From an uncultured Armatimonadota bacterium (GTDB lineage Bacteria; Armatimonadota; Fimbriimonadia; Fimbriimonadales; Fimbriimonadaceae), in assembly GCA_903927345.1 (NCBI GenBank), contig CAIYMO010000033.1, forward strand, positions 124,001 through 188,000: DNA of 64,000 nucleotides, read 5' to 3'. Of this stretch, positions 1-64,000 are shown in pieces. The position numbers and the translations under genes are program-made. The notes beneath the pieces were generated by a model. It was given only the letters and a program-made list of their open reading frames with translations, had not been told where the DNA came from and did not search any database. The first letter of the stretch is position 1. Every line of letters begins with the position of its first letter.

Positions 1-3
1 CAT
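1..3 (-). CDS. Start codon of the next type II secretion operon gene (cut by the window edge)
   Basis: An ATG on the minus strand overlaps the secretin stop codon by one base (TAATG). The same TAATG coupling joins other genes of this operon, so a further operon gene probably begins here and runs out of the window. Only its first codon is visible and its product cannot be named. Confidence 0.4.
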
Positions 4-2462
4 TAATTGCCTCCCGACTTCTTTGCCGGTTCTTTTACTTCTGTCTTTTGGACCTCTGGCTTGATGACGGTGCCCAGTGAATCCTGGCTACCCTTAGAGA
101 GCCGTTTGGTTTCATCAATGCGGAGCTGCCGTGCTTCATCCTCATCCTTCACGATTCGCGGGGTGAGAAGAACCAGTAGCTCTGTCTTATTTTGCACCTT
201 AGAGTTGGTTTTGAACAGCTGTCCGAGCAAAGGAATGTCGCCAAGGACCGGAACTTTGTTCGTGGTCGCGGTCACACTGCTTCGAATGATGCCGCCGAGA
301 ATGATTGTTTCGCCATTCTTGACGCTGACAACAGTGTCGGCCTCTCGTTGGTTAACGATCGGAGCGTTGAAGTTCGTATAGCCCTGAAGGTCGTTCGCGG
401 TTTGGTTGACATCCATCGTGACGTAACCATTTGCGGTGATTCGAGGAGTGACGGTCAAAACGATTCCTACGTCTTGGAAGGCGTAGTTGAAGATCGTGTT
501 ACCGTTCGCGTCGATTCGGCTGTTGGTGACGTAGGGGATGCTTTGGCTGATGTTGATCTGTGCCTGAGTGTTGTTCGAAGTGAAGATCCTCGGAGTCGAC
601 AGAATGTTGTACTTCGTGTCGGTCTGAATCGCGTTCATGAACGAGGTCAGGTTTGCGCCACCGATTGTGTAGCGGAAGCCTTGCAATGCTGGGTTAGCGG
701 TTGCTTGGCCGAAGTTCGTTCCGATGGTTCCGGTTTGTCCAGCGGTTCCGAGGTGTCCGGTTCCGGTGTAGTTCCACTCGATTCCGAGTTTGTTGGTCGA
801 GTCGAGGTTTGCCTCAACGATGATCGTTTCGATCATGACCTGCTCTGGAATCTTGTCGAGTTGCTCAAGAATCTGCTTGATCAGAGCGGCCGAATCTGGG
901 TTGCCAACGACGATGATCGAGTTGGTGTTTGGATCAGGGATCGCAGTGATCTGACCGGTCAGGTCTCGAATCGGCACCAATCGTCCGTCTGCGGTTCGTC
1001 CAGTTTGAGTCTGGTTCTGGGTTTGAGCCGAAGTTCGACCGCCTCCACCAAACTGACCAAACATTCCACCGCCCTGGGCGAAGACGTTCGTCATCAGGTC
1101 GCCTTGGGTTGCGGTCGGATCTTCCATGTCGACGAACATTTGGTTATCCTCGATCGAACCTCCGACGCGCTGAGCGTTATTGTTTCGCTGTTGCGTGTTG
1201 GTGTTGGTTCGCTGCTGGTTAGGCGTGTTCGTTCGGTTGGTTCGACCTGCGCCTTGTCGCTGACCAAAAGATTGGTTCAGCAAGTTCGCGACGTCATCGG
1301 CCTTCGCATTGTTAAGTCGGAACACGAAGGTCGTGTTTTGGAATTCGACAGGCTTGTCGATGTCCTTGATGACCTGACCGACGATGAGCTGGCTTTCTTC
1401 GGTCGCAGTAATGACCAAGGAGTTGGTTCGAGTGTCGCTAGCAACGGTTCCGAAAGCGGCTTGGGTTGAGCCAAATCGCGCGGCCTGTTGGAATCGATCT
1501 TGGAAGTTGGTGCCCGAAGACGTCACGCCACCGCGGCCTCGAGGGGCGTTGTTGGTCAGAACGTTTTGGATGGTTGCTGCGATCTCGGTCGCCGTTGCGA
1601 ACTCGAGCTTGTAAACCATCGTCTTTTGGGGCTGATCGGTTTCTTTGTCGATCTGCTTGATGACTCGCTCAACCTCAAGCTGTTCCTTATCGGGAGCATT
1701 CACGATGACCGAGTTAGAGAAGTCGTCTGCCGAAGCGCGAACGTTCGAGCTGGATTGGCCGCGGTTGCCGCCGGTCATCATGCTCATCGGGTTGAAACCA
1801 CCGCCGCCACCCCGTCCGCCTCGTCCACCTTGGAATGTCATTCCACCGCCACCGAACATCGCTTGGAATGGATTCGTGCTGGTTTGACCGGCTGAAACGA
1901 AGACCTCGTTCACGACTCGCGCTACCTGCGTAGCATTGGCGTACTTGATCGGATAGAACTTGAGCTTCAGTTGGGGCTGGTCACCGCCCATCATCGACAT
2001 TGGGTTGAATCCGGTTGGCATGCCACCGCCCTGCCCGAAGATGCTTCCTGCGCCACCGCCCCAGCCGCCGCCGCCTCGGGCGTCGCGCTTCTTAATAACT
2101 GCCATGCCGGACTCAGCCGTCATGTCGTAGCCCTTGAGGTTGAGGGTCTTTTCAAGAATTGTAAATGCGGTGTTCAGATCAACACTGCCTGCGGACGTGA
2201 TTGTGAATGGTCCAACAAGGTTTGGGTCTTTGATAATCGTCTTACCACTCGTCTTCTGGAACATTTGAAGAACAAGATCGATATTCGCATTTCGGAAATC
2301 AAGCTTGATCTTGGTCTTCGAAGTCATTTTCAGCTTCTCTGCCCAGTTGGAGCCGCTACTCTGAGTTGCGGAACCGCCACCCATATCGAACTGTGCTAGA
2401 GAGACCGACGCTGCTACGAGAGCAAGCGCAAGTGAAAAACTACGTGATCGGATTTTATTCAT
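3..2462 (-). CDS. gspD: Type II secretion / type IV pilus secretin (GspD/PilQ family)
   Basis: Outer-membrane secretin, 819 aa, forming the exit channel of a type II secretion or pilus machine. Residues 1-23 are a signal peptide. N-type domains follow at about 50-125, 165-275, 280-370 and 375-540, and the secretin barrel domain at about 540-770 contains the conserved stretch VPVLGDIPLLGQLF near 737-750. The N domains are interrupted by unusual low-complexity insertions: glycine-rich stretches at 130-160, 203-233 and 462-476, and an Asn/Gln/Thr-rich stretch at 405-432. The octapeptide GFNPMSMM occurs twice, at 151-158 and 222-229. It is the last complete gene of the operon; its ATG overlaps the stop codon of the upstream gene by one base. 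Confidence 0.93.
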   Translation of the reverse strand: MNKIRSRSFSLALALVAASVSLAQFDMGGGSATQSSGSNWAEKLKMTSKTKIKLDFRNANIDLVLQMFQKTSGKTIIKDPNLVGPFTITSAGSVDLNTAFTILEKTLNLKGYDMTAESGMAVIKKRDARGGGGWGGGAGSIFGQGGGMPTGFNPMSMMGGDQPQLKLKFYPIKYANATQVARVVNEVFVSAGQTSTNPFQAMFGGGGMTFQGGRGGRGGGGGFNPMSMMTGGNRGQSSSNVRASADDFSNSVIVNAPDKEQLEVERVIKQIDKETDQPQKTMVYKLEFATATEIAATIQNVLTNNAPRGRGGVTSSGTNFQDRFQQAARFGSTQAAFGTVASDTRTNSLVITATEESQLIVGQVIKDIDKPVEFQNTTFVFRLNNAKADDVANLLNQSFGQRQGAGRTNRTNTPNQQRTNTNTQQRNNNAQRVGGSIEDNQMFVDMEDPTATQGDLMTNVFAQGGGMFGQFGGGGRTSAQTQNQTQTGRTADGRLVPIRDLTGQITAIPDPNTNSIIVVGNPDSAALIKQILEQLDKIPEQVMIETIIVEANLDSTNKLGIEWNYTGTGHLGTAGQTGTIGTNFGQATANPALQGFRYTIGGANLTSFMNAIQTDTKYNILSTPRIFTSNNTQAQINISQSIPYVTNSRIDANGNTIFNYAFQDVGIVLTVTPRITANGYVTMDVNQTANDLQGYTNFNAPIVNQREADTVVSVKNGETIILGGIIRSSVTATTNKVPVLGDIPLLGQLFKTNSKVQNKTELLVLLTPRIVKDEDEARQLRIDETKRLSKGSQDSLGTVIKPEVQKTEVKEPAKKSGGN

Positions 2463-3172
2463 TACTGGTTACGACGTCCTCGCCGTCCATTTGTTTGATT
2501 TGTTTGGTCATTGCTACCGAAACCTCCGATAGCGGGGAGTGCTGTGAAGTTCTGCGAGGCTTCTGCCACGATCTGACCGCCTCCAATTTGACCTGCGAGC
2601 CGAGGCGCTGGACCGGGGTTCAGCGGAGCTACGGACTGGGCAGCGTCGGATTCGTTACTTCCAAAGAAAATTTCCTTTTCGTATCCATCCTCGGCGCGGA
2701 GGATGATGGAGTCGTTCTTCACCTTTTTCAGGGTCAGGGATTTCCACTTTTCGCCAGGCTTCAGGAAGACACCTTCACCAGTCCCACCATTTTCGAGCAG
2801 AGCGTTTTGGCCGCCATTGACTTCCATATTGCCGGTGTAGACCCATCCTGCTTCACCCGAGGTGAAAATGGGCGGAATTGCGTTGGAGGTCTTGGTCGAA
2901 CCCATCATCGCCTTTCGTTGAACGGCGGGCTTGAAGGCGTTAGGCATCTCACCCTCAATCGCAGCGAAGGAAGCCTTTTCGTCTTCCGTGGTGTACTCAA
3001 TCTCTCCGGCTTTCGCCTTCTTCGTCGCCGTCGGGAACGGCATCAAGGTGTTCTTCTTGGTGGCGCTTGTGCTGCTTCCGCCACCGGTAAGACCGACGCC
3101 CAGGGCGATAACCAAGACTCCAACCAGCAGAGGCATAGAGCTTTTTTTCTGTTGAGTTTTCGCGGTTGCCAT
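2462..3172 (-). CDS. PilP/GspC-like inner-membrane pilotin-type protein
   Basis: A 236-aa protein with a short cytoplasmic N-terminus, one membrane segment (about residues 13-30) and a periplasmic part. A segment near the middle resembles the HR/PilP domain of GspC and PilP proteins, which links the inner-membrane platform to the secretin; a recognisable piece is GVFLKPGEKWKSLTLKKV. A longer frame opens at 3265, but the ATG at 3172 lies one base after the stop of the upstream gene and gives a normal N-terminus, so it is preferred. The position directly before the secretin fits PilP (pilMNOPQ order). The family assignment rests on position and weak motif resemblance. Confidence 0.65.
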   Translation of the reverse strand: MATAKTQQKKSSMPLLVGVLVIALGVGLTGGGSSTSATKKNTLMPFPTATKKAKAGEIEYTTEDEKASFAAIEGEMPNAFKPAVQRKAMMGSTKTSNAIPPIFTSGEAGWVYTGNMEVNGGQNALLENGGTGEGVFLKPGEKWKSLTLKKVKNDSIILRAEDGYEKEIFFGSNESDAAQSVAPLNPGPAPRLAGQIGGGQIVAEASQNFTALPAIGGFGSNDQTNQTNGRRGRRNQ

Positions 3173-3173
3173 G

Positions 3174-3761
3174 TTAGCTCTTCGTCTCCGTCTTGTTTGG
3201 AGTTGGTTGGCTGGTGGAGGTGGTCTTCTCAGCCTTGACGATGTCGTGGAACGCCACCAGACCAATCGTGGCGGTGACCTTGTCGGAATCGTTCTCCGCG
3301 GATGCGTATTGAATAGAATTGACAGCCAGTTTGGCGTCAGAATTCTCGATTCGACTTACCAGAGTCGCCACATTGGTATACGATCCATCGACGGATAAGT
3401 TGTATTGAATCTGAAGGAGTGCGGCTCCTTCGAGTGCCTTTTGAGGTCGGAAGGAAACCAGATTGAGCTTTGAGTCTGAGACCATGCGGCTCACCTTGGC
3501 GAGCGCGGTTGGGGTGATCTCGGACACCTTGCCAACCCATAGGTTCTTGTCAACCATCTGGTCAGCGGCGTAAAGTTCTTCTTCGGCGCGTTTCTTTAAC
3601 GCGATGTACTGTTGACGATTCTCGTTGTTCTTGCGAACAAGCTCGCCGGTTGGCACTTTCTTGTTCATGAAGAGACCAACTATCGAGCCACAGAGCAGCA
3701 CAATTCCTAGCACTGCAAGGAGGCTAGGCACCTGATCTTTGGGGTCTTTAAAGTTGATCAT
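3174..3761 (-). CDS. PilO/GspM-like assembly platform protein
   Basis: A 195-aa bitopic membrane protein: a short N-terminus, a membrane helix at about residues 12-32, a probable coiled coil at 40-75, and a ferredoxin-like periplasmic domain to about 180, followed by a Thr/Ser/Pro-rich tail. This is the architecture of PilO and GspM, which pair with PilN/GspL in the inner membrane. It abuts the PilM-PilN-like gene (stop immediately followed by ATG) and the PilP-like gene, so translation is probably coupled. Sequence is poorly conserved in this family and the call leans on gene order and topology. Confidence 0.7.
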   Translation of the reverse strand: MINFKDPKDQVPSLLAVLGIVLLCGSIVGLFMNKKVPTGELVRKNNENRQQYIALKKRAEEELYAADQMVDKNLWVGKVSEITPTALAKVSRMVSDSKLNLVSFRPQKALEGAALLQIQYNLSVDGSYTNVATLVSRIENSDAKLAVNSIQYASAENDSDKVTATIGLVAFHDIVKAEKTTSTSQPTPNKTETKS

Positions 3762-5009
3762 TTACTTCTTCTTCTTCTTACTTGCTTCGAGGACCGGAAG
3801 GTTTCCGACCGGGAAGGCGGTGATGTTAAACAGGATGACCTTCTCACCTTCGATCTCGCCTGCGTTGGCGAATACTAGTCGAACGTCGCGGAAGCGAGAT
3901 TGTTTACTTAACGAGCCAACATATTGGGCTACCGAGTCAGAAGTTTTTGCACTTCCGCGGAGTTGAAGTAGTTTTCCTCGCTCGAGGTTGAGGGCGGTGA
4001 GCCAAACTCCCTTCGGGATCAGCTGCGTCGCAACTTTGGTGACGTCGCTGATCTTCTGGGCGGGCGCAAAGGCCAGCTTAAGTTGTTTTGCCTTGGGGCC
4101 GACTTTTGAGAGCTTTCCTGATTCGATATCCAATCCAAGTTTGACTTGGTTGGTGAGGTTTTTCTCTTTCTTTTCGAGCTTCGCAAAGTCCTGTTGCTTG
4201 AGCAAGAGCTCATTTCCGACCATTGCGGCGACACAGAACCCACCAGCAAAGAGCACGAAGGCTTGACGGTGTGCGATCTTGCGCTTCTTTTCAAGCTTTT
4301 CTCGACGGTATTCGTCTGGCTCAAGGTCCATCGGGATCGCGGCAGATCCAGCAAGGCTGATTAGGTTTCCGCCTAGTTTTTGCTCAGTGCCCTTGAACTC
4401 AACTCCGTGGGCAAGGAGCTTTGGTCCCGAGACCGCCGTTAGGCGGGCAACTTCATCGTCCAATCTGTCCAGCGTGACGGTCTTGGAGACCGCGAGCGAG
4501 CCCTCTTTAAATCCATCAAGATTGACGAGATCTCCGAATCGCTCCGCAATGATTCCCGAGGAGAGAGCTTGCTCCTGGGCAACCCGGAGGGCATAGGCCT
4601 GGGCGGGAACGATTTGCTGAACTGTGATGCCAAGTCCGTCGCAGATCGCCAGGACCTCGCCTACGTCTGAGGTTTTGGCGGCAAAGACATCACTTAGGCG
4701 TCCATCGTTGGATCGGACAGGGGAGGGGAGGAAGTCAAATGCAAGATCGGAAATTGGGATGGGGAACACGTCACCGAGCTTCTGTTTCAGAACTACGAGG
4801 GTGTCGTTTCGAGCAGACTCTGGCAGCGCCATTGAGCGGTGCATCACCAATCGACGTGAAAGAACAACCACTGCGGTCTTTCCGCCGACGCCTTCGATCG
4901 AGCCAATGCCAGTGCCTTCCTTGATTTGGGCACTATCGACAAAATGAACCCGCGTCCATTCGCGATCCCATTCGATAATCAGGTTAGGTCGTGTTGGTTT
5001 CTGGTTCAT
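3762..5009 (-). CDS. gspL: GspL-like protein (PilM-like domain fused to PilN-like domain)
   Basis: A 415-aa protein whose first ~235 residues look like a degenerate actin-like PilM/GspL cytoplasmic domain (NLIIEWDREWTRVHFVD at the start). A membrane helix follows at about 249-268, then a charged coiled coil at 270-295 and a PilN-like periplasmic domain to about 400, ending in a lysine run. GspL in type II systems has this fused layout, whereas PilM and PilN are separate in type IV pili. It should bind the GspE ATPase and recruit PilO/GspM. Its start codon directly follows the gspK stop, and its stop directly precedes the next ATG. Confidence 0.8.
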   Translation of the reverse strand: MNQKPTRPNLIIEWDREWTRVHFVDSAQIKEGTGIGSIEGVGGKTAVVVLSRRLVMHRSMALPESARNDTLVVLKQKLGDVFPIPISDLAFDFLPSPVRSNDGRLSDVFAAKTSDVGEVLAICDGLGITVQQIVPAQAYALRVAQEQALSSGIIAERFGDLVNLDGFKEGSLAVSKTVTLDRLDDEVARLTAVSGPKLLAHGVEFKGTEQKLGGNLISLAGSAAIPMDLEPDEYRREKLEKKRKIAHRQAFVLFAGGFCVAAMVGNELLLKQQDFAKLEKKEKNLTNQVKLGLDIESGKLSKVGPKAKQLKLAFAPAQKISDVTKVATQLIPKGVWLTALNLERGKLLQLRGSAKTSDSVAQYVGSLSKQSRFRDVRLVFANAGEIEGEKVILFNITAFPVGNLPVLEASKKKKK

Positions 5010-6269
5010 TTAATTATCCAAAAGAGTTGTTTGGGTCGTTGCCTCATCCCAAATCCACTGGGCGGCGAGGTCGGCATAAGGAGGGCGTTCGATCCGAATG
5101 ATCTTCGGAATGCCCTGGTCAATCTGGATGAGGGCTTCGATCCCGTATTCGGTTCGGCCGGATTTTCCGATGATCCGGACTTGGAAGCACTGGCTGTTGA
5201 CGTTGAGGGAGTCTGCCACAGCGCCGACAAAGGCTTGGTCCGAGCCGATGCTCAACAGTTCGCTCAGCTGGGTGTAGCCTCCGGTCGGTCGATTATCGAC
5301 AATCTGGGTTGCGATATCCTGGCTAATTCCGGGAATCGCTTGGAGAACCGTCTCGGGAGCGGTGTTGATATTGATCTTTCCGATGAGCTGCTCTCCTGGG
5401 GCAACAGACATCCTGTCAAGAACGCTTCGGACAACTGCCTGGTTATTGATGATGCCGGGTACCGCCAGCACTTGACTCAGGGCTGTAAATGCGCCGTTCG
5501 GCTGAGTGCCGCGCTGAGCGATGATCTGCTGGGCGGTCTGGAGCGGAATCTGGGCTTGCTGGGAGAAGTTTTGAGCGTTCAGCTGTGGGTTGTTGACGTT
5601 CACCCTTCCATCGCCTTCCGGAGTCGTGGCGGCGGAGTAGTTCAGGGTTGTGACAACTTCGACGAGAGCTAAATCATTGAGGGCTGAAGAACCGGAGGTG
5701 CTTGAAGTGTTGTCGACGGGATAGAAGACATTCTGCGGCGTGAACCCCTTAATATCGAGAAGCTCGTAGACCGACTGAAGTTGATTCTCGTGAGCGTTGT
5801 AGGGCTTGGTGAGTCCGTTGTAGTAGTCGTCCTTTGCTCCAAGCGCTCGGTTGCTCTGACCGACGTCGCGCCAGTCGAGGAAGCTGTCAATCTGTTCCTG
5901 GGTGAGATTTAGGTTCTCAAGCTGAGCTTCGGTGATAGTATTCAGGTCGATCTTTGCCGCGTTATCGATGATCTGAATGCGGAACGAGTCCGTCCCCAGC
6001 ATGAATTCTTCGGCGCCATTGTTCCCGAGGGTCGCCCAGGCGTCTTCAAGAGTTACGGGCTGACCAGCAGCATCGGCAACTGCTTGGATATCGGCCAGCG
6101 CGCGTTGAACTCCGGCCATCGCGGCGGCTTCGGCACGTCGAGTTTCGGTCCTAGCAACAACCGATTTAAATGCAACGGTTTGGTTTTGAGCATACACGGC
6201 CACGATCGTGACGACCAGCGCCATAGCGGCTAGAGCGATGATAAAGGCTACGCCGCGCTGTCTTCTCAC
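5010..6269 (-). CDS. gspK: Type II secretion minor pseudopilin GspK
   Basis: A 419-aa minor pseudopilin thought to cap the pseudopilus tip with GspI and GspJ. The N-terminus (RRQRGVAFIIALAAMALVV) has a prepilin-type Gly cleavage site but no glutamate at mature position 5, a hallmark of GspK. The long globular part carries a helix-hairpin-helix-like segment (ININTAPETVLQAIPGIS), typical of the T2SSK fold. Its ATG overlaps the gspJ stop as ATGA (4 bp), and it is followed without a gap by gspL. Confidence 0.9.
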   Translation of the reverse strand: MRRQRGVAFIIALAAMALVVTIVAVYAQNQTVAFKSVVARTETRRAEAAAMAGVQRALADIQAVADAAGQPVTLEDAWATLGNNGAEEFMLGTDSFRIQIIDNAAKIDLNTITEAQLENLNLTQEQIDSFLDWRDVGQSNRALGAKDDYYNGLTKPYNAHENQLQSVYELLDIKGFTPQNVFYPVDNTSSTSGSSALNDLALVEVVTTLNYSAATTPEGDGRVNVNNPQLNAQNFSQQAQIPLQTAQQIIAQRGTQPNGAFTALSQVLAVPGIINNQAVVRSVLDRMSVAPGEQLIGKININTAPETVLQAIPGISQDIATQIVDNRPTGGYTQLSELLSIGSDQAFVGAVADSLNVNSQCFQVRIIGKSGRTEYGIEALIQIDQGIPKIIRIERPPYADLAAQWIWDEATTQTTLLDN

Positions 6270-6994
6270 TGAGCGGCCCCCGTTGAGGATGTCAAAGGAT
6301 CATCCGGTGTGACATCGCTGAGAGGAATGCGCACGATGAATGTGCGTTCGGTCGAATCACTGGTTCGGGTGTAGGTCACTCGGACGGCGGCGGGAAGTCG
6401 AGGGACGTCCATCGCAGTGGTGTCCCAAGAGAGCTCCCAAGTTTCGCCGGTATAGAACTCGAATGAAATCGTGTCGATATCGGTATCAAGGGACGATTCG
6501 TAGCCCCCTTGAGTCGAGTCACCATCCGCAGGGACTTGCTTGCGCAGGAAAAGTCCGGTGCTTACCGGAGCGCTGCCAATAGCTGACTGCGAAATCGAAA
6601 TCTCTTGCAGACCGCCTTGCGGTCCGTAGGTTTGGTTCAGGGTTTCGAAATCGTCTTGAGAGGTTACGTACTCGGCGGGAAGTCGCTCTCCCAGTGCCGT
6701 GAATACAAGTCCAGCTCCGCTCGTGGTTAGGTTTGAATCAGTGTCACCGGTCGCATCTCCGCCGAGGTAGTAACTGGCGGTATCGGTCGTGACCGTTGAA
6801 AGGCACGCTGACGAGATCAGGCGGCGGAGCTTATCTTCGAACTGCGAGTCTCGAACCGCTGCGGCGCGATAGGCCTTTGCGGACGCTTGATGCCGGACCG
6901 CGACATAGGTGGCTTGGGCTGCGGAGGCAGCGATCAGTGCGGTGATTGCCACCGCGACCATCAACTCAACAAGAGTTAGACCACGCGTTCTCAT
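6266..6994 (-). CDS. gspJ: Type II secretion minor pseudopilin GspJ
   Basis: A 242-aa prepilin-like protein with the cleavage motif RG/LTLVELMVAVAITAL, so mature residue 1 is Leu rather than the usual Phe while Glu5 is kept. The hydrophobic helix is followed by a variable C-terminal domain rich in Ser, Thr and Asp. Size and position between gspI and gspK match GspJ. It overlaps gspI and gspK by ATGA junctions of 4 bp, indicating translational coupling. Confidence 0.85.
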   Translation of the reverse strand: MRTRGLTLVELMVAVAITALIAASAAQATYVAVRHQASAKAYRAAAVRDSQFEDKLRRLISSACLSTVTTDTASYYLGGDATGDTDSNLTTSGAGLVFTALGERLPAEYVTSQDDFETLNQTYGPQGGLQEISISQSAIGSAPVSTGLFLRKQVPADGDSTQGGYESSLDTDIDTISFEFYTGETWELSWDTTAMDVPRLPAAVRVTYTRTSDSTERTFIVRIPLSDVTPDDPLTSSTGAAQ

Positions 6995-7383
6995 TCCGTG
7001 GTCTCCGGAGGGGTGAAGAGCAGTCCAACTGCTCGCCCTTCTTGGCTCGTGGTATCTCCGTTCGACTTCTTGGCGATGACCAAGACGGTATCGAGGCTAT
7101 CGACGCCGGAAGCCTGAACATCGACAGTGAACTCGTAGTTGGGTTCACCGTACTCTTCAAAGCTTCCGCTGGCGTCGGTGTTGACGCCTTGGCCAAGACC
7201 GATCACTTCGTCAAGCTTCATGTGAGCGAGCCGGCTGAGCTTTTCGGACTCTCGCATCCGAATCTCCGTCTGGCTCATCGAGCCAAGCGCACTCATCCCG
7301 GCGGTGACACCGACCCCGACGAGGACGGCAGCCGCGAGGGCTTCCATGACGGTAAAGCCTTTAACTCGTTGTCTTTTGCTCAA
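6991..7383 (-). CDS. gspI: Type II secretion minor pseudopilin GspI
   Basis: A 130-aa prepilin-like protein with the motif KG/FTVMEALAAAVLVGVGVTAG. I choose the TTG at 7383: it has a clear GGAGG nine bases upstream and leaves a short positively charged leader (LSKRQRVKG), whereas the first in-frame ATG (7452) would place an atypical 32-residue leader before the cleavage site. With the TTG start the gene overlaps gspH by 23 bp. It should form the pseudopilus tip complex with GspJ and GspK. Confidence 0.8.
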   Translation of the reverse strand: MSKRQRVKGFTVMEALAAAVLVGVGVTAGMSALGSMSQTEIRMRESEKLSRLAHMKLDEVIGLGQGVNTDASGSFEEYGEPNYEFTVDVQASGVDSLDTVLVIAKKSNGDTTSQEGRAVGLLFTPPETTE

Positions 7384-7894
7384 TGTCTCCCGCCTCCCAC
7401 TCGGTTGCGTCTTGGGTCGCTGCTGCTCCACGTTGAATCGAAGCCATACCATCTTTGGAGATAGTTAGGCCAAAGACGACTTCGTTTTGTGTGAAGCTTG
7501 CGGAAGTCGCTTCGGCTGTACCGTCGCCAAAAAAGCGAACGCTAAAGTCTGAGGACGTATCCGTCGACGATCCTTTGGATACATCGGAAACAGACCAGGT
7601 GTTGAGCAGCTTTTGCTCGGTCGGCTCCACGGTTTCTCCCGTCGAGGACGCAGTCTCTTCCTGTTCGTACTTTAGCGCGTTGGTTGTGTCGTCGTACGAC
7701 AACACGAAGGTCGCTTTTCCGTTCATTGCGGCTGCGTGGGCTTGTTCAGCAAACGTCTCGATGGTCTGGGAATCTCGGAGCGTCCGTTGGCTATCTTGGT
7801 ACGCGGCAAGGCGTGGCGCAACCAGGCTCGCGAGTAACGCGAGCACGGCTGAGACCAGCATTGCCTCGACCAAAGTGAAACCACGACGACGCAT
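7361..7894 (-). CDS. gspH: Type II secretion minor pseudopilin GspH
   Basis: A 177-aa prepilin-like protein starting MRRRG/FTLVEAMLVSAVLALLAS, with Glu at mature position 5. The C-terminal part is low in hydrophobicity and Thr/Ser/Asp-rich. Its position after gspG and before gspI fits GspH, which links the GspG shaft to the tip. Eleven bases separate it from gspG. Confidence 0.8.
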   Translation of the reverse strand: MRRRGFTLVEAMLVSAVLALLASLVAPRLAAYQDSQRTLRDSQTIETFAEQAHAAAMNGKATFVLSYDDTTNALKYEQEETASSTGETVEPTEQKLLNTWSVSDVSKGSSTDTSSDFSVRFFGDGTAEATSASFTQNEVVFGLTISKDGMASIQRGAAATQDATEWEAGDIEQKTTS

Positions 7895-7905
7895 CTTAGA
7901 ACTCC

Positions 7906-8334
7906 TTACAGATCCATGTTGGTGACGTCGTCGTCGGTGTTTGCTTGCTTATCCTTTCCATAGCTGCGGATGATGAATGAGTCATCTCCAGCTTGCCCCG
8001 GCCAGGAATATTCGTAAGGCGACTTCCAAGGATCCTCGATGATGTCCTTTTCGACGTAAGGGCCTTTCCAGCCGTCCGCATCAGAAGGAGGCATGGTCAG
8101 CGCACCGACACCTTCTTCGGTGGTTGGGAATCGATCGCAGTCGAGTCGGAAACGCTGCAAAGCACCACTGATCGTGGAAATGTTTGCCTTTGCTGCCGCG
8201 ACCTTTGCGTCGTCGCCAGCACTGAGCAAGCGGGGTACGACCAGCGACGCCAAGACGGCGATGATCAAGATAACGACCATAAGCTCCATGAGCGTAAAGC
8301 CGCGTGTGTTACGAGTTTTGCGAGAGAGTTTCAT
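7906..8334 (-). CDS. gspG: Type II secretion major pseudopilin GspG
   Basis: The major pseudopilin, 142 aa. The leader MKLSRKTRNTRG is followed by FTLMELMVVILIIAVLASLV with Glu5. The globular part has the GspG landmarks: FPTTEEGVGAL, DGWKGPYV, DPWKSPYEY, and an Asp-rich C-terminal loop (GKDKQANTDDD) in the position of the calcium-binding site. Length and motifs are standard for the family. It starts three bases after the gspF stop. It should polymerise into the periplasmic pseudopilus that pushes substrates through the secretin. Confidence 0.95.
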   Translation of the reverse strand: MKLSRKTRNTRGFTLMELMVVILIIAVLASLVVPRLLSAGDDAKVAAAKANISTISGALQRFRLDCDRFPTTEEGVGALTMPPSDADGWKGPYVEKDIIEDPWKSPYEYSWPGQAGDDSFIIRSYGKDKQANTDDDVTNMDL

Positions 8335-8337
8335 GTT

Positions 8338-9555
8338 TCACTTCACGAGAGTTGCTGAGTTAAGAATTGGGACGAGAATAGCTAGAACGACGAAACCAAC
8401 GAAAACGCCCATAAAAAGAACGATCATTGGTTCAACCATCGACGTAGCGCGTCGAAGGCCGTTGTCCACTTCAAAGTCGAGTGCATCCGAGACACGGGTG
8501 AGCATCTTGGGGAGGTCACCGGTTTCTTCACCGACCGCGACCATGTGTGTCAGAACGGCAGGGAATGCTCCGGTGTCGCGCATTGCTTCCGCAATGGGCC
8601 GACCTTCCCGGACGGAGTCGCGAACATCGACGGCTGAGCGGCGGAAGACGCGGTTGCCAGCGGCGATACCCGCAAGTTCCAACGCGTCGAGGATCTGCAC
8701 ACCACCAAAGACAAGAGTTCCGAGAACTCGAGCAAAGCGTGAGACTGTCGCTTTTTGAACAATCTTTCCAATCAACGGGATCTTGAGCATGACCCGGTCG
8801 CGAATTTCTGCACCAGCGTCAGTTGCTACCCAGATTCGGTAGAGAACGACGGTACCCACGATGCCACCGACGATAAGCAACCAGTTCGTGGAAAGGAACG
8901 CTCCGGAAGCCATCAGCAGCTTGGTTGGAGTGGGGAGCTTGTCTCCTTGGGCGGCAAAAGTGTCGCTGAGTTTGGGGATAACGAAGGTGAGAATAAAGAT
9001 GACAACCATCACCGCGGTTCCGGCGAGGATGGAGGGATAGACCATGGCAGAGGCGATGGTGCTTCGTCGGGCGACTTCTTTCTCCTGGAACTCGGAGAGC
9101 CGCGCCGCGACTTCGGCGAATTGACCGGAAGCTTCACCAGCTTGGAGTGTGGATGTAAACACATCCGGGAAAATCTTCGGGTACTTCGAAAGAGCGGCAG
9201 AGACGGAGGCGCCTCCTCGAACATCTTCCAGAGCCGCTTCGGCGACTTCGGTCAGGTATTGGTTTTCAGACTGTTCGGCAACGACTTGGAGAACTCGGTC
9301 GAGGGGCAGCCCGGCATCGGCAAGGTCAGCCATCCGGCGGGAGAACATTGCGAGATCAGCTCGGCTCGGCTTCCCGCGGGTCTTCTTTTCTTCTCCGCCG
9401 CCAAATCCGGCGCGCGCCGCTTGCTCGTTGAGATCAAGTAAGAAACTGCCTGAGGAGGTGAGTTGCATGACCGCCGCCTCGCGGGTATTTGCTTCCACAA
9501 ATCCGCTTCGACGCTGCCCGGAAGGTTCCAGGACGGTAAACGCGTAAGTCGCCAA
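8338..9555 (-). CDS. gspF: Type II secretion inner-membrane platform protein GspF
   Basis: A 405-aa polytopic platform protein with two T2SSF domains (about residues 70-195 and 270-395) and three predicted membrane segments (near 170-190, 215-240 and 375-400). The fragments LQAGEASGQFAEV and VAVGEETGDLPKML are the paired family signatures. The start is a TTG at 9555 with GGAGG eight bases upstream; the gspE stop codon is immediately adjacent. It anchors GspE and the pseudopilus base in the inner membrane. Confidence 0.94.
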   Translation of the reverse strand: MATYAFTVLEPSGQRRSGFVEANTREAAVMQLTSSGSFLLDLNEQAARAGFGGGEEKKTRGKPSRADLAMFSRRMADLADAGLPLDRVLQVVAEQSENQYLTEVAEAALEDVRGGASVSAALSKYPKIFPDVFTSTLQAGEASGQFAEVAARLSEFQEKEVARRSTIASAMVYPSILAGTAVMVVIFILTFVIPKLSDTFAAQGDKLPTPTKLLMASGAFLSTNWLLIVGGIVGTVVLYRIWVATDAGAEIRDRVMLKIPLIGKIVQKATVSRFARVLGTLVFGGVQILDALELAGIAAGNRVFRRSAVDVRDSVREGRPIAEAMRDTGAFPAVLTHMVAVGEETGDLPKMLTRVSDALDFEVDNGLRRATSMVEPMIVLFMGVFVGFVVLAILVPILNSATLVK

Positions 9556-11109
9556 TTAAAGCTCCTCCCTCTGACAGACACGCAAGACTTCGTTCGGTGT
9601 AGTTTTCCCGGAGAGGACGTTGAGCTTTCCGTCGCTGAGGAGCGGACGGAGTCCCTGGTTTTTGACGGCGTAGGCCTTGATTTCGTTTGCCGACTTGCGC
9701 TCGACGACCATCTTCTTCAGAGCTTCGTCCATGACAAACAGCTCATAGAGACCTTGTCGACCCTTGTAGCCGGAACCATTACACTTTTCGCAGCCAACGC
9801 CGCGTTTGAAGTTTGCCGTCTTAAGGTCTTCCTTGGTAATTCCAAGTGCTTCGATGAACTCAACGCTCGGTGGCTCGCAAGGCTGGGAGCAGAATGGGCA
9901 GTTACGTCGGACAAGCCGCTGGGCAACGACGCCGAGTAGGGAAGAAGAAACGAGGAACGGTTCCACGCCCATATCCAGAAGTCGGGTGACGGCGCCTGGC
10001 GCGTCGTTGGTGTGGAGGGTTGAGAAGACAAGGTGACCCGTGAGCGATGCGTGAATAGCGATTTCTGCCGTTTCAAGGTCACGGATTTCACCAACCATGA
10101 TGACGTCGGGGTCTTGTCGGACGATGGAGCGAAGTCCAGCGGCGAAGGTGAGCCCGATGTTTGAGCGGACCTGCATCTGGCCGATTCCGGAGACCTGGTA
10201 TTCGACAGGGTCTTCAACGGTAAGAATGTTGGTAGTCGGACTCCAGATTTCGCTGAGCGATGCGTAAAGCGTGGTGGATTTTCCTGCACCAGTCGGTCCC
10301 GTAGCGAGGATGATGCCGTAGGGCTGGCTAATAACCTTTCGGTATCGCTCAAGAACGTCTGGAGCGACCCCCAGTTCCTCAAGCCCCATCATTGCGGTGC
10401 CTTTGTCAAGAATACGCATAACCGCACGCTCGCCGTAAACGGTGGGGAGAATCGAGACACGAACGTCGATCTGGCGACCAGCGATCGTGATCTTGATGCG
10501 GCCATCCTGGGGAAGTCGGCGCTCAGCGATGTTCATTTCGCCAAGAATCTTGATACGAGAGACCAGCGCTGCGTGCATTCGCTTTGGTGGCTTCATCGCT
10601 TCGTGGAGCATGCCGTCAACACGGAATCTGACTTTGACGTCTTTCTCGTATGGTTCGATGTGGATGTCCGAGGCTCCGTCGCGTACCGCCTGGGCGAAGA
10701 GCAAGTTGACCATCTGGACAACTGCCGTTTCGCCCGCCATCTTCTGGAGGTCGGCAAGATCTGTGACATCGTCACCATCAGCAACAGTATCCGCGTCGTT
10801 TGCGCCGGAAACTTGGCTCAGAATTCGCTCAAGAAAAATTTCTTCAATTTTTTCTTTTAGCTCGGCCGGATCGGTTAGAACGGGCTCAACCTCGGTTTGA
10901 AGGAGAACCTCAAGGTCGGAGACCGCGGGGAGGGACGCGAGTGACCCAATCGCGACGAGCATCTTACCATTGGCACGTTCTAGCGGAAGAACTTGGTTCT
11001 TTAGAGCGAATTCTCCGGGAATCAACTCGATGAGCTCGGTATCAAGCCGTCGCCCTTCGAGGCGGATCTGCTCAAAGGGCATAGGGCTTGAATCTGTGGT
11101 GGCACTCAT
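9556..11109 (-). CDS. gspE: Type II secretion / pilus assembly ATPase GspE (PilB family)
   Basis: A cytoplasmic secretion ATPase of 517 aa from the chosen start. It has an N-terminal MshEN-like domain, a Walker A motif (GPTGAGKST, about residue 271), an Asp box, a Walker B region (DPDVIMVGEIRD) and a His box. A tetracysteine zinc site (CPFCSQPC, later CEKCNGSG) sits in the C-terminal part. The frame stays open to an ATG at 11145, but that adds a hydrophobic stretch (IALFLTVP) out of place in a soluble ATPase, so 11109 is preferred; neither has a good ribosome site. It heads the operon and powers pseudopilus extension. Confidence 0.93.
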   Translation of the reverse strand: MSATTDSSPMPFEQIRLEGRRLDTELIELIPGEFALKNQVLPLERANGKMLVAIGSLASLPAVSDLEVLLQTEVEPVLTDPAELKEKIEEIFLERILSQVSGANDADTVADGDDVTDLADLQKMAGETAVVQMVNLLFAQAVRDGASDIHIEPYEKDVKVRFRVDGMLHEAMKPPKRMHAALVSRIKILGEMNIAERRLPQDGRIKITIAGRQIDVRVSILPTVYGERAVMRILDKGTAMMGLEELGVAPDVLERYRKVISQPYGIILATGPTGAGKSTTLYASLSEIWSPTTNILTVEDPVEYQVSGIGQMQVRSNIGLTFAAGLRSIVRQDPDVIMVGEIRDLETAEIAIHASLTGHLVFSTLHTNDAPGAVTRLLDMGVEPFLVSSSLLGVVAQRLVRRNCPFCSQPCEPPSVEFIEALGITKEDLKTANFKRGVGCEKCNGSGYKGRQGLYELFVMDEALKKMVVERKSANEIKAYAVKNQGLRPLLSDGKLNVLSGKTTPNEVLRVCQREEL

Positions 11110-11191
11110 CGGAACAGTTAAGAATAACGCAATGACCATGCCCATTGTTCGCCAGATATCAAATGAAATCAGAACAGTGCCAGATTGGGAC

Positions 11192-11203
11192 TAAAATAGA
11201 TTC
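11192..11203 (+). promoter_or_regulatory. Putative -10 element of a leaderless transcript
   Basis: TAAAAT at 11192-11197 lies six bases before the GTG start at 11204, so the transcript would begin at or next to the start codon. No Shine-Dalgarno sequence is present. The -35 region is not recognisable. Confidence 0.4.
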
Positions 11204-12487
11204 GTGAATTGCTTTGCTAAGCTGGCTTTTGGGCTAGGGGTTCTCCTGCCAGGAAGTTGCCTGGCCGTCGAAGATGAGGCAATTTATTGGAATAACATCG
11301 GTCTGCGGATTGTTAAGTCGGCGATGATTCCGCCCCCGTTGATCGCGCGCAATTTGGCAATCTCTTCTATCGCCCAGTTTGATGCCTCCGCTGCGGTTCG
11401 GCGTACGCGCGTTTCCTATATCTATCGAGGAATGACCGACGAAGTCGGCGTTCCCGAGGACGCGGCAATATCGGCTGCGGCTTACTACGCCCTCAAAGGC
11501 GCTTTTCCTGAGCAAGCGCATATTGCTGAAGAGGCGTGGCGTCGTCGGCTACCCGAACTCCGCAAGAAGAAGCATTGGTATGAAGCGAAGCGGATCGGCG
11601 AAGAGGCTGCTCGGGCGATTCTTCGTGCACGCGCAGATGACGGATCAAAGGATTCCCAATACACTGATCCCGGTGGGACTGAGATTGGTCAGTGGCGCCC
11701 AGTCAAGATTCTCGAGGAGCCAGATCTCAAGCGGTTCGAACCAAGTGTGTTGCCTGGCTGGAAGTACGTCCGACCGTTTGCCATTCCCGATTCGAGGTTG
11801 TGTTGGCCCGAGGGTTCGATTAAGATGGACGGCCCCGAGTACGCCGAAGCTGTTGAAGAAGTCCGCTTGCTAGGTGGGCGAAATAGTACGATTCGCACAC
11901 CAGAACAAACCCTTATTGCTCAGTTCTGGCAAGGTCAGGGCGGAACGTTGACTCCGGTCGGTCAGTGGAACGACCTCGCTACGCGAGCTGCAGTAAAAGA
12001 AAAGCGAACCTTGCATCAGAACTTGGTGATGTATGCGGTTCTGAACGTTGCACTCGCTGATGCCGGCATCTCATCGTGGGATTTCAAGTATGCAACCAGA
12101 ATGTGGCGCCCACAAACTGCGATTCGCGAAGCAGATAAAGACGATAACCCGGGGACCCAGGTTGATTCGACTTGGCGAAGTCTGATCGTCACTCCGAACC
12201 ATCCGTCATGTGTGAGCGGTCATAGCGCCTTCTCAGCTGCGGGTGCAGAAGTTCTTAAGGCATGCTTCGGTCGGGATGACCTGGAGATCGTTGTTGCCAG
12301 CGACAGCACGAAGAACTGGCAAACCCGAACAATCCATGGCTTCACGAATACAGCTAAGGAGTGCGGAAGAAGCCGCATCTACGGAGGCATACACTTCGAA
12401 TTTGACAACACGATGGGGCAAGAACTCGGTAGTAAGGTCGCCAAGTTTGTCCTTTCGCAGCCTTGGGTCAAAGCATCTTTAGACTAG
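11204..12487 (+). CDS. Vanadium-dependent haloperoxidase-type protein (PAP2 superfamily), secreted
   Basis: A 427-aa protein with a signal peptide (about residues 1-21) and the vanadate/phosphate-binding motifs of vanadium haloperoxidases and PAP2 phosphatases. Motif one is K-x6-RP (KYATRMWRP), motif two is CVSGHSAFS, and motif three is SR-x5-H-x3-D (SRIYGGIHFEFD). The family oxidises halides with peroxide, but bacterial homologues can also be phosphatases, so the reaction is open. Its tandem downstream neighbour is a paralogue. The start is a GTG with an immediately preceding -10-like sequence; the gene is divergent from the secretion operon. Confidence 0.8.
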   Translation: MNCFAKLAFGLGVLLPGSCLAVEDEAIYWNNIGLRIVKSAMIPPPLIARNLAISSIAQFDASAAVRRTRVSYIYRGMTDEVGVPEDAAISAAAYYALKGAFPEQAHIAEEAWRRRLPELRKKKHWYEAKRIGEEAARAILRARADDGSKDSQYTDPGGTEIGQWRPVKILEEPDLKRFEPSVLPGWKYVRPFAIPDSRLCWPEGSIKMDGPEYAEAVEEVRLLGGRNSTIRTPEQTLIAQFWQGQGGTLTPVGQWNDLATRAAVKEKRTLHQNLVMYAVLNVALADAGISSWDFKYATRMWRPQTAIREADKDDNPGTQVDSTWRSLIVTPNHPSCVSGHSAFSAAGAEVLKACFGRDDLEIVVASDSTKNWQTRTIHGFTNTAKECGRSRIYGGIHFEFDNTMGQELGSKVAKFVLSQPWVKASLD

Positions 12488-12548
12488 GCGAGTGTCGTAG
12501 ATTTACGGGATTTTGACCGTATTAATCCCTGATTGCAGTTAGCGCCGC

Positions 12549-12583
12549 TCGACTGGCACGGCAGGTTTGATACGCTGGTCCTT
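12549..12583 (+). promoter_or_regulatory. Putative promoter of the PEP-CTERM haloperoxidase gene (leaderless)
   Basis: TCGACT at about 12549-12554 and TACGCT at 12571-12576 are 16 bp apart. The GTG start follows the -10 by seven bases, leaving no room for a ribosome-binding site. Confidence 0.4.
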
Positions 12584-13891
12584 GTGAAAATTGCATTTGC
12601 CCTTATTGGGTTGCTTGGGCTTGTACCGTTGGCTACGGCCGATGAGGCTACATTCTGGAATCAGCTTGCTTTGAAGGCCATTGAGCAAGCTGGTCAAGCG
12701 CCCCCAATGGTGGCAAGAAACTTGGCGATTGCCTCGATCGCCCAGGCGGATGCTGTGAACTCGATCAGCGGAGTGTTCCCCTCTTATGCATACTCCGGTT
12801 CGGCGCAGGTTTCAGGGGCATCAAAAGAGGCCGCCGTAGCTGCTGCCGCATACCAGTCCCTATCGGTTCTGTTTCCTAACCAGAAGTCAATGTTTGATGC
12901 GGCTTGGGCATCGCGAAGCGCAACGTTTGGCTCAACCGCTCAAGTGCAAGAGGGAATTCGCCTCGGAGCCGAAAGTGCACAGGCTATTCTTGTGATGCGT
13001 GCAACGGACGGCGCGGCTTCGGCCAACTACGTGTTTAATGGCTCCAACGATATTGGGTCTTGGCGCCCTACGGGACCAGCGTTTAAGCCAGGTGTGTTAC
13101 CGGGATGGGGCAACGTGACACCGTTCGTGATTCAAGCAGGAGCGCAGTTCCGCCCGGCGACCATTCTGCAGTTGACTAGCGACCAGTACGCGGATGCTTA
13201 CAACGAAGTCGCTACCTATGGGGCGATCAACAGCTCGTTACGGACCTCTGATATGACTCAGACCGTGGACTTTTGGGCCGCCAATGCCGGAACGGTGACA
13301 CCTCCCGGAATGTGGAACCAGATTGCCGCAAACGTTGGATCACAGCAGGGAAACTCGCTTGAAGATAATGTCCGCATGTTTGGCATGCTGAATGCAGCCT
13401 TGGCCGACGCCGGCATTGCTGGGTGGGACACGAAGTACGCCTACTCAATGTGGCGACCAGAGACCGCGATCGCTAATGGAGATTTGGACGGCAATAACGG
13501 GACGTCCGGCATCAACGGCTGGGCTCCGTACATGATTACCCCTAATCACCCGACGTGTGTTAGCGGACACTCGACATTCAGCTCGGCTGGGGCAACAGTG
13601 CTGGCGTCATTCTTCGGAACTGATCAAGTTCAATTCTCGCTCGAGAGTGCGGGATATACGCGCTCGTTCGATAGCTTGTTTGCCGCGGCAGAAGAGGCAG
13701 GGCAGAGCCGTATCTACGGTGGAATCCACTTCCAGTTTGATAACCAAATGGGATTATCGCTTGGAAGCCAGGTAGGCGCTGCCGTCGCACAAAATGGTCT
13801 GACTCCAACGCCAGAACCGGCGACGATTGCTGGCTTGGGGTTGGCGGTCGGGGCACTTCTGCGACGGCGTAAATCGAAGAACTCTCGCTAA
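12584..13891 (+). CDS. Vanadium-dependent haloperoxidase-type protein with PEP-CTERM anchor
   Basis: A 435-aa paralogue of the upstream gene with the same three motifs: KYAYSMWRP, CVSGHSTFS and SRIYGGIHFQFD. The start chosen is GTG 12584, giving a signal peptide (VKIAFALIGLLGLVPLATA); the frame is open to 12533, but that start would bury the signal peptide. The C-terminus is a PEP-CTERM tail: PTPEPATIAGLGLAVGALL followed by RRRKSK. Such tails are processed by an exosortase in bacteria that make exopolysaccharide. The upstream paralogue lacks this tail. A promoter-like TCGACT, 16-bp gap, TACGCT ends seven bases before the GTG. Confidence 0.82.
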   Translation: MKIAFALIGLLGLVPLATADEATFWNQLALKAIEQAGQAPPMVARNLAIASIAQADAVNSISGVFPSYAYSGSAQVSGASKEAAVAAAAYQSLSVLFPNQKSMFDAAWASRSATFGSTAQVQEGIRLGAESAQAILVMRATDGAASANYVFNGSNDIGSWRPTGPAFKPGVLPGWGNVTPFVIQAGAQFRPATILQLTSDQYADAYNEVATYGAINSSLRTSDMTQTVDFWAANAGTVTPPGMWNQIAANVGSQQGNSLEDNVRMFGMLNAALADAGIAGWDTKYAYSMWRPETAIANGDLDGNNGTSGINGWAPYMITPNHPTCVSGHSTFSSAGATVLASFFGTDQVQFSLESAGYTRSFDSLFAAAEEAGQSRIYGGIHFQFDNQMGLSLGSQVGAAVAQNGLTPTPEPATIAGLGLAVGALLRRRKSKNSR

Positions 13892-13954
13892 CTTAGTAGT
13901 CCGTGGGAGTGAGGTTATCGGCACTTTTCGAGCGCAGAACCTGTTGATTCAAGG

Positions 13955-14809
13955 GTGAACGCCCCCAAACTTAGTCGCCGACAGTTGCTTGTCGGCGGCA
14001 TTTCTACTCTGGTCGGCGCACCGCTTATCGAGGCGAATTGGGAGCCACTTCGGCTTGAGGCAATCCATCGTACGGTCCCCATTCGAGGGCTCGGCAAGGA
14101 GTTCTCGGGTTTCCGCATTGGCGTGATGAGTGACATCCACTGGGGAAACAAGATTAGCTGGGAATTTGTCCACCGGGCATCTCGCCTCCTTCTGGAGTTC
14201 AACCCCGACCTCATCGTTATTCCCGGCGATTTTGTTCATGGGAAGGGAGCTTGGACAAAAGGGAAGCCAACCTTTGATGGCGCGTTCGATTTGTTAAAGG
14301 CGCCCGAGGGTGTTGTTGGAGTTCTGGGCAATCATGACCACTGGGCGGGTGCAGATCATACTCGAAGAGCCATTGCGATCGAGACCAATGTTCGTCTGAT
14401 TGACAACGACGGCTTCGTCATTCAAAGAGGTTCGAACGCCCTAGCCGTGGGAGGGATCGGCGACCTATGGGAGGACCGCCAGGATTTGGAGTCTGCTTTC
14501 AGAAAGATGGATCGGGACGTCCCAAGGATTCTGCTTTCTCACAATCCTGACACTGCGGAGAGTCTGTCGACTCGGTCAGATGAGCGCGTTGATTTGCAGA
14601 TCAGCGGTCATACGCATGGTGGTCAAATCGTCATCCCTGGTGTGGTTGATTTTGCGCAGCGAGTCAGCAAGTACGGCTCGAAGTTCAATCGCGGACTGGT
14701 TGAGGGCGCACGTCATCGAGTATTCGTCTCAAAAGGTGTTGGACGACCCAACGGGCTGAGGCTCGGTGCGCTTCCGGATGTTGCTTGCCTTGAGCTGATC
14801 ACGGCTTGA
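13955..14809 (+). CDS. Metallophosphoesterase, YkuE-like, Tat-type signal
   Basis: A 284-aa calcineurin-like phosphoesterase. The N-terminus SRRQLLVGGISTLVGAP is a twin-arginine-type signal. Metal-binding motifs are in order: DIHWGN near residue 60, a GDF motif (IPGDFVHG), GNHDHW near 128-133, LLSHNPD and SGHTHGGQ. This is the layout of the YkuE subfamily, which includes enzymes acting on UDP-diacylglucosamine or other phosphoesters near the membrane. The natural substrate cannot be told. The start is a GTG without a clear ribosome-binding site. Confidence 0.87.
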   Translation: MNAPKLSRRQLLVGGISTLVGAPLIEANWEPLRLEAIHRTVPIRGLGKEFSGFRIGVMSDIHWGNKISWEFVHRASRLLLEFNPDLIVIPGDFVHGKGAWTKGKPTFDGAFDLLKAPEGVVGVLGNHDHWAGADHTRRAIAIETNVRLIDNDGFVIQRGSNALAVGGIGDLWEDRQDLESAFRKMDRDVPRILLSHNPDTAESLSTRSDERVDLQISGHTHGGQIVIPGVVDFAQRVSKYGSKFNRGLVEGARHRVFVSKGVGRPNGLRLGALPDVACLELITA

Positions 14810-14830
14810 TCGTTGATGTCAGATCAACGG

Positions 14831-14843
14831 TAAGATTCGCATC
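14831..14843 (+). promoter_or_regulatory. Putative -10 element of a leaderless sulfatase transcript
   Basis: TAAGAT at 14831-14836 precedes the GTG start of the sulfatase gene by seven bases. No Shine-Dalgarno sequence lies in between. Confidence 0.4.
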
Positions 14844-16217
14844 GTGCTCACGCTCGCTCTTGTCGCCACCCTCACCCCGAATATGATCGTCATCTTTGTT
14901 GACGACATGGGGATCGGCGATCTGAGTTGCTATGGGCAGAAGGCTTACAAGACTCCGAACTTAGACCAAATGGCAAGGGAGGGGGTTCGGATGACCGATT
15001 TTTATGTAGCTTCGCCCGCTTGCACTCCTTCGCGTGCGGCACTTCTCACGGGGTGCTATCCCGTTCGAGTTGGTCTGCCTCAAGTTATCAATCCCGATAG
15101 CAAAATTGGGCTGAACCCAGATGAAACGACGATCGCAGAAGTTGCCAAGTCGCGGGGATATCGGACCGCGATGTTTGGAAAGTGGCATCTTGGGGTAGGG
15201 GACCTCATGCCCCGCACGCACGGGTTTGACGAGTTCTATGGCATTCCTTACTCGCACGACATGTGGCCCCCCAACAAGAACGGGACTTGGCCACCGTTAT
15301 TCACGTTCAACAATGAAACCCAGGAGCGCGAAATCAAGACGCTCGATGATCAGTCAGAGCTCACGAATACTCTGACAGAGAAGACCCTCGATTTCATCTC
15401 GCGTAACCGGGCGAATCCGTTCTTCGTTTACCTTCCCCTGAATCAGCCCCATGTGCCAATTGCGCCTTCCAAGCGATTCGTAGGGAAGAGTAGAGCCGGA
15501 CTGTACGCTGACCAGATCTTAGAGATTGATGACAGCGTCGGAAGGATTCTGAGGCACTTGAAGAAGCTGAAGCTCGACCGAAACACCATGGTGATGTTCA
15601 GCTCGGATAACGGACCTTGGCTACCCTACGGAAACCACGCCGGTTCGGCTGGCGGTTTCCGAGAGGGAAAGGGGACAACATTCGAAGGTGGGTTCCGCGA
15701 ACCGGGAATCTTCTGGATGCCGGGCACCTTACCCGCCGGGAAGGTGCAGACCGAAATGGCGTCCACCATGGACATCCTCCCAACCTTCGCAACCCTCATT
15801 GGCGCGAAGCGGCCAGAAAAGGAGATTGACGGTCACAACATCCTCCCGTTGCTCAAATGCGAGGAGGGTGCGCGAACACCTTGGAAGTGGATGTACTACT
15901 ATTGGCCAGCCGAACTCCAAGCCGTGAGAAGTGGCGACTGGAAACTGCATGTTCCACACACTCACCGGCATCAGAATCAGCCCGCCGGTAAAGACGGGCG
16001 GCCGGCAGGTGAGTCGACGGAGAAACAGGAAATTGCTCTCTACAATCTGAAGGATGATCCAAGTGAGAAAATCAATGTCGCCGCACAAAATCCAAAGGTT
16101 GTCGCTCGGCTGATTCGGTTGCTTGAGATCGGGCGTCGGGAGTATGGTGATTCGGCAACCAAGACGATGGGATCAAAGATGCGCGCTCCGGGCGCTGTAA
16201 CTGGGACAAGGTTTTAA
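14844..16217 (+). CDS. Sulfatase (arylsulfatase family, Cys-type formylglycine site)
   Basis: A 457-aa secreted sulfatase. After a short hydrophobic N-terminus come the metal-binding residues VDDMGIGD and the sulfatase signature CTPSRAALLTG, with Cys60 the residue to be converted to formylglycine by a formylglycine-generating enzyme (not in this window). GKWHLG and SSDNGPW are further conserved motifs. It would remove sulfate esters from polysaccharide or other organic sulfate. A Gly/Lys-rich insertion near residues 375-395 (HRHQNQPAGKDGRPAG) precedes the C-terminal subdomain. GTG start, apparently leaderless. Confidence 0.9.
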   Translation: MLTLALVATLTPNMIVIFVDDMGIGDLSCYGQKAYKTPNLDQMAREGVRMTDFYVASPACTPSRAALLTGCYPVRVGLPQVINPDSKIGLNPDETTIAEVAKSRGYRTAMFGKWHLGVGDLMPRTHGFDEFYGIPYSHDMWPPNKNGTWPPLFTFNNETQEREIKTLDDQSELTNTLTEKTLDFISRNRANPFFVYLPLNQPHVPIAPSKRFVGKSRAGLYADQILEIDDSVGRILRHLKKLKLDRNTMVMFSSDNGPWLPYGNHAGSAGGFREGKGTTFEGGFREPGIFWMPGTLPAGKVQTEMASTMDILPTFATLIGAKRPEKEIDGHNILPLLKCEEGARTPWKWMYYYWPAELQAVRSGDWKLHVPHTHRHQNQPAGKDGRPAGESTEKQEIALYNLKDDPSEKINVAAQNPKVVARLIRLLEIGRREYGDSATKTMGSKMRAPGAVTGTRF

Positions 16218-16248
16218 CCCTTCAGCACAAAATGAAGACTTAATCTGT

Positions 16249-16261
16249 TAATGTTAGTGCA
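16249..16261 (+). promoter_or_regulatory. Putative -10 element of a leaderless transcript
   Basis: TAATGT at 16249-16254 is followed after seven bases by the ATG at 16262. No ribosome-binding site is visible. Confidence 0.35.
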
Positions 16262-16834
16262 ATGACCGCGATGTTTTGCTCGCTTATTGCATCACAGCTT
16301 CCGTTACCGAAAGACTATCGGGAGATGCAAACGGTCCTGGATGCCGTCCACGCGGCAGTCAAACAGGACCCATCCGATGGACGGTTTGGAATGTATCGGG
16401 TGACCTTGCCTCACCACACTCCGATGTCAAGGTCCACTCTGACCGGTGCCTACCATAATATCAAGGTTGGATACCGAACAGGAATCTTCGCCCGCTCAAC
16501 GAAGCCTCTTCTTGATAACAAGGAGCCGCTGCGCACGTCGTGGTACATGGGCGTCATCCCTACGGGCATCGTATCCTCCCAGAGGCAGTATGACAACCGA
16601 GAGTTAGACTCCGAAGTGATCGTGCCTGCCGTGCAGAAGTTGTTGTCGACCTCGAAAAAGGAGATGTTCGGGACGTACAAGACTTCGCCCGGCTGGATCT
16701 ATGAGGTTGCCGCCCGAAAAGTATTTTCAACGGGCCCGTCGTGCTTGAAACGCCACCAGCTTGATAAACCAACTGCGCCCATCGCAGTAATCGGCATCGC
16801 CCGAACGTACTGGCCGAAGACCAAATCCAAATGA
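16262..16834 (+). CDS. Hypothetical protein, possibly secreted
   Basis: A 190-aa protein that I do not recognise. The N-terminus (MTAMFCSLIASQLPLP) is weakly hydrophobic and could be a short signal peptide. The body is basic, with several Tyr and Lys-rich stretches and no known catalytic motif. It stands alone between the sulfatase gene and a strong terminator shared with tuf. A -10-like TAATGT seven bases before the ATG suggests its own leaderless transcript. Confidence 0.6.
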   Translation: MTAMFCSLIASQLPLPKDYREMQTVLDAVHAAVKQDPSDGRFGMYRVTLPHHTPMSRSTLTGAYHNIKVGYRTGIFARSTKPLLDNKEPLRTSWYMGVIPTGIVSSQRQYDNRELDSEVIVPAVQKLLSTSKKEMFGTYKTSPGWIYEVAARKVFSTGPSCLKRHQLDKPTAPIAVIGIARTYWPKTKSK

Positions 16835-16835
16835 T

Positions 16836-16875
16836 AATCGCCCCGAGTCATTTCTGACTCGGGGCGATTTGTTTT
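16836..16875. terminator. Bidirectional intrinsic terminator between hypothetical gene and tuf
   Basis: A perfect 15-bp stem (16836-16850 with 16855-16869) with a four-base loop. A T-rich tail follows on the plus strand and an A/T-rich flank serves the convergent tuf gene. Confidence 0.85.
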
Positions 16876-16892
16876 CCCTAACTCCGAAGAGC

Positions 16893-18116
16893 TTAGAGAA
16901 TGATTTCGGTGACCGAACCGGCACCGACAGTTCGTCCACCTTCGCGGATGGAGAACTTGGTTCCGACTTCAACCGCGATCGGGTTGATCAGGGTGATGGT
17001 CATCTGGACGTTGTCGCCAGGCATACACATTTCAGCAACTGCGCCGCCTTGGCCTCGGATCTCGTCGATGGTACCGGTAACGTCAGTCGTTCGGAAGAAG
17101 AACTGAGGTCGGTATCCAGGAACGAACGGGGTGTGTCGTCCGCCCTCTTCTTTCGAGAGAACGTAAACTTCGCCCTTGAACTGGGTGTGTGGCTTAACGG
17201 TTCCTGGCTTACAGATAACCATTCCGCGCTCGATTCCTTCTCGGTCGATACCTCGGAGAAGAAGACCGACGTTGTCACCAGCTTCGCAGTAGTCGAGGGT
17301 CTTTCGGAACATTTCGATACCGGTACAGACCGTCTTGCGGCTGTCTCGGAGACCGATGATCTCGACTTCTTCCATCGACTTGAGTTGACCTCGCTCGACA
17401 CGACCGGTCGAAACGGTGCCACGACCAGTGATCGTGAAAACGTCTTCGACAGCCATAAGGAATGGCTTGTCCTTGTCTCGCTCTGGGGTTGGGACCCAAG
17501 CGTCAACTGCATCCATCAGGTCGGTGATCGACTTGACGTTCTTTTCGGTGTAGTCCACGTTTCCAGCTTCGACTTGGTCGAGAGCCTTTCGAGCGGAGCC
17601 GATGATGACTGGCGTGTTGTCGCCGTCGAAACCGTACTTGCTCAGGAGTTCGCGGATTTCCATTTCGACGAGCTCAAGAAGCTCGGCGTCGTCGACTTGG
17701 TCAGCCTTGTTGATGTAAACAACGATGTAAGGAACACCAACCTGGCGAGCCAGAAGGATGTGCTCTCGAGTCTGTTGCATAGGACCGTCGGTTCCTGCAA
17801 CAACGAGGATTGCTCCGTCCATCTGCGCAGCGCCGGTAATCATGTTCTTGATAAAGTCGGCGTGTCCAGGACAGTCGACGTGCGCGTAGTGTCGCGTCTC
17901 CGTCTCGTATTCCTGGTGCGAGATGTTGATGGTTATTCCTCGTGCCTTTTCTTCAGGTGCCGAGTCGATTTCGTCGTATCGGCGTGCCTGGGCGAGGCCC
18001 TTGGTCTGGAGAACGCCGGTGATTGCGGCGGTCAAAGTGGTCTTGCCGTGGTCAACGTGGCCGATGGTGCCGATGTTGACGTGCGGCTTCTTTCGTTCGA
18101 ATTTAGCTCTTGCCAT
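16893..18116 (-). CDS. tuf: Elongation factor Tu
   Basis: A 407-aa EF-Tu that delivers aminoacyl-tRNA to the ribosome. The GTPase motifs are GHVDHGKT (19-26), the switch I sequence RGITINI (59-65), DCPGH (81-85), NKAD (136-139) and a GSA motif near 174. Domains II and III follow in full length. Unlike the usual str operon, tuf does not directly follow fusA: a divergently oriented prepilin plus lipoprotein cassette lies between them, and tuf has its own upstream promoter-like sequence. Confidence 0.98.
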
Positions 18117-18483
18117 TTTGTTTTTATCCTAAATTGGGATCAGGTTTAGGGCGACCCGTCGCCCAACTTCGGTCCGACCCACACCGCACGGCAGGGCTAC
18201 AGACAAGCGAGAAGTATACCGCTACAAGTTAGTCAGTCGCAAGCAGATTGAATTGTTTCGACAGGTTGGTCGACCGATTGACATACGATGTGCAGGCAAA
18301 ATTGCGACTGTACAATCCTGTCGTTTTGGCCCAATTCCGGCATAGAGGGGTGTCGATGCGGCCCATAAGTTAGCTGTTCAATAAGATTCTTTAAGAGTAG
18401 TGATTCTCATAATCTGTTCTTAACACAGGAGGCGTAGCGTTAGTGTCGCGGGGCAGTTTGTGGCTCCGATCGGAGACATATCT
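18117..18483. other. Intergenic region between divergent tuf and prepilin genes
   Basis: About 370 bp without a convincing gene. It holds the tuf promoter on the minus strand and, on the plus strand, a CATAAT (18408-18413) that may be the -10 of the prepilin gene, plus the prepilin ribosome site (GGAG at 18473). I found no tRNA. Confidence 0.6.
18213..18242 (-). promoter_or_regulatory. Putative tuf promoter
   Basis: Read on the minus strand, TTGCGA (18242-18237) and TATACT (18218-18213) are 18 bp apart. The tuf start codon is about 95 bp downstream. Confidence 0.6.
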
Positions 18484-19428
18484 ATGCTACGTCGCGCATT
18501 TACGCTCATCGAGCTCCTGGTGGTCATTGCAATCATCGCGATTCTCGCCGCTATCCTCTTCCCCGTTTTTGCTCAGGCAAAGGTTGCCGCAAAGAAGACT
18601 GCTGACCTCTCGAACTTGAAGCAGATCGGTACTGCATCCATGATCTACACCGCCGACAACGACGATGTGTACATGCAACAAGTTGGACAGAGCTGCGATA
18701 ACGAGTGGAACTACAACTCCCGAATTTACTTCCCATCGAACTGGAACGCTGCTGCGAACGCGGCCGATGCAGCTAGCTGCATGCGACGTGTCCGAGGCGG
18801 TCGGGATGCCGCGGGTAACGCGATTATCCCTTACACCAAGAACCAAGACATGTTCCAGATGCCAGACTCGCCAGTCGTCGAAATCGGTGGCGGAGACTTC
18901 AATACGGCTGCGAGCAATCTTGCTGCGCGACCAACCAACATGTCCTACAGCTTCAACGGACTCCTGGGTACCAGCTCGGCAACCGAGCCAGTTTCTCCAG
19001 CAACTGTTCCAATGTGGTGGCCAATGTTCGGTAAGAAGGCAGAGCGAGGCGGAGGATACACGAACCCATTCCTAATCTGCGCTATCGAATCAGCGCAGTG
19101 TAAGTTCAACGGTGGCGGACCAATCGTTTCCAGCGCCGCATCCTGTAACGTAGGACGAGACGACCGATCAACGACCAATCCTAACGGAATCCAGTCGAGC
19201 TTCGGAAACGTTTCATACGGAACGACCTGGTGCTTCAACAAGACCCAGAACTGGGTGTACGCAGACGGTCACGCGAAGACCCGCGCTACCGGTACCGGCG
19301 ATCCTAAGACTGATCCGTTCTTCCCAGCAGGAACGTATCTGACCAATGGTATTCCAAGTCAGACCAACATCTACATCGACAGCCAGTGCCACATCCCACT
19401 CTTCCGACCAGACTATCAGCCTAACTAA
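18484..19428 (+). CDS. Prepilin-type N-terminal domain protein (cassette copy 1)
   Basis: A 314-aa prepilin-like protein. The leader MLRRA is followed by [20 protein letters not shown] and FPVFAQAK, with Glu5 kept but Ala rather than Gly before the cleavage site. The large C-terminal domain carries ADGHAK (near residue 266), the H-x9-DG-like motif of DUF1559-type proteins. The ATG at 18484 has GGAG eight bases upstream and is preferred over a GTG at 18460. A 58-aa lipoprotein gene begins two bases after the stop. It should be processed by a prepilin peptidase and exported by the pseudopilus or pilus machine; the function is unknown. Confidence 0.85.
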
Positions 19429-19429
19429 G

Positions 19430-19606
19430 ATGAAGAAGAGTCGATTGCTAATCGTAGGTTTCGCCGCCCTCCTCGCCTTCGGGTGTGGCAGCGGTGAGAC
19501 TGTCTCGGAAACCAAAGTCGCTCCATCTGGAGAGGTTGAGGGCAAAGAACCAACGTTCACAATGGTTCCTGCACAAAAAGATCCAAGCTACAAAGGCGGC
19601 AACTAG
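19430..19606 (+). CDS. Small lipoprotein paired with prepilin (cassette copy 1)
   Basis: A 58-aa protein: signal peptide MKKSRLLIVGFAALLAFG, then a lipobox cysteine (FGCGSG), then a short hydrophilic tail ending in KGGN. The mature chain is about 40 residues. Its ATG is one base beyond the stop of the prepilin gene and a strong terminator follows, so the two genes form a two-gene transcript. Three further prepilin genes in this window are each followed by a small protein of similar design. No known family is recognised. Confidence 0.75.
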   Translation: MKKSRLLIVGFAALLAFGCGSGETVSETKVAPSGEVEGKEPTFTMVPAQKDPSYKGGN

Positions 19607-19629
19607 TCCCAAGCTAGCGACCATGGAAT

Positions 19630-19662
19630 GTGCTCCCCGGTTAACCGGGGAGCACTTTTTTT
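19630..19662 (+). terminator. Intrinsic terminator of prepilin cassette 1
   Basis: A 13-bp perfect inverted repeat (GTGCTCCCCGGTT and its complement, 19630-19655) followed directly by a run of T. Confidence 0.9.
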
Positions 19663-19804
19663 GTGCGCGTACTACTTTGCCTAAGCTTGATGGGGGCGAA
19701 CAGTTCTAAGAGCCGGCCTCCGGCGTGATCAGAGAAACACAACTCCAAAGCGTTGAGGTTACGGCGCGTGTTTCCAAAGACTCACCGCGCATGCGATCGA
19801 GTAC

Positions 19805-19837
19805 AAAAAAGCGCCCGCTGCGTGTGCAACGGGCGCT
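19805..19837 (-). terminator. Intrinsic terminator of fusA
   Basis: The stem GCGCCCG at 19811-19817 pairs with 19830-19836 (extended by further pairs) and, on the minus strand, is followed by six T. It lies 25 bases past the fusA stop codon. Confidence 0.85.
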
Positions 19838-19860
19838 TTTGCATTGATAGGAGAGAAGCC

Positions 19861-22017
<2,157 letters not shown>

Positions 22018-22095
22018 GGTTTCTTCTCTTTTCTAGTGGCTTTCGTGATGTGACCCCGACCATTCGATCGGGGCCAAAGTGTTTCTACGTCAGGA

Positions 22096-22566
22096 TTAGA
22101 AGCGGTAGTGCGCAAATGCTCGGTTGGACTCAGCCATTTTATGAGCATCTTCTCGCTTCTTAATCGCGGATCCGGCGTTGTTGTATGCATCGAGCAGCTC
22201 GTTGGAGAGCTTGTCGACCATGGACTTGCCAGATCGCTTTCGAGCAGCGGCGATCAGCCAGCGGAAGGCCAGCATTCGTCGTCGCTCTGGGCGAACTTCC
22301 ATCGGAACTTGGTAGGTCTGACCACCAACGCGTCGGGGTCGAACTTCAACCGCCGGGGTGACGTTGTGGATTGCCTTCTCGAATGCTTCGATTGCAGGTA
22401 CGCCTGTCTTCTCTTCAACAATCTTCATTGCTTGGTAGAAGATGTATTCCGACTTGCCGCGCTTACCGCTGAGCATCATTCGGTTGATAAATCGAGCTGC
22501 GAGTTCTGATCCGTAGATTGGGTCAGGAGCAATAAATCGTTTTGGAGCTGCACCTTTTCGTGGCAT
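22096..22566 (-). CDS. rpsG: 30S ribosomal protein S7
   Basis: A 156-aa S7, normal length, with the family stretches NRMMLSGKRGKSE, PAVEVRPRRVGGQTYQVP and RAFAHYRF at the end. It nucleates the head of the 30S subunit and binds 16S rRNA. Its ATG overlaps the rpsL stop (TAATG). About 78 bp separate it from fusA. Confidence 0.98.
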   Translation of the reverse strand: MPRKGAAPKRFIAPDPIYGSELAARFINRMMLSGKRGKSEYIFYQAMKIVEEKTGVPAIEAFEKAIHNVTPAVEVRPRRVGGQTYQVPMEVRPERRRMLAFRWLIAAARKRSGKSMVDKLSNELLDAYNNAGSAIKKREDAHKMAESNRAFAHYRF

Positions 22567-22976
22567 TACTTCTTACCTCCCTTACCGGCTGGAGCTGCTG
22601 CACCTGGCTTTGGCTTCTTCGAACCGTACTTGGATCGACCCTGGTTTCGCTTGCTGACACCTGCGGTCTGTTGGGTACCGCGAATGATGTGGTAGCGCAC
22701 ACCAGGAAGGTCCTTAACACGACCACCGCGGACGAGAACGACCGAGTGCTCCTGAAGGTTGTGTCCCTCTCCTGGGATGTAAGCGGTAACTTCGATTCCG
22801 TTCGTAAGTCGCACACGAGCGGTCTTTCGAAGAGCCGAGTTTGGCTTCTTAGGGGTCATGGTTCGCACGACGGTGCAAACGCCTCTCTTAAATGGGTTTT
22901 CTTTCAACGCCGGACTCTTTGATTTGGTCTTTGGCGCCTTTCGTCCCTTTCTAACTAGTTGGTTGACTGTTGGCAT
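22566..22976 (-). CDS. rpsL: 30S ribosomal protein S12
   Basis: A 136-aa S12 at the decoding site. It carries [11 protein letters not shown] (the lysine pair at 43-44) and [14 protein letters not shown], so the classic streptomycin-resistance positions are wild type. The frame is open to 23018, but the ATG at 22976 has AGGA eight bases upstream and gives the usual [12 protein letters not shown] start. The C-terminus has an Ala/Pro/Lys/Gly-rich tail after the SKYGSKK segment. First gene of the rpsL-rpsG-fusA unit; a hairpin with a T-run precedes it. Confidence 0.97.
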
Positions 22977-23019
22977 TTCTGATTTCCTAACGCCACTGCG
23001 TTCACTGTCGGCCAACAAA

Positions 23020-23058
23020 AAACCCTGCTCAAACCTTTCGGTTGACAGGGGTGATCGA
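23020..23058 (-). terminator. Terminator-like hairpin in front of rpsL (possible attenuator)
   Basis: Read on the minus strand: CCCTG, then an AACC-GAAA-GGTT inner helix, then CAGGG and six T. Only about 44 bases without a promoter-like sequence remain before the rpsL start. It may therefore be an attenuator in the rpsL leader, or the terminator of the upstream regulator gene. Confidence 0.65.
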
Positions 23059-23130
23059 GGTTCTGTTAAAAAGTGTTTAACCGGTCCCGATTCCCAATCT
23101 GTTGCCCTCCTGAACGATGGCGGACTGAGG

Positions 23131-23145
23131 TTGTGTCAGACACAA
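23131..23145. promoter_or_regulatory. Operator-like inverted repeat upstream of rpsL
   Basis: TTGTGTC-A-GACACAA is a perfect inverted repeat with seven-base arms. It lies between the regulator gene and the rpsL leader hairpin, where the rpsL promoter should be. A TTGACT at about 23189-23184 (minus strand) could be the -35 box, but no convincing -10 follows at the right distance. Confidence 0.4.
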
Positions 23146-23226
23146 TCCCAGACAGCATAGAGTGTGACGCATGCGCAGAGTAGAAGTCAATACTCGCAGA
23201 AACCAGGGTAGGCAGCACCGGTTCGT

Positions 23227-24018
23227 CTAATCAGCGCTGTTTGACTCGCTCTTGGACAAGTTCTCAAGGGCTCTACGTAGTGGGATTTCCCAGCGCCCCA
23301 TGTCAATGCTGAACGCTTGATAGGTGCCAAGGCCTTCCGCATCTTGTGGATGAAGGCTCATGAAGTCTGCGAGACGCATCTCAACTCCGGATGGCGTCGT
23401 TCCTCGATAGACGATGACGCAGCACCCATCACCACTTGCGACAGTTTCTTCAAGGAGCGTGAGTCCGTGTCCCGTATCCTCCGGCCTCACAAAGTCGTAG
23501 ACCGTTACTTCAGATGTAGTCCACTGCTCAGAGGTATAGCCAGCGATTCGAATGCTGGGAGACATGAACGTTTTTCGCCAAGAAGCTCCGTACTCACCCT
23601 CATGCAAGATGATCGATTGCTCGGTGGTAGAACGGTCGAGCTCTCGAAGCTGATCTAACTCCGTTCCGAGCTCGGAGATGATTCGAGTTTTACTCGCCAT
23701 CTGCTCGTTAAACAGTCGTCGATTCTCAGCTAGAGCGGCGGTTAGTTTGGCCTTTTCAGATTCAAGGTCGGCGATAAGTTGATTGATTTCGGCGCTTTGA
23801 ACGACCAGCAGGGCCTCGGTTTCGGAAAGCTGCCGTTCGGCGGAGAGTACGTTGTTGATGACCGCAGCTCGATTCTTATTCCCTAGTCTTTCGCGGATAT
23901 TCTTCCAATGCGAACCGATCGTATGAACCGAGAGTCCTAGTCGATCGGCAATTTGCTGATCCGATAGCCCTTCTGCCGCCGCCTTAACGATTTCGATCTG
24001 ACGTTCGGTTAGTACCAT
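23227..24018 (-). CDS. Regulator with N-terminal LuxR-type HTH, coiled coil and PAS-like C-terminal domain
   Basis: 263 aa from the chosen start. Residues 2-60 form a GerE/LuxR DNA-binding domain (LTERQIEIVKAAAEGLSDQQ, then IADRLGLSVHTIGSHWKNIR). A long coiled coil runs from about 60 to 130, and the last ~130 residues resemble a PAS-type sensor fold (weak call). The HTH at the N-terminus is the reverse of the usual order in LuxR-type response regulators. ATG 24018 starts just before the HTH; ATG 24078 is in frame and preceded by a possible promoter (TTGACC...TATTAT), so a 20-residue longer form is possible. The target is unknown. Confidence 0.75.
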   Translation of the reverse strand: MVLTERQIEIVKAAAEGLSDQQIADRLGLSVHTIGSHWKNIRERLGNKNRAAVINNVLSAERQLSETEALLVVQSAEINQLIADLESEKAKLTAALAENRRLFNEQMASKTRIISELGTELDQLRELDRSTTEQSIILHEGEYGASWRKTFMSPSIRIAGYTSEQWTTSEVTVYDFVRPEDTGHGLTLLEETVASGDGCCVIVYRGTTPSGVEMRLADFMSLHPQDAEGLGTYQAFSIDMGRWEIPLRRALENLSKSESNSAD

Positions 24019-24269
24019 TGGAACCCGGAGCAACAACTTTACCGGACTAATCAAACAAAGATGTTGGTCCTTACCCATTTCCGGGTAGTGAATAATAAGA
24101 ATCAGTGATCAATCGAGGTCAATCAATGCGTCCATCCCCGCAAAATGGGGATGGTGCGATGCGACCAACTCGGATAAATTGATGCTTCGGCCTGCTGTTA
24201 ACGCAATTCTCAGGTGAGTCGAAATCGCACTTGGTCAATCTCGCAAGAAATTCCAAGAGTCAAGAAATT

Positions 24270-24296
24270 CCCTCCACTTCTCAGGAGGGTTTTTTC
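24270..24296 (+). terminator. Intrinsic terminator on the plus strand without an upstream gene
   Basis: CCCTCC and GGAGGG pair around an eight-base loop and are followed by six T and CTTAT. It may end a small RNA. Confidence 0.55.
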
Positions 24297-24340
24297 TTAT
24301 ATAGTTCCTTGCCCGTGGAGGTTGTTCAGGCAACGAGCGA

Positions 24341-24371
24341 CCAGCCCCTCCAGGAGGCTTGGAGGGGCTGG
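24341..24371 (-). terminator. Hairpin after metY
   Basis: A 12-bp perfect stem (CCAGCCCCTCCA and complement) with a seven-base loop, 19 bases beyond the metY stop codon. No T-run follows, so termination may be weak. Confidence 0.5.
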
Positions 24372-24389
24372 CTAAACCAATTTCGAGTC

Positions 24390-25697
<1,308 letters not shown>

Positions 25698-25881
25698 TTA
25701 CAGTCTGGCGGTCGTGGTGGGCTTCCGTACCTGTGCTTGAGACATCCCCTCAGATTCATAGGCATTTTCTCTTGCTCACCTAATCTATTTGGCGGAGTGG
25801 CGTAGTCGGAAAACGGGCGGCCGAGGACTGTCTTGATCATTCGGGATAAACGCAGATCGTGTTGGTGGTGAGCAAAAAGTG

Positions 25882-25911
25882 TTGTGAGTTTAACGATATT
25901 GCAGTTATAAT
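25882..25911 (+). promoter_or_regulatory. Putative promoter of prepilin cassette 2
   Basis: TTGTGA (25882-25887) and a consensus TATAAT (25906-25911) are 18 bp apart. The predicted leader is about 60 nt. Confidence 0.65.
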
Positions 25912-25917
25912 CTGCGC

Positions 25918-25963
25918 TGAGGACCGGTCTGATTCTCAATGGAGAGTAAGGAAGGAGCCCAAT
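25918..25963 (+). repeat. Leader repeat, copy A
   Basis: A 46-nt stretch in the 5' leader of prepilin cassette 2, repeated with about four mismatches at 27144-27189. It runs from TGAGGACC to GGAAGGAGCCCAAT and ends before the start codon. Confidence 0.9.
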
Positions 25964-25973
25964 GGACCTCAAT

Positions 25974-26839
<866 letters not shown>

Positions 26840-26852
<13 letters not shown>

Positions 26853-27070
26853 TCCGAGCAGCGCTTGCGCTTGTCGTTGTCAGCTTTGTCCTCGGATGCG
26901 GAAGTTCGGAGCCTGAACAGGCTCCCGCCGCTCCTCAGGCGACGGCTGCCGGGACGGCACCAGCGTCCGGGGAACAGGCTCCAGGTCCGAGTACTGCTCC
27001 AGCGGCTCCGCCCAAAGGCGCCCCAGAAGGCGCTGGCGCGGACGGGACTCTTCCCGAAGATCGCCTGTAA
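26840..27070 (+). CDS. Small Pro/Ala/Gly-rich lipoprotein (cassette copy 2)
   Basis: A 76-aa protein with signal peptide [19 protein letters not shown] and lipobox cysteine (VLGCGSS), then a low-complexity tail rich in Pro, Ala and Gly ending in PEDRL. The start overlaps the prepilin 3' end by 13 bp in another frame; an alternative ATG is at 26828. It is the second gene of the cassette and is followed by a strong terminator. The tail composition suggests an extended, unstructured periplasmic or surface chain. Confidence 0.7.
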
Positions 27071-27075
27071 GACCA

Positions 27076-27120
27076 TTGGCTCCGTCAAATCAATTTTTTG
27101 ACGGAGCCAACGCGTTTTTA
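27076..27120 (+). terminator. Intrinsic terminator of prepilin cassette 2
   Basis: A 14-bp perfect stem (27076-27089 with 27097-27110) followed by CGCG and five T. It lies six bases after the lipoprotein stop. Confidence 0.85.
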
Positions 27121-27131
27121 ACGATCTGTGT

Positions 27132-27137
27132 TAATAT
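27132..27137 (+). promoter_or_regulatory. Putative -10 of prepilin cassette 3
   Basis: TAATAT occupies the same position relative to the shared leader as TATAAT in cassette 2 (six bases before TGAGGACC). No good -35 lies at the right distance. Confidence 0.4.
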
Positions 27138-27143
27138 TAGCGT

Positions 27144-27189
27144 TGAGGACCAGTCCAATTCTCAAGGGAGAGTAAGGAAGGAGCCCAAT
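27144..27189 (+). repeat. Leader repeat, copy B
   Basis: The second copy of the 46-nt leader sequence, before prepilin cassette 3, with about four differences from 25918-25963. Confidence 0.9.
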
Positions 27190-27200
27190 TAGGACCTCAT

Positions 27201-28109
27201 ATGAAATTCTCACGAAAGGGATTTACCCTTATCGAGCTACTCGTCGTAATTGCGATCATCGCAATTCTCGCGGCGATTCTTTTCCCTGTCTTTGCTCAAG
27301 CAAAGGAAGCTGCTAAGAAGGCTGCCGACATTTCCAACCAGAAGCAGATTCTGACCAGTACGTTCATGTACATGAGCGACGCAGACGATGTTTACCCATT
27401 GCTTCGCGTTGGCCCATCGATGTGGATGCCAACCCCGGTTACTCGTCCGCAGATCAACTCCGGTCACAACCTTCTCGAGCCATACATCAAGAACCGAGCA
27501 ATCTGGTCCGCACCAAACGATGGTATCGGTCGATGCGATAACAGCACCACTGGCATCAGCGAAAGCGACACCGGCGGAAAGGTTAGCTATGTTTTCAGCT
27601 ACAACGGTCAGCAGAACATTCTGAACACCGCAGCTGCACTCCCATATGCCTGGGGAATTGCTGGCTGGCTGGCCACCAACGCTGATGGATCAGTTCCAGC
27701 TACTGGAACTGTCCGAACCGGTTCGTTGTCCCAGTCGCAAGTTGGCGCAACCGCCAGCACGATCTGGCTCATGCCTAGCTACATCTCGTGGTCTTACTAC
27801 TACGGATTGATGCAGCACCGCGCAGACCAACGAGCATATGCTTACGCAGGAACCGACGGCTTGGCTGGTGGTCTTGAGACTTGGCCAAAGACGACCAACG
27901 CAGCAGGTGCATGGTGCGCGGCTTCTTTGGGTGACAAGATGTCCATCGGTGCTTACGCTGTGAGCTCCAACTGGGGATTTGCTGACGGCCACGCTAAGAA
28001 CATGAAGCGAAACCAGATCCTGGATCGCACTTGGATGACCGCTCCGGCAACCGCTCTTGCGAACAAAGCTCGAAACCTCATTCACTGGGACGAGGCATTC
28101 AAGAACTAA
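27201..28109 (+). CDS. Prepilin-type N-terminal domain protein (cassette copy 3)
   Basis: A 302-aa prepilin-like protein: leader MKFSRKG, then [20 protein letters not shown] and FPVFAQAK. The C-terminal domain ends with the [12 protein letters not shown] motif (about residue 260). The first ~35 codons are almost the same as in copy 2, while the rest has diverged. The stop codon overlaps the ATG of the small gene that follows (TAATG). Confidence 0.85.
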
Positions 28110-28357
28110 TGAACGAAAACGCAAAGAAAGCTCTGCTCATCGTCCTTGCTGTCGTCGCCGTTGGTGCTCTGGGTTACCAGGTCATGAACATGGTGGGTGG
28201 CGAGAAGGTTGAAGTCGTCGGAACAGCTCCGGCACTTCCTCCTGGATACAAATCTGAAAAAGATCAGGCTCTGGAGCAGGGTGGCACGGGTGCCGCCAAG
28301 CCAACCGCCGATCCACAGTCAGAAGCAGCTCGAGACGCAGCCCTCGCCGGCGGCTAA
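28109..28357 (+). CDS. Small membrane-anchored protein (cassette copy 3)
   Basis: An 82-aa protein with an N-terminal membrane helix (about residues 8-26) but no lipobox cysteine, then a hydrophilic tail rich in Gly, Ala, Pro, Glu and Lys. It takes the place that small lipoproteins hold in the other cassettes, so it is probably the functional equivalent with a different anchor. Its start overlaps the prepilin stop by one base; a terminator follows. Confidence 0.7.
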   Translation: MNENAKKALLIVLAVVAVGALGYQVMNMVGGEKVEVVGTAPALPPGYKSEKDQALEQGGTGAAKPTADPQSEAARDAALAGG

Positions 28358-28376
28358 TCGGTCTTTGCAAAACATT

Positions 28377-28412
28377 AAGGCGACCTGCGGATCATCCGTA
28401 GGTCGCCTTTTT
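28377..28412 (+). terminator. Intrinsic terminator of prepilin cassette 3
   Basis: The stem AAGGCGACCT (28377-28386) pairs with 28400-28409, with further pairing inside, and ends in a T-run. Confidence 0.85.
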
Positions 28413-28428
28413 GTGACTGACTTGACTG

Positions 28429-28440
28429 TAAACTCAAGAG
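28429..28440 (+). promoter_or_regulatory. Putative -10 of a leaderless pgk transcript
   Basis: TAAACT (28429-28434) lies six bases before the GTG of pgk, just behind the terminator of the preceding cassette. Confidence 0.45.
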
Positions 28441-29610
28441 GTGAGTGCCCTCAAAGATTTGTCCGTGAAGAACCATCGTGTTCTCGTTCGCTGTGACTTC
28501 AACGTCCCCCTAGGGAACGGCGCGATTACCGACGATCGGCGGATCACAGAGGCTCTTCCGACCATCAAGTATCTGCTGGACCAAGGCGCGTCGGTTGTGC
28601 TGTGTAGTCACCTGGGCCGACCGAAGGGCGTCACTCCAGAGTTCACCCTTGCTCCCGTCGCCAAACGCCTTTCGGAGCTTTTGAATCAGAATGTTGCTCT
28701 CCTTCCCGACTGCGTCGGACCAGAAGTCGAAGCCGCTTGCCACGCTCTGCAACCTGGCCAAGTTGTCCTGCTTGAAAACGTTCGGTTCCATCCCGAAGAA
28801 GAGAAGAACGATTCCGCCTTCGCCAAGGCGCTCGCTAGCCTGGCCGATGCGTATGTGAACGATGCATTTGGGACGGCACACCGAGCTCACGCCAGTACGG
28901 CGGGAGTCGCTGACTATCTGCCAAGCGCGGCCGGATTCCTTATCGGTAAAGAAATCGAATTCCTCGGTAAAGCAGTCCATGCACCCGAGCGACCTTTTGT
29001 TGCCATCATGGGCGGCTCTAAGGTTAAGGATAAGATCGCGCTGATTGATAACCTGCTTCCAAAGGTCGACAAGCTCATCATCGGCGGCGGAATGGCGTAC
29101 ACCTTCCTCAAAGCCCAGGGTAAAGAGATCGGCAAGTCGCTCCTCGATGAGACGAGCATCGAATACGCTGGTCAGCTTCTTCGAGATAATCCAGAGAAGA
29201 TTCTGATTCCAAGTGACTTTGTCGTCGCTCCTGAGTTCAGCCCAACTTCACCAGCCACGATCGTCAGTGCAGACCAAATCCCAGCTGATCAGATGGGACT
29301 AGACATCGGCCCAGAAACCAGAAAGGCGTTTGCGGCAGTGATTGAAACTGCAGGAACCGTACTCTGGAACGGACCAGTTGGTGTCTTTGAGATGGACGCA
29401 TTCGCCGAGGGCACCAAATCAGTGGCTCAGGCAATGTCGAACTGCAAGGGTCTAACGATCGTAGGAGGAGGGGACTCCGCTGCAGCCGTCGAAAAGTTCG
29501 GCTTTGCGGATTCCATGAGCCACGTCTCCACCGGAGGCGGTGCCTCTCTCGAATTCCTCGAAGGAAAAGAACTCCCAGGAATCGCCGCACTTGGAAAGGT
29601 AAGTCAATGA
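28441..29610 (+). CDS. pgk: Phosphoglycerate kinase
   Basis: A 389-aa glycolytic kinase making ATP from 1,3-bisphosphoglycerate. Motifs: [11 protein letters not shown], the substrate-binding SHLGRPKG (about residue 58-65), [21 protein letters not shown] and the C-terminal [13 protein letters not shown] and [13 protein letters not shown]. Full length. The GTG start is six bases behind a -10-like TAAACT, with no ribosome site. A dienelactone hydrolase gene overlaps its end by ATGA. Confidence 0.97.
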
Positions 29611-30326
29611 TCACAACCGCTATCGCAGCCGCACTCCTCAGCCAGGGCCAAAGCTTTGACTACAAGATTGGAACCCAGACCTTTGAAGGGTATCGCTCGC
29701 TCGTTAAAAAGTCAAAGTTGACTGTCGTCGTTGTCCAGGACTGGAATGGTGTAAACGACCACGAGATATCCGTCGTCGACAAGCTTGCTTCGCTCGGCTA
29801 CTCGGCGGTCGCCGTTGACGTGTACGGCAAGGGTGTCCGGCCGAATACCGTGCAGACATGCTCCGCCGAAAGCGGCAAGTATTACGCTGACCCGAAGCTA
29901 TTCCTTAGTCGGCTGGAAGGCGGAATCAAAGCAGCGAACATCAAGGGTAACTACGTAGCGATTGGTTACTGCTTCGGTGGAACCGGCGTCCTTGAGCTAG
30001 CCCGAAACAACGCGAAAGACATGGTAGCGGCCGTCAGCTTCCACGGCGGGCTCAAAGCTCTGACCAAAGCTCCGGCAAAGATCAACGCAAACGTGGTGAT
30101 CCTGCACGGTGCCGTAGACCCATTTGTCCCTGCCGCGGATGTTGAGGCAGCGAAGGTGGAACTGAAGCGGGCGAAGTCATTCAAGTTCGTTTCGTACCCA
30201 GGTGCCGTCCACGCCTTCACGGTCAAATCGATGGGATTTGAGGTCGATGGCGCCAAGTATAACGAAGCGGCAGACAAAGCCTCTTGGCTAGAACTGACCA
30301 AAGCGTTGAAAGCTTGGTCTAACTGA
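29607..30326 (+). CDS. Dienelactone hydrolase family protein
   Basis: A 239-aa alpha/beta hydrolase with a short hydrophobic N-terminus that may be a signal peptide. The nucleophile elbow is GYCFGG, so the nucleophile is Cys, as in dienelactone hydrolases. The Asp is in HGAVDPFVP and the His in GAVHAFTV. The physiological substrate is not evident. It overlaps pgk by 4 bp (ATGA), so it is probably translationally coupled to it. Confidence 0.85.
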
Positions 30327-30340
30327 ATCGAACTGCGCGG

Positions 30341-30371
30341 CATCTTCGTCTTGAACATCTAGACGAAGATG
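30341..30371 (+). promoter_or_regulatory. Hairpin that includes the start codon of the DUF1844 gene
   Basis: CATCTTCGTCT (30341-30351) is the exact complement of AGACGAAGATG (30361-30371), and the last three bases are the ATG of the next gene. In RNA this would bury the start codon in an 11-bp stem with a nine-base loop. Confidence 0.6.
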
Positions 30372-30644
30372 TCCGAAGAGACCCGCGAAGCCCCGACAGT
30401 TTTTGATCACATTGCCGTATTGCTCGACCAGATGGCGGGCGTTGCGTGGCAAAAGCTTGGTCTACAGCCCGACATGGTGACGGGAAAAATCGAGCCAGAT
30501 CTCGACCAAGCTCGAGTTGCAATCGACGTTGTATCCTTCCTGTCGAACAAGCTTGAACCCCAACTTGACGAAGACGATCGCCGTCAGATTCAGTCGTTAG
30601 TGCGAGACCTGAAGATCAACTTCGTCCAGAAGGGAGGCGCTTAG
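30369..30644 (+). CDS. DUF1844 domain protein
   Basis: A 91-aa protein matching the DUF1844 family: an N-terminal helix (FDHIAVLLDQMAGVAWQKLG), a short loop with the conserved hydrophobic-Asp pattern, and a C-terminal helix (QIQSLVRDLKINFVQK). The family is widespread in bacteria and has no known function. It overlaps the next gene (TAGTG). Confidence 0.8.
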   Translation: MSEETREAPTVFDHIAVLLDQMAGVAWQKLGLQPDMVTGKIEPDLDQARVAIDVVSFLSNKLEPQLDEDDRRQIQSLVRDLKINFVQKGGA

Positions 30645-31030
30645 TGGCGTTTACTTGGCCGGTGAGAACTGTTTCCCGAGAACTCTCCGAGGTGCGTAAG
30701 CCCGAGGTAAGACTCCAGCAACTTGAGGTCTTCAGCGAAGTTTTCGAGGGGTTCTCCTCTGCACTTCTGGAGTTGGTGACCTACGGCCCCATTGGCGCAA
30801 ACCAGGCTAGAGTAAACGAACTCCGCGAGGCAGCTAAGTTTGCCTATCTGCCAGTAAAAGAGTTTGTGACCCCCTATCTCAAGAACTCGCCGAACCCTCT
30901 GGACCACCTTGTGTTCGGAATTACCGAAGTTTGGAGCCAACCAATATTGGGTCAAAAGATCGATATTGCTAAAGAAGCCCTGAGCATCTATGGTCAGCAT
31001 CTGCGATACTTGATCTCTAAAAGCGAATGA
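30644..31030 (+). CDS. Hypothetical protein, helical
   Basis: A 128-aa protein, mostly helical by composition, with no membrane segment or recognised motif. The GTG start overlaps the DUF1844 stop codon by one base (TAGTG) and its own stop overlaps the acetyltransferase start (ATGA), so it sits inside a tightly coupled three-gene unit. Confidence 0.6.
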   Translation: MAFTWPVRTVSRELSEVRKPEVRLQQLEVFSEVFEGFSSALLELVTYGPIGANQARVNELREAAKFAYLPVKEFVTPYLKNSPNPLDHLVFGITEVWSQPILGQKIDIAKEALSIYGQHLRYLISKSE

Positions 31031-31965
31031 TCATCGACTGGCGCGAAGCAGACCATAACCAAATCCTCGATCTTTGGAACCGTTTCCACCCCGAGCGTTA
31101 CAAGATTGATGCGGATATTCTTCGGATCAACACCGTTGATGCGGATACCTTCGATTGGGGTGCCTCTTTGGTTGATGTCGACTTCGATGGCGATATTCGC
31201 GCCTTCATCAGTATCAAAAAGGCTCCAGCAAAGCACCACAAGGTGGGAGATCCGGATGCCGTCCACCTCAGCGCAATTGCATTCACGGACGCAACCCATG
31301 CCATCGATCTGATGAGCGATGCCAAGAAAACGCTTCGACAGCGCGGGGTCACCAGCATTCTGTTTGGAATGGACTCGCGGCACTTCTGGCCCGGGGTTCC
31401 GACAGATGTACCCCAACTCAACAATTTCTTGACCATCGAAGGATTTGATCTCAGCGGCGAGTATTTCGACGTTGAGCGAGACCTTGTCAGCTATCAGCCG
31501 CCTCGACCAATTCCGACGGAACAAGTCGAGTTTCGAGTGTTGACCGAAGAAGACGCTCGAAGCCTTGAGAAGTTCTTTGTGCGCGAATTCCCCGGGAGAT
31601 GGCGCTACGACATGATGTGGAAGATCGAGCGAGAAGGCGGTTTCTCAGGCTTGGTCGGCCTGTTCTACAAGGGCGAAGTGCACGGCTTTGCAAGCATCCA
31701 AGATTCCTCCACCAAATTCCCAATCGGCGGTGCAGTTTGGCGAAGCGATCTTGGAGAACATTGGGGCGCGCTCGGGCCCATCGGCGTCTCCCAGCAGGTG
31801 CGGGGAGAAGGCTGGGGTGGCGCACTTTTGGCTGCCGGGTTGATTGAACTCAAGTCCCGTGGCACCCAAAAGTGCATTATCGACTGGACAACACTCGATG
31901 AGTTTTACGGAAAGCACGGCTTCGAGAAAAGCCGCATTTACCGTTCTGCAAAACTCGCGATCTAG
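31027..31965 (+). CDS. GNAT family N-acetyltransferase (two-domain)
   Basis: A 312-aa protein with two GNAT-like halves. The second half carries the acetyl-CoA binding pattern GVSQQVRGEGWGGALLAAGL (about residues 255-274), close to the Q/R-x-x-G-x-G/A signature, and ends with EFYGKHGFEKSRIYR. The first half keeps the fold pattern but no clear motif A. The substrate is unknown. Its 3' end overlaps the convergent GH31 gene by 4 bp. Confidence 0.8.
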   Translation: MIIDWREADHNQILDLWNRFHPERYKIDADILRINTVDADTFDWGASLVDVDFDGDIRAFISIKKAPAKHHKVGDPDAVHLSAIAFTDATHAIDLMSDAKKTLRQRGVTSILFGMDSRHFWPGVPTDVPQLNNFLTIEGFDLSGEYFDVERDLVSYQPPRPIPTEQVEFRVLTEEDARSLEKFFVREFPGRWRYDMMWKIEREGGFSGLVGLFYKGEVHGFASIQDSSTKFPIGGAVWRSDLGEHWGALGPIGVSQQVRGEGWGGALLAAGLIELKSRGTQKCIIDWTTLDEFYGKHGFEKSRIYRSAKLAI

Positions 31966-34076
31966 GCGTTCAACATCTTCGCGGCTGTCACCGGGTCAAT
32001 AAACCCTTCGACTCCGTACCCAACCCGAGTCGGATCGGCACTGAGTGCAGCCTCTAGCGAGGTTGCACCGGGAGCCAATTCCAGTACGGTTCCTTGTCTC
32101 ACCCAGAGCGGCATAGACAGCGCGGTATGCGTCTCAGTGACCCACGTCCCACCTTCTCGGCTTTCGCCGTTCAGAAGGGAATACCAAGTTCCTTGAGGGA
32201 GGTAGTAAGTCACCGATCCATCGGGAGAGAAGACAGGAGCCACCAGCAACGATTCTCCCAGCATGTACTGCCGGTCAAGAAACGCACAGGTGGGGTCTTC
32301 AGGGAACTCCAGGACCATCGCTCGCAGCATTGGTATCCCAGTCTGACTCGTTTCTTGCGCCTGCTTCCAGAGGTATGGCATCAGTCCGAGTTTGAGCCTG
32401 GTGAAGAATCGGAGCACAGCCACAGCCTCGTCGCCGTACGCCCATGGCACGCGGTAGCTCGTCGAGCCGTGAAGTCGCGAATGCGTTGACATTAGCCCGA
32501 ACGCCACCCAACGGTGGTACAAAGCTTCTGGTGGAAGTCCCTCGAATCCGCCGATGTCGTGTGACCAGAAGCCGAAACCGGAGAGGCACAAGGAAAGCCC
32601 TCCACGCAGACTCTCTGCCATCGCCTCAAAGTCAGACCAACAGTCACCGCCCCAGTGGCAAGGGTACTGCTGACCACCCGCCGTCGCCGACCGTGCAAAG
32701 AGAACCGCCTCGCCTTTTCCGCGCTTGCGCTCGAGGAGTTCGAAGACGGCTTTGTTGTAAAGCTCAGTGTAGAGGTTGTGCATCAGCACCGGATCACTGC
32801 CGTCGTAGTAGACCACGTCGGTCGGAATGCGTTCGCCAAAATCTGTCTTGAGCGAATCGACACCTTGATCAAGGACCGCTTCAAGTTTGGATTGGTACCA
32901 CTCAACCGCGGCGGGGTTAGTGAAGTCCACCAGCGCCATTCCTGGTTGCCACATGTCCCACTGCCAAACGTCCCCGTTAGAACGTTTGAGGAAGTATCCG
33001 TTGGCTTTACCCTCGTCGAACAGTTCCGAAGCCTGGGCGATGTAAGGATTGATCCAAGTGCAAACCTTGAGACCTCGCTGGTGAAGGCGCTGTAACATTC
33101 CCTCCGGGTCTGGGAAAACATCGGGATCCCATTTGAAATCACACCAATGGAAGCCACGCATCCAGAAGCAGTCGTAGTGGAAGACGCTAAGCGGAATCCC
33201 TCGCGACTCCATTCCATCGATGAACTCATTGACGGTTTTTTCGTCGTAGTTCGTTGTAAACGAGGTTGAAAGCCACAGCCCGAACGACCATGAGGGGGGC
33301 AGGGCAGGTTTGCCCATCAGATCGGTGTACGTTCGCAAGACATCTTTCGGAGTTGGGCCGTAGATGACCACAAATTCTAGCCCTTCGCCGGGCACGGAGA
33401 ATTGAACGCGGGAAGTTCGCTCAGTGGCAACTTCGAAGGAGACTCGACCCGTGTGGTTGACGAAGACGCCGTAGCCCTGGTTGGTCATGTAGAACGGAAT
33501 GTTCTTGTAAGCTTGGTACGAGCATGTTCCCCCGTCCTCGTTCCAGATGTCCACGGTCTGGCCGTTCTTAGCGAAAGCTGTGAAGCGCTCTCCGAGGCCG
33601 TAAACAAGCTCTCCGACGACCAAAGTGAGCTGGGCGACGATGTGGTTCCCGGAGCCCTCAACGCTCATCAGACCGCAACCTCGGCTTGGGATGGACGAGA
33701 CCTTCTTGCCGTTCGCGCTGAAGTTTAGGCTGAATGAGCCCCGATCAATCTCTGCGGTGAGATTTCCGCTCGTGAATCCGATCTGCTTCTCGGTCTGGGC
33801 AATTTCTGCTTCCGATGGCTCGAATTCGCGAAACCGCGCGGCATCTGGGGAACCTCCTCGGAAGTGCTTGATGTTGATCGCGATGACGTCTTGAGCTGGA
33901 GCCGTAAGGGTGACGTCCAGCGTAGGACCTCCAAGAGTATCTCCACGATGGTTGATTTTTCGGGTCGGGACGAGCAGTTCGAGCACGTTCTCTCGCACCT
34001 TGACTTGGTACACCTCGGCGCCATAATGCGCGGTAATTCCAGGTTGCATCATCCAGTTGCCATCAGTGAAATTCAT
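31962..34076 (-). CDS. yicI: Alpha-xylosidase, glycoside hydrolase family 31 (YicI-like)
   Basis: 704 aa from ATG 34076. The N-terminus (MNFTDGNWMMQPGITAHY) lines up with that of E. coli YicI (from memory), which is why this start is preferred over 34112. Catalytic nucleophile Asp in SLKTDFGERIP and acid/base Asp in HWGGDCWSDF are both present. YicI-type enzymes release alpha-xylose from xyloglucan oligosaccharides. No signal peptide is seen, so it is probably cytoplasmic. It is divergent from lat, with only 68 bp between the starts. Confidence 0.9.
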   Translation of the reverse strand: MNFTDGNWMMQPGITAHYGAEVYQVKVRENVLELLVPTRKINHRGDTLGGPTLDVTLTAPAQDVIAINIKHFRGGSPDAARFREFEPSEAEIAQTEKQIGFTSGNLTAEIDRGSFSLNFSANGKKVSSIPSRGCGLMSVEGSGNHIVAQLTLVVGELVYGLGERFTAFAKNGQTVDIWNEDGGTCSYQAYKNIPFYMTNQGYGVFVNHTGRVSFEVATERTSRVQFSVPGEGLEFVVIYGPTPKDVLRTYTDLMGKPALPPSWSFGLWLSTSFTTNYDEKTVNEFIDGMESRGIPLSVFHYDCFWMRGFHWCDFKWDPDVFPDPEGMLQRLHQRGLKVCTWINPYIAQASELFDEGKANGYFLKRSNGDVWQWDMWQPGMALVDFTNPAAVEWYQSKLEAVLDQGVDSLKTDFGERIPTDVVYYDGSDPVLMHNLYTELYNKAVFELLERKRGKGEAVLFARSATAGGQQYPCHWGGDCWSDFEAMAESLRGGLSLCLSGFGFWSHDIGGFEGLPPEALYHRWVAFGLMSTHSRLHGSTSYRVPWAYGDEAVAVLRFFTRLKLGLMPYLWKQAQETSQTGIPMLRAMVLEFPEDPTCAFLDRQYMLGESLLVAPVFSPDGSVTYYLPQGTWYSLLNGESREGGTWVTETHTALSMPLWVRQGTVLELAPGATSLEAALSADPTRVGYGVEGFIDPVTAAKMLNA

Positions 34077-34132
34077 CGTTAAATCAAGTCCTCGCAGATT
34101 CAATGTACCCACCCGGTAGCTGCCAAATCAGC

Positions 34133-34144
34133 CATAATCCTGAG
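34133..34144 (+). promoter_or_regulatory. Putative -10 of a leaderless lat transcript
   Basis: CATAAT (34133-34138) lies six bases before the GTG at 34145. No Shine-Dalgarno sequence is present. Confidence 0.4.
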
Positions 34145-35467
34145 GTGCCCCCAAAGTTTCCAGGTCCTATTTCTGCGTCAATGCTCCTCGAAATGGGCAA
34201 CTATGTGATCGCAGAGCCGTACCCTTTTGCGGTTGATATCCAGCGTTCTCACGGCATGTACTTGGTGACCGTCGATGGGCAGGAACTCTTCGATTGGGCT
34301 GGCTACTACGGTAGCAAACTGATCGCCCACAACCACCCCGGGTTGTACGAACCTGAGTATCTAAAACGGCTGCAGTACGCTGCAAATAACAAGATCGCGA
34401 ATCCCGATTTTCTCACCAAAGAGTGCTTGGATTACTACCGCTTGGTTTACGAAAACGCTCCGCAGGTGATGCGCTCAGACGATCTTGAGGTCTACGTCGT
34501 CAACTCTGGCGCGGAAGCTGTGGAGAACATGATGAAGTACATGGTTGCCATGTACAACCAGAAGTGCCTGAAGAAGGGCAAAATGCCCGGAAATCGGCGA
34601 TTCATCTACTTCGACCGAGCTTTTCACGGCCGTACGGTGTTTGCCCTCGGCGTCACCGAAACTGTAGATCCAGTAGCGACGAAGGACTTCGTCGGCTTGG
34701 GCATGGGCGGAAACATCAAGCTTCCATTCCCAAGTTTCAACTCTGACTGGACGGAAGGCGAAAACATGGCGAACGCGAGCAAGGTTTTGAGCCAGCTCGA
34801 ATCCATTCTCCAGTCGATGTCCGAAGACATCGTTGGCCTGATCATGGAGCCAATCCAAGGGGCAGGTGGCAACCGCGTCGCCCTCCCGTCGTTCTTCCGA
34901 GGACTCAGCGAGCTATGCCACAAATACGGAATCTACCTCGCTTTTGACGAGGTGCAAACTGGCCTCGGGCCAACCGGGAAGATGTGGGCAATTGACCACT
35001 TCGATCTTCCTCACTCGCCGATTGCAATTGCGAGCGGCAAGAAGTGGGGCAATGGGCTGCTCTACATGTCCGAAAGCCTCGAAGACGTCGGAATTCTGGA
35101 CTCTACATGGGGCGGCAATACCGCCGACATGGTTCGGGTCTGCCGAGAGGTTGAGATCGTTCAACAAGAAGGTCTGATCGAAAAGGCTGCTTCCAATGGT
35201 GCGCTTCTTTCTGATGGTCTTAAAAAGGTGATTTCAAAGTATCCGTTTGCCGAGAACGTTCGGGGAATGGGGCTTTACCAAGGGTTCTCACTGGACACGA
35301 CCGAGCGCAAAGGCAATCTCGTGAAAACCGCTCGAGAGAATCACGATCTGCTCCTTCTCGGAGCCGGAGATCGTTCCATTCGTACCCGACCAAACCTCTC
35401 CGTGACCGCGGAGGACATCGAGCGCTTCCTTCAGTTGCTAGATCTCAGCCTAGCGCAAGTCGCCTGA
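34145..35467 (+). CDS. lat: L-lysine 6-transaminase-like class III aminotransferase
   Basis: A 440-aa PLP enzyme. The GTG at 34145 gives a normal N-terminus for this family; the frame is open to 34103 but the extra residues look unlike it. Key regions: the N-terminal SHGMYLVTVDGQELFDWAGY, NSGAEAVENMMKYM, DEVQTGLGPTGKMWA and the PLP lysine in IASGKKWGNG. Lat enzymes convert lysine to 2-aminoadipate semialdehyde (piperideine-6-carboxylate). It overlaps the convergent AlkZ-like gene by 18 bp. Confidence 0.85.
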   Translation: MPPKFPGPISASMLLEMGNYVIAEPYPFAVDIQRSHGMYLVTVDGQELFDWAGYYGSKLIAHNHPGLYEPEYLKRLQYAANNKIANPDFLTKECLDYYRLVYENAPQVMRSDDLEVYVVNSGAEAVENMMKYMVAMYNQKCLKKGKMPGNRRFIYFDRAFHGRTVFALGVTETVDPVATKDFVGLGMGGNIKLPFPSFNSDWTEGENMANASKVLSQLESILQSMSEDIVGLIMEPIQGAGGNRVALPSFFRGLSELCHKYGIYLAFDEVQTGLGPTGKMWAIDHFDLPHSPIAIASGKKWGNGLLYMSESLEDVGILDSTWGGNTADMVRVCREVEIVQQEGLIEKAASNGALLSDGLKKVISKYPFAENVRGMGLYQGFSLDTTERKGNLVKTARENHDLLLLGAGDRSIRTRPNLSVTAEDIERFLQLLDLSLAQVA

Positions 35468-36661
35468 GGCACTCTTACTGAGTTCCCTCAACCTCGCGAG
35501 GCTTGGTTGGCGTGACTTGGGGGAATCCAGGCTAAATGACCGAGCGTCGCTGAGTTCATTTTGGATAAAGGCTTGCACTCGATCGATTTCGGCGAGCAGC
35601 GCAGGTGGCTTTCCAACGAAGCTGACCCAGACTATCTCACGCCCATCGAAGTCATACTCCCAGAGTCCGACGATTCGGCCTCGGTCAGCAATAGCGTGCG
35701 TTGAGAGGTCATTGAGCGCACCCAGGTTGCTCAGTTTGCCCTGGCTGAGGACATCCAGACCCTGTTCGGTCGCATCAAGGTGCAGACTCAAATCTCGCCG
35801 CAACAAGAACAGTGAATCCAATCCTGAGACAAGTCGAAAGACGGGCTCCTCGGGCAATTGGAAGCAACAATATTCGTCAAATGTGGACGGTAAGCCAAGG
35901 AGCGCGGTGTCCTCAAGCCCGACTAATCCGAGGTGTTCCGCCGCCGCCTGGGCTGCCTTCACGCCGAGACCACTGAACCACTGAAAGTGCGCCATGCTCG
36001 CGAAGCCGCACCATTGCCAAAAGAGAGCAGCGAGTTCCTTAAACGCTTGGGCTTGCGGGAACGAATCATCGACGATTGGGGCGTTTTCGAACAATCTGTA
36101 AGAATAAGACTGTCCGTCCAGGCGACCGTCGGAAGGGATTCGGCGAATCTTAGCCTCAGCTTGAAGGGCAAGCAGTCCAAGGGAGACGTTGGACGTTTGA
36201 CCAACTTTCTTGCCAGCTTCGCCAAAGTTTTGATACAGGTTTCCAAGCGCAGACTTGAAGTCGCTGGCGCCAAGCGGTCCCGATTGGAGAGCCGCGAGAA
36301 TCCCTTCCTTTAGCGCATAAATCTCTTTGTCGGTGACGCCTAGCTTGGATTTGGCGGTGCGAATGGCGGAGTCTGCGTTGAAGCCTTGTCCGCACTTTAT
36401 TCCGACTTGGAAGTGTTTTGCCGGCAATAGGTACGTACAACCTCGGGCAGAGGCGAATTCGTGAATCTCGAGTTTAGCGACGTCGGAATCAACCTCCATC
36501 CGGGTCGCCTGATTTCGGGCGAAGAGAGTCAGATAAGGGTTAGCGCCACCTACCGTTCGTGCCCACCCTCTCGAAGCGAGAATCGTCGCGGAAGATTGAG
36601 TTTCGAAGTGGTTTAGACCTTGGCGCTCGCTAAGGAATGCTCGAAGCCTCGCTTCGATCAA
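35450..36661 (-). CDS. Winged-helix protein of the AlkZ/YcaQ DNA glycosylase family
   Basis: A 403-aa protein of the HTH_42 (DUF1006) type. It contains repeated winged-helix-like segments and the regions RGWARTVGGANPYLTLFAR near the start and GLWEYDFDGREIVWVSF near the end. Streptomyces AlkZ unhooks azinomycin crosslinks and E. coli YcaQ acts on crosslinks. Some members are only DNA-binding. The catalytic QxQ/QxD motif of AlkZ is not evident here (residues ASRGWARTV lie where it should be), so glycosylase activity is uncertain. It overlaps the YCII gene by ATGA. Confidence 0.65.
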   Translation of the reverse strand: MIEARLRAFLSERQGLNHFETQSSATILASRGWARTVGGANPYLTLFARNQATRMEVDSDVAKLEIHEFASARGCTYLLPAKHFQVGIKCGQGFNADSAIRTAKSKLGVTDKEIYALKEGILAALQSGPLGASDFKSALGNLYQNFGEAGKKVGQTSNVSLGLLALQAEAKIRRIPSDGRLDGQSYSYRLFENAPIVDDSFPQAQAFKELAALFWQWCGFASMAHFQWFSGLGVKAAQAAAEHLGLVGLEDTALLGLPSTFDEYCCFQLPEEPVFRLVSGLDSLFLLRRDLSLHLDATEQGLDVLSQGKLSNLGALNDLSTHAIADRGRIVGLWEYDFDGREIVWVSFVGKPPALLAEIDRVQAFIQNELSDARSFSLDSPKSRQPSLARLRELSKSASGDLR

Positions 36662-36981
36662 TGCCCAATTTCCCGAAGTTGAAGGCGCCCCCCAAATTCA
36701 AGCGTTGGACAGAGTTTCGCCACACTCACGGCATCATCCCAGTCCTCTGCTTGGAAGATGAAATACCCTGAAGGGGCCACGGCGTCGCCGGTGTAGTCCA
36801 CGGTCTCCACGGAGTCGCCGCTCAAGAATCGACCAACGGGCTTCACTGGGTCCGCCTGAACAACCCGCTCCTCAATCAGCATCGCAAAGTTGCGTATCTT
36901 TCCTATCCAGCCCATCTTCTCCTCATCGGAAAAGGTCTGCCAAACATCGTCGTCTTGCATTAGCAAAAGGTAGATCGCCAT
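36658..36981 (-). CDS. YCII-related (DGPF domain) protein
   Basis: A 107-aa small alpha/beta barrel-type protein. The pattern YLLLMQDDDVWQTFSDEE at the start and EDWDDAVSVAKLCP followed by LQLREIGH at the end is typical of YCII/DGPF proteins, often encoded near ECF sigma factors. Here it is coupled by ATGA to the AlkZ-like gene instead. Function unknown. Confidence 0.8.
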   Translation of the reverse strand: MAIYLLLMQDDDVWQTFSDEEKMGWIGKIRNFAMLIEERVVQADPVKPVGRFLSGDSVETVDYTGDAVAPSGYFIFQAEDWDDAVSVAKLCPTLEFGGRLQLREIGH

Positions 36982-36990
36982 ACAGCCCGA

Positions 36991-37362
36991 TTATAGATCA
37001 GGAGATCGCCCAGTGAGAATTGCACCTGTGCGATGACGCCACTTTTCGAACTGAAACCCGACGACCCCTAGCGCAATCATCGCAAGGGCACCCATTTTTG
37101 CCGCCGCCGCTGCAGGTGCGATTGCCTCCACTGACCGAAATGGCCCTTGGGATTTCTCAATGAACTTCGAGCCTTGGGGACCAGTGCCCTTGACGAAGGT
37201 TGCGTTATTGTTGAGAAGAAGATGAACAGGCGATCCGATCAGCCGCTCTCCTTCAACAATCTGGCACAGAACACCTTGTGCCTCGATCGTTTGCTGGAAG
37301 GCATACGCGGAGATAAAGAGCAGGCATCCGAGGGCTGAAATCAGAGCTCCGATCCACTTCAT
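36991..37362 (-). CDS. Hypothetical membrane protein
   Basis: A 123-aa protein with two hydrophobic segments (about residues 4-23 and 83-102) separated by a ~60-residue loop. No family is recognised. It reads divergently from the ammonium transporter gene and is nine bases upstream of the YCII gene, so it may lead that operon. Confidence 0.6.
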   Translation of the reverse strand: MKWIGALISALGCLLFISAYAFQQTIEAQGVLCQIVEGERLIGSPVHLLLNNNATFVKGTGPQGSKFIEKSQGPFRSVEAIAPAAAAAKMGALAMIALGVVGFQFEKWRHRTGAILTGRSPDL

Positions 37363-37484
37363 TACTTAAAATTCCAAAGAAATAGCATAAATATCTGCCA
37401 TATAGCGTTAAAAACTTGTTAGAATGTTTCAATCGCAATGTCGCGAAGCCGAGCAATGAAGCCGTGATCTATGAGAAAACAGCT

Positions 37485-38864
37485 ATGTCAAAGTCTCCTA
37501 TGCGCCTTGCGGGCATCTTAAGCCTACCGCTACTTGCGGCTTCGGCTCTTGCCCAAACGCCAGAACCGCCAGCCATCAACGCCGCCGACAGCGCGTGGAT
37601 GATTACGGCAACGGCCCTCGTCCTCCTCATGACCCCTGCTCTCGCCCTGTTCTACGGCGGCATGGTTCAGAAGAAGAACGTCCTCAACACGATGCTTCTC
37701 AGCTTCATGATGATGGGTGTTGTCTCACTGATCTGGGTTCTCGTTGGCTATTCGTTTGCGTTTGGCAAGTCAACGAACGGTCTGATCGGCGGCACCGAGT
37801 ATCTCCTCGGCAAAAACATTTCGCTCAAGACGCCTTACGGTACGCAAACCATCCCCGCAGCGCTCTTTATGCTGTTCCAGATGAAGTTTGCGATCATCAC
37901 TCCTGCGTTGATCTCGGGGGCGATTGCTGAGCGAGTTCGCTTCAAGGCATACACGCTCTTCATGATTTTCTGGTCGGTGCTGGTCTACACCCCAATCGCA
38001 TGCTGGGTCTGGAACCCAGATGGTTGGCTCTTCAAAGCTGGCGCGCTTGACTTTGCAGGTGGAACCGTTGTTCACCTCGCAAGTGGTATCTCGGCTCTCG
38101 CCCTGTCCATCTTCCTTGGCAAACGCAAGTCTGTCGAAGCAAAAGCAAACAACATTCCGTTCGTTCTTTTGGGTGCTGGTCTCCTCTGGTTCGGCTGGTT
38201 CGGCTTCAACGCTGGATCATCGTTGGCAATGAATGACATCGCCGTGAGCGCATTCCTTACAACCCACCTCGCCGCTGCTGCAGGAATGGTCACCTGGATG
38301 GTTGTCGAAATGATTCGGTCGCCAAAGGGCAAAGTCACTGCAATGGGTGCCGCTTGTGGTTTGGTCGCCGGTCTCGTTGCAATTACCCCTGCCGCTGGAT
38401 ACGTATCCACCCCATCTGCAATTCTCATTGGAGTCGCCGCTGGTCTGGTCTGTGTCTTCGCAATCGAACTCAAGCACAAACTTGGCTACGACGACGCACT
38501 TGACGTTGTTGGCGTCCATGGTGTCGGCGGAACCCTCGGTGCCATCCTTACCGGAGCTCTGGCTGATCCCGCGATCAACAGTGCTGTCGAGGGATCTCTG
38601 AAGGACGGTCGCGGCCACCTGATGGTGGTCCAGTTCCAGGCGATCGGTGCCACTCTGGCCTACGCCGGTATCGGAACCTACGTGTTGGCAATGATCATCA
38701 ACAAGGTCACCCGACTCCGCAGCTCGGAAAGCGCAGAGGTCAAGGGTCTTGACCACTCCTATCACGGAGAGCAAGGCTACGTTATCCCTGGTGCTGCGCC
38801 AACTCCTGCGACAGCTGAAAAGATGATCGAAGAAGCGGTCGTCAGCGAGCCTCTCCTCAAATAG
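37485..38864 (+). CDS. amt: Ammonium transporter (Amt/MEP family)
   Basis: A 459-aa inner-membrane channel with about eleven membrane segments after an N-terminal signal peptide (MRLAGILSLPLLAASALA). Family signatures are FYGGMVQKKNVLNTM, DFAGGTVVHLASG (with the pore His) and DDALDVVGVHGVGGTLGA (second pore His). The ATG at 37485 was chosen; an ATG at 37500 is also possible, and the frame is open to 37416. TAGAAT at 37420-37425 may be the -10. No glnB/glnK gene is adjacent. Confidence 0.94.
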   Translation: MSKSPMRLAGILSLPLLAASALAQTPEPPAINAADSAWMITATALVLLMTPALALFYGGMVQKKNVLNTMLLSFMMMGVVSLIWVLVGYSFAFGKSTNGLIGGTEYLLGKNISLKTPYGTQTIPAALFMLFQMKFAIITPALISGAIAERVRFKAYTLFMIFWSVLVYTPIACWVWNPDGWLFKAGALDFAGGTVVHLASGISALALSIFLGKRKSVEAKANNIPFVLLGAGLLWFGWFGFNAGSSLAMNDIAVSAFLTTHLAAAAGMVTWMVVEMIRSPKGKVTAMGAACGLVAGLVAITPAAGYVSTPSAILIGVAAGLVCVFAIELKHKLGYDDALDVVGVHGVGGTLGAILTGALADPAINSAVEGSLKDGRGHLMVVQFQAIGATLAYAGIGTYVLAMIINKVTRLRSSESAEVKGLDHSYHGEQGYVIPGAAPTPATAEKMIEEAVVSEPLLK

Positions 38865-38873
38865 TCCCTAATT

Positions 38874-38897
38874 CTCTCCCGGCTGATGCCGGGAGAG
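38874..38897 (+). terminator. Terminator hairpin after amt
   Basis: CTCTCCCGGC (38874-38883) pairs with 38888-38897 around TGAT. The following TTGACT also looks like the -35 of the next gene, so the T-run is minimal. Confidence 0.6.
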
Positions 38898-38932
38898 TTG
38901 ACTCTCTCCCCCACCTTTGATAGACTGACGAC
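38898..38932 (+). promoter_or_regulatory. Promoter of the esterase gene, leaderless type
   Basis: TTGACT (38898-38903), a 17-bp spacer, TAGACT (38921-38926), then six bases to the GTG start. This is the clearest example of the leaderless pattern in the window. Confidence 0.75.
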
Positions 38933-40897
38933 GTGATCGCTGTCAGTCTTTTGCTTTCCACCCTGCCCCAAGCTACGCTACGGCTCCCCGCACTCTTTAC
39001 CGACCATATGGTCGTCCAGCGAGGGAAGCCGGTGAACATTTGGGGATGGGATTCCCCCGGGCAAAAAGTCACCGTCAGCTTAGGCGGCAAGTCAGTTTCT
39101 AGCACCGCAGACGCCAACGGTAAGTTCATGCTCGCGGTACCCAAGCTAACCGCTGGCGGTCCGTACACCCTCGAAGTGACCGGTTCGACAACCGTTAAAG
39201 TCAGCGATGTTCTCGTCGGAGAAGTCTGGGTCTGTTCTGGCCAATCCAACATGGAGTGGATCCTCGCCAACAGCATGTTCCGTGAAGAGACGAAGAAAGC
39301 CGCTGATCCTTCCGTCCGAATGTTCACAGTCACAAAGCGAGTGTCGCAACAGCCCGAAGTTGACGTGGTCGGATCGTGGATTCCTTCCGCTGCAAACTCG
39401 GTTGACTCCTTCAGTGCCGTCGGCTTGGCGTTTGCAAACAAACTTCGACGTGAGCTCAATGTCCCGATCGGTATGATCCACACCTCTTGGGGAGGTACTC
39501 CCGCTGAGGCCTGGACTCCAGGTTACATCTTTGCGGATGCGGGGAGCGCAACCCAAGGCAGCCTGCTCAACAACATGCTCGGCCCGATCTCGAATGTGCT
39601 GGCAGCGGGAACCAAAAACATGGACTCGGCGATCAAGGACTACCAAGCCAAGGTCGATGTCTATCAACAGCGCGCGCTTCCGCAATTCCTTGGTCAAATT
39701 GACACAGGCTGGACGCGCGGCGACTTTAATGATAGTCAGTGGGAGAAAGGCTCAATGCCCATCACGTTCGATGCAAACTTTGATGGTGGCTACTACTTCC
39801 GTCGCAAGGTCACCCTCACCGCAAGCCAGGCGAGTGCGAAAGTGCTTTCGCTAGGAGCGATTGACGACTTCGACCGGACGTTCGTCAACGGAACAGAAGT
39901 TGGTCGAACGGACATGAAGACTCTCAACTTTTGGGAGTCGCCACGGTCCTATCAGATTCCTGCTGGGCTTCTCCACGAGGGCGAGAATACAATTGCGGTC
40001 TTCGCCTACGATACAGGCGGCGCAGGCGGCTTCACCAGCACTCCCAACACCATCAAACTGGGAGATCTCGTGATCGCAAGCGATTGGAGGTTCATGAAGG
40101 GCGAAGTGTATAGACCGGTCGCACCCGAGGTCGCTGGCCAACAACCTCAGTCCCCGCAAGGCGCGAACTCACCAAACTTCCCCTGCGCGCTGTACAACGG
40201 CATGCTCGCCCCGCTTGCTCCGTACTCAATCAAGGGCGCGATCTGGTACCAAGGCGAGTCAAACGCCGGAAAGGCTGTCCAGTATGCGACGCTGCTAAGC
40301 GAGATGATTCGAGGATGGCGCAAAGACTTCGGTCAAGGCAACTTCTCCTTCTACACGGCTCAGCTTGCCAACTTTATGGCACCGAATCGTGACCAATTTG
40401 ACTCTGCCTGGGCAGAGCTACGCAATTCACAGGACATTGTCGGTCAGGAGCCTAATGGCGGAACGGCAACCATCATTGACATTGGTGACGACAAGGACAT
40501 CCACCCACGCAACAAGCGAGATGTTGGCGAACGGCTCGCCCGCATTGCCCTCCGAAAGGACTACGGCAAGAAGATCGAGTGGCAGGGGCCACGGTTCAAA
40601 TCGATGAGTGCAAAGGGCGACGAAATCACCATTATGATGGATCATGCAGCCGGTCTTAAAACCGCGGACGGACAAGAGCCACGCTGCTTCGCCATCGCAG
40701 GGTTTGACAAGAAGTGGAAATGGGCGTCAGCTCGGATCGAAGGCAACAAGATCATCCTCAAGAGAACAGGCGATGAGGCAATGGTGCGCTATGCTTGGCA
40801 AGACAACCCTCCAGTCAACCTCATCAACTCCGACGGCCTCCCAGCAATGCCATTCCGGACCGACTCTCTCCCGCTAATCACGCGTTCAAATCGTTAG
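38933..40897 (+). CDS. Sialate O-acetylesterase-like SGNH hydrolase, secreted
   Basis: A 654-aa protein with a short signal peptide and then LRLPALFTDHMVVQRG, which begins most members of this family. The SGNH blocks are CSGQSNMEW (Ser near residue 102), WYQGESNAG and the C-terminal DIHPRNKRDVG. An inserted beta-sandwich (about 235-380, GH2-like ligand-binding jelly roll) splits the hydrolase domain, as in many xylan or sialate esterases. It probably removes acetyl groups from polysaccharide. It converges on a paralogue. Confidence 0.88.
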   Translation: MIAVSLLLSTLPQATLRLPALFTDHMVVQRGKPVNIWGWDSPGQKVTVSLGGKSVSSTADANGKFMLAVPKLTAGGPYTLEVTGSTTVKVSDVLVGEVWVCSGQSNMEWILANSMFREETKKAADPSVRMFTVTKRVSQQPEVDVVGSWIPSAANSVDSFSAVGLAFANKLRRELNVPIGMIHTSWGGTPAEAWTPGYIFADAGSATQGSLLNNMLGPISNVLAAGTKNMDSAIKDYQAKVDVYQQRALPQFLGQIDTGWTRGDFNDSQWEKGSMPITFDANFDGGYYFRRKVTLTASQASAKVLSLGAIDDFDRTFVNGTEVGRTDMKTLNFWESPRSYQIPAGLLHEGENTIAVFAYDTGGAGGFTSTPNTIKLGDLVIASDWRFMKGEVYRPVAPEVAGQQPQSPQGANSPNFPCALYNGMLAPLAPYSIKGAIWYQGESNAGKAVQYATLLSEMIRGWRKDFGQGNFSFYTAQLANFMAPNRDQFDSAWAELRNSQDIVGQEPNGGTATIIDIGDDKDIHPRNKRDVGERLARIALRKDYGKKIEWQGPRFKSMSAKGDEITIMMDHAAGLKTADGQEPRCFAIAGFDKKWKWASARIEGNKIILKRTGDEAMVRYAWQDNPPVNLINSDGLPAMPFRTDSLPLITRSNR

Positions 40898-40908
40898 GAA
40901 CGCTGAGC

Positions 40909-40936
40909 TCCGAGAGGCGTTGCCTCGCCTCTCGGA
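40909..40936. terminator. Shared hairpin between two convergent esterase genes
   Basis: A perfect 11-bp stem (TCCGAGAGGCG and its complement) with a six-base loop. No T-run is present on either side. Confidence 0.55.
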
Positions 40937-40946
40937 ATGCGAACAA

Positions 40947-42860
40947 CTAAAGCAGAATCCGGAACGGGGCAACCGGGAGGCCGACCGCGTTGACCAGATT
41001 CCCCGAGGGGTTATCCGCCCAAAGGTAGCGAACTCCCTTCACGTCGCCGGAAACTAGGAGTTGGTTGCGTAAGATCTGGGCAGACGCCGGTGCCCAATTC
41101 CCGTCTTCTTCAAGAACTTCGAGTCCAGAGAGATCATAACCGTCCCGAGTTTTTAGCGCGCCATACGCGTCCTGGAACACAATGCGAATATGCCCTGCTT
41201 CGCGCTTTGCCGAGATTACGGTCGGGCAGAACGATGGAGTCCCTTTCCGATACACGCGCGAAAGAGCAAACCCTGCTAGCCGACGTCCCACCTCCCGCTT
41301 GCGGATTGGGTGGATTGTCTCTGCATCGCCGAGGTCAATCGAGGGAGCCATACCGGTCATTGGCAGCCTAAGAGCTGACTCCTGAGCTTCTCGCAATTCT
41401 GCCCATTCGGCCTTCTCGGGCTTTGACGTCTTGCCGTATCCCGGAAGTTGAACGTAAAAGAAGGGAAGTGCAGGCTCTTTCCAGCGCGCTCGCCAGTCCG
41501 TGATCATCGCCGGGAACAGTTCGCCGTACATGGGTGCCGCACCAACATTAGCTTCGCCCTGATACCAAAGAATCCCCTTAATTCCGTAAGGAATCAAGGG
41601 GGCAATCATGCCGTGGAATGCACCGCTAGGGGCGTTTCGATCGCCGGGTCCCATCGGCCGGATGGGTCGGCGTTCCTCTTCAGCTGAGGGAGGCTCGATC
41701 ACCTGCTCGTTGCGCGTCTTCCAAGTTGTGTTGAGGTCCATCGATGCGCCACCATCGACAGAAGTGAGCTTAATGTCTGGGCCAAGAAGACCTCCCTCAC
41801 CAGACCGGTTCCAGACCCGAATCGCTATGACATTCTCGCCTTCACGAAGCACTCCAGGACCCACGTAGTACGCGCGGGGTTTGAATCGCCCCATCGTCGC
41901 GCCCACCTTTAATCCGTTCACATAGGAAGAATCGTCCGTGCCAACGAATCCCAGCTCAAGCCGAATCCCCTTGCCCTTCCACACCTTCGGCAGCGTAAAG
42001 TGGTGGCGATACCAGACTGCTCCATCCACGTCGCGCCCTTCGATCTGCTCCCACGGTGTCGGCAACGCGACCTCTGACCAGGACGAGTCATCAAACTCTC
42101 GGCGACCCCAACCTTTGTCAAATCCTTGGTTACCCGGATCCTTCTTCTCATTGGCGCTGTCCCATTGGTTCACCGACTCCTGCCACTGCGAGAGTCTCTC
42201 GCGATAGCCGCTGAGGGATGCGATGTACTCGTCCACGATGGGCCGTAGCTTTGGGTTGGATTCCATCGAAGACTGACTCATCCACGATTCGATCTTGGTT
42301 CCACCCCACGTGGCTTGAATGATCCCGATCGGGACCTTGACGGTCTTTTGAACTTCGAGGGCGAAGGAGGTTGCGACGGCGCTCCACTTGTTCACGGTGT
42401 CTTTGCTTCCGACCGTCCAGTTTCCGCGAATCTCCTTTTCAGGGGCGCTGGAGGAGGCTTGGACAACTTTGAAGCATCGGATCTGCGGTGTAATTTCCTT
42501 GCGAATATCGGCTGCCTCGCGAGATCTCGCTACCGGCCACTCCATATTCGACTGCCCTGAAGCGAGCCAGACATCCCCGACCATCACGTCGCGAACAACG
42601 ACCTCTTGTCCGCCCGAACGCATTTTGAGCACATGGGGCCCACCGGCGGCGGCCGGAGGCATCTTGAGCCGCCAAACGCCTTCGGGGCGCACCAATGCTT
42701 GGGCGCGAAAGACCCCAAACTCAACTTCTACAGTTGAGCCAGGAACGCCAAGCCCAAAAATGGGGACCGAGATGTTGCGAGGCAACACCATGTGGTCCGT
42801 AAAAAGGGCCGCGGGTCGCAGGAAAACCTGCGTGCCGACTAGTAAATTTGCGAGTATCAG
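40947..42860 (-). CDS. Sialate O-acetylesterase-like SGNH hydrolase with apparent CTG start
   Basis: A paralogue of the convergent gene: SGQSNMEW, WYQGEANVG and ETIHPIRKREVG are the SGNH blocks, with the same inserted jelly-roll domain. The first ordinary start codon (ATG 42791) falls inside the conserved ALFTDHMVLPR segment. The frame continues upstream to a stop at 42866-42864 and encodes a plausible signal peptide (LILANLLVGTQVFLRPAAL), but contains no ATG, GTG or TTG. CTG at 42860 lies seven bases after a perfect TATAAT and is the likely start. If an annotation insists on an ordinary start, use 42791. Confidence 0.75.
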   Translation of the reverse strand: MILANLLVGTQVFLRPAALFTDHMVLPRNISVPIFGLGVPGSTVEVEFGVFRAQALVRPEGVWRLKMPPAAAGGPHVLKMRSGGQEVVVRDVMVGDVWLASGQSNMEWPVARSREAADIRKEITPQIRCFKVVQASSSAPEKEIRGNWTVGSKDTVNKWSAVATSFALEVQKTVKVPIGIIQATWGGTKIESWMSQSSMESNPKLRPIVDEYIASLSGYRERLSQWQESVNQWDSANEKKDPGNQGFDKGWGRREFDDSSWSEVALPTPWEQIEGRDVDGAVWYRHHFTLPKVWKGKGIRLELGFVGTDDSSYVNGLKVGATMGRFKPRAYYVGPGVLREGENVIAIRVWNRSGEGGLLGPDIKLTSVDGGASMDLNTTWKTRNEQVIEPPSAEEERRPIRPMGPGDRNAPSGAFHGMIAPLIPYGIKGILWYQGEANVGAAPMYGELFPAMITDWRARWKEPALPFFYVQLPGYGKTSKPEKAEWAELREAQESALRLPMTGMAPSIDLGDAETIHPIRKREVGRRLAGFALSRVYRKGTPSFCPTVISAKREAGHIRIVFQDAYGALKTRDGYDLSGLEVLEEDGNWAPASAQILRNQLLVSGDVKGVRYLWADNPSGNLVNAVGLPVAPFRILL

Positions 42861-42867
42861 AACTTAG

Positions 42868-42896
42868 ATTATAGGTCGCTTTACAGATCGCTGAAG
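42868..42896 (-). promoter_or_regulatory. Putative promoter for the CTG-start esterase gene
   Basis: On the minus strand, CTTCAG (42896-42891) and TATAAT (42873-42868) are 17 bp apart, and the CTG lies seven bases further. The elements sit across the end of the upstream CE7 gene. Confidence 0.5.
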
Positions 42897-43834
42897 TAGT
42901 CCCAAATCAAATCATCTGCTCCTGGAAGCCCCTCGTGGCCGTAATCAGGGTAGATCACGTGGCTCTTTTTGCAGGTCATCTTGTTATAAGCCGCAAAGTA
43001 GGTGCTCGGAGGAGTGATCGTGTCCATCAATCCGCCGAAGAGCTTGATTTCGCCTTTGATTCGGTGTGCGAGGTGCTGCAAATCGATGTATCCGAGTTTC
43101 TGGAAAATCTCTGCTTCTCGTTCGTGGCGAGGGTCGCGCATTCGGAAGTAGTACTTCAACTCATCGTAGGCGTCTTTTGCCAAGTCCATTTCCCAGACCC
43201 GCTGGTAGTCACACAGAAACGGATAAACCGGAGCCGCCTTCTTGATCGGGGCCAACGCTGCGCAGGCCAAGGTGAGCGCTCCGCCCTGCGAGCCGCCCAT
43301 TGCTCCCAGTCTCGAACCGTCGACCTCGTCGAACGATGAGACGACCTTTGCAAGGAGCGCGGTGTCGAGATACACATTTCGGAAGTACATCTCCTCCGGA
43401 GGGCCATCGAGACCCCGGACGATGTGCCCCCTCAAGGTCATCCCCTCATAGTTGCCCCCATCTCGAGATTCGCCGCCTTGCCCTCGACAGTCCATCGCCG
43501 CCACGGCGAACCCTCTTGCCACCCAGTTCAGCTTGTGCATCCAGTCGCCTGAATGCATCGAGTAGCCGTGAAATTGGAGCATGCAGGGCACATTCTTCGC
43601 GCCTTTGGGGCGGATGTACTTCGCATAGACCTCTCCACCCCGAGTGCCCTTGAATCGCAGCTCGAAGCACTCCGCGAAGTCAACATTCATCTCTTTAGGC
43701 ACCAAACTCGGGCAAACGTCAACCTGGTTCATCTCAATCAGTGAGTCGTTCCAGAACTTTTCGTGGTCCGAAGGCTTGGGGTTTCTGCCTTGGTATTCCA
43801 GAAGCTTTTCAAGTGGCATGTCAATCAAGGGCAT
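42881..43834 (-). CDS. Acetylxylan esterase / cephalosporin-C deacetylase family (CE7)
   Basis: A 317-aa cytoplasmic esterase of carbohydrate esterase family 7. The motifs are RGQGG (DCRGQGGESRDGG), the GGSQGGAL elbow with catalytic Ser, Asp in GLMDTITPP and His in YGHEG. CE7 enzymes remove acetyl from xylo-oligosaccharides. The N-terminal oligomer segment is normal. The ATG lies seven bases behind TATTCT, so the transcript may be leaderless. Confidence 0.92.
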   Translation of the reverse strand: MPLIDMPLEKLLEYQGRNPKPSDHEKFWNDSLIEMNQVDVCPSLVPKEMNVDFAECFELRFKGTRGGEVYAKYIRPKGAKNVPCMLQFHGYSMHSGDWMHKLNWVARGFAVAAMDCRGQGGESRDGGNYEGMTLRGHIVRGLDGPPEEMYFRNVYLDTALLAKVVSSFDEVDGSRLGAMGGSQGGALTLACAALAPIKKAAPVYPFLCDYQRVWEMDLAKDAYDELKYYFRMRDPRHEREAEIFQKLGYIDLQHLAHRIKGEIKLFGGLMDTITPPSTYFAAYNKMTCKKSHVIYPDYGHEGLPGADDLIWDYFSDL

Positions 43835-43840
43835 TGCTGA

Positions 43841-43847
43841 TAGAATA
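43841..43847. promoter_or_regulatory. Overlapping divergent -10 elements
   Basis: The seven-base sequence TAGAATA reads TAGAAT on the plus strand (nine bases before ATG 43856) and TATTCT on the minus strand (seven bases before ATG 43834). The two start codons are 21 bp apart. Confidence 0.5.
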
Positions 43848-43855
43848 TCCCCAAG

Positions 43856-44167
43856 ATGATCTGGAAGTGGATTGGCTATGTCTTGGTCTGCGTATGGTTG
43901 GGGATTTTCACTGGTTACGTGCTCGGCTATTTGATAGCCGATTTTGCTAGGGATTATGTGGCATGGTGGTATCCGGTCTACGATGGCGAGCTAAGCATGA
44001 GTCCGATGCAGGTTGCTCAAGGACGTTGTATGGGGTACGGCTCGGTTTTTGGACTAGTCGCAGGAGTCTCCGTTGTCTTTGCAGATGCATACCATCGGGT
44101 CGGCACTTGCAAGGAGTCTCAAGTAAACTCCGATCCGCGAAGCGGGCGAATGCCTGACCTGCAATAG
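43856..44167 (+). CDS. Hypothetical two-helix membrane protein
   Basis: A 103-aa protein with hydrophobic segments at about residues 4-28 and 62-78 and an aromatic-rich loop (DYVAWWYPVYDGELSMSP) between them. No family is recognised. It shares a compact divergent promoter with the CE7 esterase and is followed six bases later by tdk. Confidence 0.6.
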   Translation: MIWKWIGYVLVCVWLGIFTGYVLGYLIADFARDYVAWWYPVYDGELSMSPMQVAQGRCMGYGSVFGLVAGVSVVFADAYHRVGTCKESQVNSDPRSGRMPDLQ

Positions 44168-44173
44168 CTCCCT

Positions 44174-44752
44174 ATGAAACCCCTCGGCAAACTCACAGTT
44201 GTATGCGGCTCGATGTACGCCGGAAAGAGTGAGGAGCTGATTCGACTTGCGCGGCGCTCGCTCTACGCAAAGAAAAAAGTCCAAGTCTTCAAGCCGAGTA
44301 TCGACGACCGGTATCACCAGACGATGGTCGTGAGCCACATGGGGGTCCAGCATGAGGCAGACACGGCGGTGAATGTCGCTGAGTTGCAGGCGAAGGTCAG
44401 GAAGGACACGCAGGTTCTTCTGATTGAGGAAGTTCAGTTCTTCGAGCCGTCCGTTGTCGAATTCGTTGTCCAGCAATCTGACCGCGGGGTTGACGTCATC
44501 GTCGCTGGTTTGGACCAAGACTTTCGTCGCCAACCGTTCGGTCCCATGCCCGCGCTCCTCGCGGCGGCGGACGAAGTGATCAAGCTCCGCGCGATCTGCA
44601 TGAAGTGCGGAAACCCAGCAAGCCATACCTACCGAATGGTTGACGGCAAGCCCGCCCACTGGGACGACCCCATCGTTCTGATCGGCGCCACCGAGAGCTA
44701 CGAGGCGCGTTGCCGCAACTGCTTCGAAATTCGGAAAGGGAAGAAGAAGTAG
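44174..44752 (+). CDS. tdk: Thymidine kinase
   Basis: A 192-aa type II thymidine kinase. It has the P-loop GSMYAGKSEELI, the DExx-type IEEVQFF, the lasso region with LDQDFRRQPFGP, and zinc-binding cysteines (CMKCGNPASHT and CRNC near the end). It phosphorylates thymidine for salvage. It follows the small membrane protein gene after six bases. Confidence 0.96.
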   Translation: MKPLGKLTVVCGSMYAGKSEELIRLARRSLYAKKKVQVFKPSIDDRYHQTMVVSHMGVQHEADTAVNVAELQAKVRKDTQVLLIEEVQFFEPSVVEFVVQQSDRGVDVIVAGLDQDFRRQPFGPMPALLAAADEVIKLRAICMKCGNPASHTYRMVDGKPAHWDDPIVLIGATESYEARCRNCFEIRKGKKK

Positions 44753-45418
44753 CTAGTTGATGCGTGTCATGACGAATCGGTACCCACCAAGATTCGCATA
44801 CGTCGGAGGCGTGATCATTTCAAACCTTTCTACAGATGAATCCTTGATTCGAAACCAGAACTTGGCTTGAAACGAGAGGTGACCCATATTCGGACCTCCA
44901 ATCATCGCCTCTGCGAGCACTTCGTAGACGCTGACCCCATTGAGCGACGTCGCACGCTGGTAAGTCCAAGTTAACCGAGTTCTTCGGGAAATGACCTCGG
45001 TGGGTTTCCCCACTGCGAGTTGGACGCTTGCTGTATCGAAAGGCGCCACGATTCCTGCGACGGCTCGCCGATCGTACATTAGTTCGTCTCGGGATCCTTG
45101 ATCAAGGAAGACCCAAGGTGTGAATTTAACCACGAGTGGTTTGTGAACTATGATTTGAGGGAATATCCGATGGCGAAACCCTCCGCCTGTGAGAAGTCGT
45201 TCCATACCAATGGTGAGTAAGTCCCTTTGTGGGTCATGAGCATACGGAATTGCCATTGCAATTCCGAAGTGGGCTTGCGATTCGCTGAGCATGACTGGCG
45301 AAGAAACTCGACGTTTCCTCGATGCCGAAACTGAAACGCAATACTTAAGCTCACCGCTACGGTTTGGAGCGAAGTGGATGTACGCGTCGGGCTTCTGGAT
45401 CGGCGGAACTCCGAGCAT
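44753..45418 (-). CDS. Hypothetical protein
   Basis: A 221-aa protein with no recognised motif. The frame is open to 45589, but the ATG at 45418 overlaps the stop of the upstream gene by one base (TAATG) and avoids a long overlap, so it is preferred. No signal peptide is obvious from that start. The body is rich in beta-strand-type residues. It is probably co-transcribed with the secreted protein gene upstream. It abuts tdk tail to tail. Confidence 0.6.
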   Translation of the reverse strand: MLGVPPIQKPDAYIHFAPNRSGELKYCVSVSASRKRRVSSPVMLSESQAHFGIAMAIPYAHDPQRDLLTIGMERLLTGGGFRHRIFPQIIVHKPLVVKFTPWVFLDQGSRDELMYDRRAVAGIVAPFDTASVQLAVGKPTEVISRRTRLTWTYQRATSLNGVSVYEVLAEAMIGGPNMGHLSFQAKFWFRIKDSSVERFEMITPPTYANLGGYRFVMTRIN

Positions 45419-46101
45419 TACTCTTTGCGGGTGACGGTGATCTTCACCTTGCCCGATGGAGCGCCTTCGCCCGGAACCATGTTCTCCGTTTTCAGTTCCA
45501 ACTTTTCGAGCGAAGCGTCCGATGCTCTTACCCAGGTGGTCGCGGTCATGTCTCCGGTCATGCCCTCCTTGGTGAACTTGCCTTCGCACGTCAACTTTAA
45601 TGCGTCGACTTCTTCAAGCTTTTCTGGTCCGACAAACTCAAACTTGGATTTTCCGATTTTGGACTCGTGATCCCACTTGTGCCCTGCCTTAACTGGGGTC
45701 GCGGGGTCTGAGCCATCGAGGAGGTCCAAGAGGGTAGAGATTGGGTCTTCTTCTTCTTCCTCCGACTTATCCTCTTTGATCTCCTTGCCGTCTTTGTCGT
45801 ATTTATGGAGCTTCGCGTCCTCCGCGTCGATCGCCTGCTCGTCACCGTTAAATTTCATCGAGCCACCAAGGAGTGTGTCTTCCTCTTCGTACGAGCCGTC
45901 TGCGTTCACCTTAGTGATCTTGAAACGGTTCTTCGATTTCATCTCCATGGCAAAGCCATCGGCCTCAAAGCTCACCGCGATTTCGTAAACCTTGACCGAG
46001 CCTTCCTTGTGGACTTCCCGCAAGTTATACGTCTTGTCCTGAATCGGAGCAAATCCGAAGACGGCAAGAGTGAGGAAAAGTGCTGCGCGGGAGGCGATCA
46101 T
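45418..46101 (-). CDS. Secreted protein with acidic segment (DUF6263-like)
   Basis: A 227-aa protein with a signal peptide (MIASRAALFLTLAVFGFAPI). It resembles its neighbour at 46220-46921 in layout: LLGGSMKFNGDE here against LGGTASLGGQEMEI, an AGHKWDHE/VGSKWTEE site, and a final GKVKITVTRKE/GSFVITREK strand. An acidic run (DKSEEEEEDP, about residues 112-121) is unique to this copy. The family is a lipocalin-like or beta-rich secreted type, resembling DUF6263, without known function. Confidence 0.65.
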   Translation of the reverse strand: MIASRAALFLTLAVFGFAPIQDKTYNLREVHKEGSVKVYEIAVSFEADGFAMEMKSKNRFKITKVNADGSYEEEDTLLGGSMKFNGDEQAIDAEDAKLHKYDKDGKEIKEDKSEEEEEDPISTLLDLLDGSDPATPVKAGHKWDHESKIGKSKFEFVGPEKLEEVDALKLTCEGKFTKEGMTGDMTATTWVRASDASLEKLELKTENMVPGEGAPSGKVKITVTRKE

Positions 46102-46164
46102 GTCTTATAGTGTCGTCCTGGCAACATCAAAAGTTTCTGAGTTTGTTGCATTTCACCCAAGAAA

Positions 46165-46196
46165 ACAAAAAAAAAGAGGTAGCCGAAGCTACCTCT
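46165..46196 (-). terminator. Intrinsic terminator with UUCG loop after the secreted protein gene
   Basis: On the minus strand AGAGGTAGC-TTCG-GCTACCTCT is followed by a run of at least eight T. It ends the gene at 46220-46921. Confidence 0.92.
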
Positions 46197-46219
46197 TCTC
46201 TCAATGTTGTTGCAGTTGC

Positions 46220-46921
46220 TTACTTCTCGCGGGTGATGACGAAGCTACCGGTGATTGGGCCTGGAGCTCCTGCCATTGGAACGTTGATCCACTTCTGCTC
46301 AGCCTTGACGAGCTGTGAGTCGGACTTAGCAAGCCAAACCTTTCCTTCGATAGCCGCTGGCTCAGCGCCTTGGGTCTCAGAAACCTTAGACTTAACAACG
46401 AAGGTTGCAACTCCGTCGATGGTCTCTTCAGCGACGACTTCGTACTCTCGCTTCATCGCGACCGTGCCCTTTTCTGAGTTAGCTTTCACTTCTTCGGTCC
46501 ACTTCGAACCAACCTTAACGGCGGTCTTTGGGAAGTTGGTTGCGTTGAGAGCAGCAACTCGGTAAGCCTCAGGTCCGACATCGTCGCCCCGAATTTCCTT
46601 AACCGAACCATCTGCGTTGAAGACGACAATGTTGCCTGGAGTCTCTGGGATCTCCATTTCTTGTCCGCCAAGGCTTGCGGTACCGCCAAGCTGCTTGTCT
46701 TCAAGGGTGTAGGAACCATCTTCAGCAACTTCCTTAACTGTTGACTGGGTGACGAGGTTCGCAACCACGTCGGTTCCCATGATCTGGAGGCTGCCCTTGA
46801 TGCGAAGCTTGAGAACGTCGCCCTTCTTTGGCGTGTACTTGAGAATGACGCCATCTTGGGTGGCGAGGGCGACAGATGCAAGAAGCATCAGTGCAATACC
46901 GGCAGATTTCAGTGCTTTCAT
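46220..46921 (-). CDS. Secreted protein, paralogue of the next gene (DUF6263-like)
   Basis: A 233-aa protein with signal peptide MKALKSAGIALMLLASVALA. Beta-rich, with the segments YTPKKGDVLKLRIKG, EDGSYTLEDKQLGG and a conserved VGSKWTEEVKANSEKG region that also appears in the downstream paralogue. Possibly DUF6263 family. It is monocistronic, ending at a strong terminator, so the two paralogues are separately transcribed. Confidence 0.65.
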   Translation of the reverse strand: MKALKSAGIALMLLASVALATQDGVILKYTPKKGDVLKLRIKGSLQIMGTDVVANLVTQSTVKEVAEDGSYTLEDKQLGGTASLGGQEMEIPETPGNIVVFNADGSVKEIRGDDVGPEAYRVAALNATNFPKTAVKVGSKWTEEVKANSEKGTVAMKREYEVVAEETIDGVATFVVKSKVSETQGAEPAAIEGKVWLAKSDSQLVKAEQKWINVPMAGAPGPITGSFVITREK

Positions 46922-47035
46922 GGTTACGACTCTAGTTTAGCGTGTTTGCGCTCTTTTCAGATATGTATACGCACAACCCTTAACCCGGTTGCGCCCATAC
47001 TTTAAGGCTAGGTCAAAAGACCAAAAGTTCCTTCG

Positions 47036-47740
47036 ATGCAACCGAAACTCGTCACCTTCGACTGCGCCAATACCCTCATCTGGACAGATTGGCAACCGCA
47101 CACCTTTGCTGTCCGGTGCGCTGGCATCGCGGGAATCGAATTGCCGGAAGGTGCCGCCGAAACCTACCTCTCGATCTTCATGCCCAAACTCTCGGCATTC
47201 TGGAAGGTGAACCAACTGCGATCATTCTCGGCTTGGCGAGAATTTTGGGTGCAGCAAGTCTCAGACTGGTTGATGGCGATGGGATTGGAAGGTCACGATC
47301 CCCTTGCCCTTCATCTGATTGGTGAGCGAGAAATTTTCGAAACACCATCGCACACGTTTAAGCTCTTTGAAGATGCAATTCCCGCGGTTCGAGCATTGCG
47401 GGCCCAAGGGATTGCCGTCGCCGTTCTAAGCAACTGGGACCACTCGCTCCATCGGTGCCTTGAGGGGCACGGTCTTGGCGCTGAGTTTGACGCTGTCTTT
47501 GCCTCGTTGGAACACGGCGTTGAAAAGCCCGACGGCCGATTCTTTCAGGTTGCTCTTGACCACTTTGGGGTCTCCCCGGAAGAATGCTTTCACGTCGGCG
47601 ATGATCCGACGGATGATCTTCAAGGCGCTATGGGTCTGGGAATCCCAGTCGCTCTCCTCGATAGGAGTGCGACAAGTCCCGAAAGGCCCGTGATCACTTC
47701 GCTGAGCCAACTACAGGAGGCCTTTGAATGGTACGCCTGA
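47036..47740 (+). CDS. HAD superfamily hydrolase
   Basis: A 234-aa HAD protein. Motif I is FDCANTL: the nucleophile Asp is present, but the usual second Asp is Ala, as in some HDHD3-like members. Motif II is LSNWD, motif III is VEKPDGRFF (Lys) and motif IV is VGDDPTDDLQGA. It may be a phosphatase with an altered acid/base. It overlaps queA by 13 bp. Confidence 0.85.
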   Translation: MQPKLVTFDCANTLIWTDWQPHTFAVRCAGIAGIELPEGAAETYLSIFMPKLSAFWKVNQLRSFSAWREFWVQQVSDWLMAMGLEGHDPLALHLIGEREIFETPSHTFKLFEDAIPAVRALRAQGIAVAVLSNWDHSLHRCLEGHGLGAEFDAVFASLEHGVEKPDGRFFQVALDHFGVSPEECFHVGDDPTDDLQGAMGLGIPVALLDRSATSPERPVITSLSQLQEAFEWYA

Positions 47741-48741
47741 GCGATTTCGACTACGATTTGCCGGACGAGCTGATTGCCCAAACTCCACTTACGGATCGGG
47801 CGGCCTCCCGGCTATTGCATCTTCACCGCGAGACTGGCGCGGTAGATCACCTAAACTTCCGCGACTGTGGTCAGCTCTTGCAAGCCGGCGATGTCCTTGT
47901 CCTCAACAACACGCGAGTGAATGCCTGGAGGTTCATCGGACAGAAGTCCACCGGCGCAAAGGTCGAGATTCTCGCTCTGAAAGAGATCGAGCCGGGCATC
48001 TTTGAGTGCCTCGTGAAACCCGCTAAACGCCTGAAACTCGGCGACCCCATCCAGATCACTCCCAACTTAACCGCAGAACTATTCGGACAAGGCGAAGAGG
48101 CGATCCGATTCATAAAGTTCAGCTCGAAAAAGAACCTGTACGAAGCAATGGATGAAGCCGGTAACGTCCCGCTCCCTCCGTACATCACCGAAACTCTAGA
48201 AGATCGAGAGCGCTACCAGACCGTCGTTGCCCAACATCCCGGTTCTGCCGCCGCGCCGACCGCCGGCCTCCACTTCACTCCAGAAATCCTTGAGCAGCTC
48301 AAGTCGATCGGAGTTCAGATCGTCGAAGTCACTCTGCACGTTGGAATCGATACCTTCCGACCGATTCAGGTAGACGACGTCACCAATCACCAAATGCATG
48401 GCGAGGTGTGCGAGATCACGCCAGCCGCGGCTCAGCAGATCAACGAGCGAAAGGGAAGGCTTATCGCGGTCGGCACTACGTCCGTACGAACCCTAGAATC
48501 GTTCGCCACCCCCGACGGGACGGTGGAGCCCGGGAGGCAAGAATCCCGAATCTTCATCACCCCCGGCTACGAATTCCGGGCAGTCCAAGGAATGTTCACG
48601 AACTTCCACCTGCCGAAGACGACGATGCTACTGATGATTTCCGCACTCACGGGAAGAGAACGCGTGCTAGAGGCCTACCGACAAGCGGTCGAAAATCGCT
48701 ATAGATTCCTCAGTTTTGGGGACTCGATGTTGATCCTTTAG
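47728..48741 (+). CDS. queA: S-adenosylmethionine:tRNA ribosyltransferase-isomerase
   Basis: A 337-aa QueA that transfers ribose from SAM to preQ1 in tRNA during queuosine synthesis. Signatures: FDYDLPDELIAQTPL at the start, NNTRVNAWRF, PTAGLHFTPE, HVGIDTFRPI and MFTNFHLPKTTMLLMISA near the end. Full length. It overlaps the HAD hydrolase gene by 13 bp and is probably co-transcribed with it. Confidence 0.97.
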   Translation: MVRLSDFDYDLPDELIAQTPLTDRAASRLLHLHRETGAVDHLNFRDCGQLLQAGDVLVLNNTRVNAWRFIGQKSTGAKVEILALKEIEPGIFECLVKPAKRLKLGDPIQITPNLTAELFGQGEEAIRFIKFSSKKNLYEAMDEAGNVPLPPYITETLEDRERYQTVVAQHPGSAAAPTAGLHFTPEILEQLKSIGVQIVEVTLHVGIDTFRPIQVDDVTNHQMHGEVCEITPAAAQQINERKGRLIAVGTTSVRTLESFATPDGTVEPGRQESRIFITPGYEFRAVQGMFTNFHLPKTTMLLMISALTGRERVLEAYRQAVENRYRFLSFGDSMLIL

Positions 48742-48765
48742 GTTCAACGGAAAAGAAAATCCAGG

Positions 48766-48799
48766 CAGGAATAAGAATTTTGCTCAAAATATATTCCTG
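48766..48799. promoter_or_regulatory. Inverted repeat overlapping the cassette 4 -35 region
   Basis: CAGGAATA (48766-48773) and TATTCCTG (48792-48799) are exact complements 18 bp apart. The right arm covers the -35 hexamer, so it may be an operator; it may also form a weak hairpin after queA. Confidence 0.45.
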
Positions 48800-48822
48800 G
48801 TGAAGAATAACCATACTATAAT
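48794..48822 (+). promoter_or_regulatory. Putative promoter of prepilin cassette 4
   Basis: TTCCTG (48794-48799), 17 bp, and a perfect TATAAT (48817-48822). The leader is about 85 nt and contains a small CAATC/GATTG hairpin near 48880. Confidence 0.65.
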
Positions 48823-48913
48823 GAAACCAAGCCGAGTCGGTTCAGTCTAATCCCTGACCCATCAAGGTCCCAAGCAATCATCGAACGATTGATATTTTCA
48901 CTGAGGAAAATTC

Positions 48914-49717
48914 ATGCAAAACACAAAACGAGCATTCACTCTTATTGAGCTCCTTGTCGTTATCGCGATCATCGCGATTCTCGCGGCAATCCTGTTCCCA
49001 GTCTTCGCTCAAGCTAAGCTTGCCGCAAAGAAGGCTTCGGATCTTTCCAACTTGAAGCAGCAAGCAACTTCTGCAATCATGTACCAAGCTGACAATGACG
49101 ACGTCAGCGTCGCTCAGTTCCGCGATGCAGGCGGCTGGCTTTACTGGTTCGCTGGTTCAGGAAAGAACCTCGGATTCATGGATCCAACCGAAGGCAACAA
49201 CTGGAGCCGAGAAACCATGCCTTACATGAAGAACCTCGACATCTTCATGAACCCAGCAGCACCCCGCGACGGAGACGTGAACTACGGCTACCGAAACGTA
49301 TCGGGCGCAGGTAACGGCAGCTACGCCGCTAACGGAAACGTTCTCGGAATCAGCCAAACCAGCTACTCCGACCCAGCGAACACCATTTACCTTGTTGACA
49401 AGGCGACCACGACTCGCGAAGCGATCGTACAGCCAACCCCTCTTTACCCGCTCGGCTCTCCGCTGATCGCAAACGGTATTGACATCAACTGGGTCGGTAT
49501 CAGCTTCGGTTCCAAGGCTAACTACGCGTTCTGCGACGGACACGCGAAGACCCTGGATCGAAAGGGAATCCAGTTCCGAATGTACGGAATCAAGGGCACT
49601 GTCCACTGCTTCCGACCAGCATGTATCGACGTACCAAACACCCAAACCATGAACGACCCGAAGACCAACGGCAACTTCTGGGATACCTGGGGCGAAGTCG
49701 ACGTATCAGGCATCTAA
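48914..49717 (+). CDS. Prepilin-type N-terminal domain protein (cassette copy 4)
   Basis: A 267-aa prepilin-like protein: MQNTKRA, then [20 protein letters not shown] and FPVFAQAK, with Ala before the cleavage site as in copy 1. The DGHAKTLDRKG motif lies near residue 208. Several Gly/Asn/Tyr-rich stretches occur in between. A small lipoprotein gene follows after 63 bp, with a hairpin in the gap. Confidence 0.85.
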   Translation: MQNTKRAFTLIELLVVIAIIAILAAILFPVFAQAKLAAKKASDLSNLKQQATSAIMYQADNDDVSVAQFRDAGGWLYWFAGSGKNLGFMDPTEGNNWSRETMPYMKNLDIFMNPAAPRDGDVNYGYRNVSGAGNGSYAANGNVLGISQTSYSDPANTIYLVDKATTTREAIVQPTPLYPLGSPLIANGIDINWVGISFGSKANYAFCDGHAKTLDRKGIQFRMYGIKGTVHCFRPACIDVPNTQTMNDPKTNGNFWDTWGEVDVSGI

Positions 49718-49731
49718 CCTCAACACCTAAC

Positions 49732-49758
49732 CTGAACCCCGATTTACTCGGGGTTCAG
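49732..49758 (+). other. Hairpin between prepilin and lipoprotein genes (cassette 4)
   Basis: CTGAACCCC (49732-49740) pairs with GGGGTTCAG (49750-49758). There is no T-run. It may act as an RNA-stability or partial termination element that sets the ratio of the two proteins. Confidence 0.5.
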
Positions 49759-49780
49759 TCATGACCAAATACAGAAAACA

Positions 49781-50032
49781 TTGAAGACAAACAAATCTTT
49801 CATTCTTCTCGGTCTCCTCGCCCTGATCGGCACGGTCTTCCTGAGCGGATGCAGTGGTGGCGGCGACAAAGGCGAAATGGCACCTCTCTCTGACGAAGAG
49901 TTGCTGAATCGCGGTAAAGCCGGTCACGATGCAGCCGCAGGCGGAGCGCCTGCCGGTGGAACTCCTCCTGGGCAACCACAAACCACGGGCCTCCCTCCTG
50001 GAGCACCTCCCCCTTCGATGCCAACTCGATAA
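49781..50032 (+). CDS. Small Gly/Pro-rich lipoprotein (cassette copy 4)
   Basis: An 83-aa protein from a TTG start: signal peptide MKTNKSFILLGLLALIGTVF, lipobox LSGC, then an acidic segment (EMAPLSDEELLNRGKAGHD) and a Gly/Ala/Pro-rich tail ending in PPSMPTR. It matches the other cassette partners in size, anchor and low-complexity tail. The TTG start is the only suitable one before the signal peptide; its ribosome site is not clear. Confidence 0.7.
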   Translation: MKTNKSFILLGLLALIGTVFLSGCSGGGDKGEMAPLSDEELLNRGKAGHDAAAGGAPAGGTPPGQPQTTGLPPGAPPPSMPTR

Positions 50033-50049
50033 GGCATCAACTTAACGAC

Positions 50050-50080
50050 AACGCGCCTTCCAGCCACTGGTAGGCGCGTT
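50050..50080 (+). terminator. Hairpin after cassette 4
   Basis: AACGCGCCT (50050-50058) pairs with AGGCGCGTT (50072-50080). Only a weak T content follows, so it may be a poor terminator. Confidence 0.5.
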
Positions 50081-50097
50081 GCTGTATCCGAACCAAG

Positions 50098-50110
50098 TAA
50101 CCTAACCAAA
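50098..50110 (+). promoter_or_regulatory. Putative -10 of a leaderless GH127 transcript
   Basis: TAACCT (50098-50103) lies seven bases before the ATG at 50111. No ribosome-binding site is seen. Confidence 0.35.
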
Positions 50111-52378
50111 ATGCTCCTGTTCGCTCTCGCTGCCATGATTTCAAAGCCCAATATTCAAGCCGTCCAACCGTTCCCGCTTAGTTCGGTTCGAGTATTCGGA
50201 ATGCAGGAGCAGCGCCAGAGGGTCGACCTTAAGTATCTCAAGTCGCTCGACCCAATCCGGCTGATGCACGGCTTCTACGTCAACGCTGGAATCAAGCCGA
50301 AAAAGCCCCGTTATGGTGGCTGGGAAGCCATGGGAATCGAAGGGCACTCCCTGGGCCACTACCTGTCAGCATGCGCGCTGATGTACGCAGCGACCGGAGA
50401 CGAGGAAATGCTGGCTCGAACGAAGACGATCACCATCGAGCTTGCTGAGTGTCAAAAGGCCGCGAAGAGCGGATTCCTGGGCGGGATGCCCGACGCCGCT
50501 CGAATCTTTACCGAGCTCAAAAAGCGAGATATTCGAAGCCAAGGCTTCGACCTGAACGGAAATTGGGTTCCTTGGTACAACATACACAAAACCCTCGCCG
50601 GTCTGATCGATACCTATCATCAAACCGGTAACAAACTCGCTCTCGAAATCCTGATCAACAACGCCGAATGGACCAACGAGCTGACAAAGGACTACACAGA
50701 CGAGGACTGGCAGAAGATGCTCGCATGCGAGCATGGCGGAATGAATGAGTCGCTCGCTGATCTGTACTCAATCACCAACAACCCTCTTCACCTCGAACTT
50801 GCCGACAAGTTCCACCATAAAGCTATTCTCGATCCTTTAGAGAAAGGTGATCGCAAGCTGGCAGGCAAGCATGGCAACACCCAAATACCGAAGATTCTCG
50901 GTGCGGCCAGATTGTACGAAACGACCGGCGACAAACGATTCGAAGCCATTTCGAAGAACTTCTGGAACGAAGTCGTTGAGGATCACACTTACGCAATGGG
51001 GGGACACGGTCTCGGTGAGCACTTCGGACCTGCTGGCAAGCTCAGCGATCGCCTCGGCACCACCAATGCCGAGACATGCAACACCTACAACATGCTCAAG
51101 CTGACCGACCACCTCTTCCAGTGGTCGCCGTCAACTCGCCTGGGCGACTTCTACGAACAGGCCCAGCTTAACCACATCCTCACGAGTCAAGAGCTGGAAA
51201 GTGCCGGAGTCACCTACTTCGTCCCTCTCAAAGCAGGTGCCCAGAAGACCTACAGCGACCCCACTGAAGACTTCACCTGCTGCCGAGGAACGGGGATGGA
51301 AAATCACGCCAAGTACGGCGAAGGAATCTACTATCACAAGGGCAACGAGCTCTGGGTCAACCAGTACACCCCGTCTCACCTCATGTGGAAGGAGCAAGGG
51401 GCGACCGTAACCCTGTTCACCGACTACCCAAACTCAGAGACGATCAAGGTTCAGATTGACGCAAAGAAGGCGACCAAGCTTAAGCTCAACTTCCGCACCC
51501 CCAGCTGGGCGTCAAAGGGAATGTCGCTCAGTTTTGGTGGCGAAAAGGTCACTGCCAAAGCCGGTGACTGGCTTGTGTTCGAGCATGAGTTTAAAGGAAT
51601 TCAATCCATTGAACTCAAAATCCCGATGACCCTGCGAACCGTCCCCATGCCCGACAATGCCAACCGAGTCGCGCTCATGTACGGTCCAACTCTGTTGGTT
51701 GCGGAATGGGGTTCAACCGAAGAAAAGCCGGGCGAGCGATCTCCGGTGTTTATCAAAGACGACCGACCGGTTGAGCAGTGGCTCAAGAAAACTGGACCTC
51801 GAACTTGGCATTCCGTTGGAAATCTTCTTCCAACTGATCTGGCATTCCGACCGTTCTTCGAGATCCAACACGAACGATACAGCGCCTACCTCGACGTCTT
51901 CACCCACCAAGACTGGGAGAACCGCGAGGCCGAGTTCCGGAAGAAGGAGGCCGAAGAAGCCGCCCTCAATGCTCGAACTCTAGACTTCTTCCAGCCTGGA
52001 GAGATGCAAGCCGAGCGGGATCACAACGTCCAAAGTGAGTTTAGTGGTCCCGGTGAATGGCAAGGCAGAAAACTTCGGCACGCTTGGAACGGCGGATGGT
52101 TCTCGTTCGACCTCAAAGTCGACCCCACCAAGACCCAAGACGTCGTCTTTACCTATTGGGGCAGCGACCGACGCACCTTCGAGGTCCTGCTGGACGGCGA
52201 GCTTTGGGAGACCTACAAAGGCACTGGGCAGCCCGCTGACAAGTTCTTCGACAAGACCCTCAAACTCACCCCCGAAATGCTGAAAGGGAAGTCCAAGGTG
52301 ACGATCAAACTTCAGGCCCAAAAGCCCAACGGCTGGGCCGGTGGGCTGTTCGGCGTTCGAGTTCTGAAAGGCGCGTAA
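50111..52378 (+). CDS. Beta-L-arabinofuranosidase, glycoside hydrolase family 127
   Basis: A 755-aa GH127 (DUF1680) enzyme. The (alpha/alpha)6 barrel contains GGWEAMGIEGHSLGHYLSA, HGGMNESLADLYS and ETCNTYNMLKLTDHLF. The zinc/cysteine site includes ETCN and DFTCCRGTGMENH, the region with the catalytic Cys of this family. A beta-sandwich domain follows, then a C-terminal extra domain from about residue 630 (DUF6805-like). A short hydrophobic N-terminus (MLLFALAAMI) suggests secretion. It releases L-arabinose from beta-linked arabino-oligosaccharides. Confidence 0.9.
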   Translation: MLLFALAAMISKPNIQAVQPFPLSSVRVFGMQEQRQRVDLKYLKSLDPIRLMHGFYVNAGIKPKKPRYGGWEAMGIEGHSLGHYLSACALMYAATGDEEMLARTKTITIELAECQKAAKSGFLGGMPDAARIFTELKKRDIRSQGFDLNGNWVPWYNIHKTLAGLIDTYHQTGNKLALEILINNAEWTNELTKDYTDEDWQKMLACEHGGMNESLADLYSITNNPLHLELADKFHHKAILDPLEKGDRKLAGKHGNTQIPKILGAARLYETTGDKRFEAISKNFWNEVVEDHTYAMGGHGLGEHFGPAGKLSDRLGTTNAETCNTYNMLKLTDHLFQWSPSTRLGDFYEQAQLNHILTSQELESAGVTYFVPLKAGAQKTYSDPTEDFTCCRGTGMENHAKYGEGIYYHKGNELWVNQYTPSHLMWKEQGATVTLFTDYPNSETIKVQIDAKKATKLKLNFRTPSWASKGMSLSFGGEKVTAKAGDWLVFEHEFKGIQSIELKIPMTLRTVPMPDNANRVALMYGPTLLVAEWGSTEEKPGERSPVFIKDDRPVEQWLKKTGPRTWHSVGNLLPTDLAFRPFFEIQHERYSAYLDVFTHQDWENREAEFRKKEAEEAALNARTLDFFQPGEMQAERDHNVQSEFSGPGEWQGRKLRHAWNGGWFSFDLKVDPTKTQDVVFTYWGSDRRTFEVLLDGELWETYKGTGQPADKFFDKTLKLTPEMLKGKSKVTIKLQAQKPNGWAGGLFGVRVLKGA

Positions 52379-52379
52379 C

Positions 52380-52413
52380 AAAAAATCCCCTCGCCAGCGA
52401 TGGAGAGGGGATT
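52380..52413. terminator. Terminator between GH127 and GH51 genes
   Basis: AATCCCCTC (52384-52392) pairs with GAGGGGATT (52405-52413). On the minus strand a T-run follows, ending the GH51/transporter operon. On the plus strand a short T-rich stretch also follows. Confidence 0.85.
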
Positions 52414-52426
52414 CAACTTTTTGGAA

Positions 52427-53920
52427 CTAACCCAGTTTGAACGTGCCCGCATAGAAGGACATCGGAGGCAACTTGACCGTTGCAACGCCGCCGCCGACTG
52501 ATGCCTCGAAATTTTGAGCAACAATCGTATTCGGCGACTCAAACGTATTGGCTGCCTTCGGATCTGTACCCGAGACCAACTCACCATTCAAGCAAGAGGC
52601 AACCGATCGATCTCCGACGCGAACCGTTACTTCGTGCGAGGAAGCCAGGTCGCGGTTCACGAGGAACACGCTCAGCTCATCGCCGTTCAAGATCGCGCTG
52701 GAATCGATGTAGGTCGCATCGCCGAAGTCTTCCGAAGCGTACGAAGGGCCATCCAATTGAACTTGTAGAGCAATACCCTCGCGCCGCTTTGCCATCATTT
52801 CAATCGGATAGAAGATCGTCTGGTAGACCATCTCGTCGCCACGAGTGAGCAACGGTGCGATGACGTTGACGATCTGCGCAATGTTCGCAATCTTGACCGA
52901 GTCAGCGTGGCGGATAAAGCTGTTAAGGAACCCGGCGGCAATGAGCGCGTCCTCGAGGTTGTACTCTTCTTCCAGAAGGTGTGGAGCGAACTTGCCGCCG
53001 CCATCATTGTGGATACCGTCTCGCACCCGGTACCAAACGTTCCACTCGTCAAAGCTCAGCTTAACTGGCTTCTTCATCCGCTTGGTGTGGGCGACTGACT
53101 TACAAACTGAGTCCATCGCCTCGATCTGTTCGTCAATCGAGTTGGTGACGGCCAGGTAGTTCGGCGTATCGTTCTTCCAGTTCCCAACGTAGCGGTGCAG
53201 CGAGATGTACTCAACATCGTTTTTACAATGCTCAAGCACCTTGCGGTCCCACTCAAGGTAAGTCGGAAGCTCAATCGCGCACGAGCCGCAAACCACGAGC
53301 TCAACGGATGGATCGACCATCTTCATCATGCGCGCCGTCTGTTGGGCCTGAATTGCGTAGGTTTCGGCTGGAACGTGACCAATCTGCCACGGTCCATCCA
53401 TCTCGTTTCCAAGGCACCAGAGCTTGACGTCAAACGGATCGGCGTAGCCGTGCTGTTCGCGCATCGCGGCATACTTCGATGGTCCCTTGATGTTGCAGTA
53501 CTCCAGCCAGTTTCGTGCCTCTTCCGGAGTTCCGGTTCCGAGGTTCACCGCCATCATCGGGGTCCAATCCATTCGCTTCGAAAGCTCCAAGAACTCATTG
53601 GGGCCGAATTGGTTCGACTCGAGCGACTGCCATGCAAGGTCGCGGGTGATCGGTCGGTTCTCGCGTGGTCCCACAGCATCTTCCCAGTGATAACCACTGA
53701 CAAAGTTTCCGCCAGGATAGCGCATGGCGGTAAACCGGAGTCTTTTCAGAGCTTCCAAAACGTCGGTGCGGCAACCATGCTCGTCAGCGTGCTTCGAAGT
53801 CGGCTCATAAACTCCCTCGTAGACCGCTCGCCCGAGGTGCTCCAAAAAGCCACCGAACACACGAGGGTCAACCTCGCCAACTTTGAAGGATGTATGCAAA
53901 TGAAGTGTGCTTGTTTTCAT
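52427..53920 (-). CDS. abfA: Alpha-L-arabinofuranosidase, glycoside hydrolase family 51
   Basis: 497 aa from ATG 53920, with no signal peptide, so probably cytoplasmic. GH51 features are FGGFLEHLGRAVYEGVY, RYPGGNFVSGYHWEDAVGP, CLGNEMDGPWQ (acid/base Glu) and KLSFDEWNVWYR (nucleophile Glu). A C-terminal beta-sandwich ends in KLPPMSFYAGTFK. The frame is open to 53968, but the ATG at 53920 gives the normal start. It is the last gene of the operon with the sugar transporter. Confidence 0.94.
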   Translation of the reverse strand: MKTSTLHLHTSFKVGEVDPRVFGGFLEHLGRAVYEGVYEPTSKHADEHGCRTDVLEALKRLRFTAMRYPGGNFVSGYHWEDAVGPRENRPITRDLAWQSLESNQFGPNEFLELSKRMDWTPMMAVNLGTGTPEEARNWLEYCNIKGPSKYAAMREQHGYADPFDVKLWCLGNEMDGPWQIGHVPAETYAIQAQQTARMMKMVDPSVELVVCGSCAIELPTYLEWDRKVLEHCKNDVEYISLHRYVGNWKNDTPNYLAVTNSIDEQIEAMDSVCKSVAHTKRMKKPVKLSFDEWNVWYRVRDGIHNDGGGKFAPHLLEEEYNLEDALIAAGFLNSFIRHADSVKIANIAQIVNVIAPLLTRGDEMVYQTIFYPIEMMAKRREGIALQVQLDGPSYASEDFGDATYIDSSAILNGDELSVFLVNRDLASSHEVTVRVGDRSVASCLNGELVSGTDPKAANTFESPNTIVAQNFEASVGGGVATVKLPPMSFYAGTFKLG

Positions 53921-53930
53921 TGAATCGTAA

Positions 53931-54743
53931 TCAGTCCTTGAGGCCGGACGAAGCCATGCTTTCGACAATCTGCTTTTGAAAAACGAGGAAGACGATGAGG
54001 AGCGGGATAGAAGCTAAAACGCTGGTGGCAAGAGTGCGACCGTACTCGGTGTAGTAAGACGCTTGGTACATCGCGATGCCGACCGGGAGGGTGTAGTTCC
54101 GCACAGAATCCATGTACACCAGCGGCGAAACGTAGTCGTTCCAAGACCCAATAAATGTCAGAACTCCAAGCGTCGCTAGAGCCGGAGCGCACAGCGGGAG
54201 GGTGACATTGATAAACACCTGCGCCGGAGAGCAACCGTCGATCAGAGCGGCTTCTTCAACGGCCGAAGGCACTGCCCGCATGAATTGAGAGAGCATGAAC
54301 ACTCCAAACCCGCCCGCCGTCGCCGGAACGATGAGTGCTGCGGGAGTATCGAGCCAATGCAACTTGCTCAAGATGAAGTACACCGGAACCAAGAACAACT
54401 GTCCGGGGACCATCATCGAGAAGACAACCGCACCCAAGAACGCGCCGCCGCCCTTCACCTTGAGCCGAGTGATCGCAAACGCCGCCATCGAAGACAGCGT
54501 GAGCACCAGCAGAGTAACCGAAGACGAGACGAACACGCTGTTAAGAAGCCAACGCCCAAACGGAGCCTCCTCAGACCACTCCAAGACGTTGCGATAATTC
54601 TCAGATGTCCAAAGTTTGGGCACCACCGATGCCGGATTGAGGACTTCTCCTTCCGCTTTAAAGGAAGTGAAGAACATCATCACGATGGGGAAAATGAACG
54701 CAAACGCCACCAGAAGCATCACGACCCAGAGGAGCTTTTTCAC
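53931..54743 (-). CDS. Sugar ABC transporter permease (AraQ/MalG type)
   Basis: A 270-aa permease with six membrane segments and the EAA loop EEAALIDGCSPAQVFINVTLP (about residues 180-200). It pairs with the permease encoded just upstream. It overlaps that gene by 4 bp (ATGA). No ATPase is encoded nearby. Substrate is likely arabinose or arabino-oligosaccharides, judged by neighbours. Confidence 0.92.
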   Translation of the reverse strand: MKKLLWVVMLLVAFAFIFPIVMMFFTSFKAEGEVLNPASVVPKLWTSENYRNVLEWSEEAPFGRWLLNSVFVSSSVTLLVLTLSSMAAFAITRLKVKGGGAFLGAVVFSMMVPGQLFLVPVYFILSKLHWLDTPAALIVPATAGGFGVFMLSQFMRAVPSAVEEAALIDGCSPAQVFINVTLPLCAPALATLGVLTFIGSWNDYVSPLVYMDSVRNYTLPVGIAMYQASYYTEYGRTLATSVLASIPLLIVFLVFQKQIVESMASSGLKD

Positions 54744-55618
54744 TGTGCGGAGTTCCTCCTCATCGCAATGAACTGGACGATGCCAAACACCATAATGACT
54801 GCCGTCAGCATCCAGCTAATCGCCGCTGCATAGCCAAGTCGGTACTGCTGAAACGCGATTTCATAGATGTACTGAACTGTGCCGCGCGTCGAGAGCTCAG
54901 GGCCACCTTGGGTGAGAAGGGACGCCTGCGGGAACATTTGGAACGCACCAATTGTGTTCGTCAGAACGGTAAACAGAAGAACTGGCTTGATCAGCGGCAT
55001 CGTAATCTTCGAGAAGGTCTTCCACGAACCCGCGCCATCAAGAGCTGCCGCTTCGTGGTACATCGTTGGAATCTGCTGGAGCGATGCTAGCAGGATCACC
55101 GCTGTGCCTCCACTCAACCACCACAACGACATCAGCACAATGCTCGGCATCGCCAGCGATTTCTCACTCAGCCAAGGAACAGCCGTCCCACCAAACTGCT
55201 TGATCACCCAATTGAAGAACCCAAACTCAAGGTTATAGAAGAACTGCCATAGGATCGCTGTGACCGCGATCGTAAAGATCCCCGGCAGGAAGATCATGCC
55301 CCTAAAAACGTTCCGTCCCTTCTTAACTGCGTTCAGTCCAACTGCCATCGCGAGCGACAATACGAGCAGAGACGGGACAAAAAGTAGGACATATCGCGCA
55401 GTAGCGATCATCGCCTGCTTCACATAATCATCCTTCCAAGCGTCGGTGAAGTTCTGCGTTCCAATGAACTTAATCTGCTCGGTAGCGGTCAGGTCAAACT
55501 GCATCACCGAGAGCACCAGTGCGACCAAAATCGGCAGAACCAAAAAGACCAAGAACGACAACGCATACGGAGCCAAGAAGAGATATCCAGTGAGCTGTTG
55601 GCGCTTCTTCCAAGTCAT
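54740..55618 (-). CDS. Sugar ABC transporter permease (AraP/MalF type)
   Basis: A 292-aa permease with six membrane segments and the EAA loop EAAALDGAGSWKTFSKITMP. It lacks the long MalF periplasmic insertion, as is usual for the AraP group. It overlaps both neighbours by 4 bp (ATGA), so the binding protein and the two permeases are tightly coupled. Confidence 0.92.
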   Translation of the reverse strand: MTWKKRQQLTGYLFLAPYALSFLVFLVLPILVALVLSVMQFDLTATEQIKFIGTQNFTDAWKDDYVKQAMIATARYVLLFVPSLLVLSLAMAVGLNAVKKGRNVFRGMIFLPGIFTIAVTAILWQFFYNLEFGFFNWVIKQFGGTAVPWLSEKSLAMPSIVLMSLWWLSGGTAVILLASLQQIPTMYHEAAALDGAGSWKTFSKITMPLIKPVLLFTVLTNTIGAFQMFPQASLLTQGGPELSTRGTVQYIYEIAFQQYRLGYAAAISWMLTAVIMVFGIVQFIAMRRNSAQ

Positions 55619-56871
55619 GGAGTCACCACCTTCTTGTGCTGCTCGGCGTCCCGATCCATCGCCATTTGCGTGTTCTCGTCGGCAATCTTTAGAGCCTCCT
55701 TCGCTGTTGCGCGGCCCCGGATCACCTTCTCAACCGCCAAGTTGACTTCGATTCCCATCTCGAATAAGACTGGGATACGCGGGAAGTACATCATCGTCGG
55801 AATCTGCTCTGCAAACGCCGCTTGAACCTGCATCTTCTTGAACTCCGGTGTTTCGCGCACCGATCGCCGTGCTGGAACCTGCCCCGCCCCCGCCCATCGA
55901 AGGGAGTTTGCCGACAGATACTTTACAAACCGCTCGGAAGCCTCGCGCTGAGTTGCACCCATCCCGGGTCGGAAGCACAGCGTGTGCGAGTCCGCCAATG
56001 TACCGGCATGCTTTCCAATCACCGGAATCGGAGCCCCGGCATAGTTCATCCCCTCCAAGCGCAGCAGATCTCCCAGCATGTAGATGCCGTCCCAAACCAT
56101 CCCGACCTTCTTTTGCCGATATCCAACCCAACCGAGTTGATTATCCGGCGGTGGAATCAGGTCGTACTTGCTCTTCAGAGAACCTAAAAACTCGAGCGCC
56201 TCGACATTCCCAGGGCAGTCAAGATCTACCTTCCCGTCCGCGCCCATATAATGCCCGTCGAATTGGGGCAACAAGGACATGAAGTTATTCTGCCAAGCCG
56301 TCAGCGCGAATCCGAAAGTCTCGCTGGACTTCATCACCTTGGCCGCTCGGAGGAACTCCTCGCGATTCTTCGGCGCAGCCGATAGCCCTGCCGCTCGAAG
56401 CATGTCCTTGTTCAGAAACATTCCTTGCGGGTGAATATCAAGCGGAACGCAATACCGTTTGCCCTCGAACTTGGTCTGCTCTACAACGTACGGGTCGAAG
56501 TCATCCGCAGGAATGGCCGACTCAAACAGGGAGTCCATTGGGGCCAACACTCCGGCTCGCTGCATCCGGGTCAGCGCCGAAGCGTGAATCACAAAAACGT
56601 CCGGTCCACGCCCGTCCAGCCCAGAAACCATGACCTTGTTGTAATACAGCGCCCACGGAATCCGCTGCATCGTAACCTCAACATCGGGGTTTTCTCGATT
56701 GAAGTCCCGAATCATCTCGAGCATCACCCGACCGTCAGGACCTGTAAACCCGTTCCAGAATGTTATCGGTGTCTTCTTGCTTGCCAGAGTGCCGCAGGAA
56801 AAGTCTCCTCGAACGACAGACAGCCCAAGGCAAAGCCCCAAAAGCAGTCCGATTCCCGTTCGAGCAGTCAT
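55615..56871 (-). CDS. Sugar ABC transporter substrate-binding protein
   Basis: A 418-aa extracellular solute-binding protein of family 1. The N-terminus MTARTGIGLLLGLCLGLSVVRG is a signal peptide, with a cysteine at residue 26 (DFSCGT) that does not form a classic lipobox. The start of the mature part, ITFWNGFTGPDGRVMLEMIR, is typical for the family. It captures sugar for the following permeases. It begins three bases after the GH43 stop. Confidence 0.9.
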   Translation of the reverse strand: MTARTGIGLLLGLCLGLSVVRGDFSCGTLASKKTPITFWNGFTGPDGRVMLEMIRDFNRENPDVEVTMQRIPWALYYNKVMVSGLDGRGPDVFVIHASALTRMQRAGVLAPMDSLFESAIPADDFDPYVVEQTKFEGKRYCVPLDIHPQGMFLNKDMLRAAGLSAAPKNREEFLRAAKVMKSSETFGFALTAWQNNFMSLLPQFDGHYMGADGKVDLDCPGNVEALEFLGSLKSKYDLIPPPDNQLGWVGYRQKKVGMVWDGIYMLGDLLRLEGMNYAGAPIPVIGKHAGTLADSHTLCFRPGMGATQREASERFVKYLSANSLRWAGAGQVPARRSVRETPEFKKMQVQAAFAEQIPTMMYFPRIPVLFEMGIEVNLAVEKVIRGRATAKEALKIADENTQMAMDRDAEQHKKVVTP

Positions 56872-56874
56872 AAG

Positions 56875-58179
56875 TTACGACCCCAATCGGTAGCCTCGAA
56901 CTACCAGCCCCGCCTGGGTGCGACCTACGTAGTAATTGCCCTGATAGCGCAACGTTACTTTGTCTTCCCAGAACTCACCCGGCGTCTCTCGCTTAGGCCA
57001 CATCAATGTGAGTTGATCCTTTGCAAGCTTCCACTTCCCCGACCGATCTCCACTCTTGAATTCACCTTTCGGAAGGAATTTGATCTCGTCGACGTTGCCG
57101 AAATCGGCCTGATGCGCCCACGTTCCACTGAGTGACTTCTGAGCGGTCAGCGTGGTGGCCGTCAAGTGCTCCAAAGGAAGCCCGGGCAGTGGCCACCCGT
57201 CCTCACCCCAGAACATTTCACGCACCTGAACTCGCGGCATGCCCCACTTTCCGTCGGTCCAATACTTACGACCATCGTAAAAGTGGTAGCTCGTCAGCCA
57301 CCGTCCCTTCGAATCTCTCAAAACCTCGTTGTGGCCGGGAGAAAACATCGGAGGGGAAGTCTTCAATAAGTTGACGTGGCCGCCTTCCGTCATCGCCTTT
57401 CCGCTCGCATCAACGAATGGTCCAGTCGGGTTTTCGGATCGCCCAACCATCATCTGATAAGTGCTCCGTACGCCTTGTGCCGCCAAACCATAGGATACGA
57501 ATAGGTAGTAGAAGCCGTCCTTGAACAGAACACATGAGCCTTCCAACGCATTTTCGCGTGAGGCCGTGTTTCGAGCGACCTGGAACGGTGGCTTGCCCGC
57601 CGCATCAAGCATCTTCCCTGTGGCCGGGTCCAACTCAACGCAGTAGATGCCTGCGAAGTAGCTACCGAAGAACAGCCAGTGTCGCTTCGCCTGATCAATC
57701 AGGATATCGGCGTCGATGCAGTTGTAAAAATTGCGGTCTTTGCGACTGTCAATGACCTCGCCATGGTCAACCCAACCTTCCGTTGGCTTCTCGGGATCAA
57801 AGTGGTCGTTTTCGAGGAATCCGATGACGGAGTCGTTCCCGCCAAAGAACCGGCTAGCGCAGTAGTAAATACGAACCTTCTTGCCAAACACGACGATATC
57901 AGGTGCCCAAACTGAACGATGCTCTGGCACGCGTTTTTTGAGCCAGTCGGGATTTTCTTTCAATAGGGGACCGTGGAACTTCCACGTTTTAAAGTCCTTG
58001 GTCGTCTTCACCACGCCCATCCCTTGACCGCTTGTCGAGACGGACACGTAGGTGCCATTGAATTCAAGGACGGCAGGGTCGTGGGTGTGCTCCGAGCCTT
58101 CAGCAAAGGACCCATCGCCCGGAAAGGCTGACCAATCAGAGGTCATCATCATCGCCACCACCGCAATCGTTCCGAGCAT
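56875..58179 (-). CDS. Arabinan endo-1,5-alpha-L-arabinosidase-like protein, glycoside hydrolase family 43
   Basis: A 434-aa GH43 enzyme with an N-terminal hydrophobic segment that may be a signal peptide. Five-bladed propeller residues are visible: HDPAVLEF (catalytic base Asp), SVWAPDIVVF, CIDADILID (pKa modulator), LEGSCVLFKD (acid Glu) and SPGHNEVL. The layout is that of endo-arabinanases (GH43 subfamily 5). A C-terminal lipocalin-like domain follows from about residue 345. First gene of the GH43-binding protein-permeases-GH51 operon. Confidence 0.9.
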   Translation of the reverse strand: MLGTIAVVAMMMTSDWSAFPGDGSFAEGSEHTHDPAVLEFNGTYVSVSTSGQGMGVVKTTKDFKTWKFHGPLLKENPDWLKKRVPEHRSVWAPDIVVFGKKVRIYYCASRFFGGNDSVIGFLENDHFDPEKPTEGWVDHGEVIDSRKDRNFYNCIDADILIDQAKRHWLFFGSYFAGIYCVELDPATGKMLDAAGKPPFQVARNTASRENALEGSCVLFKDGFYYLFVSYGLAAQGVRSTYQMMVGRSENPTGPFVDASGKAMTEGGHVNLLKTSPPMFSPGHNEVLRDSKGRWLTSYHFYDGRKYWTDGKWGMPRVQVREMFWGEDGWPLPGLPLEHLTATTLTAQKSLSGTWAHQADFGNVDEIKFLPKGEFKSGDRSGKWKLAKDQLTLMWPKRETPGEFWEDKVTLRYQGNYYVGRTQAGLVVRGYRLGS

Positions 58180-58209
58180 CTTTGCACCGCAAACACCGTC
58201 AAGCCATTA

Positions 58210-58230
58210 AAATATAGCTCACTCGGAATA
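58210..58230 (-). promoter_or_regulatory. Shared arabinose promoter element, copy B
   Basis: Read on the minus strand, TATTCCGAGTGAGCTATATTT. It differs by one base from the plus-strand copy in the isomerase operon promoter region (59275-59295). It lies about 30-50 bp before the GH43 start and contains a -10-like TATATT. Confidence 0.75.
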
Positions 58231-58244
58231 AGTATAGCGAAAGA

Positions 58245-59210
58245 TTACGCGAGTGGGAAGACTTTCTTTGCGGGAGGGATGTCACCTCCACGTGAAGAGT
58301 GGTGAATTTTGAAAACAATATCCGTTTCAAATGAACCAAATCCCTTACCGAAAAGCGAGAATCCACCTTGGTTAGTGGCCTCAGGCTTCACGCCCAGCCT
58401 CACCTTAGTTGCCTGCCATGGTTGTACGTTAATCGACGAAATTGAAACGTCGCTCAGCTTTTCGCCATCCACAAACGCCCCCGCCGGACCAACACTGAAG
58501 ACCTTGTAGTAGCCATGTTGGTTCATGTAATCCTGCCACCACGGTGGGTTCAATCGACCACGCTCTCCGCCCGGATCTCCAGGCGAAATCCACGTACCGA
58601 TCTCAACATCGTTGATCCAAATCGTAATGTCGCTTGGATACTCGTTGGCGTAACCAGGTGCCTCGGAGCTGACTTCCATCGCTAACTCGATGGAATCGAT
58701 CACGGTGGTGAAGGGAAGTGAGTTCGGGAAAACGTATTCGACAAATCCCCCGCCAGCCCAGAGAATCTCAGCCTTCGCTCGATCAGGGAAGCTAAACGCC
58801 AGCGGATCGTCGATAACACCAATCATGCGATCTCGGGTCGCAAGTCCGCAGGTTGGTAGAGGCTCGATCTGGGTGTACATTCCCACCGGAACCTCAACTT
58901 CCACAACGTAATCCTTCTCTTTGCCCTTCCCGCCCAGATCAACAACGATTCGATCATGGATGCGCCGGCACCGCTTCTGCATGCCCTGAACGCCAGATGT
59001 GTAATCGCTGACCACAAGCCCCGCTTCTTCAAGGGTCTGAACGTGCTTTGTAATGCTCGGCTGAGCGAGACCAAGCGCCGCTGAGAGCTCATTAATGTTC
59101 ATCTCGCCCTCCGAGAGGAGTTCTAAAATGCGAATGCGAGACTCAGAAGAAAGTGCGCGAAAGATTGCGGCACTCTCATTAGAACTGAGGTCACGAAGGT
59201 TGAGCGGCAT
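58245..59210 (-). CDS. ArsR-type transcriptional regulator of the arabinose region
   Basis: 321 aa from ATG 59210 (an ATG at 59231 is also in frame). Residues 12-75 form an ArsR/winged HTH (SSESRIRILELLSEGEMNIN, ELSAALGLAQPSITKHVQTL). The long C-terminal part (about 95-310) is a beta-rich domain, probably a sensor for a sugar, with the conserved NPPWWQDYMNQHGYYK and WINDVEIGTW. It resembles predicted regulators of COG4189. It is divergent from the isomerase operon, is followed after 65 bp by GH43, and two copies of a candidate operator flank it. Confidence 0.82.
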   Translation of the reverse strand: MPLNLRDLSSNESAAIFRALSSESRIRILELLSEGEMNINELSAALGLAQPSITKHVQTLEEAGLVVSDYTSGVQGMQKRCRRIHDRIVVDLGGKGKEKDYVVEVEVPVGMYTQIEPLPTCGLATRDRMIGVIDDPLAFSFPDRAKAEILWAGGGFVEYVFPNSLPFTTVIDSIELAMEVSSEAPGYANEYPSDITIWINDVEIGTWISPGDPGGERGRLNPPWWQDYMNQHGYYKVFSVGPAGAFVDGEKLSDVSISSINVQPWQATKVRLGVKPEATNQGGFSLFGKGFGSFETDIVFKIHHSSRGGDIPPAKKVFPLA

Positions 59211-59274
59211 ATCTAATCCAGAATCATACACCCCAAAACTCAGAAATACATTCTTTAGGCATAAAGCTGGGGAA

Positions 59275-59295
59275 TATTCCGAGTCAGCTATATTT
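59275..59295 (+). promoter_or_regulatory. Shared arabinose promoter element, copy A
   Basis: TATTCCGAGTCAGCTATATTT upstream of the isomerase operon. It overlaps a perfect palindrome GGAATATTCC (59271-59280) and ends in a -10-like TATATT. No good -35 is present at 17 bp, which suggests control by an activator or by the ArsR-type regulator. Confidence 0.75.
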
Positions 59296-59362
59296 ATAAG
59301 AGCCCGGCGAGATTTGCCGACGCATTAGCTTCATTAAATCGTGCAAAATAGTTCAATTCACC

Positions 59363-60769
59363 ATGAAGAGAGTCACGCTAGGCGTCATCATCGGCAACCG
59401 AGGGTTCTTCCCAACCCACCTCTGCGAGAGTGGTCGTAAGACGATCCTCGAAGTCCTCGAGCAAGAGGGAATTGACGTTGTCATTCTGCCCGATACGGCC
59501 TCGCCGGCTGGCTCAATTGAGTCGCTTGCGGAAGCCCATGCCTGTGCCGATCTCTTCCGCGTAAACCGCGATAAGATCGACGGTGTTCTCGTTACGCTGC
59601 CAAACTTCGGCGACGAGCGAGCCATCGCAAACGCCCTGCGATTTGCCGAGCTCAATGTTCCCGTCTTGATCCACGCTTTTGCTGATGATGCGAAGCGCAT
59701 GACCATCGCAGACCGACGCGACAGCTTCTGCGGAAAGATGTCGGCCTGCAACAACCTTCGACAGTACGGAATCAAGTACACACTGACCGAGCTCCACACC
59801 GTGGACCCAACCAGCGCTTCCTTCCGAGCTGACCTTCAAAAGTTCGCCGCGACCTGCCGAGTAACCAAAGGTCTCCGACGAGCACGCATCGGTGCGATCG
59901 GTGCCCGACCAGGCGCGTTCAACACAGTCCGCTACAGCGAGAAGCTCTTCGAACAAGCCGGAATCACCACCGAAACCCTCGACCTTTCCGAAGTCCTCGG
60001 ATGGGCAAACAAGCTTTCCTCTTCAGACGCGAAGGTGAAAGAGAAGCTTGAGAAGATCCAGGCTTACACCAAGACCGAAGGAATTCCTGCTGAAAGTCTC
60101 GACAAAATGGCTCGACTGGGAACCGCAATCGACACATGGGCGACCGATAACCGAATCGACGCCACTGCAATCCAGTGCTGGACCTCGCTCGAAGAGTTCT
60201 ACGGAGTCGTTCCGTGCACCCTCATGTCGATGATGTCCGATTCACTCAAGGCTTCGGCATGCGAAACCGACGTCGCTGGCACCGTCTCGATGTACGCGCT
60301 CCAACTCGCTTCGCAGACTCCGTCCGCGCTTCTTGACTGGAACAACAACTACGGTGGAGACCCCAATAAGTGCGTCGTCTTCCACTGCTCCAACCTTCCA
60401 AACTCGGTCTTCGCTGACCAGAAGATGGACTACCAAGAAATCATTGCCGGGACCGTCGGAAAGGACAACACCTACGGAACCGTCGTGGGACGCATGAAGA
60501 ACGGCCCATTCACCTTCTGCCGAGTCTCGACCGATGACTACAGCGGCGAGATCGTTGCTTATCTTGGAGAAGGAAAGCTCACCAACGACAACCTGATCAC
60601 CTTCGGTGGATTTGGCGTCGCCGAGATTCCTAACATGCAGAATCTGCTTCGCTTCATCTGCGAAAACGGCTTTGAGCACCACGTTGCCTTCAACCTTTCC
60701 GAGGTCGCTGGCGCTGTGGAAGAAGCGCTCAGCAACTATCTTGGCTGGGCAACCTACCGACACCAGTAA
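59363..60769 (+). CDS. L-fucose/L-arabinose isomerase family protein (probable L-arabinose isomerase)
   Basis: A 468-aa protein of the FucI-like group (COG2407), not of the classic AraA family. It is followed by L-ribulokinase and L-ribulose-5-phosphate 4-epimerase genes, so it most likely converts L-arabinose to L-ribulose in place of AraA. Visible pieces are the Gly/Arg-rich N-terminus (TLGVIIGNRGFFPTHL), RIGAIGARPGAFNTVRYSE in the middle, and the C-terminal FHCSNLPNSVFAD and VGRMKNGPFTFCRVSTDDY. First gene of the operon. Confidence 0.8.
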   Translation: MKRVTLGVIIGNRGFFPTHLCESGRKTILEVLEQEGIDVVILPDTASPAGSIESLAEAHACADLFRVNRDKIDGVLVTLPNFGDERAIANALRFAELNVPVLIHAFADDAKRMTIADRRDSFCGKMSACNNLRQYGIKYTLTELHTVDPTSASFRADLQKFAATCRVTKGLRRARIGAIGARPGAFNTVRYSEKLFEQAGITTETLDLSEVLGWANKLSSSDAKVKEKLEKIQAYTKTEGIPAESLDKMARLGTAIDTWATDNRIDATAIQCWTSLEEFYGVVPCTLMSMMSDSLKASACETDVAGTVSMYALQLASQTPSALLDWNNNYGGDPNKCVVFHCSNLPNSVFADQKMDYQEIIAGTVGKDNTYGTVVGRMKNGPFTFCRVSTDDYSGEIVAYLGEGKLTNDNLITFGGFGVAEIPNMQNLLRFICENGFEHHVAFNLSEVAGAVEEALSNYLGWATYRHQ

Positions 60770-60800
60770 GCAGAACAAACTCCGCGAATCGAATCTAATC

Positions 60801-60829
60801 TCCCGGCGCTCAGCCGGGATTTCCATATG
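60801..60829 (+). promoter_or_regulatory. Hairpin before araB
   Basis: TCCCGGC (60801-60807) pairs with GCCGGGA (60813-60819). The right arm contains GGGA, the only ribosome-site-like sequence, seven bases before the araB ATG, so it could lower translation or end some transcripts. Confidence 0.45.
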
Positions 60830-62464
60830 AACAACAAATACACCATCGGCGTTGACTACGGAACCAACTCGGTCCGAGCCCTGATCGTTGACATCAGCGA
60901 TGGCAGCGAAGTCGGAACCGGAGTTTGGAACTACGAAACCGGTGAAGCGGGAATTCATCTCGACCCCAACGACGTTCATCTTGCACGGCAGAACCCAGCG
61001 GACTACCAAAAGGGCTTCTACGAATCCGTAAAGCTCGCATTGGAGGATGCCATAGGCATCAATCGATCCCAAATCGTCGGCATCGGAGTCGATACCACGG
61101 GTTCAACCCCCTTGCCAATCGACAAAGATGGCATCGCCCTCGCCCTAAAGCCTGAGTTCAAAGGCAATCTCCACGCGATGGCGTGGCTATGGAAGGACCA
61201 CACCGGCTACGCGGAAGCCGCCGAAATCACCGAGAAGGGCGCAAGCTATCCTTACTTGGCAAAGTGCGGCGGAACTTATTCTTCGGAGTGGTTCTGGTCA
61301 AAAATCTTGCGATGCAAGCGCGTCGCTCCCGATGTATTCGCTGCAGCCGAATCCTGGGTCGAACTTCAAGACTACGTTCCGGCGTGGCTGGTCGGCAAAG
61401 CTAAGCCCGCAGACATCCCGCGCGGCATTTGTGCCGCCGGACACAAAGCGATGTTCCACGATGACTGGGGCGGTCTTCCTTCCGAAGAGTTCCTTGCAAC
61501 TCTGGACCCCGATCTCGCGTCCTTGCGCTCACGGCTCTTCTCAAGTACCCAGACTTCTGATCAGGCGGCAGGAACCCTTCTAGCCGAACATGCCGAAATC
61601 CTCGGCCTTGAAGCAGGAATAACCGTTGCGGTTGGCGCATTCGACGCCCACCTCGGCGCGGTCGGTTCTGGTGTCAAACCAGGCACCATCGTCAAGATCA
61701 TGGGCACCAGCACGTGCGACATCATGATCGGCGATGCATCTACCCCAGATATCAAAGGAGTCTGCGGGATCGTCCCCGGCTCAGTCGTCCCTGGATACAT
61801 GGGAATCGAAGCCGGCCAAAGCGCAGTCGGAGACCTGTTTAACTGGCTCGTTAACCACTTCGGCAGCGACCACGCAACCCTCAACGACGAAGCTCTGAAA
61901 CTGAAAACGGGTGAGAGCGGTCTCGTCGCTCTGGACTGGAACAACGGTAACCGAACCATCCTCGTTGACCCACTGCTTTCTGGACTGATCGTCGGCCAAA
62001 CCCTTCACACCACTCGCGCCGAGGTCTACCGCGCCCTGATCGAAGCGACCGCCTACGGGTCACGCAAGATCATTGAGCGGATCGAGGAAGGGGGCGTCGC
62101 CGTCACCGAAGTTGTTGTCTGCGGAGGCATCGGCGAAAAGAGCCCGCTCACGATGCAGATCTATGCGGACATCCTCAACCGTCCGATCAAAACCAGCCGC
62201 TCCGCCCAAACCTGCGCCCTCGGTTCCGCAATCATGGCAAGCGTCGCTGCGGGAGCACATACCGATGTTCTCTCCGCAGTTGGTGCGATGACGGCAACTA
62301 AAGAGAAGGTCTACCTGCCTTCGGTTGAGTCCAACGCGACCTACGAAAAGCTGTACGCAATCTACACTCAACTCCACGACGCCTTCGGAGTGAAGGGAAC
62401 TCAAACCGACTTGAGCCAAGTCATGAAACAGCTCATCCAAATCCAAAAGGACTCCGTGAAATGA
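60827..62464 (+). CDS. araB: L-ribulokinase
   Basis: A 545-aa FGGY-family kinase. The start YTIGVDYGTNSVRALIVD is the sugar-kinase phosphate motif. Further AraB features are GIGVDTTGSTPLPID, WKDHTGYAEA, the ATP site near VVCGGIGEKSPLTMQIYAD, and an ATA-type motif. It phosphorylates L-ribulose. It is followed by araD with a 4-bp ATGA overlap. Confidence 0.93.
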   Translation: MNNKYTIGVDYGTNSVRALIVDISDGSEVGTGVWNYETGEAGIHLDPNDVHLARQNPADYQKGFYESVKLALEDAIGINRSQIVGIGVDTTGSTPLPIDKDGIALALKPEFKGNLHAMAWLWKDHTGYAEAAEITEKGASYPYLAKCGGTYSSEWFWSKILRCKRVAPDVFAAAESWVELQDYVPAWLVGKAKPADIPRGICAAGHKAMFHDDWGGLPSEEFLATLDPDLASLRSRLFSSTQTSDQAAGTLLAEHAEILGLEAGITVAVGAFDAHLGAVGSGVKPGTIVKIMGTSTCDIMIGDASTPDIKGVCGIVPGSVVPGYMGIEAGQSAVGDLFNWLVNHFGSDHATLNDEALKLKTGESGLVALDWNNGNRTILVDPLLSGLIVGQTLHTTRAEVYRALIEATAYGSRKIIERIEEGGVAVTEVVVCGGIGEKSPLTMQIYADILNRPIKTSRSAQTCALGSAIMASVAAGAHTDVLSAVGAMTATKEKVYLPSVESNATYEKLYAIYTQLHDAFGVKGTQTDLSQVMKQLIQIQKDSVK

Positions 62465-63099
62465 ACTTACGAGAACGAGTTTGCAACGCCAACAAGATGC
62501 TCCCGAAAGCCGGGCTCGTCACCATGCACAGCGGCAATGTCAGTGGCCTCGATCGGGAGACTGGCAAGCTCTACATCAAGCCGAGCGGAATGGACTACGA
62601 CGCCATGATCCCTGCCGACATGGTCGAAGTCGATCTTGAAACGGGAGAGGCGACCGCTAACCAGCGTAAGCCGAGCGTCGACCTTTCGCACCACGTTTAC
62701 TTGTTCAAAAATGATCCCACCGTCAACGCGGTCGTCCACACTCACAGCAACTACGCGACCGCCTTCGCCGCCGCTCACCGGTCAATCCCCTGCGTTCTCA
62801 CCGCAATTAGTGATGAGTTCGGCGGAGAAATTCCTTGCGCGCCCTACATCGATAACGAAGGTGACCATATTGGTGAAGCAATCCTGAAGTATCGAGGTCG
62901 GGGCCCCGCCATCCTCCTCGGCAACCACGGCGTCTTCGCCTGGGGCGAAACCGTCGAAAAGGCCCTCAAAGCCGCGATCATGATCGAAGACGTCGCCAAG
63001 ACCGTCCACCTCAGCTACCAGTTGGGTCAACCCGTTCCGATTGACCCGGCCGAAGTCGAGAAGTGGTGGGACCGCTACCACAACCGGTACGGTCAATAG
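62461..63099 (+). CDS. araD: L-ribulose-5-phosphate 4-epimerase
   Basis: A 212-aa class II aldolase-family enzyme. The phosphate-binding GNVSG and IKPSGMDY, the zinc ligands in VVHTHSNYATAF and GNHGVFAWG, and a Tyr in the last residues (YHNRYGQ) fit AraD rather than fuculose aldolase. It converts L-ribulose 5-phosphate to D-xylulose 5-phosphate, sending arabinose into the pentose phosphate pathway. It overlaps araB by 4 bp. Confidence 0.9.
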   Translation: MNLRERVCNANKMLPKAGLVTMHSGNVSGLDRETGKLYIKPSGMDYDAMIPADMVEVDLETGEATANQRKPSVDLSHHVYLFKNDPTVNAVVHTHSNYATAFAAAHRSIPCVLTAISDEFGGEIPCAPYIDNEGDHIGEAILKYRGRGPAILLGNHGVFAWGETVEKALKAAIMIEDVAKTVHLSYQLGQPVPIDPAEVEKWWDRYHNRYGQ

Positions 63100-63102
63100 C
63101 CC

Positions 63103-64000
63103 CTACTTCGACTTCCACCGGTACAACTGACACCCGTGCCACGGAATGATATCTCCCTCCTGCGGCCATATTGGCGTCCATTCGCCGTACCTGCGCTCCA
63201 TCGCTTTGACCATATCTGGTACCCGTAACCCCTTTTGACCAGGAGCCGTCACGGGAATCCTCGAGACCCCAAATTCAACGGTCCCACCGACCTTCTCCGC
63301 CACGGCCTTGTCCGAAAGTGTGCCGGTGGCTCGGAATCGAACAGCGCCCTTTGGAACCTCGATTACGTAGTTAGATGGAGCGTGCACCGAGAGGAGCTTG
63401 GCACCCGGCATTGACTTGATAATAAGTGGATTTCCCTCCGGATCAACCTGAGTGGAAGCTTTCCCGTACCCAACCGAAGAATGAAGGCAAGGCAGACTGG
63501 TGATGTCCACCTCAGAACCATCCTGCATCACAAACCGAGGATTGACCCAAACCGAGTGGTCAAACATGATCCCATCTCCCGCATCAGTGGTCTGCAGAGC
63601 CAATCGCTGGACATTCGTTAGCTTTTCGTCGAATTCCACTACAGGGGAAGCTCGAGACACTCTTTTCTTGGCTCCAAGCCGCATTTCCTCCGTCGTAGTA
63701 AACGGATCAGACACGTTAAATATGGCCGTATACCGATCCTGCGTACCATTAATGCTGGTTGTCCACACCACGAATCCACGATCAATGCCCTCCTCCGCCG
63801 GAACGGATCCCTTCTGGTTCATCCGTACCACGTCAGGCTGACGGAGCAAATCTAGCAACTGATCGTCGGCTCTGGATAAGTCCGCCCCGATGATCAGCGG
63901 CGAGCGGGCAATCCCCCAAAGCGTCATCAATGTCCTTTGCTCATCAATCGTAAAGTTGGTCTTCCTTGTTCCATGCGCCAGCCAGCCGAGTGGGAGCATA
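63103..64000 (-). CDS. Glycoside hydrolase family 27 (alpha-galactosidase-like), 5' part missing
   Basis: The C-terminal ~298 residues of a GH27 enzyme; the gene continues past the window edge. The visible catalytic-domain end is MLPLGWLAHGTRKTNFTIDE, then LMTLWGIARSPLIIGADLS, followed by a beta-domain and an NPCBM-like domain with SLPCLHSSVGYGKAS. GH27 enzymes cut alpha-galactosides, and some act on beta-L-arabinopyranosides, which would fit the neighbourhood. The first Met seen (63999) is inside the catalytic domain, not the start. It is convergent with araD, only three bases away. Confidence 0.88.
   Translation of the reverse strand, partial: MLPLGWLAHGTRKTNFTIDEQRTLMTLWGIARSPLIIGADLSRADDQLLDLLRQPDVVRMNQKGSVPAEEGIDRGFVVWTTSINGTQDRYTAIFNVSDPFTTTEEMRLGAKKRVSRASPVVEFDEKLTNVQRLALQTTDAGDGIMFDHSVWVNPRFVMQDGSEVDITSLPCLHSSVGYGKASTQVDPEGNPLIIKSMPGAKLLSVHAPSNYVIEVPKGAVRFRATGTLSDKAVAEKVGGTVEFGVSRIPVTAPGQKGLRVPDMVKAMERRYGEWTPIWPQEGDIIPWHGCQLYRWKSK

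Follow-up and report, generated by a model that had tools for sequence, protein, structure and literature searches.

A predicted operator of an ArsR-type regulator at three arabinose-related promoters in an uncultured member of the Armatimonadota

In a stretch of 64,000 nucleotides from an uncultured member of the Fimbriimonadaceae (contig CAIYMO010000033.1, positions 124,001 to 188,000; the window), two promoter regions share a 21-bp element that is very probably the operator of the ArsR-type regulator encoded between them. By our reading, a dimer of this protein would repress three arabinose units, and an arabinose-type sugar would release them. An earlier note on this DNA had proposed the element as a probable operator; half-site conservation, spacer and hexamer controls, blind matrix ranks and the joint occurrence of site and regulator, inside the genus and outside it, all argue for that proposal. 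In sequence comparisons the predicted operators of the window are inverted repeats in which 8 bp separate two half-sites of 6 bp, WTATTC-N8-SWATAW. What the compared genomes show directly is the sites, where they lie and how far they are conserved, the genes present, and the fact that sites and regulator occur together.

Sites and promoters in the window

The two copies of the 21-mer lie where the earlier note had found them, TATTCCGAGTGAGCTATATTT at 58230-58210 on the minus strand and TATTCCGAGTCAGCTATATTT at 59275-59295 on the plus strand, and agree at 20 of 21 positions. They precede divergent units (GH43/ABC/GH51 on the minus strand, isomerase/kinase/epimerase on the plus strand), and the ArsR-type gene (58245-59231, minus strand) is situated between them. 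A chance origin of the pair had been judged unlikely, and a uniform-base estimate gives about 1e-7 expected matches of at least 20/21 for two such promoter regions. Abundance across the genome had been named as an observation that would count against an operator; the 21-mer is not common, with exactly two copies in 3,106,875 bases and none further at up to 3 mismatches. Within the 64-kb window alone, no further copy is found at this threshold (0 expected, 100 shuffles). The two reported sites were correct but not the whole set, as a third and a weaker fourth had been missed:

59274-59293, plus strand: predicted operator A, ATATTC-CGAGTCAG-CTATAT, before the isomerase/ribulokinase/epimerase unit; matrix rank 1
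58212-58231, minus strand: predicted operator B, TTATTC-CGAGTGAG-CTATAT, before the GH43/ABC transporter/GH51 unit; matrix rank 5
48791-48810, plus strand: predicted operator C, ATATTC-CTGGTGAA-GAATAA, before the prepilin-like/GH127 unit; matrix rank 2
48892-48911, plus strand: possible weaker second operator, ATATTT-TCACTGAG-GAAAAT, directly before the prepilin-like start codon; matrix rank 4

Operators A, B and C have the same orientation relative to transcription. Operator C has one mismatch to ATATTC-N8-GAATAT, and operators A and B deviate from the perfect palindrome at 2 and 3 of 12 positions, respectively. Their common pattern, WTATTCCNNNTNARSWATAW, derived from these three sites, has no match elsewhere in the genome at up to 1 mismatch, and elements of the 21-mer type are confined there to arabinose-related promoters. 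The site at 48892-48911 is identical in the sister genome G018 and is less certain because its entire surroundings are conserved too. Of two other 1-mismatch palindromes in the genome, one falls within the coding sequence of glmS (C5:25932) and the other at the 3' end of panC (C14:556); given these locations we take them as chance. The palindrome GGAATATTCC that had been seen overlapping copy A is present at 59271-59280; it is better described as an extended half-site, and it is imperfect in G018.

The units behind these sites were assigned with Pfam and NCBIfam:

59363-63099, plus strand: unit A, fucose-isomerase-family sugar isomerase, ribulokinase and L-ribulose-5-phosphate 4-epimerase
52427-58179, minus strand: unit B, GH43, sugar-binding protein, two ABC permeases and GH51 arabinofuranosidase
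48914-52378, plus strand: unit C, prepilin-like protein and GH127 beta-L-arabinofuranosidase

The sugar isomerase of unit A is a probable arabinose isomerase, and the gene order of unit B is conserved across the genus. The prepilin-like gene of unit C (48914-49717) encodes an N_methyl motif and an H-X9-DG end; in most loci (L075-L097, L138, L146) it adjoins the regulator or its paralogues and carries the operator. By this arrangement, a pilin-like protein would be co-regulated with glycan degradation.

A consensus promoter scan, which returned 2 promoter-like pairs in the region where 1.0 was expected, places one beside operator B:

58231-58259, minus strand: promoter-like TTCCCA-17-TATACT, abutting operator B

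Both hexamers are conserved in G018. The view that neither copy has a good -35 needs correcting for copy B, which has this promoter-like pair immediately upstream (58259-58231). Nor does the element appear to replace the -35, as had been suggested; it rather overlaps the -35 region, with the TTCCCA of the operator's left half 16-19 bp before TATNAT in most relatives, and copy B abutting TATACT. In unit C, TTCCTG stands 17 bp before a TATAAT that lies at about 48817, downstream of operator C. The arrangement of the operator and its distance to the -10 differ between promoters; a site over the -35-to-spacer region or abutting the -10 implies repression. Activation, with the regulator bound at the -35 region and recruiting RNA polymerase, would account for the poor matches to a -35 box, and the operators of units A and C and of most relatives do coincide with the -35 position or lie upstream of it. 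Yet the sites lie over part of the core promoter, its -35-like TTCCCA included, copy B abuts the TATACT -10, most members of the ArsR family repress, and in the C. bescii paper such a placement was the ground for inferring repression by an ArsR-family protein (PMC8579813); we consider activation unlikely.

Upstream of the isomerase there is a further conserved block:

59336-59351, plus strand: second conserved block, AAATCGTGCAAAATAG

The block is identical in this genome, G015 and G018 while its surroundings diverge, and is present as a single copy in the genome at up to 2 mismatches. It could be a second promoter, a leader element or a binding site.

Conservation of half-sites and association with the regulator

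Comparison with 19 genomes of the genus yields the consensus ATATTC-N8-GAATAT or ATATTCCCAWTTGGCTATRA. Compared with their G018 counterparts, the three operators carry 2 changes in 36 half-site positions and 13 in 24 spacer positions (Fisher p = 3e-5). In G018, the half-sites of operator B are identical and those of operator C are conserved, each with a changed spacer; at the position of operator A, both G015 and G018 carry a perfect ATATTC-N8-GAATAT. Since sister species keep the half-sites but not the spacer, a 20/21 match exaggerates the part that counts: the operator proposed by the earlier note holds up, but as an inverted repeat of 20 bp whose 8-bp spacer is largely free to vary, and not as a fixed 21-mer. 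Owing to this spacer drift, the literal 21-mer has almost no matches in relatives. In the window, the right half of operator A is altered to that of B and its spacer resembles B's, whereas the palindromes at A in the sister species are still perfect. The near-identity of A and B therefore seems to reflect recent local convergence or conversion and would not be needed for function. A short gene conversion between the inverted copies A and B is possible.

The inverted repeat is present upstream of the regulator genes of relatives. In 586 kb around these genes, ATATTC-N8-GAATAT has 11 matches at 11/12 or better, where the 59 other orderings of the hexamer average 0.25; the 8-bp spacing stands out, with other spacers from 0 to 20 giving 0-3 matches. 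Exact matches number 13 in the 20 genus genomes, where a version with a 7-bp spacer and a reversed control give 0 and 0. Seven of the 13 lie at a regulator or isomerase gene, 4 of these before canonical araA. The ranks listed above come from a matrix trained on 13 sites of divergent relatives only, with the window's species and its two nearest relatives left out, and refer to all 64 kb. When the two ATATAG-type training sites were removed, the sites at 59274, 48791, 48892 and 58212 ranked 3, 6, 4 and 11. The original third-ranking hit is unrelated and lies within a coding sequence, as do high-scoring sites at 2281 and 36397.

Across relatives, sites precede the regulator, canonical araA, and GH43 and GH51 units. 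The position equivalent to copy B, from the regulator to the following prepilin-like gene or GH43 operon, holds a site in about 15 of the 18 genus genomes that have the regulator, as counted with leave-one-genome-out matrices; its consensus is WTATTCCCAWTTGGCTATRA, often with TATNAT after about 7 bp. The B-type pattern TATTCMCANNTGRCTAT has 11 matches in 81 genomes of the family, 9 of them at the regulator or arabinose genes, although 6 of those 9 had suggested the pattern. Among the 5 independent matches, two are the only ones outside the genus, each with a regulator orthologue on one side and the prepilin-like gene on the other; another is directly before a separate arabinofuranosidase gene in G003. 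In G007 (L102 near 1501), an exact ATATTC-N8-GAATAT sits in a longer near-perfect palindrome before a different, short ArsR-type gene. Paralogous regulators (48-53% identical; L024-L029) have another palindrome-like box, such as GTGATAATATAGCAC, over the probable -10, perhaps a different operator. A GTGNTA-N-TANCAC palindrome near the starts of paralogous regulators reaches only 5 of 7 when scored for symmetry, and we make no claim for it.

The operator has, by these comparisons, outlived an exchange of the isomerase between species. Canonical araA (identified in relatives by NCBIfam, 781 bits, cutoff 622) is found in 13 of 20 genus genomes and the fucose-isomerase-family gene in 9, with both in two (L115-L127); the genome studied here has only the latter (59363-60769) and no canonical araA. 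A site precedes canonical araA in 7 of 12 regulator-bearing genomes, and in the other 5 no recognisable site is found within 250 bp. No clear copy of the motif was seen upstream in distant relatives from Firmicutes and spirochaetes.

The sites might instead belong to a different regulator, such as a GntR/LacI AraR-type protein or a global carbon regulator encoded elsewhere, with the ArsR-type protein regulating only itself. Caldicellulosiruptor abfA has sites for both AraR and the ArsR-family ArbA (PMC8579813), and our assignment of the sites to the ArsR-type protein is by sequence comparison. However, throughout the genus and in two further genera the sites track the ArsR-type gene, lying either before it or at the junction behind it, and the isomerase genes of two genus genomes without the regulator have no good sites, a small test as only these two genomes lack it. 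We judge control by another protein improbable, slightly more so than activation. That the 21-mer is a mere promoter element or chance repeat needing no regulator is scarcely credible: it is AT-rich, close to start sites and contains the -10-like TATATT, but it is unique in the genome to arabinose-related promoters, and its inverted half-sites are conserved while the spacers drift.

The regulator and a model for its action

The preferred candidate for binding these sites is the protein encoded between copies A and B:

58248-59210, minus strand: ArsR-type regulator, 321 aa; winged helix at residues 6-97, CBM6/35/36-like domain at about residues 100-310

Its start was revised because relatives begin at an ATG equivalent to 59210, which is more likely than the GTG at 59231. 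The nearest named relatives come from Fimbriimonas MAGs (Armatimonadota). The protein belongs to the ArsR/SmtB family by PF01022 (HTH_5; 45.2 bits, cutoff 22) and NF033788 of NCBIfam (58.0 bits, cutoff 55); Pfam gives only ArsR-like and related HTH families and no GntR-type match. A structural model (pLDDT 88.8) retrieves CzrA in a fold search (Z 13.3, 81 residues, 2.2 A). The alpha-3 recognition region, with the aligned segment NINELSAALGL, contains no metal-site cysteines, and orthologues also lack the CxC pair. A second conserved domain follows in all 38 aligned regulator sequences. Modelled alone (pLDDT 93.7), this C-terminal domain finds CBM6, CBM35 and CBM36 as its best fold matches (Z 9-9.8, 117-125 residues, about 10% identity), including 2cdp (CBM6; Z 9.8, 123 residues, 2.8 A) and 2w47 (CBM35; Z 9.6), while no Pfam CBM match in the regulator exceeds threshold. 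The modelled domain is probably a sugar sensor, a CBM-like fold being by itself no proof of sugar sensing.

We infer DNA binding by the regulator, repression rather than activation, and the type of effector. A regulator dimer would bind the inverted repeat WTATTC-N8-SWATAW and, lying over or beside the core promoter, would block RNA polymerase at the isomerase/kinase/epimerase, GH43/transporter/GH51 and prepilin-like/GH127 units. The CBM-like C-terminal domain would bind an arabinose-type sugar, which may be L-arabinose or an arabino-oligosaccharide; the sugar-bound regulator would then leave the DNA, and all three units would be expressed.

Comparison with known systems

ArsR proteins are best known as metal and redox sensors. 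In the open-licence literature, we found no papers that describe CBM domains in ArsR proteins or arabinose regulation in Fimbriimonas, and no described sugar regulons in Armatimonadota. The present analysis assigns a complete arabinose regulon, with an operator in three promoters and genus-wide support, to a probable ArsR-type repressor in this phylum. The regulon offers short DNA targets and a testable sensor, and could serve as an arabinose switch for the lineage. A wider reading, which we consider about as likely as not, is a broad class of ArsR-type repressors, present in Armatimonadota, Firmicutes, spirochaetes and an Anaerolineaceae MAG and often next to sugar ABC transporters, each of which would read a carbohydrate directly via an internal CBM-like sensor; the regulon of the window, in which the isomerase was swapped and the operator kept, would be its clearest example.

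The SmtB/ArsR metalloregulators (CzrA, SmtB, CadC) have the same winged-helix fold and AT-rich inverted-repeat operators at promoters, but they are single-domain proteins of about 100 aa with ELCVCDL-type cysteines, whereas the regulator described here has 321 aa, a CBM-like C-terminal domain and a cysteine-free recognition-helix region. The beta-sandwich of CBM6/35/36 modules is the best match to its predicted C-terminal domain; unlike those modules, the domain lies inside a cytoplasmic regulator, at about 10% identity and below the Pfam threshold. AraR of Bacillus and Clostridium likewise exerts repressor-type control over an arabinose utilisation regulon through palindromic operators. However, AraR joins a GntR winged helix to a LacI-like sugar domain, so that the DNA-binding and sensor domains are unrelated and the operator is different.

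The closest precedent, compared by its published description, is ArbA/ArbR of Caldicellulosiruptor. ArbA, an ArsR-family protein predicted in 2021 to regulate abfA, was called the first ArsR-family factor in carbohydrate use; repression was inferred from site placement, and the same study reports a non-orthologous arabinose isomerase (PMC8579813). Both cases involve an ArsR-family protein in arabinoside use, several conserved predicted sites that overlap promoters and imply repression, and a comparative approach. They differ, as described, in scope, operator definition and lineage: ArbA is local, divergent from abfA and placed beside a GntR-type AraR, whereas the regulator of the window would control three units that include the isomerase, kinase and epimerase.
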